From Methanomicrobium sp. W14 (GTDB lineage Archaea; Halobacteriota; Methanomicrobia; Methanomicrobiales; Methanomicrobiaceae), in contig NZ_JAGGMM010000002.1 of the NCBI RefSeq assembly GCF_017875315.1, forward strand, positions 62,001-126,000: DNA of 64,000 nucleotides, given 5' to 3'. This document shows, piece by piece, positions 1-64,000 of this stretch (the first letter of the stretch is position 1; each line of letters opens with the position of its first letter). The notes beneath the pieces were generated by a model. The model made no database searches, had not been told where the DNA came from, and saw nothing but the letters and a program-made list of their open reading frames with translations. The position numbers and the translations under genes are program-made.

Positions 1-580
1 CTCCACACCCTGCACAACCGGGTGAGGTCGCGGGTTTTGTCTCTTTTCCTTCAGAACGAAGTTTGATGTCTTTTATTTCTGCGTACTGGGCTTTTCTGAT
101 CATGTCCCCGAGCTGTTTTAAACCCTCACCTGCTATTGCGCTGGTCTCAACAACCGGAACCCCGAGAATTTTCTGGAGTTTCACATTGTCTATTGAGATC
201 TCCTTTTCACGGGCGGAGTCCATCATATTCAGAACGACAATGGATTTCAAGCCCTTTTCGATAGTCTCAAGGGCAATGTAGAGCCCCCGTTCTATTCTTG
301 TCGCGTCAAGGACAATGACCGCGATAGCGTTCCTGTGCTTCTCAATCATCTTTACGCAGACTTCTTCGGCCTTGTCCCTTGGTTCAAGCGAGTAGGCACC
401 GGGGACGTCAATCACTTCATACGTCTTTTTGTCAATTACCACGCTGCCTTTCGTAAAATCGACAGTTGTACCCGGGTAATTTGAAACGACGGCGTTTCCT
501 CCCGTAAGGCGGTTGAAAAGAACGCTTTTCCCCACATTGGGGTTGCCTATAAGAAGAATTGTATCATTTTCTTTTTCCAT
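1..580 (-). CDS. feoB: Ferrous iron transporter FeoB, N-terminal part (truncated by window edge)
   Basis: The GTPase half of the inner-membrane Fe(II) transporter FeoB; 193 residues are visible and the membrane part lies beyond base 1. The G domain is clear: G1 GNPNVGKS at residues 12-19, the G2 Thr in YPGTT, G3 DVPG and G4 NMMD. A CAGC cysteine pair sits at residues 189-192, after the G domain. The start ATG (578-580) is followed by the hydrophobic strand leading into the P-loop, as in other FeoB proteins. Two feoA genes lie upstream on the same strand (the nearer 43 bases away), which supports an iron uptake operon. A DtxR-type regulator at 7.3-7.7 kb is a plausible controller. Confidence 0.95.
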   Translation of the reverse strand, partial: MEKENDTILLIGNPNVGKSVLFNRLTGGNAVVSNYPGTTVDFTKGSVVIDKKTYEVIDVPGAYSLEPRDKAEEVCVKMIEKHRNAIAVIVLDATRIERGLYIALETIEKGLKSIVVLNMMDSAREKEISIDNVKLQKILGVPVVETSAIAGEGLKQLGDMIRKAQYAEIKDIKLRSEGKETKPATSPGCAGCG

Positions 581-623
581 TTTTATTTCTCCGCAAGTAT
601 TTTTTAAACAATAAAATTACGGT

Positions 624-863
624 TCATTCCGGGGTTTTCGGGTTTGTGACATCAACGATGATGCTGTAAGCCTCGTTTATTCCTATCGCAACCTCGACTT
701 CTCCTGTTACGACGACAACCGGACCTTTTATCGGCTGTTTTGTTATCATCTTCACCTTTTTCCCGACACGGATTCCTATCGGGCTTAAGTTGTGGGATGA
801 GCTTTTGATTTCCTTAATAAGGCCGGTCTCGCCGTACTCCATTTCAGGAAGCTTTTTTTCCAT
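624..863 (-). CDS. feoA: FeoA-domain protein (first copy)
   Basis: 79-residue FeoA domain (SH3-like fold), a small cytoplasmic partner of FeoB. The sequence has the family pattern: a glycine-rich beta core ending in an ALGxxxA-like strand (VEVAIGINEAYSIIVDV). The open frame extends upstream to 932, but the ATG at 861-863 is preceded by AAGGTGA at good spacing and gives the normal family length, so I start there. It lies directly before feoB on the same strand and is probably co-transcribed with it. Nothing suggests truncation. Confidence 0.9.
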   Translation of the reverse strand: MEKKLPEMEYGETGLIKEIKSSSHNLSPIGIRVGKKVKMITKQPIKGPVVVVTGEVEVAIGINEAYSIIVDVTNPKTPE

Positions 864-1429
864 AAATTCACCTTGAACAATAAACGGCTGCCGGATTTTT
901 AAAAACGGCTTTTTTAAGCAGTTTTTTGACATTTATCTTCCTGAGAAAAACAGGGATAAAATCACCGGCGCCTTTCACTTAAAATGTTTGAAGGTTAGGA
1001 ATGGATTAACAAGACCCAAAATTTGTTATAATTCTTTTAAGAAGCCAAAAAAAATTCGGCAGAATAAACAAAACCTAAAGGCCGACCTGATAAATTTAGG
1101 GTAAAAAATGTAATCCGGCCTGTATTTTTGTGAAATAATCAAAGAAATTGTGTTTTTAGAATTTACCGGAGTAAAGTATTTTTTCTGCACGGAAAATTAT
1201 TTTGGGGAAGTGAAGACAGAACGGCCCGACTGCCGTTTTTACAATGAATATTATTTCAGGAAAATATCTGGGATAATACGCGTATTTTGGTTAGTTCCAG
1301 GGAAATCCAAAATAAAGAAATCTGAAAATAATTAAAGACTAAAAAAGATTATTGACGTTTAAATGACGAAAAAGTCAATCTTTCCTAAACTGCAATTATA
1401 TTATTCCGGAGGGTTTCGTATCTTTTTTT
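864..1429. other. Intergenic region between the two feoA genes
   Basis: 566 AT-rich bases without a convincing gene; a 61-codon frame at 1150-1335 has no ribosome binding site and no recognisable protein character. On the minus strand the region holds a likely terminator for the second feoA gene near 1341-1381 and the upstream region of the feoA-feoB pair, with a TATA-like TTTTTAAAAA near 895-905. CCTAA and TTAGG half-sites at 1074-1078 and 1096-1100 resemble those of the DtxR operators at 7.76-7.82 kb, but are 17 bases apart rather than 5. Confidence 0.5.
1341..1381 (-). terminator. Stem-loop plus T-tract after the second feoA
   Basis: Read on the minus strand, AGATTGAC pairs with GTCAATAATCT (one bulge) and is followed directly by six T (the A-run at 1341-1346). 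It lies about 50-90 bases after the stop of the feoA gene that ends at 1430. Archaeal RNA polymerase terminates mainly at T-tracts, so this is a reasonable 3' end. It would separate the second feoA from feoA-feoB. Confidence 0.5.
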
Positions 1430-1654
1430 TTAGCATCTGTCAATGATTATTCTTCCGGCTATGCCTCTTCCTATTGCAAGAGTCGAGCCGTTAATGTCAA
1501 GAACAACGGGTCCGCAGGAGCAGTCTATCATTCTTACAAGGACGCCTTCAGAAAGGCCACGCAGAGAGAGCTGCTGTTTTATTCCCTGGCCGCCTTCAAC
1601 TCCCCTTACAAGTCCTTTTTCGTTTTTTCTAAGGTTTATAAGTGTGCTCTCCAT
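1430..1654 (-). CDS. feoA: FeoA-domain protein (second copy)
   Basis: 74-residue FeoA-type protein. It shows the characteristic GGQGIKQQLSLRGLSEG turn followed by VRMID and the closing strand LAIGRGIAGRIII. The start ATG has a GTGAGAT-type ribosome binding site just upstream. A separate terminator-like hairpin downstream suggests it is transcribed apart from the feoA-feoB pair. Two FeoA paralogs beside one FeoB is common in archaea; which one partners the transporter cannot be told from sequence. Confidence 0.9.
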   Translation of the reverse strand: MESTLINLRKNEKGLVRGVEGGQGIKQQLSLRGLSEGVLVRMIDCSCGPVVLDINGSTLAIGRGIAGRIIIDRC

Positions 1655-1836
1655 TTATCTCACTTTCTTTCAATTTATTTTTGAATTTTAGGTGCGGATG
1701 AATATGAGCCGAAAATTGTTCGGGGTACGCAAAAAATTCTAAAAAGTAAATCTTTGGGTAAATCCAGAATGAAGTCGGAATAATTTTGGGGACTTTTTCT
1801 GCTTTTGTCAGATTTTTGCCGGATATTTTTATTAAT

Positions 1837-2454
1837 TTACGGTTTTATTCCGGTGACGCAGATTCCGCTTCCCTTTGTACGTTCATAAATTATTATTTCG
1901 GTAAATCCGGCGTTTTTCATTGCCGAAGAAAGCTCGTCACCTGTAAAGACTGACATGTCGATATATTTCAGCCATTTTTCCGCATCCTTTTGTGAGGCGG
2001 CTTCATTGCATACCATAAAGACTCCCCCGTTTTGTAGTATGCGGTTAATTTCCGTGAAATTTATATTAAGGTCGGGCCAGAAATAAACCGTTTCAAATGC
2101 GGTCACCGCGTCAAAACTTTCGTCTTCAAACGGAAGGTTCCCGACTGATGCATGAAACACTTTGCAGCGTCCTTTTTTTATGGCTTCCCTGTTGAAATCT
2201 TTTGATTTTTTTACACTTGCCTCTGAATAGTCGGCACCAAAGACTTCAGCTTTTGGTGCGAGTTCAAGAAGGTTCGAGATGTTTTTTCCTCCTCCGCACC
2301 CCACGTCCAGAATAGCCATTTTTTCGCTGAAATCAAGGTATGATAGGCCCCATTTTGCAAGTCTGTCGTGGCCTGTGTTCATTAGCCAGAGGATGAAATT
2401 TCCACCTGCAGAACTTTTTGGTTTTCTTGTGTTTGAAAAAAACTGCTTTAACAT
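1837..2454 (-). CDS. Class I SAM-dependent methyltransferase
   Basis: 205-residue protein of the Methyltransferase_11/25 type. Motif I (ILDVGCGGGKN) lies near residues 48-58, an acidic motif II follows (EVFGADYS), and motif III/IV is FDAVTAFETVYFW. The substrate is not predictable; UbiE/arsenite-methyltransferase-like enzymes share this layout. The frame opens with GTG four codons earlier (2466), but ATG at 2452-2454 has GGGTGA eight bases upstream and is the better start. It sits alone between the feo genes and the TetR regulator. Confidence 0.85.
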   Translation of the reverse strand: MLKQFFSNTRKPKSSAGGNFILWLMNTGHDRLAKWGLSYLDFSEKMAILDVGCGGGKNISNLLELAPKAEVFGADYSEASVKKSKDFNREAIKKGRCKVFHASVGNLPFEDESFDAVTAFETVYFWPDLNINFTEINRILQNGGVFMVCNEAASQKDAEKWLKYIDMSVFTGDELSSAMKNAGFTEIIIYERTKGSGICVTGIKP

Positions 2455-2621
2455 AAAACTGTTCACCCGTAATTTTTGAGATATTTTTACCTTTTTTGTG
2501 TTAGTATGTAGTATTTTATCTAATTGTGATTTTTTAGCTTAGGACATGATGAAATTAAGCCGAAATATTTTAGGGACAGTTTGTTATGCCAAAAAAAGAG
2601 CGTTCAAATATTATTTAATTT

Positions 2622-3200
2622 TTATTTTACCAGTTTCTCTATTGTTTTCGTCCACAACATTCTGGCCTCTTTTTTAGACATTCCAAGGTAAATCCTTTCC
2701 ATGAGCCCTCCTGCAAGAATTCCCGATACAGCCGAAATCATTTTTATATCAGTGTCTTTTGGAAGGTAGCCCTTTTTTACCTGCATCTCAAAAAATTTCA
2801 GAAATTGGCCTTTGTCTTTTGCTGTCTCTTCGAAAAGCATCTTTTTTATTTCTTCATTCCTTGTGGATATAGACGCAAGCTCATATATAAGAGGCTCGCT
2901 GCCGCTGTTCATTCTGAAATAAATATCAAAAAAAAGCCCGGAATTCTCAGTGAAGTTTTTGTTTTCAAATTTTTTGAGGATATTTTCTGTAAACCCCGAA
3001 CTATACTGGTCTGCCATTGCCCTGAAAAGTTCTTCCTTGCTTTTAAAGTAAAGGTATAGTGTCCCTTTGGTGACACCGACTTCAATGGCGATATCATCCA
3101 TTGTCGTATTATAAAATCCCTTTTTTGAAAACACTAAATATGCTTTCTCCAGTATTTTAAGACGTGCCTTTTCCCTGTATCCGGGCATAACTCTTGGCAT
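2622..3200 (-). CDS. TetR/AcrR-family transcriptional repressor
   Basis: 192-residue TetR regulator. The N-terminal HTH is canonical: ARLKILEKAYLVFSKKGFYNTTMDDIAIEVGVTKGTLYLYFKSKEELF. The C-terminal ligand domain is all-helical. I start at the ATG at 3198-3200 (PRVMPGY follows) because AAGGAT lies just upstream; twelve more codons are open but would add an AT-rich leader. It is divergent from the ABC export module at 3361-6484, with three copies of a palindromic site between them. By family behaviour it probably represses both its own gene and the exporter until a ligand binds. Confidence 0.92.
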   Translation of the reverse strand: MPRVMPGYREKARLKILEKAYLVFSKKGFYNTTMDDIAIEVGVTKGTLYLYFKSKEELFRAMADQYSSGFTENILKKFENKNFTENSGLFFDIYFRMNSGSEPLIYELASISTRNEEIKKMLFEETAKDKGQFLKFFEMQVKKGYLPKDTDIKMISAVSGILAGGLMERIYLGMSKKEARMLWTKTIEKLVK

Positions 3201-3244
3201 GTATATCCTTTTTGTTTTTATAATAAATATATTCACTTCTATAA

Positions 3245-3309
3245 CTAACTGGTCAGTTAGGTATATAACTGTTCAGAATTCAATGTACACTAACTAACTG
3301 TTCAGTATA
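3245..3309. promoter_or_regulatory. Three TetR-type operator copies in the divergent promoter
   Basis: CTAACTG-GT-CAGTTAG at 3245-3260 has perfect 7-base arms around a 2-base centre. CTAACTG-TT-CAGTATA at 3294-3309 keeps one full arm, and AACTG-TT-CAGAA near 3267-3278 is a third, weaker copy. The centres are about 20 and 29 bases apart. A TATA-like GTATATAA (3261-3268) lies between copies, so occupancy would block promoter access. The position between a tetR gene and a divergent ABC operon makes this the likely operator cluster; binding is inferred. Confidence 0.75.
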
Positions 3310-3360
3310 ACTCCTGGAAATTATCTGGTCTAAATATTGAACTATGTAGTTGTGATAGCT

Positions 3361-4575
3361 ATGAAAAGATTAATGATTTACGGAATACTTGTTGTTTTTC
3401 TAATTTCTGCTTTAACGGTACCCGTTATGGCGGCAGGGAAACCAACAATTATCGTGTCAGATTACAAGGTAAAACCTTCTGTATTAATGCCTGGAGAAGA
3501 AGGTGTTATTGAATTGACACTTAAAAACACTGCCCTTTCTTCAACGGTAACAACAGTGTCGGGAAAAGATTCCGGGGACTCGGAAACATTTACTACTAAT
3601 TTTAACCCCACCATAGAAAGTCTTCTTCTTCATCCTGACGGGGTGACTGTTATTGGCGGGAACAACCAGTTTATTGGTGACATAGGTCCTGGTCAGGAGG
3701 TAAACGTTTCTTTTTACATCCAGGCGCCTTCAAAAAAAGGGATCTATTTTCCTGAAGTGTGGGCCGGTGTGAAAGGAGGAGAAAACCTCAGGTATTCGAT
3801 TCCTGTAAATGTGGGAATGCAGCTTGAGTTTAACAAAGGTGCTCATCTGAAATTAAGAACTAATGCTGTTGCAGTAAAACCCGGAGAATCTGTGAATACA
3901 TTAGTAATAATCACCAACGAAGGCCAGAGCGAGGCTGATGATATTATAGTGGACTTTGGATCTGTTGATGGAATTATTGCACCTGCAAGCATTTCATCAT
4001 ATTATATTGATTCGCTGAGTCCGGGAGAATCCTTGGAATTACCGGTAAAACTTATTACTGAGAGAAGGGATCTGTCCAAAATAGTATCACTGCCTGTTGA
4101 AATTTCTTATCTTAAAATAGATGGGGACAGGATAAGTATTGATGATTCTATAAACCTTCTTCTAAGAGGAGAACCTGAAATATCGATAGATTCAGTAGAT
4201 AATTCTGTTGTACCCGAAGGGGAACCATTTGATCTTATAGTAAGAATTGAAAATTCCGGAACTTCCACTGCCCGCTCGTTAAATGCCAAAATTGCAGGCT
4301 TAAACGGCGAAACAAAAATTGCATATGTAGGTAAGATCAAGGCTGGAAATGATGCGCCTGCGGTTTTTAATTTTAACGGCATGAACCCTGGTTTATACAA
4401 AGGAAGTCTTAAAATTTCATGGATAGACGAATGGGGAGAAAAAAATGTTACAGATAATATAGAAGTGAATGTTAAAGAGTCCGATGACGGCTGGATAGTC
4501 TTTTTGATTCTTTTTGTTGCCGGAGCGGGACTTTATGCAGTCTATTATTACAGAATAAAAAAGAGGCAGACCTGA
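3361..4575 (+). CDS. Secreted, membrane-anchored Ig-like (COG1361/NEW3-type) protein of the ABC export module
   Basis: 404 residues: signal peptide (KRLMIYGILVVFLISALTVPVMA), then several beta-sandwich repeats with the VKPGESVNTLVIITNEG pattern typical of COG1361 S-layer-like or NPCBM/NEW3 domains, and a C-terminal membrane helix (WIVFLILFVAGAGLYAVYYY) with a basic tail. It faces outward. Its stop overlaps the start of the permease gene, so it belongs to that ABC system, perhaps as an accessory or adaptor. The frame begins with TTG at 3337, but the ATG at 3361 follows GTGATAG and directly precedes the signal peptide. Substrate unknown. Confidence 0.85.
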   Translation: MKRLMIYGILVVFLISALTVPVMAAGKPTIIVSDYKVKPSVLMPGEEGVIELTLKNTALSSTVTTVSGKDSGDSETFTTNFNPTIESLLLHPDGVTVIGGNNQFIGDIGPGQEVNVSFYIQAPSKKGIYFPEVWAGVKGGENLRYSIPVNVGMQLEFNKGAHLKLRTNAVAVKPGESVNTLVIITNEGQSEADDIIVDFGSVDGIIAPASISSYYIDSLSPGESLELPVKLITERRDLSKIVSLPVEISYLKIDGDRISIDDSINLLLRGEPEISIDSVDNSVVPEGEPFDLIVRIENSGTSTARSLNAKIAGLNGETKIAYVGKIKAGNDAPAVFNFNGMNPGLYKGSLKISWIDEWGEKNVTDNIEVNVKESDDGWIVFLILFVAGAGLYAVYYYRIKKRQT

Positions 4576-4576
4576 A

Positions 4577-5791
4577 ATGTTTAATGATCTGAAAGTCTCT
4601 TTTTTTCTTGCTGTACGCTCACTTCAGAGAAGCAATAGAAAAAGCACTGTCCTGACAGTTTTCATAATCGCGATGGTATTTACGAATATGATTCTTTTGC
4701 CCTCAATAATTACCGGAGAGGTCAAAAATTATGAAAATCAGGTTGTCAGGTATTATACTTCAGATGTAGTCGTTGAACCTTTAGGTGACACTGAGGAAAA
4801 TATGTTCATAAACAATGCATCTGAAGTTGTTGAAAAGGTGGACCGGGTGCCTGGTGTCCTGAGAGCAACGTCGAGATATACACAGGCTGTTGTAATGAAA
4901 AACAAGGGAAAGCGGCTTTTAACCTCAATAACGGCAATAGACCCTGAAAACGAGAAATTCGTCACTGAAGTTCGCGAAAAGATGGTTTCCGGAGAATATC
5001 TAAGGGATGATGATCTCAACGAGATTATTGTAGGTAAATACCTTGCGGGACACAGGGATGAGTCCGACGACTTTATTTCGTCTCTCGGGGGGATTAAAAC
5101 AGGGGACTCTATTGTTGTCGAATTTTCGAACGGTGTTGTTCGGGAGTGCAGAGTAAAGGGTATTTTCTCTACAGGCTTAAATGATGTTGATTCCTTGGCA
5201 TACATTTCGTGGAATGAACTTGAGGACGTATATTCCAAAAAAATTGATAAGGCCTCGGGAATCTTTGTTAAGTCTGAAAAGGGATTTTCGAATGAAGACA
5301 TCAAAATTTCACTCTTATCATATGGCGTTAAAGAAAAAGTCAAAACATGGAGAGAATTTCTTGGGCGTGCGTACAGCAAAGTTGTCGAAAGCTATGATAT
5401 AATAAATAACATGACAGTGGCGGTAAGTCTTCTGATAGCGGTTGTTGTTGTATTTATTGTCGTCATGATTAAAACAATCAACAACAGGAGGCAGATTGGA
5501 ATTATGAAGGCAATTGGTATTAAAAAGGGAATTATTATATCCAATTATGTATTCCAGGTAATAATCCTCTCGGTTTTGGGATCGCTTGTGGGTGTTGGAA
5601 TAATATCCGGCTTAATTGGTTATTTCTCGGTTTATCCGATAGAATTTCCAGACGGAAATATTGTCCCATATGTAAGATTTGGCACATTATTAGATTATAT
5701 TGTCTTCCTGATTACAGCGTCTTCTTTCGCGGGATATGTTCCTGCAAGAAATATTGCGAACGAGGACGTTCTGGTGGCAATGAGGGGATAA
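4577..5791 (+). CDS. ABC transporter permease, MacB/FtsX type
   Basis: 404 residues with the MacB/LolC architecture: one N-terminal membrane helix (TVFIIAMVFTNMILL region), a large extracytoplasmic domain of about 220 residues, then three C-terminal helices forming the FtsX domain (IMKAIGIKKGIIISNYVFQ is the typical cytoplasmic coupling stretch). The gene starts one base after the upstream stop and the ATPase gene follows three bases after its own stop. Such systems act by mechanotransmission or export of lipoproteins, peptides or drugs; the TetR-controlled setting suggests export or envelope stress. Confidence 0.9.
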   Translation: MFNDLKVSFFLAVRSLQRSNRKSTVLTVFIIAMVFTNMILLPSIITGEVKNYENQVVRYYTSDVVVEPLGDTEENMFINNASEVVEKVDRVPGVLRATSRYTQAVVMKNKGKRLLTSITAIDPENEKFVTEVREKMVSGEYLRDDDLNEIIVGKYLAGHRDESDDFISSLGGIKTGDSIVVEFSNGVVRECRVKGIFSTGLNDVDSLAYISWNELEDVYSKKIDKASGIFVKSEKGFSNEDIKISLLSYGVKEKVKTWREFLGRAYSKVVESYDIINNMTVAVSLLIAVVVVFIVVMIKTINNRRQIGIMKAIGIKKGIIISNYVFQVIILSVLGSLVGVGIISGLIGYFSVYPIEFPDGNIVPYVRFGTLLDYIVFLITASSFAGYVPARNIANEDVLVAMRG

Positions 5792-5794
5792 ATA

Positions 5795-6484
5795 ATGATA
5801 CGGGCCGACAATCTTTTCAAAACATATCAGATGGGTGGTGTCAGTATAAAAGCTTTGAATGGAGTTAGTGTTGAGATAAGAAAGGGTGAATTCATTGGTC
5901 TTATGGGACCTTCCGGTTCGGGGAAATCCACACTTCTTCATATGCTTGGACTTCTGGACAGGCCTGGTTCAGGTAAAATCATAATTGGGGGTATAGATAC
6001 CAGTGTTTTGTCGGATGGAGACAGGACTCTTTTCAGACTGAACAGACTAGGGTTTGTCTTTCAGGATTATGCACTTGTGCCTGAACTGACTGTTCTTGAA
6101 AACGTGTTTCTGCCTTCTATGGTTCGTGGTGAAGACCCGGAGATATATGTTAAAAAGAGTAACGAAATTCTTGAACTTATTGGTTTATCAGGGCGTTCGG
6201 ACAATCTTAAAAAAGAACTTTCCGGAGGACAGCAGCAAAGGGTATCGATTGCAAGAGGACTCGTTAACAAACCTGATATTCTCTTTGCAGACGAACCCTG
6301 TGCAAATCTTGACAGTAATAACTCAAGGGTAGTTCTGGATCTGTGCAGAAAAATAAATCGCGAAACCGGGCAGACAATAGTCATGGTCTCACACGAGGGA
6401 TGGCACAAAGAGTATTTCGACCGCGTAATAAATCTGAAGGACGGAAAAATAGAATCAGTTGAAGATCTGGTAGGAAATCCCTGA
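5795..6484 (+). CDS. ABC transporter ATP-binding protein, LolD/MacB type
   Basis: 229-residue ATPase with Walker A GPSGSGKST, Q-loop VFQDYAL, signature LSGGQQQR, Walker B ILFADEP and an H-loop in MVSHEG. The sequence after the Q-loop (VPELTVLENVFLPSMV) is typical of the LolD/FtsE/MacB branch that pairs with FtsX-type permeases. It is the third gene of the module at 3361-6484. The spacing of three bases to the permease implies one transcript. Confidence 0.95.
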   Translation: MIRADNLFKTYQMGGVSIKALNGVSVEIRKGEFIGLMGPSGSGKSTLLHMLGLLDRPGSGKIIIGGIDTSVLSDGDRTLFRLNRLGFVFQDYALVPELTVLENVFLPSMVRGEDPEIYVKKSNEILELIGLSGRSDNLKKELSGGQQQRVSIARGLVNKPDILFADEPCANLDSNNSRVVLDLCRKINRETGQTIVMVSHEGWHKEYFDRVINLKDGKIESVEDLVGNP

Positions 6485-6508
6485 AAATCCAAGGATGAGT
6501 TGTTTATT

Positions 6509-7135
6509 ATGAATTCACAGGAAAATTCGGGTACTGTTGTCAGGAATCTGGGAAGAAGTGATTTTGATGCCGCAGTCTCTATTCTTGCTGAGTCTTTCTT
6601 CAGTAAGTTTTCAACTGCTGTATCCGGAGATAAGGATAGCATAAAATCTTTTTTGAGGGAGGTGGAATTCGATGACGAAGATAAATTTGACGGATATTTC
6701 GTATCTGTGACCGGTGACAGTGTATCCGGGATACTTCTTCTTAAGTGGAAAGGCAAAAAAACAGGGAGTTCATTGGGAAAATTTGTTTCTGCGGTTAAAA
6801 AGGCAGGTCTTTTAAGGGTTCTCAGGTTCGTCCTGGTGTTCGCACTTTTGAGTCACGAACCCGGTAAGGGGGAGTGCTATATCGACCACATTGCAGTTGC
6901 CCCGGTTTTTCGCGGTCGCGGAATCGGAACAAAACTTCTTGCTGCAGCGGAAGACTTTGCAGGAAAAAATGGTTTTGAAAAACTTACTCTTTACGTGGCT
7001 TTTTCGAACGATGCCAGAAAACTGTATGAAAAGTATGGTTTTAAGGAAGTTAAAAGCGAGGAAAGTCTTGTTACGGCGCTTATGTTTGGGATTGACAGGT
7101 GGGTTTACATGGAAAAAAACCTGAAGGATGCGTGA
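6509..7135 (+). CDS. GNAT-family N-acetyltransferase
   Basis: 208-residue GNAT enzyme. Acetyl-CoA binding motif A is clear (IAVAPVFRGRGIGTKLLAAAEDFA, with RGRGIG as the pyrophosphate loop) and motif B follows (LYVAFSNDARKLYEKYGFK). The substrate is unknown. The ATG at 6509 has AAGGATGAG at normal spacing, whereas a TTG at 6500 abuts that site. It follows the ABC ATPase by about 25 bases and may be co-transcribed and so under TetR control, which would fit a resistance role; that part is inference. Confidence 0.88.
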   Translation: MNSQENSGTVVRNLGRSDFDAAVSILAESFFSKFSTAVSGDKDSIKSFLREVEFDDEDKFDGYFVSVTGDSVSGILLLKWKGKKTGSSLGKFVSAVKKAGLLRVLRFVLVFALLSHEPGKGECYIDHIAVAPVFRGRGIGTKLLAAAEDFAGKNGFEKLTLYVAFSNDARKLYEKYGFKEVKSEESLVTALMFGIDRWVYMEKNLKDA

Positions 7136-7267
7136 ATAAAACAGTTGAAAAACCCAATTGGCTTTTATAATGCAAAATTGGCCTTATGATACAAAGCCCT
7201 AACCGTTTCAAAAAGTCTTTTTAAAACAGTACTTTTTTTATTTTTTTTGATTTTCAGTTTTTTTGGT

Positions 7268-7729
7268 TTATCCGGAATTTTCAGCCGACCTTTTTACAGT
7301 ACAGTATTCATCGAAGTCCTGAAGGGTGTGGTTCTTTGAGCCGCGTTCTTTAAGGAAGTTTACGAAGAGGTGAATCTGTTCAATTGTTTTCGGGTGAAGC
7401 TCATGCTCCATCATGCAGGCATCGTCGTTTGCGATTTTATCCGGGACCGAGATCAGTTTCAAAAACTCCATCAGCGTGTCATGCCTGTATTTGATGACTT
7501 CAGCAATCTCTCTTCCGCTGGGTTTTAAAATAACGCCTTCGTATTTGCGGTACTCTATCATTTTAAGCCTGTCAAGCTTGATGAACATCTCAACGACTGA
7601 AGGCGGGCTCACTCCGAGTTCTTTTGCGATATCGCGTGTTTTGGCGTATCCTTTTTCAAGGCTGACGTTAAGTATTGCCTCAAGGTAGTCTTCGGCTTTT
7701 CTGCTTAAATTAAAGCTCTTTGTCTCCAT
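7268..7729 (-). CDS. DtxR/MntR-family metal-dependent transcriptional regulator
   Basis: 153 residues: an N-terminal winged HTH (AEDYLEAILN...TRDIAKELGVSPPSVVEMFIKLDRLKMIEY, the classic DtxR N-terminus) and a dimerisation/metal-binding domain (EVIKYRHDTLMEFL, then DDACMMEHELHP with Cys, Glu and His ligands). It lacks a C-terminal SH3 domain, so it resembles the short MntR/TroR form. Two CCTAA-N5-TTAGG palindromes lie just upstream, one beside its TATA element, indicating autoregulation. The feo genes nearby are the obvious candidate targets. Confidence 0.93.
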   Translation of the reverse strand: METKSFNLSRKAEDYLEAILNVSLEKGYAKTRDIAKELGVSPPSVVEMFIKLDRLKMIEYRKYEGVILKPSGREIAEVIKYRHDTLMEFLKLISVPDKIANDDACMMEHELHPKTIEQIHLFVNFLKERGSKNHTLQDFDEYCTVKRSAENSG

Positions 7730-7762
7730 GTCATATACTTCTTTTTTGTGAAATATTATTTT

Positions 7763-7779
7763 ACCTAAAAAATTTAGGT
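7763..7779. promoter_or_regulatory. DtxR-type operator 1
   Basis: ACCTAAAAAATTTAGGT is a 17-base palindrome with perfect 7-base arms, 34 bases upstream of the DtxR-family start and next to a TATA-like AATAATATT on the minus strand. It shares the core CCTAA-N5-TTAGG with the site at 7801-7819. Confidence 0.72.
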
Positions 7780-7800
7780 GATTAGGATGTTTTATCAGTC

Positions 7801-7819
7801 ACCCTAATAATGTTAGGGT
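7801..7819. promoter_or_regulatory. DtxR-type operator 2
   Basis: ACCCTAATAATGTTAGGGT has perfect 7-base arms and the same CCTAA-N5-TTAGG core as operator 1, 36 bases away centre to centre. A TATA-like GTATAATTAAA (7818-7828) overlaps it in the plus direction, so it may control a rightward transcript as well as the regulator gene. Confidence 0.7.
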
Positions 7820-8294
7820 ATAATTAAAAAATTGAATGAAATAGTCTGATTAAAAAAAATTTATAAAAAAGCTGCCTCTTAATTCAGGTTGTATGCCAAA
7901 AAGGCGGGAAAATAATTGATTTTAATTTATATGCAAGGGTACGTGTGCTGCCTTAACTGTCAGGAAGGGAGTTGTTCTGTCTTTCTGCCGGTGTTTTCTT
8001 AAAGACTGAATACAACAGACAGGTTAGTGTGTCAGAGGAATTATCCGAAAAAATTTGTCGGTAGCATTTTTGACAGAGTTAATTCCCTTCTTTCTGCGTT
8101 CAGGATTTTTTATTTTCTCTTAAATCTGGTGTCGCTTTTTCCTTTTTTTATTGTTTTAGATTTGTGATGATAGATATAAGCCGTGTGGCAACTCTTTTTG
8201 CAGAGTCTTGCTTTTTTTAAAAGCTGTCTTTGTATGCAGGCCTGATTCTTGCTTATTTGTCCTGCATGTCTTCAACAGCGGGGAATACTTTTAT
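7820..8294. other. Gene-poor intergenic region
   Basis: 475 AT-rich bases with no convincing coding frame. A TATA-like TTTATATG at 7927-7934 could start a rightward transcript near 7955. The sequence after it has short complementary segments (CTGTCT near 7978 with AGACAG near 8010; GTCTTT with AAAGAC), compatible with a small structured RNA but not strong enough to call one. Confidence 0.4.
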
Positions 8295-8420
8295 TTAAGC
8301 TCTTTTTTCCCTGAAATTCACCTCCTTAAGCGTTTCCTGGGAGATTCCCAGTGTTTTCAGGAATTCTTCCTGAATTTTGTCATCATTTCTGACGCCTTTT
8401 ACGGAAGCCCTGAAACACAT
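8295..8420 (-). CDS. Small protein of unknown function (41 residues)
   Basis: A 41-residue frame on the minus strand, ATG at 8418-8420, preceded by a near-perfect ribosome binding site (GAGGAGG, seven bases upstream). The peptide begins MCFRASVKGV and continues as a charged, probably helical segment (DDKIQEEFLKTLGIS). I do not recognise it. It starts three bases after the stop of another small frame (8423-8524), so the two look translationally coupled. The ribosome binding site and coupling are the main evidence that it is real. Confidence 0.55.
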   Translation of the reverse strand: MCFRASVKGVRNDDKIQEEFLKTLGISQETLKEVNFREKRA

Positions 8421-8422
8421 TT

Positions 8423-8524
8423 TCAGTACCTCCTCTTCAGAAATTTTTCAAGAGTTACAACAAAAAGTCCTGGTGTATCACAGGAACCGTTTGTGTCGTC
8501 TCTTTCAGAAGATTTTATATTCAT
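8423..8524 (-). CDS. Small protein of unknown function, start codon uncertain
   Basis: From the ATG at 8522-8524 the frame gives 33 residues, ending TPGLFVVTLEKFLKRRY. That ATG has only a weak ribosome binding site. A perfect AGGAGG lies at 8555-8560, and the in-frame codon at optimal distance (8546-8548) is TTA, one base from TTG; starting there would give 41 residues. Either the start is non-standard, or it has decayed and the ATG is used. It is coupled to the next small frame by a three-base gap. Function unknown. Confidence 0.4.
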   Translation of the reverse strand: MNIKSSERDDTNGSCDTPGLFVVTLEKFLKRRY

Positions 8525-8788
8525 GTTTATTTCTTCTGTTTCCGTTAATTTCGACCTCCTTTTGTTACAATAACAGAGTTGCAGGTTAGGTTTTGATAAA
8601 GGCACCCCTAAAATGATTAAAGTTTATGCGTTTGATCCTATTTTTTTTAGGAAAATCCGGCGGAACTTTTCGTCAGCATGTCTTTTTTCTGCAAAAGTTT
8701 CGCTTTTTTGGCTTTTGGCAGGTAAACAAATCCTAAAAAGTTTCGGCTATGGTATTTCAGGTCCAAAAAATGAAAGCATTAAGCGATA
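8525..8788. other. Intergenic region between small ORFs and receiver-PAS gene
   Basis: No gene. It contains the AGGAGG at 8555-8560 for the leftward small ORFs and, upstream of them, everted TTAGG (8586-8590) and CCTAA (8607-8611) half-sites like those of the DtxR operators. The promoter of the gene at 8789 must lie at the right end. Confidence 0.4.
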
Positions 8789-9544
8789 ATGATTAGTCTG
8801 CTGGTTGTTGACGATGAACCGGAAATTCTTGAAATAACAAGGATATTCCTTGAAAAAACAGGAAATTATAAAGTAACGTGCGAAACCTGCCCAAAGTTCG
8901 CACTTGATATGATACAGACCGGAGTTTTTGACGCTGTAGTATCTGACTACGAAATGCCTCTTTTAAACGGTCTTGACCTGCTGAAAAGCGTCAGGAACAG
9001 TGGCAACAATATCCCTTTTATAATTTTTACAGGTAAAGGACGCGAAGATGTGGTGATTGAGGCTTTAAACTGCGGTGCGGACTCGTATGTACAGAAAGGA
9101 GGCGACCCAAAGGCGCAGTTTGCAGAACTCTCCTGGAGGGTATATGTGTCTGTTGAGAAAAAAAGAGCTGAAAAAAGGCTTTATGAAGCAAATGAATACA
9201 ATAAGTGCCTTATCGAGTTGCATGTGGACCCCCTTGTGACTATAGACTGCGGAAAAATCATCTGTGATGTCAATACGTCAATGGAGAAAATAACCCTCTG
9301 CAGTCGTGAAAAACTTGTCGGATCACATTTTTGCAGTCTTTTTACTGAGACTGAAAAAATTTCGGATGCCCTTGAAAAAGTAATGGGTGGTGAAAAAACT
9401 GACGGACTTAATCTTGTTTTAAGGCAGGGAAACGGGCAGACTGTTCCTGTTACCCTTTTTGCCGTTTATTTCAGTTACGGAAATAAGGGGAGCTGGATAA
9501 AACCGGCCGGAGAGGGAATATTTGCAGAGCTTCACTACGCCTGA
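8789..9544 (+). CDS. Response regulator receiver-PAS protein
   Basis: 251 residues. The N-terminal receiver domain (about 1-125) has the acidic pair in VVDDEPE, phospho-acceptor D53 in VVSDYEMP, the Thr of FIIFTGKGRED and the Lys of YVQKGGDP, the HoxA/FixJ-like form frequent in Methanomicrobiales. A short linker (KKRAEKRLYEANEYNK) leads to a PAS-like domain (about 145-240). There is no output or kinase domain, so it probably passes signal to partner proteins. It stands alone between an intergenic region and a convergent methyltransferase. Confidence 0.88.
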   Translation: MISLLVVDDEPEILEITRIFLEKTGNYKVTCETCPKFALDMIQTGVFDAVVSDYEMPLLNGLDLLKSVRNSGNNIPFIIFTGKGREDVVIEALNCGADSYVQKGGDPKAQFAELSWRVYVSVEKKRAEKRLYEANEYNKCLIELHVDPLVTIDCGKIICDVNTSMEKITLCSREKLVGSHFCSLFTETEKISDALEKVMGGEKTDGLNLVLRQGNGQTVPVTLFAVYFSYGNKGSWIKPAGEGIFAELHYA

Positions 9545-9560
9545 TTTTTTATCTTTCTTT

Positions 9561-10370
9561 CTATCTCACCTTTTTCAGGTCGAATACCCACCTGGATACG
9601 GCAGGGGCGACATTTCCGCAGGGCCTTACAAATATTGTTTCAAGGCCTTTTTTTTCGAGTCCGGTTTTAAGGTTTTTTGCCTCACCCTTGTTTTTGAATG
9701 TGTAAAAATGAATGAAGCCACCTGTTTTGACAAGTTCTGCGGTTTTAAAAAGAGCTGCGTCCATCCCGTATGCGGTCGGTATTATTGCACGGCTGAAGTA
9801 ATCCTTTTCTGGGAAGAGGCATGAAATGTCCATTGCGTCCCCGCAGATAACGTCCGCTTTTTCCCTTACCCCGTTAAGTCTGGTATTCTTCATGAAATAC
9901 CGGCAGGCCGCAGGGTTTATGTCGATTCCTGTCACTTCCGCGCCTTTCTCTGCCGCCGGCACCGCAAATGGTCCCCCGCCTGAGAAAGGGACTATAACCT
10001 TTTCTCCAGGGTTCACCATTGATGAAATCCTCATTCTCTCGTAATAAAGGGCGGGGCTGAAGAATACGGATGAAAGGTCGGTTTCGTAGAGGTAGCCGCC
10101 TTCTTTATGCAGTGTGACGGTTTTATTCTTTCCTGCAAGGTACTCAAATGACCCTACTCTTTTCTCTCCGTTTAGAGGTGCAGTCTTCTGCAGGACAGTC
10201 GATACGTCTTTTCTGAATTCAAGCAGGGTGTATCCTATCTCCTTTTTGTAAGGTTTCAGAAAATCCGGTATCCGGAGAACTGCGATGTCTCCAATTACTT
10301 CAAAGTGCCCGTTAAAGGTTTTCAGCAGGTTTTTTGGAATTTTTCCATTAAGGGACTGCCTGAAATTCAT
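9561..10370 (-). CDS. Trm5/Taw2-like class I tRNA methyltransferase family protein
   Basis: 269 residues. The N-terminal part (FEVIGDIAVLRIPDFLKPYKKEIGYTLL) and the TDLSSVFFSPALYYERMRIS stretch are the hallmarks of the archaeal/eukaryotic Trm5-TYW2 family, followed by a Rossmann fold (VIVPFSGGGPFAVPAAEKGAEVTGIDINPAACRYF). Family members methylate G37 of tRNA or make wyosine intermediates. The usual Trm5 NLP-type motif is replaced by RAIIPTAYG, and the typical motif I glycines appear as PFSGGGPF, so the exact reaction is uncertain. The GGFIHFYTF strand is Trm5-like. Cytoplasmic. Confidence 0.82.
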   Translation of the reverse strand: MNFRQSLNGKIPKNLLKTFNGHFEVIGDIAVLRIPDFLKPYKKEIGYTLLEFRKDVSTVLQKTAPLNGEKRVGSFEYLAGKNKTVTLHKEGGYLYETDLSSVFFSPALYYERMRISSMVNPGEKVIVPFSGGGPFAVPAAEKGAEVTGIDINPAACRYFMKNTRLNGVREKADVICGDAMDISCLFPEKDYFSRAIIPTAYGMDAALFKTAELVKTGGFIHFYTFKNKGEAKNLKTGLEKKGLETIFVRPCGNVAPAVSRWVFDLKKVR

Positions 10371-11049
10371 CAGGATAAAAATATGATTTCGTGCTATAAA
10401 GATGATTCTTCAGGCAAAAAAATGTCATTTGGTTTTACTTATATACTGGATATTTGCATGCCAGAATTTTTATGTATATATACATTGTTAATGTTTTCTG
10501 CATTAGGTATAGAATTAACTATCAGTAGCTGTCTTTTGGGAGGGTATTATACCCTGAATTTTATAAAGAAAATATTTGTTGTCCTGTATTTTACGGTTCA
10601 TTTATGCCTTTTTACTATAAACTCCATGTCTGTCCCGTGTCACGATCTTTGTGAGTTAATATAACAGATCCTTATGCATTGCATATGAGATATGCAAAGT
10701 TTTATTATTCTACTGTCTAATACTACTATGGTGGTTGTGCTAAAAAGGCATTCAGGCAGAAGCGGGTAGTTAGGATCCTCTATTTCCCGCCTGTAAAAAT
10801 GCCGCCGTGCCATGCTGAGAGGGATTCTCAGCAAAAAAAGTTGCCCAGCCATCGTGGGGGGTAAAATTAAGTTGCATCTGATGAGGTTTTCTAAGGGGGG
10901 GTATCATAAGTTCATGATACTCTATATCTGTTTTAAAAAGAAGATGCAGGTTAATTTTCCGTCATTAGGCATTACAAATTCCTTATGTGAATCTTTTCCC
11001 GGTATCCAAAGGCTGTGCGGGATGCCGGGAATTTTTTTTGATGCGATAT
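10371..11049. other. Structured intergenic region
   Basis: 679 bases without a supported gene, between the starts and stops of two minus-strand genes. Nested inverted repeats are concentrated at 10679-10920 (separate entry); the rest is AT-rich and featureless apart from the promoter region of the Trm5-like gene. Confidence 0.5.
10679..10920. ncRNA. Candidate structured RNA or regulatory element
   Basis: Four inverted repeats lie in 240 bases. TTGCATATGAGATATGCAA (10679-10697) is an 8+3+8 palindrome. GGCATT (from 10748) pairs with AATGCC (to 10803), enclosing CAG/CTG and GCGGG/CCCGC helices. GCTGAGA and TCTCAGC form a 7-base stem with a short loop (about 10814-10832), followed by a run of A. 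GTATCAT and ATGATAC (10901-10920) form another 7-base stem. No protein frame is plausible. Strand and family are undetermined; it matches no archaeal RNA I can recall. Confidence 0.4.
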
Positions 11050-12072
11050 TCAGATTGCCTTAAATCCGAGGGCTTCGTTTGTCATCCTTATTGAAACTTC
11101 AGGGTCTTTGACTTCTCCCGCCATGGCACGTATTGCGTCCACGTTTTCAACAACGACGTCAGCCTCCTGGTGGATTGCCTGGAAGAGGTAGAGTTCGTTT
11201 TCATCTGAAACGGATACAGAGTCCTCGAATATGCATGACTCCCACACATCTGAGCGTGGTCTTAGGAGATCTGATGCAAACTCCTTAATTTCGGCTGTGC
11301 TTGTTATTCCGAGGCCTTTTCTTATGAGTCCTATTCTCGGGTGTGCCTCTATTATTTCAATGATTTTTTCCTTTGTGGCAGGTTTTTCAAGGTCCATCTG
11401 GACTACATGCACGTGCATGAAAGTCGTAGGGACTATGATTGCAGTTGTGACAATGTTAATTCCGGGAAGAACGGTCTGCACATCAGGGCCGTGGTGTGAG
11501 GGTATTGTGACAGGATTTAAGACGATTGCATCTATAGGGCCGCGTTTGGGGTCACCGGGGTCGGCACCTCTTCTTATCATCGTCGCCCTTACTTTTTTGA
11601 CGCCGTATTTCTGGTCTACTGCATTTATTATCCTGCAAAGGCCGGTCGTGTTGCATGAAACGACTCTAGTAAACTGTCTTCCGACGGCCTCTTTGTAGTT
11701 GCAAGAGGAATTGAACGAAAATCCGGCGACTTCATGGTCCTCTCCGCCCTGCCAGATTGCTTTTTTTCCGTATTTTTCGTAAAGTTCACGGTTTTTTTTG
11801 CCTATGCCGCCCGGCGTTGCATCAACTACGACATCGCATTTCTGTATCATCTCCTCAACAGAACCTGCCACTTTTATTCCTGCGGTTTCGAAGTCAGGCT
11901 TTTTTGAGAGATCTGCGATATAAAGCGGGTATCCGCGTTTGTTTGCAACAAGGGCCTCACTGCTGGGCCTTGTTTTTGAAACACCGGTTATTTCCATATC
12001 CTTCTGTACAGATACAGCATCCGCAACCCTCTTTCCGATGGTGCCGTAACCGTTTACTGCAACCTTAATCAT
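11050..12072 (-). CDS. gap: Type II (archaeal) glyceraldehyde-3-phosphate dehydrogenase
   Basis: 340 residues, the normal length for the archaeal phosphorylating GAPDH. The Rossmann start VAVNGYGTIGKRVADAV and the catalytic Cys140 in VVSCNTTGLCR are intact, and RRGADPGDPKRGP is a diagnostic archaeal segment. It interconverts glyceraldehyde-3-phosphate and 1,3-bisphosphoglycerate using NAD(P). In methanogens it serves gluconeogenesis and glycogen turnover, together with the apgM gene at 47-48 kb. It is a single-gene unit here. Confidence 0.97.
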   Translation of the reverse strand: MIKVAVNGYGTIGKRVADAVSVQKDMEITGVSKTRPSSEALVANKRGYPLYIADLSKKPDFETAGIKVAGSVEEMIQKCDVVVDATPGGIGKKNRELYEKYGKKAIWQGGEDHEVAGFSFNSSCNYKEAVGRQFTRVVSCNTTGLCRIINAVDQKYGVKKVRATMIRRGADPGDPKRGPIDAIVLNPVTIPSHHGPDVQTVLPGINIVTTAIIVPTTFMHVHVVQMDLEKPATKEKIIEIIEAHPRIGLIRKGLGITSTAEIKEFASDLLRPRSDVWESCIFEDSVSVSDENELYLFQAIHQEADVVVENVDAIRAMAGEVKDPEVSIRMTNEALGFKAI

Positions 12073-12263
12073 TGCCTTACTGTATAGGGCTGAAATATCA
12101 TTAATTGTATGTAGGAGGAAAAAATGTCCGGTCTCAGGTTTAAGTTATAAACCCGTTCTGCAGCAGGAATGTTAAATGGAGTTTATGTCCGATAAAACCT
12201 GACCGGGAATAGCTTTTTCCTTTGTTCTTTCTAAACCATAATTCATATATAAGGTAAAAAATT

Positions 12264-13472
12264 ATGACCCCGTTTTTTTCCCTGCCTGAACGCCGTGTAA
12301 TGTATTACATCTCTTTACTCGGTTTTTTCGCGATATTCTCGACGACAATATCCAAAAACCCGGTCCTGCCTCTCTTTTCGCAGGCTATGGGTGCAGGTGA
12401 AGCCGTTATCGGACTTATTGCGGCTGTATCGCCGTTTGCAGGAATACTGTTTTCGTTTCCGGTCGGAGTCCTCTCTGACCATCTCGGAAGAAGGAGGCTT
12501 CTTATTGCATCGGGCATCGTGTTTCTCTGTGCACCTCTTCTCTACCTTATCATTTTCAATCCTTTATGGCTGATTCCAATCAGGTTTTTTCACGGTACGG
12601 CAACGGCAATTCTCGGCCCTGTCGTATCTGCGGTGATAGCTGAGCGGTTTCCTGCGAACAAGGGGGAGATGCTCGGGCAGTACTCTTCTGCGACCCTCAT
12701 AGGGAGGACTCTGGCCCCGGTCGTAGGGGGTTTTGTCATCTCCTTTTTCGTCATGTACCCGGGCCTTATACAATACAGGATGGTTTACGTAGTCGCCGCA
12801 CTTGCGGCCCTGCCTGTTTTTGTACTGATTCTCATGTACAGGGATGACAGCCATACTTCCCTTTCTTTCGTCCCGTTCTCGTCATTTCGCCGCAGCTTCA
12901 CCCTTTTTTTCTCGGAGAGAAAACTTCGTGCGACGGCATTTGCGGACATGGCGACGTATTTTGCCTTCGGCTCGTTTGAGACGTTTTTTCCTTTCGTTCT
13001 TCTCTCTCAGGGAATAGGTGCATATCTCATAGGTGTTCTCTTTGCAGTCCAGACCCTGGTAATAGCCGCGACAAAACCGCTTTTTGGCAGGATTGCCGAC
13101 AGGATAGACAAAAGAATCCAGATTGCCCTTGGCCTTCTCATCCTCGGCGGCTCAACCGCTGCAATTCCGTTTGCATCATCCTTTATCGTATTTCTTCTGG
13201 TGACCTCCTCAATCGGTCTGGGGATATCGCTTTCAACAGTCGCGACCAGTGCTTATATCGCGGATGTTGCGGAAAAGGGCCAGATGGGAGCCTCGATGGG
13301 TGCACTCTCCTCAGTTATGGATATCGGGCATTCGGCCGGTCCGGTTGTAACAGGTCTAGTTATAGCTGCAGGCGGCTTTGTTCTGGGATTTTTTGCGAGC
13401 TTTTTGATAACTCTTGCAGTCTGCGTGGTTTTCATTATCTCGGTTCGTGACCGAAAACCCGTGCCAAAATGA
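12264..13472 (+). CDS. Major facilitator superfamily transporter
   Basis: 402 residues with about 12 hydrophobic segments. The MFS signature after helix 2 is present (GVLSDHLGRRRLL) and is repeated in the C-terminal half (GRIADRIDKRIQI). It belongs to the drug:H+ antiporter-like, arabinose-efflux-type group; the substrate cannot be read from sequence. The start ATG follows AAGGT. It is divergent from gap and has no obvious partner genes. Confidence 0.9.
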   Translation: MTPFFSLPERRVMYYISLLGFFAIFSTTISKNPVLPLFSQAMGAGEAVIGLIAAVSPFAGILFSFPVGVLSDHLGRRRLLIASGIVFLCAPLLYLIIFNPLWLIPIRFFHGTATAILGPVVSAVIAERFPANKGEMLGQYSSATLIGRTLAPVVGGFVISFFVMYPGLIQYRMVYVVAALAALPVFVLILMYRDDSHTSLSFVPFSSFRRSFTLFFSERKLRATAFADMATYFAFGSFETFFPFVLLSQGIGAYLIGVLFAVQTLVIAATKPLFGRIADRIDKRIQIALGLLILGGSTAAIPFASSFIVFLLVTSSIGLGISLSTVATSAYIADVAEKGQMGASMGALSSVMDIGHSAGPVVTGLVIAAGGFVLGFFASFLITLAVCVVFIISVRDRKPVPK

Positions 13473-13656
13473 ACGCATGCCGGTATAAATTTAAAAGAAT
13501 GAATGCCGGAATTAAGAAATGAATCTCACTTATTTTTTTCCTTACTAAAAGAAAAAACAGAACATTTTTCCTGTTACAGCAATTTGTTTTTTTGTTTTGG
13601 GGCCGTCAGAACCTGCTGTTTATTTTATATTTACAAATTGTTCCAAACGGGAGTGT

Positions 13657-14370
13657 TCAGGAGTGTAAAAGGTTTTTTCTGATCCACCGCCTGAAATAAG
13701 ACAACTGTATTTCGGTATGAAAATAGTGCTCCCCTTCTTTCATCACATCAAGTCCGGCGTTGTTTTGCCTGGAGAATTCAAGAATTTTGTCGTAGCCGGT
13801 AAGGCCGTCTTTTGAGCCGTAAAGTATTGAAGTATTCTTATCCCATCTGCCGACAGGGTGCGATTTTACGTAGCAGTAATAGTCCCACTCAAGCGTTTCA
13901 CCTGTTTTTGTCTGTATTGTCTTTTCAGCTTTTAGTCTCTCTTCGGTTATGCCGGATTTTGCCATCATGCCGTTTATTAAATTCTCCATATCAAGTACAG
14001 GAGAGAGAAACAGGCATTGTTCGGTCTCCCTGTCGTGAAAGACGATTAAACTGAAATACGCTCCTATGCTGCATGCAAAAACGCTTGTCCTGCCGCAGAT
14101 GCCTCTGGCATATTCTGCAATGGTTGAGAGGTCGCGGACACTGTTTTCGGCTGAAAACGGATAGTTCTCATCCTTTCTGTCTCCATGTTCCGGGAGGTCA
14201 AAACTCAGGACCTGATATCCGCGTATTACCGCCTCCTCTGCAAGGATTCTGATTATTTCATCCTCTTTTAATGACATCATCCCGTGGACGGCAATGATTA
14301 ACCTTTCCGATGTTTCCCCCCATAAAACGGAAGGAATGTTTCCAATTCTCAGTTTTTGTCTTATAATCAT
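13657..14370 (-). CDS. Alpha/beta hydrolase
   Basis: 237-residue serine hydrolase fold. The oxyanion region is IIAVHGMMS, the nucleophile elbow is ACSIGAY with Ser101 (Cys-x-Ser-x-Gly rather than Gly-x-Ser-x-Gly), the acid is probably Asp188 in LYGSKDGLTG, and the histidine is His215 in GEHYFH. This looks like a small cytoplasmic esterase or peptidase-like enzyme; the substrate is unknown. It has no signal peptide, and the neighbours on both sides are unrelated. Confidence 0.85.
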   Translation of the reverse strand: MIIRQKLRIGNIPSVLWGETSERLIIAVHGMMSLKEDEIIRILAEEAVIRGYQVLSFDLPEHGDRKDENYPFSAENSVRDLSTIAEYARGICGRTSVFACSIGAYFSLIVFHDRETEQCLFLSPVLDMENLINGMMAKSGITEERLKAEKTIQTKTGETLEWDYYCYVKSHPVGRWDKNTSILYGSKDGLTGYDKILEFSRQNNAGLDVMKEGEHYFHTEIQLSYFRRWIRKNLLHS

Positions 14371-14548
14371 TTTCTCACAATATGTGCTTTGAATTTACGT
14401 ATTTTACTGCTATAAGATGTTGCAGCCGTAAATTTGTTAGTTCTGTAAATCTATATTAACAAAAAAATACTAATCTTAACTATTATCCTGTCGTTTTATC
14501 CGGCATGAATAGCATGAATAATAATTAGGTAACGGTGTTGATTTTTCG

Positions 14549-15778
14549 ATGTTCATCAGTCTAAAAAATTTAGGAAAGAGAGCTTTTGTGGTTCTGGTTT
14601 TATTTGTCTTATGTGCGGTGCTTCCTGCGGCGGTTTCGGCTTCTGCGGATTCGGGCAATTCATCAGGAGAGTGGATGAAGGAATTTTCGCTGGAAGACGG
14701 TTCCGTTGCAGCCGTATGGCAGATGTCTGATGGCGACATCGTTGCTGCCGGAAGCGGTGAAAACGGAAGTGAAATCTTTGGTCTTGGTCCAGACGGAAAC
14801 ATTTCGTGGAAAAAAGATATCGGCGGCGGTGAAAACAGCTCCGCGGTTTTTGTGCAGGAATCGCCCCTCGGAGGACTATACCTTTTTACCAGTGACGAGG
14901 AACTCGTAAAAACCGATGATTCCGGCAACGTTGAATGGACTTATCGCCAGCCTTACGGTGTCATAAGTTCTATCGAAGTGGCAGACAACGGTAATGTCCT
15001 CATGGCAGGGGATTATCTCCAGTCTTTTCTTATCATGATAAGCCCTGAAGGAAACGAGACCTGGAACAAGACCCTGGACACTCCTGACGGCGGAGGGCAG
15101 TACAGGTTGTCTTCAGTCCAGCAGATGTCTGACGGGGAATTTGTGGTTGCAGGCTACATAAACCCCATAATGTACACAGAAAACTACCGCGGCTTTATGA
15201 TGAAGATAAACGAAGAAGGCAACGTCAGCTGGGCAAAACAGTACAAATACAAAGATTCTGCGATGATAACGACGGTTGCGCCACTTGAAGACGGCGGACT
15301 TGCAGCAGGCCTTAACAAGATAACAGAGGGTGCATCTGATAACAACACGGAAATCGTGCCTTATATCCTTATAACCGACTCCGGTGGATACCAGAAGACA
15401 ATGTTTAATGTTCCGGGTGTAGAAGTCGTATATTACGTTACGGAGGCACCTGACAAAGGGTTCTATATGCTTGGAACAGAAGAGAATACCCTGGCAGGTT
15501 CTGATGAGTATGAGTATAAGCTTTTGAAAACGGACAATGCAGGTTCTCTGGAGGTGAGTAAATCCTTCGGTGAAACGAGAATAAATTCACTGCAGCAGAC
15601 TTTAAACGGAGAGATTCTTATGGCAGGATCAGACACTGGGTCCGGAAATGGTGTCATCATAAAAATCATGCCCGGCGATTTGGAAAAAGAAACCAATAGC
15701 AGCAAATCTCCAGGGTTCGGGTACGTTATTGCCGTTCTTGGTGCAGTCTGTGCTGCGGCAATAAGACTTAAAAAATAA
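14549..15778 (+). CDS. Secreted beta-propeller-like surface protein with PGF-CTERM-type C-terminus
   Basis: 409 residues. A signal peptide (RAFVVLVLFVLCAVLPAAVSASA) is followed by about six repeats of roughly 50 residues with the pattern QMSDGDIVAAG...GNxSWxK, a PQQ-like or delta-60 beta-propeller arrangement. The C-terminus SPGFGYVIAVLGAVCAAAIRLKK has the PGF motif, a hydrophobic helix and a basic tail, as recognised by archaeosortase A for lipid anchoring. It is probably displayed on the cell surface; ligand unknown. Monocistronic. Confidence 0.85.
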   Translation: MFISLKNLGKRAFVVLVLFVLCAVLPAAVSASADSGNSSGEWMKEFSLEDGSVAAVWQMSDGDIVAAGSGENGSEIFGLGPDGNISWKKDIGGGENSSAVFVQESPLGGLYLFTSDEELVKTDDSGNVEWTYRQPYGVISSIEVADNGNVLMAGDYLQSFLIMISPEGNETWNKTLDTPDGGGQYRLSSVQQMSDGEFVVAGYINPIMYTENYRGFMMKINEEGNVSWAKQYKYKDSAMITTVAPLEDGGLAAGLNKITEGASDNNTEIVPYILITDSGGYQKTMFNVPGVEVVYYVTEAPDKGFYMLGTEENTLAGSDEYEYKLLKTDNAGSLEVSKSFGETRINSLQQTLNGEILMAGSDTGSGNGVIIKIMPGDLEKETNSSKSPGFGYVIAVLGAVCAAAIRLKK

Positions 15779-15859
15779 TCCTGCAAAATTTCATTTTTTT
15801 TGGATTTTGATATATTTTTATCCGGAATGCAGAGTTATTTTTTAGTCATCCGGTTTCGT

Positions 15860-15961
15860 TCATCCGAGGATGAGAACAATAAATGCTATTACTCCTGCTG
15901 CAAGCGTAAAAAAGCCTGCAATCCGCATTAAAACAAGGATATTCTGCGGGCTCAGTGCCAT
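15860..15961 (-). CDS. 33-residue membrane protein at the end of the ATP synthase operon
   Basis: Too short for routine calling. The ATG at 15959-15961 overlaps the last codons of atpD in another frame and is preceded by GGAGGGGGG, an excellent ribosome binding site. The peptide is [17 protein letters not shown] followed by a single hydrophobic helix (FTLAAGVIAFIVLILG). Its place after subunit D corresponds to that of the small ahaG gene reported in the Methanosarcina aha operon, but I cannot show homology. It may be a small ATP synthase accessory or assembly factor. Translational coupling to atpD is likely. Confidence 0.65.
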   Translation of the reverse strand: MALSPQNILVLMRIAGFFTLAAGVIAFIVLILG

Positions 15962-16605
15962 CGCCCCCCTCCTTTGAGGATTGCCTTGGAACGTTTGCGC
16001 CTGAAGAGGTCTTCTCTTTCCAGCTCTTCAAGGTAGTTTTCTATGTATTCGGAAGTTGCATTAAGGGACGGGATAAGCATGTTTTCAAGTGCGTTGACCC
16101 TACGGCGGGTTTTTTTGATCTCGTTTTCAAGTGATAATACTACCCCCTCGGCTTCGGCCAGTCTTAAAAGGGCGATGACAAGCTTTTCAAATTCACGGGA
16201 GGCCCGGTCGGTGTATGTCGTCGTCTCGGTTATGCTGTAGCCGAAGACTCCCTGACTTCGCAGTTTTTCCGGAATTGTAATCTCAGGCACGACTCTTCCC
16301 ATAATGCTTCTTGTAAGCATGTCGATGTCATGCATTTCGTCCGCGGTCTTTGAAACCGCCTCAAGATTTCTCCACCCTGTGCTCATAACGGCCCGGGCAA
16401 GGCTTTTGTGAGCCGTTTGCGCCTGCTTCGAGCACTTTTCCCTGAGAACGTCACGCTCTGTTTTCATGCGTGAAATCTGGTTTGTCATCGCGTCGAGTTT
16501 GTCCTGCAAAAGCTCAAGTCCCCTCTGTGAAAGAAGGATTCTTTTGCGCACCTTCTGAAGTCCAATCCTTGTCGGTTTTGTTCCGGGGATAATTTTTGCC
16601 TTCAT
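15952..16605 (-). CDS. atpD: A-type ATP synthase subunit D
   Basis: 217 residues, central rotor stalk subunit D. It has the family N-terminus ([34 protein letters not shown]) and two long coiled-coil helices, one at each end ([34 protein letters not shown] near the C-terminus), that form the shaft inside the A3B3 head. The C-terminus KGGGRWH doubles as the ribosome binding site of the small ORF that follows. The start overlaps the atpB stop by four bases (ATGA). Confidence 0.97.
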
Positions 16606-17996
16606 TCAAACTTTTCCCCGTTTACGTAGTATTTTTCGATGTATTTTTCATCAATTCTTTTGAGTCCCTCTTTCGGAAATTTAGAGAGCAGTCTCCACGA
16701 AAGGCTGAGCGTCTCTTCGATGCTTCTTCCCTCGTTCTTGTTCTGGCTTACAAATTCCTTTTCAAAAGTGTCGGCAAAAGACAGGTACAGCCTGTCGGAA
16801 GGGCTAAGGCTTTCGTCCCCTATGACCGCGACAAGACTCTGGAGCTTTCTTCCCCTGGCATATGCGGCGTAAAGCTGGTTTGTGACGTCTGCATGGTCAC
16901 CGCGGGTTTTGCCTTCTCCGATTCCGCCCTTCATCAGGCGTGAAAGACATGGGAGTACATCTATCGGCGGATATATGCCTTTTCTGTGGAGGTCACGGGA
17001 CAGGACAATCTGTCCTTCGGTGATGTAGCCCGTAAGGTCGGGGACCGGGTGCGTTATGTCGTCGTCAGGCATAGTAAGAATGGGCAACTGCGTAATCGAG
17101 CCTTTTTTCCCTTTAATCCTTCCTGCACGCTCGTAAATTGAGGCAAGGTCGGTGTACATGTACCCGGGGTACCCCCTTCTTGCAGGGACCTCCTCCCTGG
17201 CTGCCGAGACCTCCCTTAAGGCCTCGCAGTAGCTTGTGATGTCCTGTAAAATTACAAGGACGTGCATACCATCGTGAAAGGCGAGGTATTCTGCGGCCGT
17301 CAGGGCAATCCTTGGCGTAATGATTCTTTCTATCGCAGGGTCATCGGCATGGTTTATAAACAAAACCGCATGTTCAAGTGCTCCGGTGCGTGAAAACTCC
17401 TCCCTGAAATAGTGGTCTTCGTCGTAAGTTATTCCCATTGCGCCGAAGACTATTGCGAAGTCCTCTTTTTCCCCCAGGACCCGGGCCTGCCTTGCTATCT
17501 GCGCTGCAAGCCTTGAGTGGGGCATACCGGAACCGGAAAATATCGGGAGCTTCTGGCCACGTACAAGCGTGTTCATGCCGTCTATCGCGGATATCCCTGT
17601 TTCTATAAAATCCTCCGGGTATTCGCGTGAGTACGGGTTTATCGAGTAGCCGTTGATATCTAAGACTTTTTCAGGAATTACGTCCCCTCCGCCGTCAGAG
17701 GGCTCTCCGTCACCGCTGAACACTCTCCCGAGCATATCACGCGAAACTCCGGTCTTCATAGGTGACCCCGTAAACCTTACCGACGTCACGTCAGTGTCGA
17801 GGTCGCTTGTCCCTCCATACACCTGTACAATGGCAAAACCCTTTGCAGTCTCGAGCACCTCTCCTTTCTGTATCGTATTGTCGGGGAATTTTACGAAGAC
17901 AAGCTCCCCGTAGGAAGCGTCCTCTATGCCTTCGACTGCCAGAAGAGGCCCGGAAACCCTTACGACAGATACAAATTCCCTGCCTTTTTCAGTCAT
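16602..17996 (-). CDS. atpB: A-type ATP synthase subunit B (regulatory)
   Basis: 464 residues, the normal length. This is the non-catalytic subunit of the A3B3 head: the P-loop position is degenerate ([18 protein letters not shown]), as expected, while the region [20 protein letters not shown] matches the family. The start overlaps atpA by eight bases and follows GGAGGCGGCG. It alternates with subunit A around the D/F shaft. Confidence 0.98.
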
Positions 17997-19770
17997 CGCC
18001 GCCTCCTGCGAGAACCGAGTCTATGCCTGATTTCAGTGATTTAATAACACCTGTACAGAATTCGGCAATTTCGTCCTCCGGTCTTGCACCGAGATGGGTG
18101 AAACCCTGCATTGCCGGAAGTGCCGAGATTTCAGACGTTAAGGCTCCCTTTTTGACCGCCTCGCCTGCAGTCCTGAAGAAGTCAGTAATAAGTTTCATCA
18201 TCATCTCCTGCTTGAAGGGAGAGCAGTAGCGGTCCTGCGGGTCGGTCGCATACTGGACAAGAAAAGACTCTTTTATGATGTCAGCAGAAAGGAGCACAAG
18301 TTTGTCCTCCTCGGGGAGTACGTCAGGGCCTACAAGCTGCACAATCTCCTCAAGCTCGCTTTCCTTCTGGAGGATGCTCATCATTGTCTGCCGCATCTCC
18401 TTCCAGTTCTCCTTTGTTTTCTCCTCCCACCATGACGCAGTAAGCTCGGTATAAAGTGAGTATGACAAAAGCCAGTTTATAGCTGGAAAATGCCTTTCAT
18501 GTGCAAGGTCTGCATCAAGGGCCCAGAATGCACCCGTTATCCGGAGGGTATTCTGGGTTACGGGTTCAGAGAAGTCTCCTCCGGGAGGCGAGACAGCTCC
18601 GATGACGGATATCGACCCGTTCCTCTCTTCGCTCCCGAGGACTTTTGCACGTCCTGCTCTCTCGTAGAACCCGGCAAGCCTTGATGCAAGATATGCAGGG
18701 TATCCCTGCTCTCCCGGCATCTCTTCTAGCCTTCCGGATATTTCACGCATAGCCTCGGCCCAGCGGGAAGTAGAGTCCGCCATTAGGGCTACGTCGTAAC
18801 CCATGTCGCGGTAGTACTCAGCTATTGTTATTCCTGTGTATACGCTCGCCTCTCTTGCCGCAACCGGCATATTGCTTGTGTTCGCGATAAGGACCGTTCT
18901 CCTCATAAGCGGTTTGTGTGTTTTCGGGTCTTCGAGAACCGGAAATTCACGCAGGACATCGGCCATCTCGTTTCCCCTCTCGCCGCATCCTACGTATACA
19001 ATAATGTCGGCATCTGACCACTTTGCAAGCTGGTGCTGAACGACGGTCTTTCCCGCACCGAAAGGCCCCGGGACTGCCGAAGTGCCGCCCTTTGCTATTG
19101 GAAAAAGTGTATCTATAACCCTCTGGCCGGTTATAAGCGGCTCTTTGGGGTCAAGTTTTTTCCTGACAGGCCTCTCTTTTCTTACAGGCCAGTGCCTGAG
19201 GATTTTTACGGGGAATTCTCTGCCTTTTTCAGTCCTGATTTTTGCAATGATGTCTTCTATGGTATATTCCCCTTTTGGCGCCGTCCATACAAGCTCACCT
19301 GAAATACCCGGGGGGACGAGAATTTTGTGTGTAATGCTTTCCTCCGGGACTGTCCCGAGTATATCCCCTTCTGATACCGGGCTGTTTACTGTTATCCGGG
19401 GGGAGTATTCCCATAGGCGTTCTCTGTCAAGTGACGGGATGTCGGTCCCCCTTATTATAAAATCGCCGACAGATTCGCTCATTTTTTCAAGTGGTCTCTG
19501 GATGCCGTCGTATATCATGCCGAGAAGGCCGGGCCCGAGTTCTGCCGAAAGGGGCATTTTTGTCCCCTCTACAGGTTGTCCCGGAAAGAGCCCTCTTGTA
19601 TCCTCATAGACCTGGACTGTTGCGGTGTCCCTTTCAAGCGATATCACTTCCCCTACAAGCTTCTCGTCACCTGCCCTGACGAGTTCATACATCTGCGTTC
19701 CCCTCATGTTTTCGGCGGTTATTACCGGGCCTGCTATTTTTACGATTGTTCCTGCGGGATTGTCCTTCAA
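17989..19770 (-). CDS. atpA: A-type ATP synthase subunit A (catalytic)
   Basis: 593 residues. The catalytic P-loop is [17 protein letters not shown], and the non-homologous insertion typical of A/V-type A subunits lies between about residues 110 and 200. The start is TTG at 19768-19770 (TTGA overlap with the atpF stop), preceded by GGAGG at good spacing. It is the nucleotide-hydrolysing or -synthesising subunit. No intein interrupts the P-loop, unlike in some archaeal homologs. Confidence 0.98.
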
Positions 19771-20027
19771 TTCTTCTGCCTCCTGTAACCGGGAAGTGAT
19801 ATTATGACAGGGTAGGGGTACCTTGTCTGGCTCAGGCCTTTTATGTCGGCTTTCATCTCTTCTGCATATTCTTCATCTATTACGATTACTCCGACATCCT
19901 CCTGCATTGCATATTCCCTGAGTGCTGCTGTCGCCTCTTTTTTGTCTTTGCACGCTTTTGAACAGACTGTTCCGGCGAGTGCAAATCCTGCCGCAGTCTC
20001 CTTTGGACCGATATATGAAATTTTCAT
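19767..20027 (-). CDS. atpF: A-type ATP synthase subunit F
   Basis: 86 residues, slightly shorter than the usual ~100. It has a Rossmann-like small fold (ISYIGPKETAAGFALAGT, VGVIVIDEEYAEEM, YPVIISLPG) and binds the top of the D shaft. It overlaps atpC by ATGA and atpA by TTGA, so translation is coupled on both sides. The position between C and A is the standard one. Confidence 0.95.
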   Translation of the reverse strand: MKISYIGPKETAAGFALAGTVCSKACKDKKEATAALREYAMQEDVGVIVIDEEYAEEMKADIKGLSQTRYPYPVIISLPGYRRQKN

Positions 20028-21184
20028 GTCTCCTCTGAAAAGACCATCATACCCATGATATCTTCGGGTGCCATTCTTTCCGTGACACCTGTATATGTGG
20101 CTGTCAGGTTTTCGTACTCTATTCTTCTTGCATATGCGTACCTGATGAGAGGGCCGCTTCCGAGGTGATATCTTGATGAAAGGTTGTCTGAGACTTCAAG
20201 AAGCATTTTTTCCAGTTCTTTTTCAGGACTTGCGCCTTCCCTGAAGGCATTTTCCATTGCATCCCGGTAAACCGTACTGCGGCAGGCTTCTTTTAGCTCC
20301 TCCTTTGTCCTGCTCATGGAAAGACTTTTGAGACTGTCGCCGTGAAATTCAAATCCCCCTTCTGTCATAAGCATGGCCTTATGTCCGCTGTCAAGCCCCA
20401 AAGAGACCGCACGACAGAGATTTTTCAGGTTTTGGACATCTATAAGATGTCCTGTGAAGAGAGCCAGGGGCTCTGCAAGGCTTACGTCCACCTGGGCCGA
20501 TGCGAAGGCGAGCGAGTCGCACAGGTGACGGTCAATTACAAGCTCCGCCGACTGAAGCGTTTCGTCCTCCATATCGTATTCTTCAGGGATAAGGTCCAGG
20601 GAATAAAGGATGCTTCTGATGTCACTTTCTGTCTTCGTAGATGATATCCTCCTGTTTATCCTGTCTGTAAACATACCGACGGGGACGGTTTTCGGGCTTA
20701 TTCCTCCTCTGAGGGCCCTGAGCATATACTTTATTTCACCTGCTTCGGCAAATTTCATGTAGGCCTCAAAAAAGGGCCTGACGGATTTAGGGACAGTGTC
20801 AAGCAGTTTTTCAAGCGATAAATAGTATTCCCTCCTGAAGTACATCCCGCTCTCCTCTTCATTCATGACCCTGTGGGAAGATAGCCCGTACCCGAATTTT
20901 CTTAAGTTTTCCGTTATCTCTTCTGCGGACAGGGACCCTGCAAGGGTTTCAAGTGTGTCTTTTTCAACGAGAGGGTTTCCTATCGCTCTGACCCTTGCGA
21001 CCGGGTGAGCGAAGTCCGCGATGTTTAATATCAGCCTTATATACCCGGAAAAGACCGCAGCGCCGATGATTATCGCAATGAGTACTCCGAATACGAAGAG
21101 TATTACTGCATAATCACCATTCTGACCTGTAAAAGACCCTGAAATAAGGTCTGATACAGCCTGCGAGGGGTCAAATTCTGCCAT
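20024..21184 (-). CDS. atpC: A-type ATP synthase subunit C with N-terminal membrane helix
   Basis: 386 residues. From about residue 60 it is the usual all-helical C/d subunit that caps the rotor ring (ARVRAIGNPLVEKDTLETLA, later FKSGHKAM-like and FREGASPEKELEKMLLE segments). It also carries an N-terminal extension with a strong membrane helix at residues 25-47 (YAVILFVFGVLIAIIIGAAVF), which soluble archaeal C subunits normally lack. This would tether the socket to the membrane or ring. The start ATG overlaps atpE by 14 bases. Confidence 0.93.
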   Translation of the reverse strand: MAEFDPSQAVSDLISGSFTGQNGDYAVILFVFGVLIAIIIGAAVFSGYIRLILNIADFAHPVARVRAIGNPLVEKDTLETLAGSLSAEEITENLRKFGYGLSSHRVMNEEESGMYFRREYYLSLEKLLDTVPKSVRPFFEAYMKFAEAGEIKYMLRALRGGISPKTVPVGMFTDRINRRISSTKTESDIRSILYSLDLIPEEYDMEDETLQSAELVIDRHLCDSLAFASAQVDVSLAEPLALFTGHLIDVQNLKNLCRAVSLGLDSGHKAMLMTEGGFEFHGDSLKSLSMSRTKEELKEACRSTVYRDAMENAFREGASPEKELEKMLLEVSDNLSSRYHLGSGPLIRYAYARRIEYENLTATYTGVTERMAPEDIMGMMVFSEET

Positions 21185-21755
21185 ATAACATCATTGCGGT
21201 ATCGTGGATAAGCTGTTTTTTCTGCCGTTTCAGCCTTTCCCGAAATGTCTGGTCAATTCGTATCTCCGGGTTTTTTGAATATATTATGACTCCGGTGCTG
21301 GTAATTGTCTCATCTGACAGCCTGATATTTTCATAGACGCTGATGATTTCAGAGACTATTCTTTGGTCCTCTCTTCTTGCGATAACGTATACCTCACCGT
21401 CCCCGGTTTCGTTTGCACCTTCCTCTATCAGCTTCCGGAGAATTTCCGGGTATTTTTCGTCTGAATAGATGTTGTCAAGCCTTTTTTCAGCTTCCAGGAT
21501 GCATTTCTCTATGCCTTCCTCCTTTGCCTCGCGTACAAGCCTGTTCGCTTCGAGGCGTGTGAGGGACAGAAGTCTTCTCTCCTCCTCAGAGAATTCCCTC
21601 TTTTTTTCACTGATGAGAGCTGCAGATCCCAATTCAGCCTCCTCCAGGGCCATATTAAGAATCTCATCACGTCTTTTTTCCGCGTCTTCCCTGACAGACC
21701 TGATCTTTTTTTCTGCGTCCTCTCTAATCTGTCTTATAATCACTTCAGAGCTCAA
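21171..21755 (-). CDS. atpE: A-type ATP synthase subunit E (peripheral stalk)
   Basis: About 194 residues. The N-terminal half is a charged coiled coil (IREDAEKKIRSVREDAEKRRDEIL) that pairs with subunit H, and the C-terminal half is the globular head-binding domain. The frame is open to a TTG at 21782 inside atpK, but the TTG at 21753-21755 has GGGGGA eight bases upstream, lies just after the atpK stop and gives the normal family start, so I prefer it. Confidence 0.93.
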   Translation of the reverse strand: MSSEVIIRQIREDAEKKIRSVREDAEKRRDEILNMALEEAELGSAALISEKKREFSEEERRLLSLTRLEANRLVREAKEEGIEKCILEAEKRLDNIYSDEKYPEILRKLIEEGANETGDGEVYVIARREDQRIVSEIISVYENIRLSDETITSTGVIIYSKNPEIRIDQTFRERLKRQKKQLIHDTAMMLYGRI

Positions 21756-21759
21756 TGTT

Positions 21760-23208
21760 TTATCCCCCGTTGAAAAGGCCAAGGCCGAACATTATGAGAA
21801 TTGCTATAAGAAGGCCGAATATTGCAAAGGTTTCAGCCATCACGGTGAAAATAAGGCTTCTTCCCATAGCGTCCTTTCCTGAGGCCGTTGCGGCTATTCC
21901 TGATGCTGCTGTCATTCCCTGTCCTATTGCCGAAAGTCCGGCAAGTCCTGTTGCAATGCCTGAACCGATGGAAGCAAACCCGACTGCCGCTGTTATCGTC
22001 ACGTTTTTCGTGATGATTCCCGTAAACGCCATAAGAAGAATTGCAACCAAAAGCCCGTAAATCGCCTGAGTTTCAGGTATCACGGTAAATACAAGAGATT
22101 TTCCAAACATCTTCTCCTTTTCCGATGTCGTGGCAATTCCTGACGCCGCGGTAATCCCCTGTCCGATTCCTGAAAACCCTGCAAGTCCTACAGCAATTCC
22201 TGACGCAACAGACGCCATCCCTGCTGCAGCCGTTGCAACGAAATCTCTTGTAATCATCCCTGTAAACGCCATAAGAAGAATTGCGATTAAAAGTCCGTAA
22301 ATCGCCTGTGTTTCCGGAATAACCGAGAAAACGAGTGACTTTCCAAACATCTTCTCCTTTTCGGTCGTTGCCGCGATTCCGGCTGATGAAGCAATCCCCT
22401 GACCGATTGCCGAGACCGCGGCAAGGCCTGCCGCAAGACCGCAGCCGACTGCTGCAATTCCGTAGGAAATGTCGGATACAGGATTTTCGGTTACGATACC
22501 GGTGAATGTCATGATAAGGATTGCGACTAAAAGTCCGTAAATCGCCTGCGTCTCGGGAATTACCGAGAAAACAAGCGCTTTTCCAAAGATATCCTTCTTT
22601 TCGGAAGATGCCGCAATGCCACCTGATGCGGCTATCCCCTGTCCGATTGCCGAAAGACCTGCAATTCCCACCGCAAGTCCGCAGCCTATGGCCGCAAGTC
22701 CGGTCGCGGTTGTTGCGGAAGGGTTTCCTGAAAGAAGTCCTGAGAATGCAAGGATAAGGATTGCGACCAAAAGCCCGTAAATCGCCTGTGTCTCGGGGAT
22801 TACCGAGAACACGAGTGATCTCCCCATGTTTTCGTCCTTTTCGGCCGTTGCCGCAATCCCTGATGACGCCGCAATCCCCTGTCCGATTGCGGATAAACCG
22901 GACACTCCTGCTGCGATTCCTGCACCGAGAGCCATAAGTCCGGATGCAATGGAGATGTCTTCTCCACTGCCGCCTATTATTCCGGTGGAAAGAAGAATCA
23001 GGATTGCGGCAAGAAGCCCGTAAATTCCCTGAGTCTGCGGAACCGCCTGGAATACCAGCGCTTTCCCGAATTTTTCCGGGCGGACCGAGGTTACGCCTGC
23101 AGCAGTCGCACCAGCAATTCCCACACCAATTCCTGATCCTACGGCGGCCATTCCCACGGCCGTTCCGGCCCCTATGACTGCAAGTGCAAGCCCGGGGGTT
23201 ATTGTCAT
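21760..23208 (-). CDS. atpK: A-type ATP synthase subunit K: six-hairpin fused rotor proteolipid
   Basis: 482 residues instead of the usual ~80-160. The protein is six tandem two-helix hairpins with exact 80-residue spacing of the carboxylates: Glu139, 219, 299, 379 and 459, each in xPET or AET before (Q/F)AI(Y/F)GLL. The preceding helix of each of these hairpins has an IGQG glutamine. Hairpin 1 has PQTQGIYG, so Gln58 replaces Glu, and its first helix lacks the IGQG glutamine. Hence five of six hairpins can bind an ion; Q plus ET resembles Na+ ligand sets of related rings (inference). The start overlaps the atpI stop (ATGA). Confidence 0.97.
   Translation of the reverse strand: MTITPGLALAVIGAGTAVGMAAVGSGIGVGIAGATAAGVTSVRPEKFGKALVFQAVPQTQGIYGLLAAILILLSTGIIGGSGEDISIASGLMALGAGIAAGVSGLSAIGQGIAASSGIAATAEKDENMGRSLVFSVIPETQAIYGLLVAILILAFSGLLSGNPSATTATGLAAIGCGLAVGIAGLSAIGQGIAASGGIAASSEKKDIFGKALVFSVIPETQAIYGLLVAILIMTFTGIVTENPVSDISYGIAAVGCGLAAGLAAVSAIGQGIASSAGIAATTEKEKMFGKSLVFSVIPETQAIYGLLIAILLMAFTGMITRDFVATAAAGMASVASGIAVGLAGFSGIGQGITAASGIATTSEKEKMFGKSLVFTVIPETQAIYGLLVAILLMAFTGIITKNVTITAAVGFASIGSGIATGLAGLSAIGQGMTAASGIAATASGKDAMGRSLIFTVMAETFAIFGLLIAILIMFGLGLFNGG
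22041..23010 (-). repeat. 240-base tandem repeats within atpK
   Basis: The hairpin units are visible as DNA repeats: a segment reading gtaaatcgcctg followed by (a/t/c)gt(t/c)tc recurs at 240-base steps near 22057, 22297, 22537 and 22777. Identity is high enough that unequal crossing over could change the hairpin number, which makes the region a possible assembly risk. Confidence 0.8.
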
Positions 23209-25184
23209 TTCGAATCACTCTCCTTTACTGTGTACCTGCGCCTGTACGTGAACGGTCTGAAGGTCTCTCCGCCTCCTTCATAAAATTTGCCGAAAAATTC
23301 AACATACTGGAGTCTTAAGGAATGGATGAACCCGCCCAGCACCTGGAGCAGAAAGTTTGCCGCATGCCCGCCGATACAGATTACAGCCGCAATTATGACG
23401 AATACCGGGCCTGCGTCCGCTACCATTCCTGAAATTATGTTGATTGTCATGGCAATACCGACAGTAGCAAGGGCAAGAGCCAGTATACGCGAATAGGACA
23501 GCCAGTCCCCGAGAAATCCGGTGAGGCTGAAGAAGCCCAGGGGCCCTTTTGACACCATGATGACCGATACTGCAAAAAGTGCCCCGAGAGATGCCGTCAT
23601 TATAATTTCCCCGGAGAAGTCTGCCCACCCGAAGAACGAGAAGAGGAGTATTGCCGCACACGGCTCAAGCAGAAACCATATCCCCTGCTCTTTAAGCATT
23701 TTTGGGATGTTTTTTTCGATGATGTTTTTTCTGGCACCAAGTATCAGCCCTGCGTTTATATGGATTATTCCGAATACAAGAGAGAATACGAGGAGTCCTA
23801 TCGGGTCTTCGAGAGGGTTTAATATCCCCGGGAAGGGGTTTTCAGCCGTAAAACGCGACAAAAAGTCCCCGAAAAATCCTCCCTCCACGTAGCCGAAGAA
23901 AATGCTTGAAATCCCGCACGCCAGAAATACGACGGACAGGTCGTGCACACTTCCGTCTTCTCTTCCTGCACCGTTTAAAAGAAGAATGCTCAGGACTGTC
24001 AGGATAAGGCCGTAGCCGATATCTCCCAGCATTATCCCGAATGTTACGACAAGGACAGGTGCAAGGAAAAATGTCGGGTCAATCTCTTTGTATTTTGGTG
24101 CTGCAAAGAGGTTTGTCAGCATTAGGAACGGGTGCAGGAGAGGACCGTGGGGGCAGAGTACCGGAATTTCCTCCTCACAGTCTTCATCAGGCTCTTCAAA
24201 TAAGCACAGAGACCTGCCGGATGAAGATTTTTCGCAGAGTTCTTCAAGTTTTTTTCTGTCCTTTTCAGGCACCCATCCCCTGATATATGTCAGGTTTTCA
24301 TCAGAGCCTGCCATCATAAGGCCCTCTTCGCGGCTTTTTAGAACGGCGGTCTCTTCGTGAATTGCACAGAGGGGCAGGTAAATCTCCTTTTTTATCTCCT
24401 CCTTCTCTTTCTGCATTTCTTTTTTTTGCGTCCTGAGGGATTCGGTCTCCTTCTCAATTGCTGAGACCGCTTCCTTTGCTCTGCCGAGAGGTCTGTCCGG
24501 CACAAACTCCCTGAATGAATATTTTTTCAGGGCGTTTTCCACTTCGTCCAGGCAGCTTAAATGGCAGGCTACGACAGCGGCATGACCACATTTAATCTCC
24601 GTTTTTTCAATGACAAATCCTTTTACTCCCCTGTTTTCAAGAAAATTTTCAAAAAGCTCCAGGTGTCCGTCGTCAAAAAATCCGGCTTTTACCGACAGGA
24701 ATTCTGTTTTTCCCAGGTATTCAAAATTAAGGTTGAGCGGGACGAAAAAACCGGCGAGTCTTTTTTCTTCCTCAAGAAGCCTGATGTTTTCGTCTGTCTC
24801 CTCAAGGGAGGCTTCAAGTTCCCCGGCGCGGACTATTTTGGGACGCATCAGTTCCGATTTTGCCTGCAGGTCTTTCAAATCTGATGTTTTAATTGTAATC
24901 TTTTCGTATTTTTCAGGGGCAAAATAGGATATTATTTCCGAAAATCCGCTTTTTTTCTTACCTTTTAGGGTCTCTGTTCCGCGTTCAAGAAATGAGTTCA
25001 GTTCTGAGATTTCCCTGGCAGGAGATGATTTTGGTGCGATGATGTATTTACTGAGTTTTGGGGGAGCCTTGCTGATTCCGGTAATTTCAATCAGGCCGGA
25101 CTCGTGAAGCCTTTCCGTAAGCTTTTTTTCGTATTTTTTATGGACTATTAAAGTCAGCCTGCACATTTTCGCGGGGGTCAGCAT
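23205..25184 (-). CDS. atpI: A-type ATP synthase subunit I (a subunit)
   Basis: About 659 residues. The N-terminal ~340 residues are cytoplasmic with coiled-coil arms (KEAVSAIEKETESLRTQKKEMQKEKEEI), and the C-terminal part has about eight membrane helices with the stator arginine in LSYSRILALALATVG. It forms the ion half-channels beside the K ring. The frame begins with GTG at 25193; the ATG at 25182-25184 (LTPAKMCRLTLIV follows) has AGGTG at good spacing. It overlaps the end of atpH. Confidence 0.96.
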   Translation of the reverse strand: MLTPAKMCRLTLIVHKKYEKKLTERLHESGLIEITGISKAPPKLSKYIIAPKSSPAREISELNSFLERGTETLKGKKKSGFSEIISYFAPEKYEKITIKTSDLKDLQAKSELMRPKIVRAGELEASLEETDENIRLLEEEKRLAGFFVPLNLNFEYLGKTEFLSVKAGFFDDGHLELFENFLENRGVKGFVIEKTEIKCGHAAVVACHLSCLDEVENALKKYSFREFVPDRPLGRAKEAVSAIEKETESLRTQKKEMQKEKEEIKKEIYLPLCAIHEETAVLKSREEGLMMAGSDENLTYIRGWVPEKDRKKLEELCEKSSSGRSLCLFEEPDEDCEEEIPVLCPHGPLLHPFLMLTNLFAAPKYKEIDPTFFLAPVLVVTFGIMLGDIGYGLILTVLSILLLNGAGREDGSVHDLSVVFLACGISSIFFGYVEGGFFGDFLSRFTAENPFPGILNPLEDPIGLLVFSLVFGIIHINAGLILGARKNIIEKNIPKMLKEQGIWFLLEPCAAILLFSFFGWADFSGEIIMTASLGALFAVSVIMVSKGPLGFFSLTGFLGDWLSYSRILALALATVGIAMTINIISGMVADAGPVFVIIAAVICIGGHAANFLLQVLGGFIHSLRLQYVEFFGKFYEGGGETFRPFTYRRRYTVKESDSK

Positions 25185-25500
25185 TTTCTGCACCTGTTGC
25201 GAGATTTATGATATATTCAACTGCACTTTCGTATTTTTGTGTCCCTGATTCCCTGAGTTCTTTTGCTGTCTTTTCTGCTTTCAGCATTATTTCTGATCTT
25301 TTTCTGCCGGCTTTTTCAAGTGTATACAAGGCAAGGTTTTCTGCCTCCTCCTCTGCACTTTTTCTTTTTTCTTCGATAATTTCAAGGCCCCTGGCCTTTG
25401 CCTTCTTTAAAATCTCCTCAGCTTCTTTTTCGGCGTATCTGATATCTTCAAGGGCTTCCTCTTCATTTTTTTTGATAAGCTCTATCTCATGGTATGACAT
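25138..25500 (-). CDS. atpH: A-type ATP synthase subunit H (peripheral stalk)
   Basis: 120 residues, almost entirely an Ala/Glu/Lys-rich coiled coil (IKKNEEEALEDIRYAEKEAEEILKKAKARG), the partner of subunit E in the stator stalk. It is the first gene of the ATP synthase operon. The start ATG at 25498-25500 gives the family length; the ribosome binding site is weak (GAGCAATC). A TATA-like element lies 50-60 bases upstream. Confidence 0.93.
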   Translation of the reverse strand: MSYHEIELIKKNEEEALEDIRYAEKEAEEILKKAKARGLEIIEEKRKSAEEEAENLALYTLEKAGRKRSEIMLKAEKTAKELRESGTQKYESAVEYIINLATGAENADPRENVQADFNSP

Positions 25501-25548
25501 GTGATTGCTCTTTTTTATGTGGTTTAATTGAGTATTACTGCAGTTTTA

Positions 25549-25560
25549 CGTTAAATATGT
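25549..25560 (-). promoter_or_regulatory. Probable TATA box of the ATP synthase operon
   Basis: Minus-strand ACATATTTAACG lies about 50-60 bases before the atpH start, which would place transcription start near 25530 and give a 30-base leader. No other TATA-like element is nearer. Confidence 0.5.
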
Positions 25561-26078
25561 TGTGCCAAAAAAGTTACGGCTTTTTAGGCTTTATGCGTTT
25601 ATAATGTGCAACTTAGAAATAAGGAATATGAAGATAATCAAAAGTCCCCGGAGCCTGAATATTTCATGCTCTCTAAAAAAATCCGGAAATCTCCGGGAAT
25701 ATTCTCTGTGATTTTATGCAATAAATCTGTATAAGGAGTTTTAACAGTCTGTTTCTTTCTTTGAATATTTCTTAAAATTCTTAAAAAAATGGTTTTCAGC
25801 ACGTATCATCCGGGGGAGAGTGAGTGCTGAAAAACCGGATAAACTGGCTTTATCCGGAAAAAGGACAGGTTTTGTGGTTGAGACCTGCCACTTTTTAGGT
25901 GAAATGAGATTCTTTGTTTGTACGTGTGTTTTCTGGTTTTTGCAATTGGGGTGATTTTTGTCGGGGTTATATTGCCTTTAAGGGAAAGCATCCATTGAGG
26001 ACAATAGAGAGGTATAGCTTTATTGCCCGTTTATAAAACCCGTTAATTGCTGCTTTTTAAGGGTTTTTGGAGGAAATT
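25561..26078. other. Intergenic region between ATP synthase operon and signalling genes
   Basis: No supported protein gene. It contains the three-hairpin element at 25791-25889 (separate entry), a longer-range inverted repeat CCCGGAG (about 25647-25653) and CTCCGGG (about 25691-25697), and a TATA box at about 26030-26038 for the micro-ORF at 26079. A 61-codon leftward frame at 25806-25991 runs through the hairpins and is not credible. Confidence 0.5.
25791..25889. ncRNA. Candidate structured RNA: three tandem hairpins
   Basis: Three stems follow each other within 100 bases. TTTTCAGCAC (25793-25802) pairs perfectly with GTGCTGAAAA (25824-25833). CCGGATAAA (25835-25843) pairs perfectly with TTTATCCGG (25849-25857) around loop CTGGC. 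GGaCAGGT (25863-25870) pairs with ACCTGCC (25883-25889) with one bulged A. Such density in AT-rich intergenic DNA points to a folded RNA or a protein-binding array. Strand and family are unknown. Confidence 0.45.
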
Positions 26079-26147
26079 ATGGATGTTTTTTTAGATTCAT
26101 TCTTGAGTTGCGGAAAATGTGCCTTAAATCATGACGCTTTCCTTTAA
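26079..26147 (+). CDS. 22-residue micro-ORF with SCGxCxxNH motif
   Basis: The ATG at 26079 follows GGAGG by five bases, and a TATA box (TTTATAAAA, about 26030-26038) lies at the right distance for a short leader. The peptide reads MDVFLDSFLSCGKC and then ALNHDAFL. It shares SCGxCxxNH with the 14-residue micro-ORF at 31841-31885, also upstream of a PAS-containing signalling gene. The Cys-x-x-Cys-x-x-x-His pattern suggests metal or thiol chemistry, or a leader peptide. It may be a start fragment of a larger decayed gene: the next frame contains readable stretches but has stops. Confidence 0.45.
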   Translation: MDVFLDSFLSCGKCALNHDAFL

Positions 26148-26453
26148 AGTTGTGCAATCAACTTCTGCATTGACCTGATTTACGGTGCCAGGATGCAAAT
26201 CTGACCCGTCCTGAAGACTCCTGTCTTCTCCAGGCTGTCCATCAGTCTGAACATTGCAGACGCGAACAGATTGTAGAGGTTTTTTCCCAGGTCTGATCAC
26301 TTTCAGTCTGGTATTGCAAATAATAATGTATTCTGTATGATATATAAATATTTCTCTCAACGCAAAGCATTAAACCATGCGTTGTAAGAATCATCATGTT
26401 CTGCAACAACGAAAGCAATAAGTAATCCTGGTTAGTAACCTAACCTGTGAAGT
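26148..26453. other. Leader region of the HTH-PAS regulator
   Basis: No intact gene. A strong TATA box (GATATATAAATA, 26339-26350) is followed by a perfect 7-base stem, CAACGCA (26358-26364) with TGCGTTG (26378-26384), near the predicted transcription start of the gene at 26454. The segment 26165-26275 could be the remains of a coding frame interrupted by TGA and TAG. Confidence 0.45.
26339..26384 (+). promoter_or_regulatory. TATA box and leader hairpin upstream of the HTH-PAS gene
   Basis: GATATATAAATA is a good archaeal box A. About 20 bases on, CAACGCA/TGCGTTG form a perfect stem spanning the expected start site, so it may act as an operator or as a leader RNA hairpin. The gene begins about 70 bases later. 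Confidence 0.5.
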
Positions 26454-28136
26454 ATGGACAATTATGCAGATGAGCTGTCTGAAATTCTCAGTACTTTAAA
26501 GGAAAACCCGCGTGGGCTTTCTGTCAGTGATATTGCACTTAGGATAGGTGTCAACAGGAATACCGTTTCAAGGTACCTTGACATGCTCAGAATATCCGGT
26601 CAGGTTGACATGAAAATCTACGGGAAGGCGAAAGTTTTCTTCATCTCACAGCGTGCACCAGTATCCGCAATGCTCAATTTTTCTTCAGACATGGTCGCGG
26701 TAATAGACAGTGACATGCAGATTGTCCAGGTCAACGACGCCCTTTGCAGCCTTTTAAATATTGACCAAAGTGAAATTATTGGCAAAAAATTACGTGATTC
26801 TCCACTTGTCGGCTTTGATCACCCGCTTATAAACGAGAGGATGAAGGCTGCCCTTGAGGGCAGCGAGACTGAAGACGAAATAAAAATCGTCCGGATTGAT
26901 GAAGAGAGATATTACAGGATAAGAATAATTCCTACAGTCCTGAACGATTCTTCTCCAGGAATCACTGTAATGCTTGAGGATACGACCGGACAGCGCCGGG
27001 CAAGGGATGCGCTTGAAAAGAGCGAGCATAATTTCAGGTCCCTTGTGGAAGAGATAAACGACGCCATCTGGAATATTGACGAGGACGGGGTGTTTCTCTA
27101 CGCAAGTCCCCGTACTGAGGCGGTTACAGGTGTCAGTGCGGATGAAATTATCGGCAAATCACTTTTTGACTACATGGACACTGATTCCTCTGCTTTTTTC
27201 AGGGAATCTATGCAGAATGCAAAGAAAAGAAAAAAGGCTGAGCTCCTGGAGTGCACAATAAAGCGCGTTTCTGGAAAAAATGTCAGAATTGAGGCAAGTA
27301 TATCCCCCAAATTTGATGGAACCGGTTATCTTACCGAGTTCAGGGTTGTAAGCCGTGACATATCCGCCAGGTTTGATGCTGTAAAAGGCCTTTTCAAGTG
27401 GAAGTCTTTTCTAAGCTCGATTGTCCAGAACATTCCCCTGATGGTCCTTGTAAAGGAGGTCAGAAAGGGCACCTATATCTTCTTCAACAGGTCTGCCGAG
27501 GATTTCTTCGGTCTCAACGGTGAAAGCTCGGTAGGAAGGATGGGATGTGAGCTTTTTGCCGATAAAATAACCGAGTGTTTTGTATCCGGTGACAGAGAGG
27601 TCGTCTCCACCAAAAAACCAGTGTTTCTCCATGAGTTTCAGGCAAAATCTAATTCTGGCACTCTGAGGGTTCTTAAGGTCAGGAAAGTCCCCATACTCGG
27701 TCCTGATGAAAATCTTGAGTACATTATGACCATTGCGGAGGACATAACCGAGCAGAAACGTGCCGAAGAAGAGATAATCGCCCAGCGTGACCAGGCCCAG
27801 AGCTACCTGGATGTGGCGGGAGTCATGATAGCTGTCGTAAACAGAAATGGCATGATAGAGAGCCTGAACAAAAAAGGATGTTCTCTTTTAGGCTACGAGG
27901 AGAGTGAGATTGTTGGCTCAGACTGGTTTATGACCGTCGTCCCCCAAGACCTCCGTGACGGACTCAGGAGAGGTTTTGACCTGGCGATAAACGGAGGATG
28001 CATCCCTAAACCCGGTGAACACGGAAGGCTTCTAAGAAAGGACGGGACAGAAATTGCAGTAGACTGGTATAATACTTTCCTTAAAAACTCAAAGGGCAAA
28101 ATAATCGCGATGGTCTCATCTGCATCCGAAAACTAG
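26454..28136 (+). CDS. HTH-PAS transcriptional regulator (one-component)
   Basis: 560 residues. Residues 1-60 form a winged HTH (ELSEILSTLKENPRGLSVSDIALRIGVNRNTVSRYLDMLRISGQV). Four PAS domains follow, at about 70-180, 190-310, 320-435 and 440-555 (for example FRSLVEEINDAIWNIDEDGVFLYASP). There is no histidine kinase or receiver domain, so sensing and DNA binding are in one chain, an architecture frequent in Methanomicrobiales. The ligand is unknown. It has a strong TATA box with an inverted repeat upstream and a terminator-like hairpin downstream. Confidence 0.9.
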   Translation: MDNYADELSEILSTLKENPRGLSVSDIALRIGVNRNTVSRYLDMLRISGQVDMKIYGKAKVFFISQRAPVSAMLNFSSDMVAVIDSDMQIVQVNDALCSLLNIDQSEIIGKKLRDSPLVGFDHPLINERMKAALEGSETEDEIKIVRIDEERYYRIRIIPTVLNDSSPGITVMLEDTTGQRRARDALEKSEHNFRSLVEEINDAIWNIDEDGVFLYASPRTEAVTGVSADEIIGKSLFDYMDTDSSAFFRESMQNAKKRKKAELLECTIKRVSGKNVRIEASISPKFDGTGYLTEFRVVSRDISARFDAVKGLFKWKSFLSSIVQNIPLMVLVKEVRKGTYIFFNRSAEDFFGLNGESSVGRMGCELFADKITECFVSGDREVVSTKKPVFLHEFQAKSNSGTLRVLKVRKVPILGPDENLEYIMTIAEDITEQKRAEEEIIAQRDQAQSYLDVAGVMIAVVNRNGMIESLNKKGCSLLGYEESEIVGSDWFMTVVPQDLRDGLRRGFDLAINGGCIPKPGEHGRLLRKDGTEIAVDWYNTFLKNSKGKIIAMVSSASEN

Positions 28137-28325
28137 ACCCTGTGCTGTTTTTCAGTATTTTGTCCACTTTGTCCTCCGGTTACCTGTTATCTCCTGTGCA
28201 TTTTTTCTGCCTGCTGCGTAATTTTTGGCCTGATAGGTGTTTTAACACTGTTCTTCTTTTGGCATACTTTTTTAAGCTATCAATTCCTTAAAAGACGAAT
28301 AAAACAGCTGGATAATATCCGGTGT

Positions 28326-28353
28326 AAAAATCCTTCTTTAAAGGATTTTTTCC
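28326..28353 (+). terminator. Perfect hairpin with T-tract
   Basis: AAAAATCCTT and AAGGATTTTT form a 10-base perfect stem around CTTTA, and the T-run continues one base beyond it. It lies 190 bases after the HTH-PAS stop and 40 bases before the next gene. It may terminate the former or sit in the leader of the latter. Confidence 0.5.
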
Positions 28354-28391
28354 AGATATCCGGAATATATCCGCCAGGTGCCGGAAATTAA

Positions 28392-29396
28392 ATGAAAAAA
28401 CCATTATTAATTGTTTTAGCCCTTCTGGCTGCAGTTCTTGTCCTCTCCGGAGAAGTGTCTGCAGGAGGGGATACTTATGCGAAAGGGGATACGGTCGACA
28501 TTTCGGGAAGCGTTACCGGAAGCCCGTCCCAGGGACTTGCGGTATGGGTTTTCGGCCCGAACTACTGGACACGTGAAATCCAGAGTGTTTCGGGGGACAC
28601 TTATACTTATGAAATCCCCGGAAGTATTACTGAAAACATGGCTTCCGGGCAGTACTTCTGTATAGTGCAGCACCCGATGATGAACGGCGTATTTGACGTA
28701 TACGTATCCGGTGATGATGTCGTCTCGTCTTCAGGCCAGTCTTTTGCAATAAGCGGTTCGGGAAAACTGCAGGGAAGCTCCGCCGCATATGCACTCATGA
28801 ATATGATTGACTCTCCCGATATCGACGATATGTATGTAGTCACAGAGTTTTACATAACCGACCCGTGGATTAGGTTCACTCCTGAGGAGACGTATTATAC
28901 AGGTGACAATATACTGATCTCCGGAAGCACGAATGTAGCCGCAGGTGAAAAGCTGATATACGAGCTGTATTCATCGTCATTCAACCCCGAGTCCAAGAGC
29001 AATCTCTCAGGTTTCTCCGGAAAATCAGGAACTGTAACTGTTGAACCTGCAGGCGATGAAAACGTCTGGGAGGTTTTGATTGACACTGACGGGATGAAAC
29101 CCGACACTTACATATTCAGAGTATCAAAGGACGACGGTTCCGCAGCATATTCCGAAGAGTTTACCCTTGAAAAAAACCCTTCCTTAACGGTTTCAAACGA
29201 AGTCTCTTCCTCTGAGTCTTCTCAAGGAGAGGCCGTTGCAATAAGTACGGCAGTTTCAACATCCGCATCCTCAGGTTATACTGAAAACAAAAATGCTTCC
29301 GAAACCGCTGCACAGCCCTCTCCGGGGGCCGGCTGGATTTTGAGCATGTCTGCATTCTTTGTGTCTGCGGTTGCTCTGGCAAAAAGACGTCTCTGA
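28392..29396 (+). CDS. Surface protein with DUF3821-like domain and PGF-CTERM-like anchor
   Basis: 334 residues. The signal peptide (KKPLLIVLALLAAVLVLSGEVSA) is followed by two beta-sandwich segments with the YxxGDTVDISGSVTGSP and YYTGDNILISGSTNVAAG patterns found in Methanomicrobiales S-layer-associated proteins (DUF3821 and relatives). A Ser/Thr-rich stalk precedes SPGAGWILSMSAFFVSAVALAKRRL, a PGF-CTERM-like sorting signal (PGA in place of PGF). It is probably a lipid-anchored cell-surface protein of unknown role. Confidence 0.82.
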   Translation: MKKPLLIVLALLAAVLVLSGEVSAGGDTYAKGDTVDISGSVTGSPSQGLAVWVFGPNYWTREIQSVSGDTYTYEIPGSITENMASGQYFCIVQHPMMNGVFDVYVSGDDVVSSSGQSFAISGSGKLQGSSAAYALMNMIDSPDIDDMYVVTEFYITDPWIRFTPEETYYTGDNILISGSTNVAAGEKLIYELYSSSFNPESKSNLSGFSGKSGTVTVEPAGDENVWEVLIDTDGMKPDTYIFRVSKDDGSAAYSEEFTLEKNPSLTVSNEVSSSESSQGEAVAISTAVSTSASSGYTENKNASETAAQPSPGAGWILSMSAFFVSAVALAKRRL

Positions 29397-29492
29397 TGAC
29401 TTTTAAAGTCATCGTTTATTTTGTGCCTTTAAAATTCATTTTTGAAATTGTTTTAAGACTGTTTTATTACTATGAAGGACTAATTTTCACAC

Positions 29493-31148
29493 ATGGTTGC
29501 AAGGCTGAAGCGCTACGGTCAGATCGCCGACGTAATGGTAAAATACGGTTTCGGCATATTTCTTGATGAAATAGATCCCGATGCGTCCAAACGCAGAAAA
29601 TTTTTCAAGAGGTCTGTACCGGACAGCAGATCCGTCTACGAAAGGGTGAGGCTTGTGCTTGAGGAGCTCGGCCCGACAGCAGTGAAGTTCGGACAGATGG
29701 CGGCATCGAGAAGTGAGTCCATACCCCCCGAGCTTGTGGAGGAGCTGAAAAAACTGCATGACCACGTAACACCCGTCCCTTTTGAGGCCCTTGTTCCGAC
29801 AATAGAGGAGTTCTGCGGTCCGATAAACGAGACGTTTGAATATTTTGAAAAAACTCCCATAGCAGCGGCCTCGATAGGACAGGTCCACAGGGCGGTATTA
29901 AAGGACGGGACAATAGTAGCGATAAAAATTCAGCGTCCGAATATAGCCGAAAAAATAGAGACCGATACAGTAATTATAGAGGGCATGGCACGCCGCTTCG
30001 AGAAGGTAAATCCTGCATTAAAGGCGTACAACCTCAGCGGAATGGTCGACGATTTTACAAAAATGATGAAAAGGGAGCTTGATTATGTCGCCGAAGGAAA
30101 AAACGCCGACATATTCTCCCGCAACTTTAAAAAAAGGCCTGAAATAAAATTCCCAAAAATATACTGGGAGTATTCCGGTTCGAGGCTTCTGATGATGGAG
30201 TACATCGAGGGCATCAGGGTCGATGACGTGGAGGGCATAAAAATATACGGCTATGACCCTAAGGTATACGCCGACTGGGGATTTGAGACGTATCTCAAGA
30301 TGATATTTGAGGACGGCTTTTTTCATATAGACCCTCATCCGGGCAATATTTTCGTGACGATAGACGGCAAACTGGCTTTTATTGATCTTGGCGCTATTGC
30401 CATAATAAGACCTGAAAGAAGGCACACATTCATAAAACTACTCTTATCAATAGTCGACACCGACGTCGACATGATAATTGACTGCTTCAAAAAGCTCGGG
30501 GTACGTATAGACGACGATGATCTTGACGAGATAAAAGACCAGCTTTATTATGCCCTTTTTGACTCCGAAGGCTTTGAGATATCCTCGGTAGATACGATAA
30601 GCTCTCTGAACACAATTCCGAAGATCCTGAACCGCTACCATATACAGATACCGGGAACCCTTATGTCCCTTTTAAAGGTGCTGATTATGGTCATCGGTGT
30701 CGGCCAGACTTTAAACCCGCAGTTCAGTTTCTACGACAAGGCAAGGCCTTATCTTACCGAGATTGTAAAAATGCAGTATTTCTCGCCGCAAAGCTTTAAG
30801 AAGACTTCGCACACTCTGATGGAAAGCGTCGACAGCATAATGAAGCTTCCGAAGATCTTCAGCAGGACGATGAACAAATGGGCCGCCGGGAAGTTTCAGA
30901 TAGATATCGTGGCAAAAGATGTGGAAAAACTGTCGAATACCATAGAAAAGGCGACCGACAAGATTTTGATGGGGATGGTTGCATCAGCACTTGTGATAGG
31001 TGCCTCAATCGTTATGTACTCTGCCGACTTTGAGTACAGCAACTGGCTTATGTACTTCACCGTGGCTGTATACTGTGCGGCGTTTGTAATAGCTATCGTG
31101 ACTATTGTGCGTGTATTATTCTTTGAACCTTCAGCAAGAAAAAAATGA
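29493..31148 (+). CDS. ABC1/UbiB-family atypical protein kinase-like protein
   Basis: 551 residues of the UbiB/AarF (ADCK) family. The KxGQ motif is KFGQMAASR, the nucleotide loop region has AAASIGQVHRA (Ala-rich instead of Gly-rich, diagnostic), the catalytic-like loop is HIDPHPGNIF and the metal site is AFIDLGA. Two C-terminal membrane helices (ILMGMVASALVIGASIVMY, LMYFTVAVYCAAFVIAIVTIV) anchor it. Relatives support quinone or isoprenoid lipid metabolism by ATPase activity; the methanogen role is uncertain. It is convergent with the next gene. Confidence 0.92.
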   Translation: MVARLKRYGQIADVMVKYGFGIFLDEIDPDASKRRKFFKRSVPDSRSVYERVRLVLEELGPTAVKFGQMAASRSESIPPELVEELKKLHDHVTPVPFEALVPTIEEFCGPINETFEYFEKTPIAAASIGQVHRAVLKDGTIVAIKIQRPNIAEKIETDTVIIEGMARRFEKVNPALKAYNLSGMVDDFTKMMKRELDYVAEGKNADIFSRNFKKRPEIKFPKIYWEYSGSRLLMMEYIEGIRVDDVEGIKIYGYDPKVYADWGFETYLKMIFEDGFFHIDPHPGNIFVTIDGKLAFIDLGAIAIIRPERRHTFIKLLLSIVDTDVDMIIDCFKKLGVRIDDDDLDEIKDQLYYALFDSEGFEISSVDTISSLNTIPKILNRYHIQIPGTLMSLLKVLIMVIGVGQTLNPQFSFYDKARPYLTEIVKMQYFSPQSFKKTSHTLMESVDSIMKLPKIFSRTMNKWAAGKFQIDIVAKDVEKLSNTIEKATDKILMGMVASALVIGASIVMYSADFEYSNWLMYFTVAVYCAAFVIAIVTIVRVLFFEPSARKK

Positions 31149-31206
31149 AGAAGAACTTAAATAATGCATTTTCATTCCATTTTTTAAGAAATATTTTTTA
31201 TTTTTT

Positions 31207-31623
31207 TTATTCTGAAAGCCTTTTGAAAAGGCCTTTAACCGTCTTTTTCTTTTCAAACTTAAACTCGGGTGCAAATATTTTGAGGTCCAGAAAAAGGCTA
31301 CCCTTAACGGATATCGTGATATCCGCCGCCAGAAAATCCGCGGCTGCGTATAAAAGGGACCTGTTTTTAAGGGTAACGGGAATATCTATTCTATTTTCAG
31401 TGCCTGCTTCTAATTTTATGCCGGATTTTTCCCCGTGTCCTATATACTCTTCATGTCCGTCCTCTTCGACTCTGTAGATGTCAAAACATACCTTTTTTAT
31501 GGATGCACCGGTTAAAAGAGGACTTTTTACACTGATTCTTACGGTAAGGTCCATATTCTGCGGGTTTATTCCGTTAAAAAAAAAGTCCGTGACCTCAATT
31601 TCCGGAGCTGCATTTGCTTTCAT
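31207..31623 (-). CDS. LEA14-like (Water stress/WHy domain) protein
   Basis: 138-residue beta-sandwich resembling archaeal LEA type 2 proteins. The pattern PEIEVTDFFFNGINPQNMDLTVRISVKSPLLTGASIKKVCFDIYR and the closing ITISVKGSLFLDLKIFAPEFKFEKKK match the WHy domain (the IxVxNPxxxxI-type repeat is slightly divergent). It has no signal peptide. It may protect against desiccation or salt stress, as inferred for the family. Confidence 0.78.
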   Translation of the reverse strand: MKANAAPEIEVTDFFFNGINPQNMDLTVRISVKSPLLTGASIKKVCFDIYRVEEDGHEEYIGHGEKSGIKLEAGTENRIDIPVTLKNRSLLYAAADFLAADITISVKGSLFLDLKIFAPEFKFEKKKTVKGLFKRLSE

Positions 31624-31840
31624 GTACTCTTTTGAACAGTAAGTTGTTTACTCCGGTTATATTTATGGGTGTGTATGAGTCTTGTTTTGCATGAAATCAT
31701 ATTATTTTTAAGGAGATCTGGTATGATCGTTTAATATAATAAACTTTAAATAGAATCAGCAGTTAAAGAACAGAACATAGCAGAAGCTTATTTAGTTTCA
31801 CGTCATCTGAAAAAAAGACAGAGTAGAGGTAATTAAATCC

Positions 31841-31885
31841 ATGGCATTGTCTTCTTGCGGGATATGCATGAGAAATCATATTTGA
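31841..31885 (+). CDS. 14-residue micro-ORF with SCGxCxxNH motif
   Basis: MALSSCGICMRNHI, with AGAGGT about nine bases before the ATG. It shares SCGxCxxNH with the micro-ORF at 26079-26147. It lies 70 bases before the receiver-PAS gene at 31956. It is very short, so chance is possible; the shared motif and matched genomic setting are the evidence. It could act as a leader peptide. Confidence 0.35.
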   Translation: MALSSCGICMRNHI

Positions 31886-31916
31886 AATCCTCTCCTTAAA
31901 TTATTTGAAGTATCAG

Positions 31917-31958
31917 AAAAGGCGGTGAAATGTAAAAAAGGGGGGTGAGTAGCTAATG
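31917..31958 (+). promoter_or_regulatory. Leader with two minimal uORFs before the receiver-PAS gene
   Basis: GGCGGTGAA precedes ATG TAA (31930-31935), a start-stop pair. A second purine-rich site, GGGGGG, precedes GTG AGT AGC TAA (31945-31956), whose stop overlaps the gene's ATG as TAATG. The arrangement could meter ribosome loading on the gene at 31956 or simply supply the main ribosome binding site. Confidence 0.35.
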
Positions 31959-32747
31959 GCCGATGCAAAAGTTTTGATTGTTGAAGATGAGATTATCGTT
32001 GCTATGGGGATTGAAAGGTCTCTTTCCTCTTTCGGTTATAATGTCGTTGGTCTTGCCGTTAGGGGAAACGATGCAGTAAGGATGACAGGGGAGCTTATCC
32101 CGGATATTGCACTGATTGACATAGATTTAAAGGACAAAAAAATGGACGGAGTCGATGTCGCCAAAACGATTGGGGAGAGATGGGACATTCCTGTTGTATA
32201 TCTGACTTCATACGCGGATGAAGATGTGCTTTCACGGGCAATCCGGGCAAACCCTTACGGCTATCTCATAAAACCGGCACGCCCAAGAGAGGTCTACACG
32301 ACAATTGAGACCGTTCTCCAGAAACACAGGACGGTAAAGGCTGAAAGGGCTATGAAATCCGGGGAGAAAAAGTTTCATATGGTAATGGATTCGATTCCTT
32401 TTCCGATATGCCTAATCTCTTCTTCAAATAATTCCCCCCGTCATGAGATTGTATTTGCAAACAAAAGTTTTCTTGACATTGTTTCAGTGGAAATTTCCGA
32501 AATTATCCATACTGACCCCTGTGATCTGTTCGGGCAGAACTTCCTGGATAACCTGCACGAATCGAAGGAAAAAAATTCTCCTGAATATGACGCAGTATTG
32601 TACTCCGGTGACGGAGGCATTGTTCAGGGCAGGGTTTTCGCAAAGGATGTTGAATATGACAGCGAGAGACTTACGCTTGTAATATTCAGGGAAAAAAACG
32701 GGGGTCTGGTATTTTCATCAAAACGGACTGCTGAAAAATATGTCTGA
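31956..32747 (+). CDS. Response regulator receiver-PAS protein
   Basis: 263 residues. The receiver domain (1-125) has the acidic pair in IVEDEIIV, phospho-acceptor Asp55 in ALIDIDL, Thr/Ser in YLTSYADED and Lys in YLIKPARPRE, the form found in methanogen hybrid systems. A PAS-like domain (about 135-250) follows. There is no DNA-binding or enzymatic output. It is separate in sequence and position from the receiver-PAS protein at 8789, and its leader contains unusual micro-ORFs. Confidence 0.88.
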   Translation: MADAKVLIVEDEIIVAMGIERSLSSFGYNVVGLAVRGNDAVRMTGELIPDIALIDIDLKDKKMDGVDVAKTIGERWDIPVVYLTSYADEDVLSRAIRANPYGYLIKPARPREVYTTIETVLQKHRTVKAERAMKSGEKKFHMVMDSIPFPICLISSSNNSPRHEIVFANKSFLDIVSVEISEIIHTDPCDLFGQNFLDNLHESKEKNSPEYDAVLYSGDGGIVQGRVFAKDVEYDSERLTLVIFREKNGGLVFSSKRTAEKYV

Positions 32748-32874
32748 AATAAAAAATTATCCTTTTTTGTTCTCTGTCCGGAAAGTCTCATTCCTTATTT
32801 TTTGGAAATAGATTTTAATCATAAAGAGCTTATTTTTAGAAGTTAACTTCAAGGGTAAAGGGAAGTGGCTTTAA

Positions 32875-33426
32875 GTGGGAATAGATGAGGCGAAAAAAGA
32901 TCTTGATGCATATATTTCGGCACTGCCCGAAAAAATTCCGCCGGTTTCCGGGAGTATTGGTCACCTTATTGCGTCGATGCTCATAGGGTACAGGACAGGT
33001 CTTTACGACAGGGCCATAGGAAGGGCGGACAGGATAATAAAAAAACTTGGAAACGATGAAAAAAAGTCAGTTCTGAAGTGTGCGGTTAAAATAATAAGAA
33101 ACCGGTCTATAGAGCTTTTGCCGTCGCAAAAGTCAATACGTTCGGAATTCAACTGGGAAGGAGGCGACCCGACGAAGACTTACGGCTACAGTGTCCCCGA
33201 GGAGCAGGCGTGCAGGTTCTCCGAAGGTGACGAAAAGTACTACGCAGTCATTTTAAATAAGGAAGATATCAGGGTCCCTCCTGGTGAATATGAGTATGAC
33301 AACGCTCTTATTCTTGCGTATTCCTGTGCATACATATCCTCTCCTGAGGACAGGCTTGCACTGGAGGAACAGGTTTTGGGATATGTTCTGCAAAGAATTG
33401 AATACTATAAAAGCCCTGACCTGTGA
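32875..33426 (+). CDS. Conserved-looking hypothetical protein, 183 residues
   Basis: I do not recognise a family. The start is GTG at 32875 with GGGAAGTGG some bases upstream. The N-terminal half is helical and basic (ASMLIGYRTGLYDRAIGRADRIIKKLG, VLKCAVKIIRNRS); the C-terminal half has an acidic mixed region (SVPEEQACRFSEGDEKYYAVILNKEDIRVPPGEYEYDNALILAYSCAYIS). It has no membrane segment, signal peptide or cysteine cluster. It lies after the receiver-PAS gene on the same strand with a 127-base gap, and is convergent with the signalling pair at 33.5-35.3 kb. Confidence 0.7.
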   Translation: MGIDEAKKDLDAYISALPEKIPPVSGSIGHLIASMLIGYRTGLYDRAIGRADRIIKKLGNDEKKSVLKCAVKIIRNRSIELLPSQKSIRSEFNWEGGDPTKTYGYSVPEEQACRFSEGDEKYYAVILNKEDIRVPPGEYEYDNALILAYSCAYISSPEDRLALEEQVLGYVLQRIEYYKSPDL

Positions 33427-33486
33427 ACAGTATATACAATGGCAATTGATGCCCGTTATGGCATAATTTCAAATCTGCTTTTTCGG

Positions 33487-34062
33487 CTAATCCTCTGTTT
33501 TTCCGTCCATGTTGATAAATTTGTCAGCAAATGCAGTGAGCTGGGAGAGAATCGCCGGGTCAAGTGTGCTTTCAGCTGCAAGGTATATGCCGGACAGGTC
33601 CATAATCCTCAGCTTGCTTGTTATAAAATGTATAAATTTGGTTATATTGGACGAAGGAATGTAAATCAGCATTGCATTTATCGAATCAAGGAGAAGTGCC
33701 GGGTTCTGGTCCTTTTTTTTCTTCAGTTCTTCGGACACTGCAATTGAAATGGCTGTAAGGTCGCCGGGGTTTGTAAGATAAGTGCACTTGGGTACTTTTT
33801 CGTTCACTTTTCCCATTGCAAATTTTGATATTGTATCGATGAACGTGATCTTTTCAAGGTCAAGGTTTCTTACGGTGTACACCTCGTAGAGATACTGTGC
33901 CGGCTGACTTGCCGAGATGATTATTACCTCCTGTCCGGATTTTGTGATCTCTTTTATAAGTCCTATGTTGTTTTCCTTCAGCATCTCAGGTGGAGAAAGG
34001 ACGAGCCAGATATGCGGTTTTTTATCTTTATTAAGATATTCTTCAGTTTCAGAGTTACCCAT
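33487..34062 (-). CDS. RecA-like fold protein without P-loop (KaiC/RAD55-related signalling type)
   Basis: 191 residues. The strand-helix pattern HIWLVLSPPEML, EVIIISASQPAQYLYE, PALLLDSINAMLIYI and IMDLSGIYLAAE resembles the RecA core of archaeal KaiC/RAD55-like or DUF7504-type proteins, with the Walker B-like hydrophobic strand ending in LLLDS. No GxxxxGK(S/T) is present at the N-terminus, so ATP binding is doubtful. It follows the PAS-GAF gene by 24 bases with a strong ribosome binding site (GGGGGGAGG), so the two form an operon. Probably a signalling partner of that sensor. Confidence 0.7.
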   Translation of the reverse strand: MGNSETEEYLNKDKKPHIWLVLSPPEMLKENNIGLIKEITKSGQEVIIISASQPAQYLYEVYTVRNLDLEKITFIDTISKFAMGKVNEKVPKCTYLTNPGDLTAISIAVSEELKKKKDQNPALLLDSINAMLIYIPSSNITKFIHFITSKLRIMDLSGIYLAAESTLDPAILSQLTAFADKFINMDGKTED

Positions 34063-34086
34063 TCTTAAAATCCTCCCCCCTCTCTT

Positions 34087-35250
34087 TTAGTGTGATATGA
34101 ACCTTCTGTATGCGTCCGGAATTTCACTTCTGTTTTCGACGATAGCCCTGCTGATATCCTTAAGGTTTTTGTTTATCTGGTCAATGTTTTTTATCTGGAT
34201 GTCTATTTTTGCACCTATGCTCTCCTCTGATATTTTATTTTCCAGTATGTCCTTTTTAATCTGCACTATGTTGTCCCGGACAAGATTCACAGGCTCTTTT
34301 ATTCTAAGCGTGGATTCTGTTATATAGGCTATAAGGGCCTCTCTTACCTCCTGCCTGAACATTGCGCTTCCGATTATTCCTGCTGCAGCGCCCAGGGCAT
34401 CTATTTCAGCTTCTGTCCATTTTCTGTCTTCCCTTGTTTCGTCAAAGCCGATGAAGCCCCACCATTTGTCATTAATAAATATGGGTGTTATCACAGATGT
34501 TTTCGTCCCTAAATGTTCCATATTCCTTTTTTCGTCGGGTTCCACCGAGCCTATGTCGGCAATTATGATATTCCCCTTTTCCATCTCGTCTTTCCAGCGG
34601 AGGATGCCTGCTTTTTCGTATGAAAGTCCCTGCATCCTTGGATTTGTAATCTGGGAAGCGGATTTGTCGTAAGCCCATTCAAATCTCTCGTTCATGAGAA
34701 GGGTGTTAGTATTTTCGTCGGTAGTGTTTTCGAAACAGTATGTCCTTGCAACACCTGTGGCCTTTCCAAGTGCCTCCAGGACCCCGGGCATCACCTTTTC
34801 CCAGGAATTTGACTTTAAAAACTGTCTTGATGCGAAGTTTATCGCTTCAAGTATTTTGTCCCTGAGCAGAATGTCATTGACTATTTTTTTTCTTTCAGAA
34901 ATGTCATGGATATGTATAATAAAATAGCCGCTTTCTTTGTCAAAGAAGAACGTTGCTACAATGGTGACTATTTCAGAGTCCCTTCTGACCAGTCTGAATT
35001 CGTAGATTTTGTCGTTGAATGTTTTGCTCTCCAGGAAATTCCTGAATACGCTTTTTATTAGATCTCTGTCCTCCTCATAAATTATAGACTCAAATGTAAT
35101 TCTGCTGTTTACAATATCCCTGCATTTATATTTCGTAAAGCGGCAAAAGGCAACGTTTGCGGCAATAATCCTTCCCTTTTTGTCAGCCAGGGCGAGTCCT
35201 GTGATGGCATGCTCAAATATGTTTTTGTAGATGTCCCCCGTAATATTCAT
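34087..35250 (-). CDS. PAS-GAF sensor protein lacking a kinase domain
   Basis: 387 residues: PAS domain (about 1-125; FEHAITGLALADKKGRIIAANVAFCRFTKY, then PAC-like FRLVRRDSEIVTIVATFF), GAF domain (about 135-300; EAINFASRQFLKSNSWEKVMPGVLEALGKATGVARTYCF ... GFDETREDRKWTEAEIDALGAAAGIIGSA) and a C-terminal helical segment (STLRIKEPVNLVRDNIVQIKKDI) that resembles a dimerisation helix without a phospho-histidine. There is no ATPase domain. A TATA element (about 35271-35279) sits 25 bases before the ATG, so the mRNA may be leaderless. It is the first gene of a two-gene unit with the RecA-like protein. Confidence 0.85.
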   Translation of the reverse strand: MNITGDIYKNIFEHAITGLALADKKGRIIAANVAFCRFTKYKCRDIVNSRITFESIIYEEDRDLIKSVFRNFLESKTFNDKIYEFRLVRRDSEIVTIVATFFFDKESGYFIIHIHDISERKKIVNDILLRDKILEAINFASRQFLKSNSWEKVMPGVLEALGKATGVARTYCFENTTDENTNTLLMNERFEWAYDKSASQITNPRMQGLSYEKAGILRWKDEMEKGNIIIADIGSVEPDEKRNMEHLGTKTSVITPIFINDKWWGFIGFDETREDRKWTEAEIDALGAAAGIIGSAMFRQEVREALIAYITESTLRIKEPVNLVRDNIVQIKKDILENKISEESIGAKIDIQIKNIDQINKNLKDISRAIVENRSEIPDAYRRFISH

Positions 35251-35412
35251 AAGCCATTAATATGAATTTTAAATATAAAAATGTGTTTTAGCCCGCTTGA
35301 AAAAAAATCCGTTTATAATGATATGTCAGGTCATCTTTTTATTTGATCTGCGAGGACTTTTTTTTAAATAATTATGAGATTTTTCAGTACAGTAAAAATA
35401 AAAAAAGGATTT

Positions 35413-36918
35413 TTACTTGTGTACATAGTGTTCGACATTTCCGTATGTTTTGAGCTTTTTGTCTTCGTCAAGCACCGATACCGTCCCGTGGCCTCCGCAT
35501 ATGAGGCATTTCTTTCCTGTCCTCTCTTCGTATCCCAAAGCCATCACAAGGACCTTTTTTCTCTCTTCCCGGGCAAGTTCGCTGTCCACATTGACTGATG
35601 TCACCAGAAAGTCTGCTATAGAGTTGTATCTCCTGCGGTCATCTGAAAAGCTTGAAAAGTTCATCAGGGTGTCTGCCGTAAACAAAAGGCCTGCTTTCGG
35701 GCAGAATATAATAAGCTGGCCTGCCTGGTGGCCTCCCCTGCTTAACAAAACCTCGAATTCAAGACCGCCTATAGGTATTTTTGCAAGTACAGGAAATCCG
35801 GTTTCATTCTCCTGCGAGTTTTCGGGAAGAAGTCTTGTGTTCTCTTCGGATGGAGGATTCCAGCGGGAGAAAAGTGCAATCATTTTGGTGTATACCTTTT
35901 CAAGTATTGAATTTTCGTTTCTTGACCCCCATGCCCGGTTTCCGCATTTTATAATCTCTAGTGTTGTTGGGTGCATGTATGCCGGCACATTGTATGCTCC
36001 CCCGGCACCGCAGTGGTCCGCGTCACCGTGAGTCACTATCATGAACTTCAGTTTTTTGTCTATGTCAAGCCCGTAGTATGAGAACATTTTTCTGGCGTCA
36101 TCTGAGTATATTCCGTATCCGGTATCAATCATCACAGTTTCACCGGGGTAGTCAAATACGAATATGCTTCCGCCTCCGGGGAGCTGAAAGCAGAACAGTG
36201 TCATATCGGGAGTTATCTCAATCTCCTGGACGTCTGCGTAAAAACCCGCTCCGGTTGTTTTGTTCAGAAAATCCCCGCAGAGTATGTAATTTTCAAAGAC
36301 CTCGTCAGGGTTGTCGCCGCGTTTCGTCAGCTCCTGGACCGTGTGGTTGATGTCCTTTAAAAAGTTTATCAGGAAGTCATCGTCGTCGTTTCCGATGTAC
36401 CTGCGGAGCTTTTTTGCAAACATTACGTAAAAGACGGTCTTGTCAAGTGATGTCCCCGTCGTGTCGTATTCGATTATATCTATTTTATAGTGGTTTTTCA
36501 GTGAGTCCAGGAGCTCGTCTGCCCTGTGCTTCTCCTCAAGGTTCATGCTGACAAAAACGGTCTCCGGAAAGCTTCCCGTATCATCGAAGTCTATCGACCC
36601 TATATATGCACCTGCATCAGATGCGATGTCAAGGAATTCGGCAAGGGCTCCTGCCCTGTTGGGAAGGTTGACGCTGAATTTCAGGAAAGGGAGGCTTTTT
36701 AAAGAGTTTCTGAGGAACCCTATGGATGAAAGTCTCTCCTTAATCTTTTCGTATGCCTCTTCGCTGCATGTGACCTCGAAGAATGCAGTCTGCGAGTCTA
36801 TCTGTCTGTCATAGTGAATTCTGTTTATATTTCCGTTGAGCTCGGTTATTATTCCTGAAGCAAGGTTCAGTGCGCCCGGTCTGTTTGGAATGTATGCTAC
36901 AAATGAATATCTGTTCAA
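35413..36918 (-). CDS. ACT-ACT-metallo-beta-lactamase fusion protein
   Basis: 501 residues. Two N-terminal ACT-like domains (about 1-75, YIPNRPGALNLASGIITELNGNINRI; about 78-150, NLPNRAGALAEFLDIASDAGAYIGSID) resemble amino-acid-sensing regulatory modules. An MBL-fold domain (about 235-490) has the metal motif H297-G-D299-A-D301-H302, with Asp in place of the second His, then RGGHQAGQ, LFTADT and CGGHGTV. The start is TTG with AGGTGA eight bases upstream. The hydrolase substrate is unknown, possibly under amino-acid control. It follows the methyltransferase at 36938 by 19 bases and is likely co-transcribed. Confidence 0.85.
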   Translation of the reverse strand: MNRYSFVAYIPNRPGALNLASGIITELNGNINRIHYDRQIDSQTAFFEVTCSEEAYEKIKERLSSIGFLRNSLKSLPFLKFSVNLPNRAGALAEFLDIASDAGAYIGSIDFDDTGSFPETVFVSMNLEEKHRADELLDSLKNHYKIDIIEYDTTGTSLDKTVFYVMFAKKLRRYIGNDDDDFLINFLKDINHTVQELTKRGDNPDEVFENYILCGDFLNKTTGAGFYADVQEIEITPDMTLFCFQLPGGGSIFVFDYPGETVMIDTGYGIYSDDARKMFSYYGLDIDKKLKFMIVTHGDADHCGAGGAYNVPAYMHPTTLEIIKCGNRAWGSRNENSILEKVYTKMIALFSRWNPPSEENTRLLPENSQENETGFPVLAKIPIGGLEFEVLLSRGGHQAGQLIIFCPKAGLLFTADTLMNFSSFSDDRRRYNSIADFLVTSVNVDSELAREERKKVLVMALGYEERTGKKCLICGGHGTVSVLDEDKKLKTYGNVEHYVHK

Positions 36919-36937
36919 AAAAAATCACCTGTCCGGC

Positions 36938-37687
36938 TTATTTATTTAGGGGTTTAATCAGGTACATCGCCCACCCGATGTACTCCCTCCCGTATGCAAG
37001 GTACTCCTCCTGAACCCTTCTGAAGTAGCTGAGTATCTCTTCATAGTCAGGAGAGGATTTATCTTTACAGCCCATGAGCCAATCGATGCAGTTTCTCCAT
37101 ATTCCGGATTCGTAGACGTCCCAGTCGTTGTCGTCTGCCCTGACAACCGATTTAAGGTCGAAGCCTTTTCCCCTTATTATCTGGAGTATTTCGTATTCCG
37201 TCATAATTTCCTGCCACTGGCGGCAGAACTCCGGTGCAACTGTATCTTTTTTCCAGTAGCGGTCTCCGATGATTATTGACCCCGTATCTTTTATGAAACC
37301 TGAAAGTACCGTTAAAGTCTCCTCAATGCCTCCCCAGATCTGGGAGGCCCCGAGGGCGACGGCAAAATCATAAAGTTCGCCCTCTTCTTTTTCGTAATCT
37401 GAGGCGTCAGCAAAGAATATGGAGATTTTGTCGGAAAGTCCAAGCTCTTCGATTGCATTGCATGCGTTGCGGCAGGCGTCCTCCCTTATGTCAATGCCTG
37501 TGCCGGAGATGCCGAAGGTCTCTCCCCACATCCCGAGAAGAGTCCCGTTTCCGCACCCGAAATCGATTACCGACATACCTTCCGACATGCCGGCTATTTC
37601 ACCTATGTAAACCGCTTTTTCGGGGCTTAAAGGGTTCATTATGCTCAGTGGGCCCTGCGATACAGAGACAATATCACGAAATTCCAT
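36938..37687 (-). CDS. SAM-dependent methyltransferase
   Basis: 249 residues, class I Rossmann methyltransferase. Motif I is VIDFGCGNGTLLGMW, motif II is GTGIDIREDACRNA, and GELYDFAVALGASQIWGG is the motif IV region. The C-terminal half is rich in Trp and Tyr (CRQWQEIMTEYEILQIIRGKGF, YLAYGREYIGWAMYLIKP), like small-molecule methyltransferases. It lies directly upstream of the ACT-ACT-MBL gene. The substrate is unknown; pairing with an MBL hydrolase suggests a shared small-molecule pathway (inference). Confidence 0.85.
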   Translation of the reverse strand: MEFRDIVSVSQGPLSIMNPLSPEKAVYIGEIAGMSEGMSVIDFGCGNGTLLGMWGETFGISGTGIDIREDACRNACNAIEELGLSDKISIFFADASDYEKEEGELYDFAVALGASQIWGGIEETLTVLSGFIKDTGSIIIGDRYWKKDTVAPEFCRQWQEIMTEYEILQIIRGKGFDLKSVVRADDNDWDVYESGIWRNCIDWLMGCKDKSSPDYEEILSYFRRVQEEYLAYGREYIGWAMYLIKPLNK

Positions 37688-37968
37688 TATATTATACCGC
37701 CGTAAAATCCAAAACCGGATGAAACGAATCCTAAATCAGATTCTGCATTATTTATTGTCGCTTAAACGGCATCAATTTATTGCAGGCCCAAGGTTCTGTC
37801 CGAAAGTGGTTTTAACGGTTTTTAATTGCATACTTTTTGCACATATCCCTCCTCCTATTCAGAGTGGAAACGGACTCCAGTTTCCTTACGGTTCAAAAAA
37901 ATACTGGTTTAAATTGACTAAATCCAAAAAAGAAACATAGTTATATGAATATAACAAGTTTATAAAAT

Positions 37969-39495
37969 ATGAAGAAAACACTCGGTCGTTATATCGGGGT
38001 GATAGCATTTATTCTTGTTCTTCTCATCCCGACAGACCCTTCAGTGTTTCCGACAGACGCTAAATACGTCGCCAGTGTGACTCTTCTCATGGTAATCTGG
38101 TGGGTTACCGAGGCGATACCGATACAGGCGACTGCACTTCTGCCCGTTATTCTCTTTCCTGCTCTTGGGGTACTGACTCCTGCCGAGGCCTGTGCACCCT
38201 ATGCCGACAAGACGATATTTCTGTTTATGGGCGGATTTATCATAGCTATGTCAATGCAGAGGTGGGGTCTTCATGAAAGGATAGCCCTGAATATTATAAA
38301 CAGGGTCGGAACCTCGCCGAGAATGCTTATCCTGGGATTCATGGTGGCAACCGCCTTTTTGTCCATGTGGATCTCAAACACAGCAACGGCGATGATGATG
38401 GTTCCTATAGCAATAGCAATCATTGCGACAATTCTCCCCAAGTCCGACACCGGTCTTGGCGAGATGACGGAGCAGCAGAGGGACTTTTCGGAGTGTATAG
38501 TGATATCGATTGCATATGCGGCGACAATCGGGGGTATAGCAACAATCATCGGGACACCGCCCAACGGGATATTCGTAGCCCAGATGGAGACTATCTTTCC
38601 GTCTGCACCTGCAATTGACTTTTTTACATGGATGGAGTTTGCCCTGCCGCTTGCATGCGTAATGCTCCCGCTTGCATGGCTCTGGCTGACATACGGCCCG
38701 TACAGGCACATGCCGGGAAAAATTTCTTCAGGAAAGGAAATAATAGCGGAAAGGCTCAGGTCCCTCGGTGAGATGGGCAGGGGAGAAAAATGGACGCTTC
38801 TGGTCTTTGCAATGACGGCTGCAGCCTGGATAATGAGGTCCGAGAAACATATAGGGAATGTTGTAATTCCCGGAATAACCACATATCTTCCTTTTGTCGG
38901 AGACTCTACGATTGCAATTGCAGGGGCAGTCCTTTTATTCCTGCTTCCTGTAGACACCAAAGAAGGAGTGTTTACGATGAACTGGGAATGGGCAAAAAAA
39001 ATTCCCTGGGGGATTCTCATTCTTTTCGGCGGAGGTATCTGTCTTTCGACTGCGTTTATAAAAAGCGGCCTTGCAGGCGTTATAATGCAGCACATGACCT
39101 TTATGCATGTCCTGCCTGTGGTTGTAGCTGTCCTTGTCGTGGCTCTTTTGGTCTCACTTTTGACAGAGGTCACTTCCAATACGGCAATAGCTTCGGTTAT
39201 GATGCCTGTTATGGCTGTAACGGCCGTCAGCATGGGGATTCATCCTTATCTGCTTATGTTAACGGCAGCGTTTGCATGCTCTATGGCTTTCATGCTCCCT
39301 GTTGCAACACCCCCGAATGCCGTTGCCTACAGCTCGGGTTATGTTGAGATGAAGGATATGATACGGACAGGCTGGATTCTGAATATTGTCGGAATTTTCA
39401 TTCTCACACTGTTCATGTTTACCATAATATCCTGGATTCTGGGATTTTCAACTGCAATGCCGGACTGGGCTTTTGAGCCGGCGGTTTCCGTGTGA
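37969..39495 (+). CDS. DASS-family (SLC13) anion:Na+ symporter
   Basis: 508 residues with about 11-12 membrane segments. Both halves carry the SNT signature of the divalent anion:sodium symporter family: ISNTATAMMMVPIAIAI and TEVTSNTAIASVMMPVM. Other family segments are MVIWWVTEAIPIQATALLPVILFP and TPPNGIFVAQ. Substrates in the family are dicarboxylates, sulfate or phosphate. A TATA-like TTATATG (37941-37947) lies about 25 bases before the ATG, so the message may be leaderless. Monocistronic. Confidence 0.93.
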   Translation: MKKTLGRYIGVIAFILVLLIPTDPSVFPTDAKYVASVTLLMVIWWVTEAIPIQATALLPVILFPALGVLTPAEACAPYADKTIFLFMGGFIIAMSMQRWGLHERIALNIINRVGTSPRMLILGFMVATAFLSMWISNTATAMMMVPIAIAIIATILPKSDTGLGEMTEQQRDFSECIVISIAYAATIGGIATIIGTPPNGIFVAQMETIFPSAPAIDFFTWMEFALPLACVMLPLAWLWLTYGPYRHMPGKISSGKEIIAERLRSLGEMGRGEKWTLLVFAMTAAAWIMRSEKHIGNVVIPGITTYLPFVGDSTIAIAGAVLLFLLPVDTKEGVFTMNWEWAKKIPWGILILFGGGICLSTAFIKSGLAGVIMQHMTFMHVLPVVVAVLVVALLVSLLTEVTSNTAIASVMMPVMAVTAVSMGIHPYLLMLTAAFACSMAFMLPVATPPNAVAYSSGYVEMKDMIRTGWILNIVGIFILTLFMFTIISWILGFSTAMPDWAFEPAVSV

Positions 39496-39616
39496 AGTAT
39501 CTGTTAAAGTTAATATAATCAAAATAGATCAATCCATAATTTGTTTTTTAAATGCCGGTTAAACCTTTAAAACAGCAGATTTTCAGCCTTATACCCGTTT
39601 CATACTCAAGATTAAT

Positions 39617-40351
39617 ATGATCCTAAAGCTATACTTCTACATCATGCCCAAGGAAAATATAATATCGGGAGGCCTTGAAGGCGACGGTATTGAGGGACAT
39701 AGAAAAAAAGTAAAAAAAACATCTTCCCGTGACAATGTTGAAGACTTGGATAGTAATATGAACTTTCAGTCTGGTGAAAGAAGTTCCGGGGAATCCGTCT
39801 TTGGCAAAGAGACTTCCGGGAAGAGTGAAGGGAAAACAAAGAGAGAGGAGCGTTCTTCTGAAGAAGGTGATATATTTGATACAGGATTCGGCTCCTTTAA
39901 GTCGGTGAAAAAGTACAGGGAGAATTCTCATATAGGAAGCGATTCGGATATCTTTTCGAACGGGTTCGGTTCGAAGGATGCCGGGTGGATGTCAGGTCGC
40001 AGGAGAAAATCCACGGCAAAACCCTCCGAGCCGTATGAAGGGGAAAAAACTCATGAAATTCGTTCAAAGACAGAGGAGGGGGATATCTTCGCGACAGATA
40101 TTGCTTCACATCCTCTTGAGACGTCCGAGGAAAGGGAAGAGCGTAAAGTCAGTGAAAGCAGAAGACCACCCAGACCGCCTGAAAATGGTGACCCTTTCTA
40201 CACGGGGTTCGGGTATACTGATCAGAGGAGTGAAAGAGAGTCTGAGGCAAAAAAAACAGCACATTCCGGTCTGAAAACAGGGGGTCCTGTGAAGAAAAAG
40301 AAGCCTCAAAAAGAACTGTCCGACGAAGACGACGATGATCTGTTCAGCTAG
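39617..40351 (+). CDS. Disordered, charged protein with repeated GDIFxTGFGS motif
   Basis: Up to 244 residues (ATG at 39617, or more likely ATG at 39644, giving 235; neither has a clear ribosome binding site). The composition is Glu, Lys, Ser and Arg rich with no hydrophobic core. A short motif recurs: GDIFDTGFGS (84-93), SDIFSNGFGS (110-119), GDIFATDIAS (155-164) and GDPFYTGFGY (191-200), with an acidic tail ending DDDLFS. These look like short linear binding motifs on a disordered chain. No family is recognised. The neighbours (DASS transporter, OB-fold protein) give no function. Confidence 0.75.
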   Translation: MILKLYFYIMPKENIISGGLEGDGIEGHRKKVKKTSSRDNVEDLDSNMNFQSGERSSGESVFGKETSGKSEGKTKREERSSEEGDIFDTGFGSFKSVKKYRENSHIGSDSDIFSNGFGSKDAGWMSGRRRKSTAKPSEPYEGEKTHEIRSKTEEGDIFATDIASHPLETSEEREERKVSESRRPPRPPENGDPFYTGFGYTDQRSERESEAKKTAHSGLKTGGPVKKKKPQKELSDEDDDDLFS

Positions 40352-40377
40352 ACTAAAAAAAGGTTACAGGAATTCTT

Positions 40378-40764
40378 TTATTCCTGATCTTCTTTTGTTA
40401 TGAGGATCTGTATATTCTCTGTTTTTTCAACCGAAATCTCCTTTTTTCCTTTATAAACTGAGACTGTGCCTGTGACATTTACAAACTCTGCCTTTTTGAA
40501 ACTGTCAAGGTATTCTTCACCGCCCTTAAAGAAAATGTCAGGCCCGTCGGTATTTATTATGAGGTTGTTCCCGGTTTTTGTTGCATATACTCCGGTAACA
40601 TTTCCTGAAAAGAACACGGGGTTTCCCTCTGTCGAATTTTCGGAATACTCCGTGGAGAATGATTTCATGCCTGCCGATGATATGAGGATATGGGATGCCG
40701 CTACAGTTGCAAGAACTGCCAGAAGAAGCATTAATGCAAACTTTTCCTCTTTCCCTGAAATCAT
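40378..40764 (-). CDS. Membrane-anchored OB-fold-like protein
   Basis: 128 residues: one N-terminal membrane helix (KFALMLLLAVLATVAASHILIS), then a small beta-barrel (VFFSGNVTGVYATKTGNNLIINTDG ... FVNVTGTVSVYKGKKEISVEKTENIQIL) resembling the OB-fold of the archaeal YxxA/NigD-like and tRNA_anti-like groups. The folded part is extracytoplasmic. It lies 25 bases after the pilin-like gene on the same strand, so the two are probably co-transcribed. Function unknown. Confidence 0.75.
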   Translation of the reverse strand: MISGKEEKFALMLLLAVLATVAASHILISSAGMKSFSTEYSENSTEGNPVFFSGNVTGVYATKTGNNLIINTDGPDIFFKGGEEYLDSFKKAEFVNVTGTVSVYKGKKEISVEKTENIQILITKEDQE

Positions 40765-40789
40765 TAAGCTGAAAGACTCCTTTTTTTGA

Positions 40790-41443
40790 TTATAGCAAAT
40801 AAAGCGTCACTATCCTTTTGACTGTAATGTCAGCCGGAACTATTGGACTTACAACAAGGGGATTTTCGGATTTCGGCGTCACCAGAACAGAGAACTGTCC
40901 GGATGCAGGCACGTCGGACGACGGGTATACGAGTATTGTGAATATTTCGTTCTGTTCAAGGATATTGTCTTCATCGGCGTCACCGAATGGAATAACACTG
41001 GATTTCTGTGCAATCGTCCAGGATGGTTTTGAAAGCGGACTTTCATTAGAGTAGGAGAGATTTTCCGTTTTTCCACCGTAGCTGAACTGAATAACAGCCT
41101 TGTTCATCTTGACTGAAACAGGGCTTCCTATCAGGAGTTTCAGAGGTATCGTGCAGCTCCCCATGGCTTTGGGGTTTTTACCTTCTGTTTTAAGCTCAAC
41201 TCCCTGGAATACCCCGCCTGTGTCCTCTGCACCGTAGCATGCCCCGTCTACGACAAGAATTTCACTGGATTCACCTGTGGCGAAACTGATTATGCCTGTA
41301 TGGGGCTCGTAGCTCCTGTTGTGGTCAGGCATGACTGCACCGTAAACGGCACTTCCGAATAGATATATGAAGATGCACAGGATTCCGATGGCAATTACCG
41401 CCTCAAGTCCTGTCATTGCCTCATCCCCTGATTGGGTACGCAT
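40790..41443 (-). CDS. Archaellin/type IV pilin-like protein
   Basis: 217 residues from the ATG at 41441-41443 (a GTG three codons earlier is possible). The N-terminus RTQSGDEAMTGLEAVIAIGILCIFIYLFGS has the class III signal peptide pattern: short polar leader, Gly-Asp-Glu, and a hydrophobic helix with Glu at +5-like position, as in archaellins and archaeal pilins. The remainder is a beta-rich exported domain (VVDGACYGAEDTGG ... VPASGQFSVLVTPK) typical of the archaellin fold. It would be processed by a prepilin peptidase; no assembly genes are nearby. Confidence 0.78.
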   Translation of the reverse strand: MRTQSGDEAMTGLEAVIAIGILCIFIYLFGSAVYGAVMPDHNRSYEPHTGIISFATGESSEILVVDGACYGAEDTGGVFQGVELKTEGKNPKAMGSCTIPLKLLIGSPVSVKMNKAVIQFSYGGKTENLSYSNESPLSKPSWTIAQKSSVIPFGDADEDNILEQNEIFTILVYPSSDVPASGQFSVLVTPKSENPLVVSPIVPADITVKRIVTLYLL

Positions 41444-41603
41444 AATAAACACTAATGAACTGTCTAGAATATAATTCTGGCTTTTTTATTTTTGGGATTC
41501 AAAAATGCCCGGTATGCCATTTATTTCTGGTATTCTATAATGACAATTTAATTTGGGAATCTTGATATGTATTAGGGTACAAAATTTTTATGGGCCGGGT
41601 CTG

Positions 41604-42506
41604 ATGAGGATAAAGTCGCTGTTTTACCTTTTTGCCATTATTGCTGTCGTCGGATGCGGGGCCTTTATAATTATATCGTCCAATACTGAACTTAAGACCA
41701 GTGCCGGATTATCGGTTGCGGACTACGGCCTGAACAACAACAGGTACGAATGGGGGCTTTCTGCCTGCAACTGGGTCCTGGAGGACTCTCCCTACAATAC
41801 TGATGCACTTAAACTTAAAATAAATCTTTTAAAGGCGCTTGAGAGATATGGTGAAGCGTATTCGGTCCAGAAGACTCTTCTTAGTTTTGTCGGTTCCGGC
41901 TCTCTGACTCCGGATGAATGGGAGGATGCAGCGTGGCTTTACATAAAAAACGGAGATTATCCCGGTGCAATATCAGCATACGAAAAAATTCTCTCGCAAT
42001 ACGCTGATGTTCTGAAAGAAAATCCGTCTGATGCGGACACACTCGCGGAGGCAGGCTCTGTTCTTATAAATCTTCAGCGTTATTCCGAGGCGGCCGGGGT
42101 CTACAATTCGGTTCTTGAAGATGACCCGGAAAATGCGGAAGCCTGGATTGGTCTCGGGGATGCCTACCTTTACAACTCGCTTTTAAAAAGCGGTAAAATT
42201 GAGAATATATACAGCGTCAACGGCCTGAAAAAGCCAAGGTCGCAGGAGATAAGTACAGGTGCCGCAGCTTCGCAGCTGAAGGCAGTTGCGGCATACAAAA
42301 AGGCTGTTGAGATAAAACCCCTGTTATTCCCTCGTGTTGCTGCAAAAATGGCGGGGAGTTTCCAGAGTTCCATCAGCAGCTATTCGGATATCGTTGAAAA
42401 CAGCCCTTTGAGTGATCTCGGAGCCGGGAATGTCTCAGACATAGAAAATATGACCGGTATGGACAGTCTTACAGGTGATGAGGGATTACTTGGAGGACTG
42501 TTCTGA
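41604..42506 (+). CDS. TPR-repeat protein with N-terminal membrane anchor
   Basis: 300 residues. The N-terminal hydrophobic helix (KSLFYLFAIIAVVGCGAFIIISS) may be an uncleaved anchor or a lipoprotein signal (VVGCG). Five to six TPR-like repeats follow (EDAAWLYIKNGDYPGAISAYEKIL, AEAGSVLINLQRYSEAAGVYNSVL, AWIGLGDAYLYNSLLKSG), with a low-complexity Gly/Asp C-terminus. The frame opens with TTG at 41553, but the ATG at 41604 directly precedes the hydrophobic segment. It is divergent from the pilin-like gene; a role in surface complex assembly is plausible. Confidence 0.78.
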   Translation: MRIKSLFYLFAIIAVVGCGAFIIISSNTELKTSAGLSVADYGLNNNRYEWGLSACNWVLEDSPYNTDALKLKINLLKALERYGEAYSVQKTLLSFVGSGSLTPDEWEDAAWLYIKNGDYPGAISAYEKILSQYADVLKENPSDADTLAEAGSVLINLQRYSEAAGVYNSVLEDDPENAEAWIGLGDAYLYNSLLKSGKIENIYSVNGLKKPRSQEISTGAAASQLKAVAAYKKAVEIKPLLFPRVAAKMAGSFQSSISSYSDIVENSPLSDLGAGNVSDIENMTGMDSLTGDEGLLGGLF

Positions 42507-42568
42507 AAAATATATTTTTTCATGCCGGTTTCATCCGAAAAAATCTGCCTGGTGAAAAAAATAAGTTT

Positions 42569-43486
42569 TCAGGCTGAAACGGCTGAATCAACAGATTCTT
42601 TGTAAGGTGGATCGGTTATCGTGATATATATTAGGTCTTCTTCCCCGGAATTTTCCAGGCTCTGGTATCCGCCGGGAGGTATATATGCCGTATCGCCGGT
42701 CTTTATCTCTTTTGTATGCTGGTTTACGTGAAGTATGCCTTCTCCTGATATTACATACATGACTTCGGTTGTCCCTTCAAGTATGTGGGGCGGTGTAAGA
42801 CCTGATTCAGGGAGGATTGTTTTTGCAATTCCTATATTATATTTACAGCCTTCAATGTTTTGTTTAAGGATTTCAGGGTCTAAAATTTTATGGATTTCAC
42901 AGTTTTCAAAAAATATCCTCGGGGCTGTGCTGTTGTTTTTTATAAGGGCAGCATCACCGGAATAAAGTTTTGTATAGTCTGAACCCTCTTCCAGAATTAT
43001 TTCATTTTTGTTGTTGTACGGGGGATATGTAAGTGAGAGGTATGAAAGATCAGTGCTGTTGATGTTCCGGACTTTCTGGACGGCGTTTTCCGGGATATAC
43101 AGGGTGTCTCCCGGTGAGAGAGTGTAATTTCTGCCGTTTACACTGGCTTCTGCCCCGCCTGATATCACGTATATTGTCTCCGAGGTGTTTTTCAGTGTGT
43201 GAAGCGGGTTCTCTTTTCCCCTGGGGACTGTTACGTACGACATTTCGTAGTGTATGACCGGGTATTCGTTTATGTCAGTAAATATTTTTGGAGACAGTAT
43301 GTTTTCTATGATTGTGCCGTCGAAGATATGCAGTTTTATTATGTTCTCCTCTGCCGTTACAAAAAATCCCGGGTTTTCCGGGGACTTTTGCGAATCGCTG
43401 CCGGGATTTTCGTTTGAGCCGACGCACCCCGAAAAAACTATTGCAAATACAAGAAAAAGTGCTACTGCGCAGTACCCGGTTTTCAT
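42569..43486 (-). CDS. Double-cupin lipoprotein
   Basis: 305 residues. The signal peptide ends in a lipobox (VFAIVFSGCVGS), so the protein should be lipid-anchored outside the cell. There are two cupin domains, at about 85-165 (NTSETIYVISGGAEASVNGRNYTLSPGDTLYIPENAVQKVRN) and 225-295 (GTTEVMYVISGEGILHVNQHTKEIKTGDTAYIPPGGYQSLEN). The usual cupin His ligands are mostly missing, so metal binding is uncertain. No neighbour explains its role. Confidence 0.85.
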   Translation of the reverse strand: MKTGYCAVALFLVFAIVFSGCVGSNENPGSDSQKSPENPGFFVTAEENIIKLHIFDGTIIENILSPKIFTDINEYPVIHYEMSYVTVPRGKENPLHTLKNTSETIYVISGGAEASVNGRNYTLSPGDTLYIPENAVQKVRNINSTDLSYLSLTYPPYNNKNEIILEEGSDYTKLYSGDAALIKNNSTAPRIFFENCEIHKILDPEILKQNIEGCKYNIGIAKTILPESGLTPPHILEGTTEVMYVISGEGILHVNQHTKEIKTGDTAYIPPGGYQSLENSGEEDLIYITITDPPYKESVDSAVSA

Positions 43487-43774
43487 CAGCGAATTTATTG
43501 CCTGTTTTTGATATATATTTGCCGGGTTGTCCTCTTCCCGGAATGGTAAGTATTATTAGTTATAATTATGTTGTCGACAGGAAATGAAGGGCGCAATGTA
43601 TTGCATATCAAAAAGGTCCGCTGCAAACCGAAAATGAAAATATTTACTGCCTTAAAAGACAGAGAAAACGAAAAATATGAATGGATATTCCTCCTGCAAA
43701 AATTTCTGGAAATGCCTTCTTTTTTGATTTTACGGGTATACCTTAATGTTTTTGCAGGAAATTTCTATTTCTAC

Positions 43775-44722
43775 TTAAAGCATTCCGAATGACTTGAGTG
43801 TAACATCGGGGTTTATCGAACCTGTGCGGTAAACCTTTCCTTCCGAGAGTTCGTTTATGATGACTTCGGCCGGGGAGAAGAGCGATGTGTCAATCTTGTA
43901 GAAGTCAAAGCCTGCTTTCTTGAATGTGTCGTAGAAAGGCTCTCCGTATGAGCTTGACTTGCAGGACGGGATCTTGTCAAGGTAGTCGACAATCTCAGGC
44001 GCCCTCATCGTGAGGTATATCTGGCCGTTGTAGATCGTCGCGTCGTTTGTGCATCCCATTGCTCTTGTGGAATCCTTCTTTACAGGTGGAATCGGGGCTG
44101 TACCCATTGCGGACTCTATTTTTTTGGTGTCGAACCCGAGCTCGTTTAACTTGTATACTGCCGTTTCAACGCAGCGTCCTGCGACCTGAACGGAGCCTAC
44201 AATCGATGCTGTCGGTGCGACGAGTGCACAGACGTTTGCGACGTCGACTTTGCACTTGTCTGCAATCATTTCCATTACTTCGCCGTTGGGGAGTTTGTCG
44301 GACTCAAGGCATATTACTGCATAGTCGCACTCGTCCTCGTAGTCTATGACCTCGAACGTGTGCTTGGGCATAAGTGACAGTGCACGTGCAGGTCCGCTTC
44401 CCATTGCAAAGAACCCGCCTTCCTTTACGGTCCAGCCAGCCTTCTGCGATCCCAGACATGATATCGCCGGGAAGTCTGTGTTTATGTCGATGAAAGGCAT
44501 TGTGACGTCTTTTACCTGTCCGTTCCTGAACGAGACTTCGGCAAGGCCTCCCATGCAGATTTCCGTGAAGCGTTTTCCTGCAAGGTACCCGCCTTTCGTG
44601 CTCACGCCGCAGTCTACAAAGCGTGCACCGTTGTCGAGCTGGTGGAATTCCACGTTGTAGTCTTCCGGATATTCCGCGAGCTCTTCGAAGATATCCAGAG
44701 CAAGTTCATTAACACTAATCAT
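43775..44722 (-). CDS. mch: Methenyltetrahydromethanopterin cyclohydrolase
   Basis: 315 residues, the expected length. Mch hydrolyses methenyl-H4MPT+ to N5-formyl-H4MPT (reverse in CO2-reducing methanogenesis: formyl to methenyl). Characteristic segments are GLAEVSFRNGQVKDVTMPFIDINTDFPAISCLGSQKAGW and GSGPARAL. The frame opens at 44788, but the ATG at 44720-44722 (ISVNELALDIFEEL follows) matches the family N-terminus and has AGGAGG upstream. Cytoplasmic, central to methanogenesis. Confidence 0.97.
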   Translation of the reverse strand: MISVNELALDIFEELAEYPEDYNVEFHQLDNGARFVDCGVSTKGGYLAGKRFTEICMGGLAEVSFRNGQVKDVTMPFIDINTDFPAISCLGSQKAGWTVKEGGFFAMGSGPARALSLMPKHTFEVIDYEDECDYAVICLESDKLPNGEVMEMIADKCKVDVANVCALVAPTASIVGSVQVAGRCVETAVYKLNELGFDTKKIESAMGTAPIPPVKKDSTRAMGCTNDATIYNGQIYLTMRAPEIVDYLDKIPSCKSSSYGEPFYDTFKKAGFDFYKIDTSLFSPAEVIINELSEGKVYRTGSINPDVTLKSFGML

Positions 44723-44796
44723 GTAAGAGTTTTCCTCCTGAATCATAAATGAACGAACAAAATAGATAAGTATTGCCAAATGTAGCACAGGGAAAT

Positions 44797-45921
44797 CTAT
44801 TGCAGGATATCGGTTATTCTGTCCGGGTCGTAGCGCAGAGTGATTACTCTTGTCCTTCCCTTACCCTCCCTGTAGTTGAGGTTTAAAAGCCTCATGGAGT
44901 CGAACTTTTTTATCATCTCGTAATAGCGGGTGTACCCGATTTTCATTGACTTTTTTGTCTCTTCGAAGACAGAACCTGCGGTCATATCGGATTTGTCCTT
45001 TGTCAGACCACAGAGGATCTTTAAAAGCGATTTTTCATCGGCTGAAAGCGTTTTTACAGTCTGGGAGAGGTGTATGTATTTCGAGATGAGATATGCGCGG
45101 CAGATGTCGTCTTTTTTTACCTCCTTTCTTGCATCCATCTCGGCGTTGAGGGCCGAACGCTTCAAAAGGTCTATTCCGACCCTTAAGTCTCCGCTCTTCA
45201 TGGTCTGTTCGACCACGAGGTCTAACATTGCGCTGCTTATGACGCCGGGGTACATCCCCTGCATGACACGCTCGCTTAGAATTTCCTTTATTTCATCCGT
45301 ACCGTAGGGGGGAAAGTATATTTCGGAAGGCCTGAAGACAGACGACACCCTCTGGTCGACCTCCTGCATAAGGTCTACAGTCATGTCGGATATTACCGTT
45401 ATAATTCCGATTCTTACGCCTTCGTTCGCCTCGTGCGACCGCAGGAGGGTGTAGAGGACTTTGTTAATCTCTTTTTCGTAGAGGAGATAGTTTGCATCGT
45501 CAAGGCATACTAAAAGGACCAGATTTTCGTCTTTTATGATTTTGCAGACCATATCAAAGAGGTTTTTAAAGGAAGTACCTGACGCGGGCGGCGGTCTTTT
45601 AGTCAGCCTTTTGTAAATTTGTGAAAATATCGCGAATTTTGTATTGTCTATCTGGCAGTTTATGTATACAGGTATGAGTTTTTTTGTCTGCTCTTCTATC
45701 TGGGCGAAGAGTTTTTTTATCGTCGTTGTCTTTCCCGTCCCGGGAAGGCCCCTGCATATGGAATTGAGGGGTCTTGCACCCATAATGCCGGGACGGGCGT
45801 TTATTGCAAGCTCTCTTACCTGTGAGTCCCTGAAATTGAACTGCTCGGGGATGTAGTCTGTCTCGAAGACCTCGATATCGCGAAACAGCGTTTCATCCCA
45901 CATAAGCAGATCTTTTTTCAT
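44797..45921 (-). CDS. cdc6: Orc1/Cdc6-family AAA+ replication initiator
   Basis: 374 residues. It has an AAA+ domain with Walker A GLPGTGKT (58-65), a Walker B region VLLVCLDDANYL (LDDA at 140-143 where LDE(V/I)D is usual) and sensor-type GIITVISDMTVDLMQEVDQRVSSVF, plus a C-terminal winged helix (KIGYTRYYEMIKKFDSMRLLNLNYREGKGRTRVI) for DNA binding. It is either an origin-binding initiator or a divergent paralog with a regulatory role. It lies directly upstream of mch on the same strand. No origin repeats are visible beside it. Confidence 0.9.
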   Translation of the reverse strand: MKKDLLMWDETLFRDIEVFETDYIPEQFNFRDSQVRELAINARPGIMGARPLNSICRGLPGTGKTTTIKKLFAQIEEQTKKLIPVYINCQIDNTKFAIFSQIYKRLTKRPPPASGTSFKNLFDMVCKIIKDENLVLLVCLDDANYLLYEKEINKVLYTLLRSHEANEGVRIGIITVISDMTVDLMQEVDQRVSSVFRPSEIYFPPYGTDEIKEILSERVMQGMYPGVISSAMLDLVVEQTMKSGDLRVGIDLLKRSALNAEMDARKEVKKDDICRAYLISKYIHLSQTVKTLSADEKSLLKILCGLTKDKSDMTAGSVFEETKKSMKIGYTRYYEMIKKFDSMRLLNLNYREGKGRTRVITLRYDPDRITDILQ

Positions 45922-46270
45922 CTATGAGTTTTATTGCTCTGAATTATATTAATTTATGTCCCTTTTGGTTCTGTGGGAGAGAAGGTTACGTAATATGAGA
46001 CCCTTGTTGAAGGAAGATTTTTTTGGTACAGGCAAAATTTGAATTGTTTTCTGTCCTATTTTTCAATTTGGTGGGATCTATCTTGGAAATCTAATTCCAT
46101 TAAAAAGAGACCGGATATAATTTTTATATAATCATTTAAAAATAGAAATATAAGAATTATATTTGACTTAGTTCCTTTTTGGAAAGAATTAGTTTTTAAT
46201 AAAATGTCAGAAGATAAAAATTATGGGAAATTCTAAGATAGATATTTCTTGAAATAAGGGGGGGAAAATT
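45922..46270. other. AT-rich intergenic region
   Basis: 349 very AT-rich bases between divergent genes. It must hold the cdc6 promoter and that of the gene at 46271 (several TATA-like stretches, for example TTTTTATATAAT near 46110-46122). I see no repeated origin-recognition-box-like elements and no gene. Confidence 0.5.
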
Positions 46271-46906
46271 ATGTCTCAAAACCAAATAAGGGGGACATTA
46301 GTAGTAATAATTTTTGCGTTATTATTTATTGGTCTTGGTCTTGTATTGGGGTACATATTTGAACTTTTTACACTTAATTTATCTAATTTAGGATATTTTG
46401 CAGGTATCCTGGCTGTTTTGGGGTCTATATTTGGAATATATCTTGAGAATAAATATAAGAAAATTCAGGCACTTGAAGAAAATTTGAGAACTGAAAGAAG
46501 AAAGATCTATATGGAATTATTTCGGCCATACATCCTGATTTTTTCCGCAATGAATTCTCAGGAAAAAGATCCAATTAAAAAGAAACAAAAATTAGATGGA
46601 ATAGGTTTAAAAGTTCAAGAGATTATTAACACAGAAGATTACACAAAAAATTGTTTTGAATATGTCATATTTGGTTCAGATGAGGCAGTTAAGGCAAATA
46701 ATCAGTTTATGCAATACCTATACAATAGCAAAGAAAATACAGATTCTAGAATAGTATTTAAATTAATGGCTGATGTTTTCTTGGCTGCAAGAAAGGATGT
46801 AGGTGTCAAAGATACAAAATTATCTGAAACGGATCTATTTAAGTGGAAAATCACAGATTTAGATAGATATTTCCCAAGTCAGAATGATGAGAAAAAAACA
46901 AAATAA
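46271..46906 (+). CDS. Orphan two-helix membrane protein, AT-rich
   Basis: 211 residues, no family recognised. Two N-terminal membrane helices (LVVIIFALLFIGLGLVLGYIF, LGYFAGILAVLGSIFGIYL) are followed by a charged helical cytoplasmic part (NKYKKIQALEENLRTERRKIYMELF) and a C-terminal domain rich in Lys, Asp and Asn. Codon use is more AT-rich than that of its neighbours, with many AAA, AAT, ATA and TTA codons, which suggests recent transfer. The ribosome binding site is strong (AAGGGGGGG). It stands alone between cdc6 and apgM. Confidence 0.72.
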   Translation: MSQNQIRGTLVVIIFALLFIGLGLVLGYIFELFTLNLSNLGYFAGILAVLGSIFGIYLENKYKKIQALEENLRTERRKIYMELFRPYILIFSAMNSQEKDPIKKKQKLDGIGLKVQEIINTEDYTKNCFEYVIFGSDEAVKANNQFMQYLYNSKENTDSRIVFKLMADVFLAARKDVGVKDTKLSETDLFKWKITDLDRYFPSQNDEKKTK

Positions 46907-47166
46907 CCTTTTCATTTGGTTTAATTTTAACTTAGTAGTGTATTTTAATAGTAAAAACTGAAAATATTCCTATTTTTAATCAAGGGCATCAGTACCCTGC
47001 TTCATCATAAAATTTCTTTTCAGTGGGGGTAACTCTCATCATCTGCCCGAAACTAAGAGTAATTATTATCTATTTTTTCAATTGTTAAATATTTTTATAG
47101 CATTCTAAATATTTGGGGGTTTAAATTACCTCTTCTTTTGTTCTTAAGTAAACGAGTCTTAGTTCT

Positions 47167-48345
47167 TCAGTTTTTCCCGAAGAAGATGTTGAGAAGGTCC
47201 TTTGCGCCGACAGTCCCAAAACCCCCTTTTTCGTTTACTTCCTTTTCGGAGTATGAAGTGCATTCGTCATGACCTCTCCCGAGTATCGCAAAGGGGACAG
47301 GCTCACGAGTGTGTGTCTTTAAAGCCACAGGTGTCGGGTGGTCGGGAAGGACTGCAATGCATATATCTTCTTTGGACTTTTCAGCCTTTTCAAGGATTAT
47401 TCCCGAAGCCTCGTCAAGCCTTTCTATTGCAAGGACCTTTTCCTTTATGCTTCCGAGGTGGCCTGCCTCGTCAGGTGCTTCAACGTGCATGTAAATGAAG
47501 TCGAGGTCGTTTAAAGCCTCAACGGCGTACCTTGCCTTTGCCTTGTAGTCGGTGTCAAGGTACCCCGTTGCACCCGGAACTGCAATCGTCTTCATTTTGG
47601 CGCATTTTGCAATGCCGTTTAACAGGTCGACGGCCGAGATCATCCCGGCGGAAAGACCGTATTTGTCCCTGAAGTCTTCAAGCACAGGTTTTTTTCCACC
47701 GCTCCAAGGCCATATTTGTGTTGCTGGGTTTTTGCCCTCCGAAATCCTCTTTTTGTTTACCGGGTGGTCTTTGAAGACCTCGCGGCTTATTTCGATGCAC
47801 TTCATAAGAATTTTTGCATCCGGACCCTTAGGGAGGTATTCAATAATGTTTGTTCCCGCAATGTCGTGGGGAGGCTTTGATTCTGCACCCATGCCTTTTT
47901 TTACGACAAGGAGGTTTCTGTAGCTTATTCCGGGATATCCCTTAACGGACTTAGGAAGTTTTTCGTTGAGGGATGAAAAGAGCTGTGCACCTTCTTCGGA
48001 TGTTATGTGACCTGCCGCAAAATCGGTCATGATGTCGTCTTTTACCGTTACAAGGTTGCAGCGGTAGGCAATGTCATCTTTGTCCATGTCGATTCCCATG
48101 CTCACCGCTTCAAGCGGTCCGCGTCCGGTATAGCATTTTGATACGTCGTATCCAAGGACACCAAGGTTTGCGACGTCGCTTCCGGGCTCAAAGCCTTCGG
48201 GAACAGTTCCGACCATTCCGCATTTCCCTTCGCGTGCGATTTTATCGAAATTCGGTGTTTTTGCGTATTCCAGTGGCGTCTTCCCGCCCAGTTCATCGCA
48301 GGGCCAGTCAGCCATTCCGTCTCCGAGAATAAGGATATATTTCAT
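47167..48345 (-). CDS. apgM: 2,3-Bisphosphoglycerate-independent phosphoglycerate mutase (archaeal)
   Basis: 392 residues, the typical archaeal aPGAM length. The metal-binding start YILILGDGMADWPCDELGGKTPLEYAKTPNFDKIA and the later DLDFIYMHVEAPDEAGHLGSIKEKVLAIERLDEASG and VLPDHPTPVALKTH segments are intact (alkaline-phosphatase superfamily, two metal ions). It interconverts 3- and 2-phosphoglycerate. With gap at 11 kb it serves gluconeogenesis. Confidence 0.96.
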   Translation of the reverse strand: MKYILILGDGMADWPCDELGGKTPLEYAKTPNFDKIAREGKCGMVGTVPEGFEPGSDVANLGVLGYDVSKCYTGRGPLEAVSMGIDMDKDDIAYRCNLVTVKDDIMTDFAAGHITSEEGAQLFSSLNEKLPKSVKGYPGISYRNLLVVKKGMGAESKPPHDIAGTNIIEYLPKGPDAKILMKCIEISREVFKDHPVNKKRISEGKNPATQIWPWSGGKKPVLEDFRDKYGLSAGMISAVDLLNGIAKCAKMKTIAVPGATGYLDTDYKAKARYAVEALNDLDFIYMHVEAPDEAGHLGSIKEKVLAIERLDEASGIILEKAEKSKEDICIAVLPDHPTPVALKTHTREPVPFAILGRGHDECTSYSEKEVNEKGGFGTVGAKDLLNIFFGKN

Positions 48346-48385
48346 TTTAAGCCGTCTTTGATTGATTAGCAGTTTTTTTCTGTAT

Positions 48386-49339
48386 TCATTCTCTTTTTTC
48401 TTCTTCGAGCTCTCTGATAAGAGTCGATACAGCCTTTCTTACCGAGTCTTCGGAGTTAGTCGAAGGCTTCCATCCGAGCTTTTTTAATTTGTCAACCGAA
48501 AGCTGCATCTTCGGGACGTCGCCCACCCAGCCGCGGTCACCTCCGGTGTACTTAAACTTCACTTTTTCAAGTTTCATCTCCGAAACGACTATTTCTGCAA
48601 GTTCTGTCACGGATATCCAGTCTTCAGAGCCGATGTTGAAGAAGTTGAAGGTGTCATGCGAGTTTTCGATAGTAAATAGCACTGCCTCAACACATGCCTC
48701 GACCGAGAAATATGATTTCGACTGCTTTCCGTCACCGAGTATCTCGAGTTCGTCCGGGTTTTTTCGGAGTTTGTGCACGAAGTCCCAGATTACGCCGTGG
48801 TTGCTTCTCTTCCCGATGATGTTTGCGAACCTGAACACCCATGCCTTCATTCCGTATGTATGGACATACGATGAGATCATGGCCTCGGCCGCAAGCTTTG
48901 ACCCCCCGTATATGGATATGGGTGTCATCGGCGAGTAGTTTTCAGGCGTCGGAATTACCTTCGCTTCCCCGTAGACAGTCGACGTTGACGTAAAGACAAT
49001 CTCACCGACGTTGTGTTTTCTCATAGCCTCAAGGACGTTTACCGTTGCGGAGACGTTACTTTCGTATACAGGCTTTGGTGCTCCCGCACTTGCCCTTACA
49101 TCGGGGTCGGCTGCAATGTGGTATACCCTGTCTGCACCTGAAAAGCTCTCTTCCCAGCCTGATTCCAGGAGGTCTGCATTTAAAAATTCAACTTTTCCGG
49201 ACCTGATATGCTTATTTATATTGTCTTTGTTTCCCGCGGAAAGATTGTCTATAACAAGGACCCTGTCGCCTTTTTTTACAAGGGCGTCAACAAGATTCGA
49301 GCCTATGAACCCTGTGCCACCGGTAACGATTGAAAACAT
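48386..49339 (-). CDS. NAD-dependent sugar epimerase/dehydratase (UDP-glucose 4-epimerase-like)
   Basis: 317 residues, extended SDR family. Nucleotide-binding motif is GGTGFIGSNLVDAL, active-site Ser/Thr in TSTSTVYGEAK and YxxxK as YGGSKLAAEA. Probably acts on a UDP- or dTDP-sugar for surface glycans. The frame extends to 49414, but the ATG at 49337-49339 directly precedes the first beta strand (FSIVTGGTGF), as in the family. It is divergent from thiM. Confidence 0.92.
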   Translation of the reverse strand: MFSIVTGGTGFIGSNLVDALVKKGDRVLVIDNLSAGNKDNINKHIRSGKVEFLNADLLESGWEESFSGADRVYHIAADPDVRASAGAPKPVYESNVSATVNVLEAMRKHNVGEIVFTSTSTVYGEAKVIPTPENYSPMTPISIYGGSKLAAEAMISSYVHTYGMKAWVFRFANIIGKRSNHGVIWDFVHKLRKNPDELEILGDGKQSKSYFSVEACVEAVLFTIENSHDTFNFFNIGSEDWISVTELAEIVVSEMKLEKVKFKYTGGDRGWVGDVPKMQLSVDKLKKLGWKPSTNSEDSVRKAVSTLIRELEEEKRE

Positions 49340-49449
49340 AATCAGTATTCTCTTTTGGCGCTTCAACAATTTTGATTTTATGGGGGGATGGGTATTAATA
49401 ATCGGAATTTTCATCAGAAATATGTTCTACCCCGTCCAATACTGTTACA

Positions 49450-50262
49450 ATGGACGGAAAGACTGCTGCTGAAATGCTGACAAAAATAAGGTCTGAGAAA
49501 CCGGTTGTTCATCATATAACCAATTATGTGACGGTGAATGACTGTGCAAACATAACTATATGCGCAGGCGCATCCCCGGTTATGGCCGATTCAAAGGATG
49601 AGGTCTCTGAAATGGTATCCATTGCAGGCGCACTTGTACTTAATATAGGGACCCTCAATCATGACATTATAGAATCCATGCTTATCGCCGGGAATACTGC
49701 AAACGACCTCGGGATACCGGTGATTTTAGACCCGGTCGGTGCCGGTGCGACGAAACTTCGGACAAAAGCCGCACTAAAGCTTACGGATGAACTGATAATC
49801 TCCGTAATAAAGGGAAACGCAGGTGAAATCGGGGTCCTTGCCGGTGCAAAGGCAACGGTCAGGGGTGTCGATTCAGGCTCCCTTGAGGACGACCCCGTTC
49901 AGACCGCCCTCAAATGTTCGGAGCTTACAGGTGCGGTCGTCGCACTGAGCGGTCCGAAGGACATAGTGACTGACGGGAGCAGCGTTTTATCGGTTGAAAA
50001 CGGCCATCCCATGATGGTAAACCTATCGGGAACGGGGTGTATGGCGTCCTCTCTCACCGGGGCTTTTTCTGCTGTCTGCTCCGATGACTACCTTGTAGCA
50101 GCGGCGTCCGCTCTTGCCACGTTCGGCCTTTGCGGTGAGAAGGCTTCCGTTTACGCAAAGGGGCCGTATTCCTTCAGGACGGGCCTGTGCGACGAACTCT
50201 ACAGGTTAAGGCCTGTCGAACTCGGCGTGGATGCAAAGATCCGGGAAATAAATGGCGTATGA
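49450..50262 (+). CDS. thiM: Hydroxyethylthiazole kinase
   Basis: 270 residues, ribokinase-like fold. Family markers are PVVHHITNYVTVNDCANITICAGASPVMADS, ILDPVGAGATKLR and VNLSGTGCMASSLTGAF (catalytic Cys/anion hole region). It phosphorylates the thiazole moiety of thiamine for salvage. There is no obvious Shine-Dalgarno before the ATG, and a TATA-like TTAATAA lies about 60 bases upstream, so the leader is short; there is no room for a TPP riboswitch. thiE overlaps its 3' end. Confidence 0.96.
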   Translation: MDGKTAAEMLTKIRSEKPVVHHITNYVTVNDCANITICAGASPVMADSKDEVSEMVSIAGALVLNIGTLNHDIIESMLIAGNTANDLGIPVILDPVGAGATKLRTKAALKLTDELIISVIKGNAGEIGVLAGAKATVRGVDSGSLEDDPVQTALKCSELTGAVVALSGPKDIVTDGSSVLSVENGHPMMVNLSGTGCMASSLTGAFSAVCSDDYLVAAASALATFGLCGEKASVYAKGPYSFRTGLCDELYRLRPVELGVDAKIREINGV

Positions 50263-50896
50263 TCTTTACGTCGTAACGGACGAAAAGATATCAGGCGGGG
50301 TTTCCCATGCAAGGATAGCCGAGCTCTCATATGCGGGAGGTGCCGACTGCGTCCAGCTCCGTGACAAAAATTTTTCATACGATGAGCTGATGCCGGTCGC
50401 AGATGAGATCTGTGCAGTCAGGAAAAAATACGGCGGCCTCTTTTTCGTCGACGACAACATCGACGCGGCAATAGACAGCGGTGCCGATGGTGTACATATA
50501 GGGCAGGGGGATATGCCCCTTTCCGAGGCAAGAGAGGTCTCCCCGAAAGGTTTTCTTATCGGCGTCTCGGTCGGAAACCTGAAAGAGGCGCTTTTTGCTG
50601 AGCGTGGCGGCGCGGACTATATCGCTCTTAGTCCTACGTTTGACACGTTGTCAAAGCCTGATGCGGGAAGAGGAAACGGCATTTCAGAACTCAGAAAAAT
50701 TTGTGAAAACGTCTCCGTTCCGGTAATAGGCATAGGAGGAATCTGCATGTCCAACATTGAAAAGGTCATTCTTGCAGGAGCGGACGGATGTGCGGTAATC
50801 TCTGCCGTAGTGTCAAAAAAAGATATCACCTGTGCTTCAAAAGAGCTTAAGGCTGAGATTGTGCGTGCAAAAAAGCTGCACAAAAATTTTGTATGA
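50252..50896 (+). CDS. thiE: Thiamine-phosphate synthase
   Basis: 214 residues, TIM barrel. Signature segments are GGADCVQLRDKNFSYDELM, LFFVDDNIDAAIDSGADGVHIGQGDMPL and PVIGIGGI. It joins thiazole phosphate (from ThiM) with HMP pyrophosphate to make thiamine phosphate. The start ATG lies 11 bases inside the end of thiM, so translation is coupled and the two genes form an operon. Confidence 0.97.
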   Translation: MAYDLYVVTDEKISGGVSHARIAELSYAGGADCVQLRDKNFSYDELMPVADEICAVRKKYGGLFFVDDNIDAAIDSGADGVHIGQGDMPLSEAREVSPKGFLIGVSVGNLKEALFAERGGADYIALSPTFDTLSKPDAGRGNGISELRKICENVSVPVIGIGGICMSNIEKVILAGADGCAVISAVVSKKDITCASKELKAEIVRAKKLHKNFV

Positions 50897-51110
50897 TCTG
50901 CTTTTAATCTGTTTTTCTCATCACTTTCTTTCCGGTGCCTTTGTCCGGCGTCAAAAGAATAGGTATATTCCGGTGCAGGAAAAAAATTTATGGAAAAGGC
51001 TTTCTGCCCTGTTTCAGGAGATGCCTTCTGAAATGATGCCATTTACCGCCTTCAGGCGTTTACGGGAGGTTTAATTGTTATGTGGGTCCTTCCTTTTGGA
51101 GTTTTAAGAA

Positions 51111-52370
51111 ATGGAGTCTTTTAATCTGGTAGATTTTTCTAAAAAAGCGGTTTCCGGTCTTCAGATACTCTTTGTAGCGTTTGGAGCACTGGTCCTTGTG
51201 CCTCTGATAACCGGGCTTGATCCCAGCGTGGCGCTTTTCACCGCAGGTATAGGAACACTTATTTTTCAGGTGATAACAAGGTGGAAGGTTCCTATATTTC
51301 TGGCATCGTCATTTGCGTTCATCCCGGCAATAACATATGGTGTTGCGACATGGGGAATACCCGGCACCATGTGCGGTCTTGCAGCAGCGGGTCTTTTTTA
51401 TGTTGTTTTAAGTGCGGCAGTAAAGTTTTTCGGCGTCAAAGTCATCCAGAGGATATTCCCGCCGGTCGTCGTGGGCCCTGTAATTGCAGTGATAGGTCTT
51501 TCACTTGCCCCTACGGCCGTTGCGGAGGCGCTCGGCCAGTCTGACGGAGTACAGGTGATTCCTGTAGAGATCTCTCTTCTGATTGCTTTCATATCGCTTA
51601 TTACAACAATCGTGGTCTTTGCGTACGCTAAAGGCTGGCTTAAGTTGGTGCCGATTCTCTGCGGAATCGCTACAGGCTACATCGTCTCGGTAATTCTCGG
51701 GGTGGTCGATTATTCCGGCCTTTCCGAAAGCGCCTGGCTTGCAATGCCTGAATTTGTCCTCCCGGAATGGAACCTTGCAGCGATAATATTCATCGTCCCG
51801 TTTGCAATCGCCCCTGCAATAGAGCATTTCGGTGACATCCTGACAATCGGTTCGGTTACAGGAAAGGACTACCTGAAAGACCCCGGTATTCACAGGACAA
51901 TGCTCGGAGACGGTATCGCAACATTTATCGCGTCCTTTATAGGAGGTCCTCCTAACACCACGTACTCGGAGGTTACGGGGGCTGTCGCACTCACGAAATC
52001 GTTCAACCCGTATATAATGACGTCTGCTGCGGTATTTGCAATCGTATTCGCATTTATTGGAAAAATAGGCACTTTCCTTAGGACTATACCACTTCCCGTT
52101 ATGGGCGGAGTCATGATTCTTCTGTTCGGCCTGATTGCAAGTCTCGGTGTCGACCAGCTCGTCAGGAACAGGGTTGATCTTAAATGCAGCAAAAATCTTA
52201 TTATTCTTTCAATTGTCCTTGTGACTGGAGTAGGAGGTCTTTTTGTGCCTATAGGCGACGCAAAAATCGCCGGAGTCGGTCTTGCGGCGATTCTTGGTGT
52301 AATTTTAAACCTTGTGCTTCCTGAAACAAAGGAGGAGACAAACGAAGACAAACTGGGAGTTGACTTTTAA
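51111..52370 (+). CDS. uraA: Uracil/xanthine permease (NCS2 family)
   Basis: 419 residues with about 14 membrane segments. NCS2/UraA motifs are present: QILFVAFGALVLVPLITGLDPSVALFTAGIGTLIF at the N-terminus and AIEHFGDILTIG followed by GDGIATFIASFIGGPPNTTYSEVTGAVALTK in the transport core. It imports uracil. It is followed two bases after its stop by upp, which supports uracil rather than xanthine as substrate. Confidence 0.95.
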   Translation: MESFNLVDFSKKAVSGLQILFVAFGALVLVPLITGLDPSVALFTAGIGTLIFQVITRWKVPIFLASSFAFIPAITYGVATWGIPGTMCGLAAAGLFYVVLSAAVKFFGVKVIQRIFPPVVVGPVIAVIGLSLAPTAVAEALGQSDGVQVIPVEISLLIAFISLITTIVVFAYAKGWLKLVPILCGIATGYIVSVILGVVDYSGLSESAWLAMPEFVLPEWNLAAIIFIVPFAIAPAIEHFGDILTIGSVTGKDYLKDPGIHRTMLGDGIATFIASFIGGPPNTTYSEVTGAVALTKSFNPYIMTSAAVFAIVFAFIGKIGTFLRTIPLPVMGGVMILLFGLIASLGVDQLVRNRVDLKCSKNLIILSIVLVTGVGGLFVPIGDAKIAGVGLAAILGVILNLVLPETKEETNEDKLGVDF

Positions 52371-52372
52371 AT

Positions 52373-53002
52373 ATGTCCGTAATTTCCGTATCGCACCCGC
52401 TTGTGAAGCACAAGCTGGGGATGCTAAGAAACATAGAGACGAATTCAAAGGATTTCAGGGAGCTTATAACCGAGCTCACCACTTTTCTTACTTACGAAGC
52501 GACAAAGGACTGGGAGCTTGAGGATGCAACAGTTCCTGGCTGGGAGGGAAAACCGGTGTATGTACAGAGAATGGCCGGAATCGACCCGTCCATAGTTCCG
52601 ATATTCCGTGCAGGAATCGGGATGCAGGAAGGGTTCATGCAGGTGATACCTACTGCAAAGATAAGTTACATCGGCTATTACCGTGACGCCGAGACCCTTC
52701 AGCCGAAGCTGTATTATGCAAAGCTTGCGGCAGACATCAGCAGAAGAAAAATATATGTGCTTGACCCGATGCTTGCGACAGGCGGGACTACTTCGGCCGT
52801 GTGCAGGCTTTTGAAGAAAGAGGGCTGCAAAAATATACGGGTTTTGTGCATCCTTGCAGCACCCGAAGGCCTGGAAAAGATGGCAGCAGATCACCCTGAC
52901 GTAGACATAATGCCTGCTGTTGTCGACTCTCACTTAAACGACAAGGGTTACATCGTCCCCGGTCTCGGTGATGCTGGAGACAGGCTTTTCGGGACAAAGT
53001 AA
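52373..53002 (+). CDS. upp: Uracil phosphoribosyltransferase
   Basis: 209 residues. PRPP-binding motif is VLDPMLATGGTTSAVCRLL, and the uracil-binding C-terminus GYIVPGLGDAGDRLFGTK is intact. It converts uracil and PRPP to UMP. Together with uraA it forms a uracil salvage operon; the ribosome binding site GGGAG lies in the last codons of uraA. Confidence 0.97.
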   Translation: MSVISVSHPLVKHKLGMLRNIETNSKDFRELITELTTFLTYEATKDWELEDATVPGWEGKPVYVQRMAGIDPSIVPIFRAGIGMQEGFMQVIPTAKISYIGYYRDAETLQPKLYYAKLAADISRRKIYVLDPMLATGGTTSAVCRLLKKEGCKNIRVLCILAAPEGLEKMAADHPDVDIMPAVVDSHLNDKGYIVPGLGDAGDRLFGTK

Positions 53003-53182
53003 TAAAAAAATAATATTTTTGAAATTTTTAAAAGAACAGGATTCTTAATTGTTTACAGGCCGTTTTTTCATATTTTCATAAATGCAAAAGAATTTTTTGG
53101 TCTTGGTGTAGGTCATGCTTTTTTGTGATTTTCGTGTTTCTTAAAAACCATAAATAGACACCAGATCAATATTTAATACAGG

Positions 53183-54067
53183 ATGGCTGAAATACCACTA
53201 AAAGAATATATTTTTGTCTTTTTAAAGGGCCTTTTTATGGGTGCCTGCGATATAATACCCGGCGTCTCCGGGGGGACTATAGCTCTTATCACAGGAATTT
53301 ACGAGCGCCTGATAACCGCTATCGGAAATATCCGGCCCGAACTTGTGATATCTCTTGTAAGACTCGACTTCCGCTCGTTTAAAAGCGAACTGGAAAGAAT
53401 AGATGTTTTTTTTCTTATTGCACTTGTTGCAGGAATAGGCCTTGCGGTAGTAAGCCTCGCCCACGTGATACTTATATTCCTCGACAAATACACAGCGTTT
53501 ACATTTGCGTTCTTCTTCGGGCTTATCATGGCTTCTGCAGTGCAGATACTTCTTGAAATTGAGAAATGCTCAAGAAACAGGATTGCATTTGTTTTTCTGT
53601 TTTTGGGTTTTGTTGCCGGCTACGTTGTAGCGGGCTTAAACCCGGCAGTCCTCGGGCATTCTCTTCCTGTTATTTTTGTAACAGGACTGATTGCAATCTG
53701 TGCGATGATCCTTCCGGGAATCTCGGGCGCCTACATAACTCTTCTTATGAACCAGTATGAATTCCTTCTGTCAGCTCTTAAGTCGCTGTCGTTTCCTGAA
53801 ATTATATCCTATGTTGTGGGTGGATTAATCGGGCTTCTCCTGTTCTCAAGGGTTTTGAAATATCTTTTAAAGCATTATCATGCGGTTATGCTTGCGTTTC
53901 TCACAGGCCTTATGGTAGGCTCGGCGAGAATGCTTGTCGTAAAGGTTGAGGCTGCAGGCGGATTTTCCTCCGGTGCACTGGCGGCGTTTGCGGCAGGACT
54001 TGTTCTTGTCCTTATAATGGAGGTTTTAAAACGCAGGTACAAAAAGAAAACCGAATGCACTGCCTGA
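53183..54067 (+). CDS. DUF368 polyprenyl-phosphate flippase family protein
   Basis: 294 residues, about eight or nine membrane helices. The DUF368 signature GLFMGACDIIPGVSGGTIALITGIYERLI and its inverted repeat partner GLIAICAMILPGISGAYITLLMNQYE are both present. In bacteria the family recycles undecaprenyl phosphate across the membrane; here the likely substrate is dolichyl phosphate used in archaeal protein glycosylation (inference). A TATA box (about 53147-53155) lies roughly 30 bases before the ATG and there is no clear Shine-Dalgarno, so the mRNA may be nearly leaderless. Confidence 0.9.
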   Translation: MAEIPLKEYIFVFLKGLFMGACDIIPGVSGGTIALITGIYERLITAIGNIRPELVISLVRLDFRSFKSELERIDVFFLIALVAGIGLAVVSLAHVILIFLDKYTAFTFAFFFGLIMASAVQILLEIEKCSRNRIAFVFLFLGFVAGYVVAGLNPAVLGHSLPVIFVTGLIAICAMILPGISGAYITLLMNQYEFLLSALKSLSFPEIISYVVGGLIGLLLFSRVLKYLLKHYHAVMLAFLTGLMVGSARMLVVKVEAAGGFSSGALAAFAAGLVLVLIMEVLKRRYKKKTECTA

Positions 54068-54166
54068 GATCAGTTCTCAAATAGGGTTTTAGTGGAAAAA
54101 TTTTCTGAAATTATTTTTTACCTGTTTTTTTTGAAGGCATAATCCTGTGTAAAAGTGGTTTATGGA

Positions 54167-54192
54167 GTATAACCTTTTGGTTATACTGTTTT
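54167..54192 (+). terminator. Perfect hairpin plus T-tract after the DUF368 gene
   Basis: GTATAACC and GGTTATAC form an 8-base perfect stem around TTTT, followed by TGTTTTT. It lies 100 bases after the DUF368 stop and just before the promoter of the small transcript described next. Confidence 0.55.
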
Positions 54193-54209
54193 TCCGTTGT
54201 GATTTAATT

Positions 54210-54448
54210 CATTTATATGCTCATGAGAAGACTGTATAGTATCAAAGGACACCACCAGGAGGTGGTAAAATAAAAAAGACAAAAACTACAACTACAACTC
54301 CAAAAAAAGGTTTTTCACCTTAAGTCACTTAAACCTTCCAACCTTCAAAAAACCTCCAAAAATGGATAAGCAGCGTTTTCAAAGTGGAAAAATCTTCATT
54401 AAAACCTTCAAACTAGATACGATATAAGGCTTTTAAGCCCCTTTTTTT
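54210..54448 (+). ncRNA. Candidate small transcript with hairpin-masked ribosome binding site
   Basis: A box A-like TTTATATG (54212-54219) predicts a start near 54240. ACCACC-AGGA-GGTGGT (54251-54266) is a perfect 6-base stem that contains AGGAGG. After it comes a frame MKKTKTTTTTPKKGFSP if AUA at 54270-54272 is read as the start (54270-54323). The stretch then has repeated ACCTTC/ACCTCC units and ends in GGCTT-TT-AAGCC plus CCTTTTTTT (54428-54448), a good terminator. No larger gene is present. Promoter, stem and terminator together suggest a real RNA about 200 bases long, coding or non-coding. Confidence 0.5.
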
Positions 54449-54494
54449 ATTGAAATTTTAAAAAACCTGTTAATAATAAAATATAGTATTTCTC

Positions 54495-54529
54495 CAGGGG
54501 TAAAAATCCGTGGATTTCATTAACCCCTG
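54495..54529. repeat. Nested inverted repeat between convergent transcription units
   Basis: CAGGGGT (54495-54501) pairs with ACCCCTG (54523-54529), enclosing AAATCC-GT-GGATTT (54504-54517). The two-level stem lies 50 bases after the stop of the minus-strand gene ending at 54579 and could terminate or stabilise transcripts from either side. Confidence 0.55.
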
Positions 54530-54578
54530 ACCATGCTGCCGGAATAATACTCGTAAAAAAAGAGGATTTTAGGATGTT

Positions 54579-55814
54579 TTAATTTTTATCATGCTTTTTG
54601 TCTTCGTTTTCGGCAAGACTTTTTATCGCGTTTATGTCAGGGTTTATCAGGCATACCGGGAAATACCCGAAAAGTGACCTGTAATCCGTTCTCATGACCT
54701 CATTTCTTATAATTTCGGCATTAATTTTTTCAAGCATCTCAGTTTTCTTTGGTGTAGAATCGCCGGTATTTTCAGATTCAAGTTTTGATATTGCCGGCAG
54801 GATTTCGGTTTTTATTATCTCCAGCTTTGACGTAAGGAGGTTGTACACAAGAACCCTGCTGTATTTCCCCTGGAGGTACCTTACAAAAATCGTCTGGAGT
54901 ACAAAGATTACGATAAATGCCCCTATATCGATGTCAAAGTCGGCCTCTGCCGATATGAAACTGTGATATGTAAATCCCGGGAGAAGAATCACCGCGATGA
55001 AAATAAGGCCCATCCCAATGATGATGACTGCTGCGTAAAGAGCGTATTTAAGGCCCAGGGTCCATTTATCATGATATCTTTTCCTGAATCTGGAGTGCAT
55101 CCCGAGCATCCCCAAAAAAAATCCGCGTGAGTAAGGCTGGACGTATTCTATTGCGATATAGAAGAAGATAATCGCAAGAGACTGCACGATTACAATAACA
55201 GACGAGTATGACTCAAAAGTGCCGATTCTCCATCCGACAAACGCGAATACGGACGAAAAAGAGAACAGCACCAGAAAACCCGGAGCAAGCGGCTGGCAGT
55301 TTATGAAGAAAAGATTCCAGAAAAGTTCGTAGAAATATTTTCTCTGCTTCGAAAGGTTCTTTATCATCTCCTTTTTGTCGGCAGTCCCGGCGCTTATTAA
55401 AGACTTTTTATCGGGTTTTGCAGTTTCTTCTGTGTTTTTCTTCTCCCTGTTTTTCAGTTCCCTGAAATAGTGTATATAGGACTTGATCTCACCTACGTCT
55501 GTCGGAAGCATCAGAAGGAAAGGGTTAATCATCAGGAATATGAACGAGGCCATAATCCAGTAGAGGAAAAACTTCCAGGTGTCGAAGTACAAAAGCACCG
55601 CATTTATTATAATCGCCGCGATAAGAATCAGAGTTGTATATCTAAGCTTCCACCTCATCTCGTTGAGGGTTTTGAGCTCTTCTTCAGTGTTTTTGACGAC
55701 TTTTTCAGAGTTTTTGCGCAGTTTTTCAAGCCTTTCTTCAAACTCATCTGAAGAAATTTCCGGATTCTTTGGAATATTGTTGTTTGCAGCCTCAGTATCG
55801 CGGATATGCAACAT
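54579..55814 (-). CDS. Unknown multi-spanning membrane protein with coiled coils
   Basis: 411 residues, no family recognised. An N-terminal coiled coil (FEERLEKLRKNSEKVVKNTEEELKTLNEM) leads to a pair of helices (YTTLILIAAIIINAVLLYF, FFLYWIMASFIFLMINPFLLML), a charged cytoplasmic loop, then four more membrane helices and a C-terminal cytoplasmic helical domain (YNLLTSKLEIIKTEILPAISKLE ... KTEMLEKINAEIIRNEVMRTDYRSLFGYFPVCL). No clear ribosome binding site precedes the ATG. It is near a CPBP protease gene on the same strand but with an 80-base gap. Confidence 0.75.
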   Translation of the reverse strand: MLHIRDTEAANNNIPKNPEISSDEFEERLEKLRKNSEKVVKNTEEELKTLNEMRWKLRYTTLILIAAIIINAVLLYFDTWKFFLYWIMASFIFLMINPFLLMLPTDVGEIKSYIHYFRELKNREKKNTEETAKPDKKSLISAGTADKKEMIKNLSKQRKYFYELFWNLFFINCQPLAPGFLVLFSFSSVFAFVGWRIGTFESYSSVIVIVQSLAIIFFYIAIEYVQPYSRGFFLGMLGMHSRFRKRYHDKWTLGLKYALYAAVIIIGMGLIFIAVILLPGFTYHSFISAEADFDIDIGAFIVIFVLQTIFVRYLQGKYSRVLVYNLLTSKLEIIKTEILPAISKLESENTGDSTPKKTEMLEKINAEIIRNEVMRTDYRSLFGYFPVCLINPDINAIKSLAENEDKKHDKN

Positions 55815-55893
55815 TATTATTCTGTTCGCAACTATAGTAGATAAAAAGAGTGCAGAAATAATGCGGGTGCTTAAAAAAGATTTTATTTTGCTT

Positions 55894-57075
55894 TTAAATC
55901 CCCAGTCCGAGAATCAGTGCACAGAAAAGTATCAGGTCATAGACGGTGTGCGTTATCGCAGATACCGTGGTGCAGTAGTATCTTCTTATGAGCGCGAATA
56001 CGATTCCTGCAATGAAGACAGCGAGAACCGAGTCCCAGTTGTACTGAAATGCATGGAGGGATGCAAAAAGAACTGACGGTATCAGTATCCCGAACCTTGG
56101 CTGCAGAAGCCCTCTTACAGCAATCTCTTCGCTGAACCCTGCCGATATCGCGCCGATAAATGCTGCGGCCGGGGTCAGGTAAGCTGCGAAGAGCAGGTTG
56201 ACCGAATCGGAATCCGTGACAGTCCACCCGAAAAACTCCCAGATTGCCGTTATTCCGTTGTCTATGACAAGAAATACACCCACCATGACGGCACCTAACC
56301 CGACTGCGTACAAAAACTCTTTTTTGGAAATTCTGTTAAGACCCAGTCTTTCCAGAACCTCAGGAAGACTTCTGTTAATCCAAAGACCAGCCGCAATAAA
56401 AGAGGCCGCTATTACCCATAAAAGCGAAAAGATATCCTGTGAGATTATTCCTTCAGACAGTATAGAGCTTACAGAACTGTCGAGAAATGCAGGTGACAGA
56501 AATGGTGCAATGCCCGTCACTAAAAGAGGCACGAACGAAAGAAGCGTTATTGCAAGTATAAGAGTGAGTGCGGTCTTATGAACAAAAGAGTCAGGGTCTA
56601 TCGGGATGTACCGTGATAAAAATACCCGGAAAGCTCTAATCTGCCCTGCAAGCGAGAGGAGAACGGCTGCAAAAGCTGAAAGCAGCAGAAAGGCTATTCC
56701 CGGAACAATCTGTGCCATTTCTGTTGAATCCATAACATTTGTGTTTACTGAAAGTTCACCGCCTCCTGATTCAAGACTCTCAAAAAACCCTGAAGGAAGA
56801 AGTGGTAATATCCCTGAGCTTAACGAGACTACCGCCATAAGAAGAATTATCACCAGGAGAAGCAGGGTTGCAAATATCTTTAGTCCCGGGTACCTTTCAG
56901 ACATATAAGAAAGCAGTGCAAGAAATATGAACGGGGCCACCTGCATCAGAGCGTATGCGAAGTTGGTGACATACGCCGGTAAAGCCCATGTAAAAGGGGT
57001 TATAATGCAGACAGCCGTTAGTGCGAAGATTAATGCAAAAATTTTCAGGTTAAGGTTTTCAAATCCTTCTGTCAA
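55894..57075 (-). CDS. CPBP-family intramembrane metalloprotease
   Basis: 393 residues, about ten membrane helices. The Abi/CPBP (Rce1-like) motifs are complete: EExxxR as E316-E317-IAV-R321, FASLHAF (FxxxH) and HTVYDLILF. These bind zinc and cut within membranes. In archaea the substrates are unknown; relatives process prenylated proteins or bacteriocins. The start is TTG at 57073-57075 with AAGGATGATG upstream; an overlapping ATG is out of frame. Confidence 0.88.
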   Translation of the reverse strand: MTEGFENLNLKIFALIFALTAVCIITPFTWALPAYVTNFAYALMQVAPFIFLALLSYMSERYPGLKIFATLLLLVIILLMAVVSLSSGILPLLPSGFFESLESGGGELSVNTNVMDSTEMAQIVPGIAFLLLSAFAAVLLSLAGQIRAFRVFLSRYIPIDPDSFVHKTALTLILAITLLSFVPLLVTGIAPFLSPAFLDSSVSSILSEGIISQDIFSLLWVIAASFIAAGLWINRSLPEVLERLGLNRISKKEFLYAVGLGAVMVGVFLVIDNGITAIWEFFGWTVTDSDSVNLLFAAYLTPAAAFIGAISAGFSEEIAVRGLLQPRFGILIPSVLFASLHAFQYNWDSVLAVFIAGIVFALIRRYYCTTVSAITHTVYDLILFCALILGLGI

Positions 57076-57300
57076 ATTTCATCATCCTTTTAATTTTTTA
57101 AGTGTATTTTGGGCAGATTTTTATCAAAAATATTCTGTCCTTGTGTTTTCTGGTAAAAATTGCAGGAGACTGATATATAAATACGTAAGATGTCACCGAT
57201 ACCCCTGAAGAATGCTTCTTTTTCAGGTATAAAAAAGAGAAAAAACGCTGGTCTTCGCAGATTATTTGTGGTTTTAAGCGCAAAAGTTACAGGAGTTGAA

Positions 57301-58176
57301 ATGTATATAGGAATTGATCATGGAACGACTGCAATACGTTTCGCAACGGGGGAGAAGCATTTTAAAATATCAAGAACGGATGCCGTGTCCTTTGAATACC
57401 GTGATTTAGGCTGTTTATGCGACATAGATAAAATTGAAGGCATTGCCGTCTGCTATTCGATGGGTGACAGTATCTCTGATATAACGGGAATAGATAAAGT
57501 TGAAAACCGCGGTGTCGTTACAAGAGATGGTGCAGGAGAGCACATCGGAGGCGGGACGAAGGTCTATGATGAGGTGAAACGAAGCGGAATACCTGCAATA
57601 GTTATTCCCGGAATACACAGAACTTCCCCGACAGACCCGCGTTTCAAGGTGTATTCTCACCAGACAAGTCCTGAAAAGCTTGGAATAGCGTATGAGGTCT
57701 CAAAGAAGCTCGGGGACGATATTATCGTCTGTGATGCAAGTTCAAATACCGTCACCCTTCTGATATCCGGAGGAAAGATTACAGGAGCATTTGATGCCTG
57801 CATATTTGCTCCGGGAAACGTGCACGGTGCGATTGACGTTGACGGAATAAGAAAGATAGATGAAGGAGTCTGGAGCGCCAACGAGGCATTCATGCATGCA
57901 GGGGTCAGGGAAAACGTCCCTTCTGAGATGCAGAACAAAACCGTTGCGATGTTTGCGGCAATGGAGTGCGCTTCAATGAGGCTTCTTAATAAAAACGCAA
58001 AAATAGCCGTTGCCGGGTCGCTTGCACCAGCAATTTCGGACGAGATTTCATCACTTCTCGGAACAAAGGTTTACGTTTATGACGAATGGTGCGCCGCAAA
58101 GGGACTTTCGTCCATTGCAGAGGATGTATTTGAAAAGGGTAAACGAAATATACTCGGGCTGAAAGTGTCGGTATGA
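57301..58176 (+). CDS. Methanogenesis marker protein 12
   Basis: 291 residues, with the acetate/sugar kinase-like (ASKHA) start MYIGIDHGTTAIRFATG and IVIPGIHRTSPTDPRFKVYSHQTSPEKLGIAYEV typical of methanogenesis marker 12. This family is found almost only in methanogens; its biochemical role is not established. The frame extends upstream to 57190, but the ATG at 57301 has AGGAGTTGAA directly before it and matches the family N-terminus. A small basic protein gene follows by 79 bases. Confidence 0.93.
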   Translation: MYIGIDHGTTAIRFATGEKHFKISRTDAVSFEYRDLGCLCDIDKIEGIAVCYSMGDSISDITGIDKVENRGVVTRDGAGEHIGGGTKVYDEVKRSGIPAIVIPGIHRTSPTDPRFKVYSHQTSPEKLGIAYEVSKKLGDDIIVCDASSNTVTLLISGGKITGAFDACIFAPGNVHGAIDVDGIRKIDEGVWSANEAFMHAGVRENVPSEMQNKTVAMFAAMECASMRLLNKNAKIAVAGSLAPAISDEISSLLGTKVYVYDEWCAAKGLSSIAEDVFEKGKRNILGLKVSV

Positions 58177-58255
58177 TCCGGTTTCCCGGGATTTATTGCG
58201 TCCCGGCATTACCCTGAACTCCTCCCGCCACCTGCTTTGCAGGGGTATTATTAAA

Positions 58256-58444
58256 ATGGGAAAAAGAATAAACAGAATAATTCAGGACTATAAAGAGGTA
58301 ATAATAACGCCGAGAAGTAAAAAACAAATGGAACAGCTTAACAAAGCGAAGAAAGTCAAAGCAGAAGAACTCTCAAAGCAGGCGGCCGGGGGGAGCAAGT
58401 CCGCCCAGAAAAAGCTGAAAAAGCTTGAAAAAAAGATCAAGTGA
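58256..58444 (+). CDS. Small basic protein linked to methanogenesis marker 12
   Basis: 62 residues, about one third Lys or Arg (GKRINRIIQDYKEVIITPRSKKQMEQLNKAKKVKAEELSKQ, ending SAQKKLKKLEKKIK). Predicted to be helical; it could bind RNA or DNA. The frame opens at 58196, but the ATG at 58256 has AGGGGT upstream and gives a compact protein. It is close behind methanogenesis marker 12 on the same strand and probably co-transcribed. Function unknown. Confidence 0.75.
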   Translation: MGKRINRIIQDYKEVIITPRSKKQMEQLNKAKKVKAEELSKQAAGGSKSAQKKLKKLEKKIK

Positions 58445-58513
58445 TCTGCCTTAAGATTTTCAATTATCTTATTCTTCTTTTAAAGCCCGGCGGGTATTGT
58501 GTCTGTTGTTTTT

Positions 58514-60427
58514 TTAATCGTCCACTAAATCTGTCAGCGTCTGTGCTTTTTTCAGCATAACGCATATTCTGAGGCCGTGTTCGGGGTGGTCTTCTATTAT
58601 GTCGTCTGCAAAAACTTTGCCTTCGTATCTTTTTTCCACGAGATTTTTAACGATGTAAAGTCCCAGACCGCTGCCGTTTTTGAATGCTTTACCTTTTTCC
58701 TGGAAAAGCCTGTCGAATATGTTTTTCTTTACCTCGTCCGTTATTCCGGGTCCGTTGTCGTCAACGCACACTATTATATTGTCGTTTTTCTCTTCAGCTG
58801 TTATAACAATTTTACAGTCAATACCTGCATATTTTTTTGAATTTCCTATGATGTTTGAGAAGACCTCACCTAACAGCTCATCTGCAAGAACAGAATATCC
58901 TGAGTCTTCATGTTTTATATCCATATCAGGATAGTGCAGAATTACGTTTCTGATGTTCGCATCCAGTGAAACCGGCTTGAGGTGCTTTTCACTGCTGTTA
59001 ATCGTTCTTATAAGGGAAACGTTTGATATAATCTCCGTTACATGTCCGATTGAAGAGATGAGTCTTTTTATGTTGCCGCAAGACTCTTCACCGGCAGACT
59101 CTTCAATCATCTGTGCATAGCCAAGCGCCGCAGTGTTTGCATTGTTTATGTCGTGCGTCATCAGGTCTATGTAAAAGTTTGCCTCCGAGTTTGCCTCTTT
59201 CAGATCGCTTGTTCTTATCTCAACTCTCTTTTCGAGCTCTTCGTTGTACTTTTTTATAGTTCTCCTGGACTCTTTGAGTTCCTCAATCGTCGTTTTGAGG
59301 TTTCCCACCATGTTCTCTATGCTGTTTCTAAGTGACACGAATTCCCTGCCGCCTGAAATCCTGATCCTGTGGTCCAGGTTTCCTTTTGCTATCTCGTCCA
59401 CGTCCCCGACAATGTTTTTGATTGGCCTTGCCATAAGATCGGTTGCAAGGTAAAACACTATTACGAGAAGTGAGAGTATAAGAAGAAATGAGACTATATT
59501 TGAAAAAAGAATCCTGTTAAGCTCTTTTTGCATAGATTCCGGGGAATAGGTAAACGCCAGTACAACGCTCATGTCGGACCCGAAATTTTCGTCTGAGAGG
59601 TTTATGTATCTGTACCTTGTCACAGTACCTCCGGTTTGGTTTTTAAAAACGAAGTCAGACCTTTTTCTGATTACGTTCTGGAGAATAAGGTTTTTTGTAA
59701 AATTGTCGGGTTCATCGGGCTCTCCTATTGTCATCGCGTAGATGTCGTATATTTTTACCGAGTAGAGGTACGGGTTCATCTCCTTTATGCTGTCAGTTGT
59801 CGCGTGGTATTTCAGGCGTTCTCTTGTCTTACTGTAGTCTTTTGTGTCGTATGAGAGCTCGAGGACGTATTCCCTGTCGGGCGATGGATAATAGGCGTAT
59901 TTGCTTATGTTTAAAGTGTCCCTTGTTCCCCTGACTATTCTGTCGCCATGATATTCTCCAAGGACAAGGGCTTTATCCAGAAATTCACAGAAATTTGTAT
60001 CATAGCTGAAGTTGAGGCCGTTGTCATATTTTTTTGTGGAACTTATGACCCTGTGGTTTTTGTCTATTATATACAGGTCATAATTTTCACCGAGTTCTTT
60101 TTTGATAGCATAAAGGTCGATATTTCCGGGGTCTCCGCCTGAATCGTTGTAAGCTTTTATAAACGGTACAAATGCCTTTTGCATCATTTTGTCGAATGTT
60201 TCATCGTAGATTTCAAGGCCTGTATTGACGATTTTTATGCTTTCTATAATGCTTTCTTCGGTATTCTCACTAAGCTGATTGTAGTTTTCGTAGAAGTTGT
60301 CCCGAAGAGAGTTGTAGTCGGTATAGGATACATAAAAAAAAGCAGGGACTACAATAACCAGGCAGACTATCAGAATTCTGGAGGAAAACGAGAGTTTGTC
60401 CTTCAGTCCGCCTTTTTTTTTAGTTAT
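58514..60427 (-). CDS. Sensor histidine kinase with extracytoplasmic domain; start codon unclear
   Basis: At least 557 residues from the ATG at 60185-60187, but the coding frame clearly continues upstream: 80 more codons give a basic N-terminus, a membrane helix (RILIVCLVIVVPAFFYVSY) and the start of a dCache-like sensor. That extension has no ATG, GTG or TTG; an AUA at 60425-60427 is about eight bases from a G7 ribosome binding site. Further domains: second membrane helix (SFLLILSLLVIVFYLATDL), HAMP (PIKNIVGDVDEIAKGNLDHRI), phosphoacceptor region MTHDINNANTAALGY, then N-box and G-boxes (VDDNGPGI, GSGLGLYIVK). Either a non-standard start or a one-base loss upstream. Confidence 0.88.
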   Translation of the reverse strand: MTKKKGGLKDKLSFSSRILIVCLVIVVPAFFYVSYTDYNSLRDNFYENYNQLSENTEESIIESIKIVNTGLEIYDETFDKMMQKAFVPFIKAYNDSGGDPGNIDLYAIKKELGENYDLYIIDKNHRVISSTKKYDNGLNFSYDTNFCEFLDKALVLGEYHGDRIVRGTRDTLNISKYAYYPSPDREYVLELSYDTKDYSKTRERLKYHATTDSIKEMNPYLYSVKIYDIYAMTIGEPDEPDNFTKNLILQNVIRKRSDFVFKNQTGGTVTRYRYINLSDENFGSDMSVVLAFTYSPESMQKELNRILFSNIVSFLLILSLLVIVFYLATDLMARPIKNIVGDVDEIAKGNLDHRIRISGGREFVSLRNSIENMVGNLKTTIEELKESRRTIKKYNEELEKRVEIRTSDLKEANSEANFYIDLMTHDINNANTAALGYAQMIEESAGEESCGNIKRLISSIGHVTEIISNVSLIRTINSSEKHLKPVSLDANIRNVILHYPDMDIKHEDSGYSVLADELLGEVFSNIIGNSKKYAGIDCKIVITAEEKNDNIIVCVDDNGPGITDEVKKNIFDRLFQEKGKAFKNGSGLGLYIVKNLVEKRYEGKVFADDIIEDHPEHGLRICVMLKKAQTLTDLVDD

Positions 60428-60708
60428 ATCATTTCCCCCCCGGAAATTTTCGTTTAACTAGTCAGAACTGTTGTTATTTTAATCATATATATATTTTGAT
60501 TGACGATCTATGATCATTAATGAATATTTTTGACTTTTATGGAAAATTTTAGAAAAAAATTTCACAAATAACTATTTTATAGAAAAATTATTTCCAAAAC
60601 TCGCTTATGAAATCGTAATGATTACAGGGTCATCATCTTTAGCTTCATGGCATATCTTAAATGAAAAGTATCTAAAAAAAAGTATTTTTGGTTATTTTTT
60701 TACGGAAT
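60428..60708. other. Intergenic region between thermosome and histidine kinase
   Basis: 281 AT-rich bases. It holds the kinase promoter on the minus strand (TATA-like AAATATATATATGA, about 60484-60497) and, near 60674-60681, a run of eight T on the minus strand about 30 bases after the thermosome stop, a probable terminator. No gene. Confidence 0.5.
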
Positions 60709-62370
60709 TTACATCATGGGGGGCATTCCGCCCATTCCGCCGCCCATGCCTCCCATTCCACCCATTTCTTCGGGTGAGGGGCCTTCTCCGCCGCCCATCT
60801 TGGAGGCTGCAATTACATCGTCAATTCTCAGGATCATGACTGCTGCTTCTGCAGCGGACGCTATTGCCTGGGTCTTTACACGCATAGGTTCGACTACGCC
60901 TGCTTCAAGCATGTCTGCAGCCTTTCCGTCGAAGACGTTGAGACCGAATGTCTTTCTGCCGTTTTCGTGCTCTGAACGGAGTTCCACGAGCATGTCAATC
61001 GGGTCAAGACCTGCGTTTTCTGCGAGTGTACGCGGGATAATCTCAAGAGCGGATGCGAAAGCCTCAATTGCAAGCTGTGCACGTCCTTCCTGTGTTGCAG
61101 CAAACTCACGAAGTCTTAATGAAAGTTCAACTTCAGGTGCTCCTCCGCCTGCGACAAACTTTTTGTCCTCGACTGCAACCGAGACCACGCGGAGTGCGTC
61201 TTCAAGTGCCCGGTCAAGCTCGTCTACAACGTGCTCTGTTCCGCCGCGGATCATAAGTGTACATGCCTTGGGGTTGTGGCACTTTGTTACAAAGACCATC
61301 TCTTCTCCGCCGACCTTTTTCTCCTCGACAAGTCCGGCGTTTCCGAGCTCGGCAGAGTCAATTGCATCGATTGATGAGATAACCGATGCACCAGTTGCAC
61401 GTGAGAGCTTTTCAAGGTCTGATTTTTTGACACGGCGCACTCCGAGAACTTTTTCCTTTGCAAGGTAGTGCTGTGCGATGTCGTCGATACCTTTCTGGCA
61501 GATAAGGACGTTTGCACCCGAGCTGACGATCTTCTCGACCATTGATTTTATCATGTTCTCTTCTTCGTCCAAAAACATCTGGAGCTGGTCAGGTGAAGTG
61601 ATTGAGATCTCTGCGTCGACTTCGGTCTTCTTGAACTCGACAGGTGCGTTTAAAAGGAGGATCTTTGCGTTTTCGACTTTCTTTGGCATCGAGGGGTGTA
61701 CACGCTCTTTGTCGATTACGACACCTTCGATAAGTTCTGAGTCCTCAATTGTGCCACCGACCTTCTTCTCGACCTTTACAAAGTCTGTGTCAACGGTTCC
61801 GTCTTCGTCTGCGACCATTGAGATTGCCTTTACGACGAGTTCGTTGAGCTTGTCCTTTGCAGCTTCGGCACCCTTGCCTGTCATTGCTGTGTCTGCAATC
61901 TTTTTGAGCATTGCCATGTCGGTCGGCTTTACGTCGATTGCAATGTCTTTTACTATTTCCTGGGCCTTGTCGGCTGCAAGCCTGTACCCGTGTGCAATTA
62001 CCGTTGGGTGAACGTCCTGTTCAAGGAGTTCCTCTGCACGCTTTAAAAGTTCGCCTGCAATAACTACAGCCGATGTTGTACCGTCTCCGACCTCATCGTC
62101 CTGTGTCTTTGCAACCTCAACCATCATCTTTGCCGCAGGGTGTTCGATGTCCATCTCTTTGAGTATTGTGACACCGTCGTTTGTGATTACAACGTCGCCG
62201 ATTGTGTCAACGAGCATCTTGTCCATTCCCTTTGGACCGAGTGTTGTACGAACTGCACCTGCAACAGCTTTTGCTGCCGCAATATTACCGCTCTGCGCAT
62301 CGCGTCCGCGTGTGCGCTGGCTTCCTTCTTTCAGAATGAAAATTGGCTGTCCGCCAAGATTTGCTGCCAT
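60709..62370 (-). CDS. thsA: Thermosome subunit (group II chaperonin)
   Basis: 553 residues. Chaperonin motifs are intact: [49 protein letters not shown] (catalytic Asp) and the C-terminal flexible GGM tail ([17 protein letters not shown]) that fills the cavity. It folds cytosolic proteins as a two-ring, eight-fold complex. The start has AAAGGAGAG upstream, and a strong TATA box lies 46-60 bases before the ATG. Only one subunit is in the window; paralogs may be elsewhere. Confidence 0.98.
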
Positions 62371-62415
62371 TAATATTTCTCTCCTTTAATGTCTTAAAAA
62401 AGTGGTTAGTAGTTC

Positions 62416-62429
62416 TATATATATTTAAT
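62416..62429 (-). promoter_or_regulatory. Thermosome TATA box
   Basis: Minus-strand ATTAAATATATATA, 46-60 bases before the thermosome ATG, immediately after the stop of the COG1395 gene. It predicts a leader of about 20-25 bases containing AAAGGAGAG. The strong box fits high expression. Confidence 0.7.
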
Positions 62430-63352
62430 TACTCATCAATAAGCTCAAGAAGGTCTGAACCTTCTTCCAGTGTCGAAAGCTCATTTTCGCTTATTATCAG
62501 GGTTTTACCTATCTTCTTCCGTTTCTTGTAGTCCGTAACCACGCATACGGCCTTTGAGTCTGTGATGTCGGAGAGGTTTCCTATAAGTGCAGCGCGCTTC
62601 AGTGTCTTCTGGGCTGTCCCGTAGCCTGCGAGAATGTTCTTCTCATCGTATACACACAGTGCCTCGAAGGGAGCCCTCTGCATCGGGTGCATCTTCATGC
62701 CCATCCGTTCGAAATCGCGCGGAATGTTCCCTGTATTTCTGTATGTCTCAGGGTTTTCCTCAATGTCAATGCCATGCCCGTGCGAGAGAAGGTTTATCGC
62801 CTCAACAATTGCAGTGTCGAATATCTCCTCAAGTTTTATTGCTATGTCAAGGGTGGTGCTCATCCCACTCTCGTACTTTGAGATTGTCCTTCTTGAAACG
62901 CCTAAAGACCCTGCAAGGTCTCCGAGAGACATATTGCGGCTTTCACGGAGGTCTCTAAGTTTGTTTCCGTTTATGTTCACGTAAAGGCCGCCTGGCTGTG
63001 CATATACAAGAGGCGGGACATCATCGACGAAGAAGTCGTAGAATGTCGTGATGCTTGTTGCGATTATGCCGTATCTTAAGTATACGGCGCCTCTTTCAAG
63101 CTCGAAATCACGTGCCTTCTCTCCGATTATGATGGGCTTTGCATTGAGGTGCTTTGCTATTACGGCAAGGTCTCTTGCACTTTCCTCCCCTGCGCTGTCG
63201 ATATGCGGGACTATCTTTATTATAATTATGTTGTCGCCTTTGCGCGCAATCAGATCAAAACTGCGCGGGCGCATTCCGCAGCGCTCTGACACATTGTATC
63301 CTGCCATTATAAGCACGCTTACAACTGTCTGGAGAAGTCTTTCGTGTGACAT
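62429..63352 (-). CDS. COG1395-type HTH transcriptional regulator
   Basis: 307 residues of the archaeal family annotated as putative HTH-type regulatory protein. The N-terminal domain resembles a restriction-endonuclease-like fold (FDLIARKGDNIIIIKIVPHID). An XRE-type HTH lies at about 128-185 (LRDLRESRNMSLGDLAGSLGVSRRTISKYESGMSTTLDIAIKLEEIF). Its target is not known. It lies directly upstream of the thermosome gene but has its own promoter shared with divergent tiaS. There is no clear ribosome binding site, so the leader may be very short. Confidence 0.88.
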   Translation of the reverse strand: MSHERLLQTVVSVLIMAGYNVSERCGMRPRSFDLIARKGDNIIIIKIVPHIDSAGEESARDLAVIAKHLNAKPIIIGEKARDFELERGAVYLRYGIIATSITTFYDFFVDDVPPLVYAQPGGLYVNINGNKLRDLRESRNMSLGDLAGSLGVSRRTISKYESGMSTTLDIAIKLEEIFDTAIVEAINLLSHGHGIDIEENPETYRNTGNIPRDFERMGMKMHPMQRAPFEALCVYDEKNILAGYGTAQKTLKRAALIGNLSDITDSKAVCVVTDYKKRKKIGKTLIISENELSTLEEGSDLLELIDE

Positions 63353-63383
63353 TGGTAAGTTAGTTTTTCTTTAGAGTATGCAA

Positions 63384-63395
63384 CTATATAATTTG
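63384..63395. promoter_or_regulatory. Shared TATA region of COG1395 and tiaS
   Basis: CTATATAATTTG lies midway between the divergent genes. Read to the right it gives a start near 63414 and places AGGAG at the front of a short tiaS leader; read to the left it gives a start about ten bases before the COG1395 ATG. Confidence 0.5.
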
Positions 63396-63424
63396 TACTG
63401 CATTATCATAAAAGGAGACTTTTG

Positions 63425-64000
63425 TTGGGAACTATAAGGATTGGAGTGGACGACACCGACTCTCCTAACGGCATGTGTACAACGTATCTCGGTGCGCTTC
63501 TCTGCGAAAAACTGGAGAAGAAAGGGTTTGAGATAAAAGAAAGGCTCCTTATACGCCTTAACCCGAATGCCCCTCACAAGACCCGCGGCAACGCCGCAAT
63601 ATGTGTTGTTGCTGAAAATGCTGAAAAAAAAGAATCTGATGCGGGTGATGCCAAGAATGAGGCGTTTTTTACTGCATGCTCTCTTGTAGAGGAGTTTGCC
63701 GAGTTTGACTGCGAAAATACAAATCCGGGTGTTGTGGTAAGCGAAGGACCCGTATCACCTGATTTTTACAAAAAGGCCCTGCGTGATTTCTGCACGATTG
63801 AGGAGGCGGAAAACCTCCTTGAAAAGTCCGGTGCACTTTACAGGGGGTGGAAGATAAAGCGTGGCCTTATAGGCGCCACTGCAGCAGTATCAGCGGACCT
63901 TTCGGATTATACGTATGAGGTTCTGGCATACAGAAGTCCGTTTTCAAAGGAAAAAAGGAGTGTTGACAGAAAATCCGTATTTCTTTCAGAGAAGATGACG
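63425..64000 (+). CDS. tiaS: tRNA(Ile2) 2-agmatinylcytidine synthetase TiaS, N-terminal part (truncated by window edge)
   Basis: 192 residues visible. TiaS attaches agmatine to C34 of tRNA-Ile(CAU) so that it reads AUA. The N-terminal signature RIGVDDTDSPNGMCTTYLG (kinase-like domain that phosphorylates C34) and LIRLNPNAPHKTRGNAAICV are clear. The start is TTG at 63425-63427 with AGGAG eight bases upstream. The C-terminal OB and zinc domains lie beyond the window. It is divergent from COG1395. Confidence 0.96.
   Translation, partial: MGTIRIGVDDTDSPNGMCTTYLGALLCEKLEKKGFEIKERLLIRLNPNAPHKTRGNAAICVVAENAEKKESDAGDAKNEAFFTACSLVEEFAEFDCENTNPGVVVSEGPVSPDFYKKALRDFCTIEEAENLLEKSGALYRGWKIKRGLIGATAAVSADLSDYTYEVLAYRSPFSKEKRSVDRKSVFLSEKMT

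Follow-up and report, generated by a model that had tools for sequence, protein, structure and literature searches.

The window analysed here, a stretch of 64,000 nucleotides from Methanomicrobium sp. W14, carries on its minus strand a complete V/A-ATPase operon with the gene order H-I-K-E-C-F-A-B-D, composed of the following genes:

25138..25500, minus strand: subunit H, peripheral stalk (weak match to AhaH)
23205..25193, minus strand: stator subunit I (among solved structures, closest to subunit I of the E. hirae Na+-ATPase)
21760..23208, minus strand: subunit K, 482 residues, six c-type hairpins with five complete predicted ion sites
21171..21782, minus strand: subunit E, peripheral stalk (assigned from its position and from matches to the counterpart gene of related operons)
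20024..21184, minus strand: subunit C, rotor-to-stalk connector
19767..20027, minus strand: subunit F (assigned from its position and from related operons)
17989..19770, minus strand: catalytic subunit A, with the P-loop GPFGAGKT present
16602..17996, minus strand: subunit B
15952..16605, minus strand: subunit D, central stalk

The stator subunit I matches the E. hirae subunit I with an E-value of 3.9e-51, as compared with 3.4e-24 for Thermus, and both of its essential-type arginines align with those of the E. hirae protein (motifs SYSR and LRLQYVEFF). The complete operon and these stator arginines assign K to the rotor subunits of V/A-type ATPases. Upstream of the operon, a divergent gene (26454-28136, plus strand) encodes a protein with a PAS domain and a winged helix, a possible regulator. 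Inspection by eye revealed no conservation of this gene in other related operons, nor, in the flanks of eight related operons, any shared neighbours hinting at physiology or Na+ export.

The K gene starts with an ATG and encodes 482 residues, in which Pfam reports six ATP-synt_C stretches (PF00137; protein E-value 1.4e-92, 304 bits versus a cutoff of 24). A first-pass annotation made from the letters of the DNA had described six fused hairpins, and this count, as well as its coordinates and residue numbers for K, proved right. The hairpins are distributed as follows:

22969..23208, minus strand: hairpin 1, residues 1-80, with Gln58 instead of Glu and Val29 instead of the inner Gln; Thr59, Gln60, and Tyr63 kept
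23035..23037, minus strand: codon of Gln58, the missing carboxylate
22726..22965, minus strand: hairpin 2, residues 82-161, Glu139, PETQ
22486..22725, minus strand: hairpin 3, residues 162-241, Glu219, PETQ
22246..22485, minus strand: hairpin 4, residues 242-321, Glu299, PETQ
22006..22245, minus strand: hairpin 5, residues 322-401, Glu379, PETQ
21766..22005, minus strand: hairpin 6, residues 402-481, Glu459, AETF, with Phe461 and Phe464 replacing Gln and Tyr

The motif at the carboxylate position reads PQTQ in hairpin 1 (Gln58), PETQ around Glu139, Glu219, Glu299, and Glu379, and AETF around Glu459, with a spacing of 80 residues except for the 81 residues from hairpin 1 to hairpin 2. Val29 occupies in hairpin 1 the position of the S[A/G]IGQG glutamine of hairpins 2-6; the first hairpin is therefore devoid of both the carboxylate and this glutamine, as had been noted. 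Since no exact DNA repeat in the gene exceeds 23 bp and the DNA identity among hairpins 2-6 is only 55-72%, a six-hairpin count produced by an accident of assembly is very unlikely. Collapse or expansion of repeats was rejected on the same grounds and in view of the many intact copies in other genomes; the distinct intact six-hairpin K proteins number 33, several of them from single-contig genomes.

The best PDB match of K is NtpK, the rotor subunit of the E. hirae V-type Na+-ATPase (PDB 2bl2, 8wci), both by sequence (E-value 3.2e-23, in register, with Q110 and E139 coinciding) and by fold, the AlphaFold2 model of K (pLDDT 85, pTM 0.86) superimposing with an rmsd of 1.2 Å over 150 columns. The two-hairpin packing predicted by this model agrees with that of NtpK. 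In NtpK, the ion ligands are Thr64 and Gln65 of hairpin 1 together with Gln110 and Glu139 of hairpin 2, while Tyr68 supports the glutamate (PMC2359735). By analogy, the ion sites of K are expected to lie between neighbouring hairpins, one providing Thr, Gln, and Tyr, and the next one Gln and Glu. Thr59, Gln60, and Tyr63, kept in hairpin 1, would then belong to site 2, and Glu459 and the inner Gln kept in hairpin 6 to site 6, while Phe461 and Phe464 stand in hairpin 6 where a Gln and a Tyr would serve hairpin 1 of the next chain. This pattern holds for all 33 distinct six-hairpin proteins: the five within-chain junctions each possess E, inner Q, T, Q, and Y, the carboxylate position is Gln in hairpin 1 and Glu in hairpins 2-6 without exception, and the hairpin-6/hairpin-1 junction is dismantled by four replacements (E to Q, Q to V, Q to F, and Y to F).

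As the ligands are common to neighbouring hairpins, the dead site should be the joint between hairpin 6 of one protomer and hairpin 1 of the next. The first-pass annotation had placed the loss in hairpin 1 itself; this position is indeed dead, but the site is the joint, and its hairpin 6 half has been lost too (33/33). The Na+-like ligand set proposed there can now be specified as an E. hirae-type set, complete at five junctions in 33/33 proteins, and from these ligands we infer Na+ as the probable transported ion. The same pattern bears on whether K could be cut into single hairpins after its synthesis, leaving the fusion without mechanical meaning. In all 33 proteins, hairpins 1 and 6 each keep only the ligand half belonging to site 2 or to site 6, an asymmetry that freely mixing hairpins would lose, and such cleavage is therefore extremely unlikely.

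The genome harbours a second K gene, located beside other A-ATPase genes (G000:C2:354 kb) and encoding a single hairpin of 83 residues (IPETVVIFGL). A genome-wide Pfam scan returns exactly seven ATP-synt_C matches, six in the K of the window and one in this canonical K. Because of this canonical operon, the idea that the six-hairpin enzyme is the sole ATPase of the cell was rejected; the cell encodes it as an extra rotary ATPase. A tree of catalytic subunits gathers the canonical enzymes with one hairpin in a single clade (100/100, stem 1.01) and places the six-hairpin operons in a separate one (100/98) that also holds the three-hairpin and two of the three four-hairpin operons; the enzyme of the window is thus distinct from the canonical single-hairpin A-ATPase of Methanomicrobiales. 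The branches of subunit A are clearly longer in the accessory operons (window 15952-25500, L096) than in the canonical ones of the same genomes, and K is strongly conserved.

Full-length six-hairpin K proteins, 65-87% identical to that of the window, are encoded by 34 of the 199 genomes of the order, with fragments in about seven further ones and a K reading as three hairpins in twelve. Among the named carriers are Methanocalculus, Methanogenium, Methanofollis, and Methanoculleus; a literature search on Methanocalculus and on second ATP synthases in the three other genera returned no result. Six hairpins had been thought a rare state, which these counts do not bear out: they are a common accessory state within the order. 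Almost every genome of the order has the canonical A-ATPase, whereas the six-hairpin operon is patchy. Of six genomes in the genus of the window, this one alone has the operon, which is dispensable, being missing from other species. This patchiness within the genus, together with catalytic subunits longer-branched than the canonical ones, might be taken as signs of a decaying, non-functional paralogue. All nine genes are nevertheless open, and both the ligands of the five sites and the stator arginines are preserved without variation across the order, making decay very unlikely.

Several multi-hairpin rotors offer points of comparison. K resembles NtpK by its dead first hairpin (PGTQ in E. hirae, PQTQ with Gln58 here) and its live last one (VETY and AETF with Glu459, respectively), both assignments being backed by the hairpin trees, and by a complete Na+ ligand set between hairpins. 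Both stator arginines are likewise shared, NtpK and the E. hirae subunit I being the nearest solved relatives of K and I. It differs by possessing six hairpins and five sites per chain instead of two and one, and by belonging to an archaeal operon, whereas the E. hirae enzyme is a bacterial pump. Among NCBIfam models, the best for K is NF004913 (220 positions, 508 bits versus a cutoff of 211), which we take to represent the three-hairpin K of the Methanocaldococcus/Methanococcus type; the kinship with this type suggested earlier is thereby upheld. In Methanococcus, the three-hairpin K has a first hairpin without carboxylate and two sites, and serves in the main ATP synthase. The K of the window passes the score of this model but has six hairpins and five sites, and lies in an accessory operon. 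In Methanopyrus kandleri, K comprises 13 fused hairpins, all with ligands, and a complete ring is presumed to consist of a single chain (PMC2359735). Both proteins are made of many fused hairpins, but one of six positions is dead here (Gln58, Val29) and none there, which sets K apart from this monomeric type of rotor. Precedents exist both for a K with several hairpins and one dead site, namely the two-hairpin form of E. hirae and the three-hairpin form of Methanococcus, and for the fusion of live hairpins, 13 of them in Methanopyrus. In the literature searched, which covers only a minority of subscription journals, we saw no account of a K with six or four hairpins, of a rule of n-1 sites, or of a dismantled joint between protomers.

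Relatives of K with fewer hairpins form a series. Two hairpins are found in Deltaproteobacteria, Nanohalarchaeota, a Methanosarcinales bin, and other archaea (one K counted here, L098, is a contig fragment); three in the genomes G155, G182, and G047, and in two genera of the family of the window (L049 and L076, counted as three, are contig fragments as well); and four in G203, G320, and G127. Genomes G155 and G182 are presumably Methanospirillum. G155 combines a three-hairpin K of this lineage, as compared with the six hairpins in the window, with a canonical single-hairpin K. Three A-ATPase operons have been reported in Methanospirillum hungatei JF1, and the part of this account that deals with them does not discuss hairpin number or ion sites (PMC4704411). 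These shorter K proteins follow a common plan, with PQTQ in the first hairpin (PGTQ in one of them), [A/S/V]ETF in the last, and [P/C]ETQ between, such that n hairpins provide n-1 sites, the exception being a different operon in genome G207.

In a tree of 118 hairpins, the first hairpins of two-, three-, four-, and six-hairpin K proteins group together (support 99), as do the last ones (96), with the internal hairpins between them; support inside the tree is weak because hairpins are short. The simplest history is that live hairpins were inserted into an NtpK-like chain. Since the four-hairpin operon of G320 lies among two-hairpin operons in the catalytic-subunit tree, this expansion probably happened more than once. 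In one family (f5; L123, L124, L080, L093, L099), every internal hairpin carries CETQ instead of PETQ, in six- and three-hairpin K proteins alike, and these internal hairpins group together (support 96), as if they had been homogenised within the gene or had expanded independently. These two histories are not separable, because position-by-position orthology with the hairpins of other families is rejected for hairpin 4 only (p 0.015, four tests). No complete five-hairpin K was seen among the relatives examined. Two candidates (L045, L046) are truncated at the ends of their contigs and were not counted; neither was the K of Methanogenium cariaci (L047), which displays four motifs but has a wrong frame at both ends, likely due to sequencing or assembly errors.

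These sequences make it likely that the operon encodes a reversible accessory Na+ V/A-ATPase working beside the canonical single-hairpin enzyme, and more likely a pump than a synthase, with clearly lower confidence in the ring size and in the direction of operation. Its rotor would descend from an NtpK-like subunit of two hairpins, the first dead and the last live, through the insertion of four additional live hairpins. Thr, Gln, and Tyr of one hairpin would form each Na+ site together with Gln and Glu of the next; sites so placed between neighbours would give five complete ones inside a single K chain. With the joint from hairpin 6 to hairpin 1 of the next chain dismantled, five ions would pass per six hairpins. 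Two K per ring would yield 10 ions per turn, or 3.3 per ATP, and match the ratio of the E. hirae Na+ pump, which is reversible and for which a Na+/ATP of 3.2 has been measured (PMC12018189). The chief role of the enzyme would be ATP-driven Na+ extrusion, with ATP synthesis occurring only under a high sodium-motive force.

That two K close a 12-hairpin ring, with 10 ions per 3 ATP, is a guess favoured by the hairpin counts, since 2, 3, 4, and 6 all divide 12 and a complete five-hairpin K is missing; this argument rests on a small number of independent events, and the E. hirae ring itself has 20 hairpins, i.e. 40 transmembrane helices (PMC6199243). With three K, a ring would instead comprise 18 hairpins and carry 15 ions (5 per ATP), and with four K, 24 hairpins and 20 ions (6.7 per ATP); either would make a high-ratio synthase operating at low force. 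The 20-hairpin packing of NtpK, the closest solved relative, and its agreement with the two-hairpin packing of the K model point in this direction. However, if ring size is common to the lineage, 18 would be unfit for the four-hairpin relatives and 20 for those with three or six, and the single-hairpin V/A rings of Thermus have 12 according to a reference given in PMC12018189, so that a larger ring seems somewhat unlikely.

The first-pass annotation had proposed that the enzyme is the energy-saving ATP synthase of the cell, the low cost of 10 ions per 3 ATP suiting an energy-limited methanogen. All A-type synthase subunits are present, and such rotary ATPases can run in both directions (PMC12018189). 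Yet it is a large ion/ATP ratio that allows synthesis at low force (PMC12018189): simple arithmetic for 50 kJ/mol gives a required force of about 155 mV at 3.3 ions per ATP versus 130 mV at 4.0. A lower ratio thus needs a larger ion-motive force, unfavourable under energy limitation, and the argument from low ion cost becomes doubtful. Moreover, the canonical A-ATPase is also encoded in this genome and is nearly order-wide, whereas the six-hairpin operon is patchy, and we consider this role unlikely. Its need for a higher force would rather suit the accessory enzyme to Na+ extrusion, or to synthesis only at high force.

Together, the two- to six-hairpin K proteins offer a natural series within one lineage, in which 1/2, 2/3, 3/4, and 5/6 of the hairpins are active. 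Changes of the ion/ATP ratio in rotary ATPases are usually ascribed to ring size, or to half-site loss as in eukaryotic V-ATPases. We tentatively raise the possibility, to which we give well under an even chance, of an evolved gear shift, in which insertion of live hairpins into a K with two hairpins and one site led to three, four, and six hairpins within one 12-hairpin ring. Were this true, ions per turn would rise through 6, 8, 9, and 10 (2.0, 2.7, 3.0, and 3.3 per ATP) at constant ring size, and the number of hairpins would be limited to divisors of 12. The series makes testable how gear ratios evolve, whether a ring is able to rotate with vacant sites at regular intervals, and what a cell gains from two rotary ATPases that differ in their ratio; cells with the six-hairpin enzyme also hold the canonical single-hairpin one and so provide a built-in comparison.

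Some relatives depart from the common plan. The operon of G207 mentioned above (L083, G207:C1:74000-90000), also of the V/A-ATPase type, encodes on the minus strand (about 81671-82618) a three-hairpin K of 244 residues with PQTQ three times, and hence no carboxylate in any hairpin, directly followed by a single-hairpin K of 77 residues with PETQ. If both were built in, few sites of the resulting mixed ring would be active; the two other genomes of the same class are devoid of such an operon. Two different two-hairpin K genes coexist in single genomes in two cases (L084 and L085 in G333; L086 and L087 in G202). Lastly, the K proteins of L085, L091, and L092 display a longer loop between their hairpins, with a motif spacing of 98 residues versus about 80.
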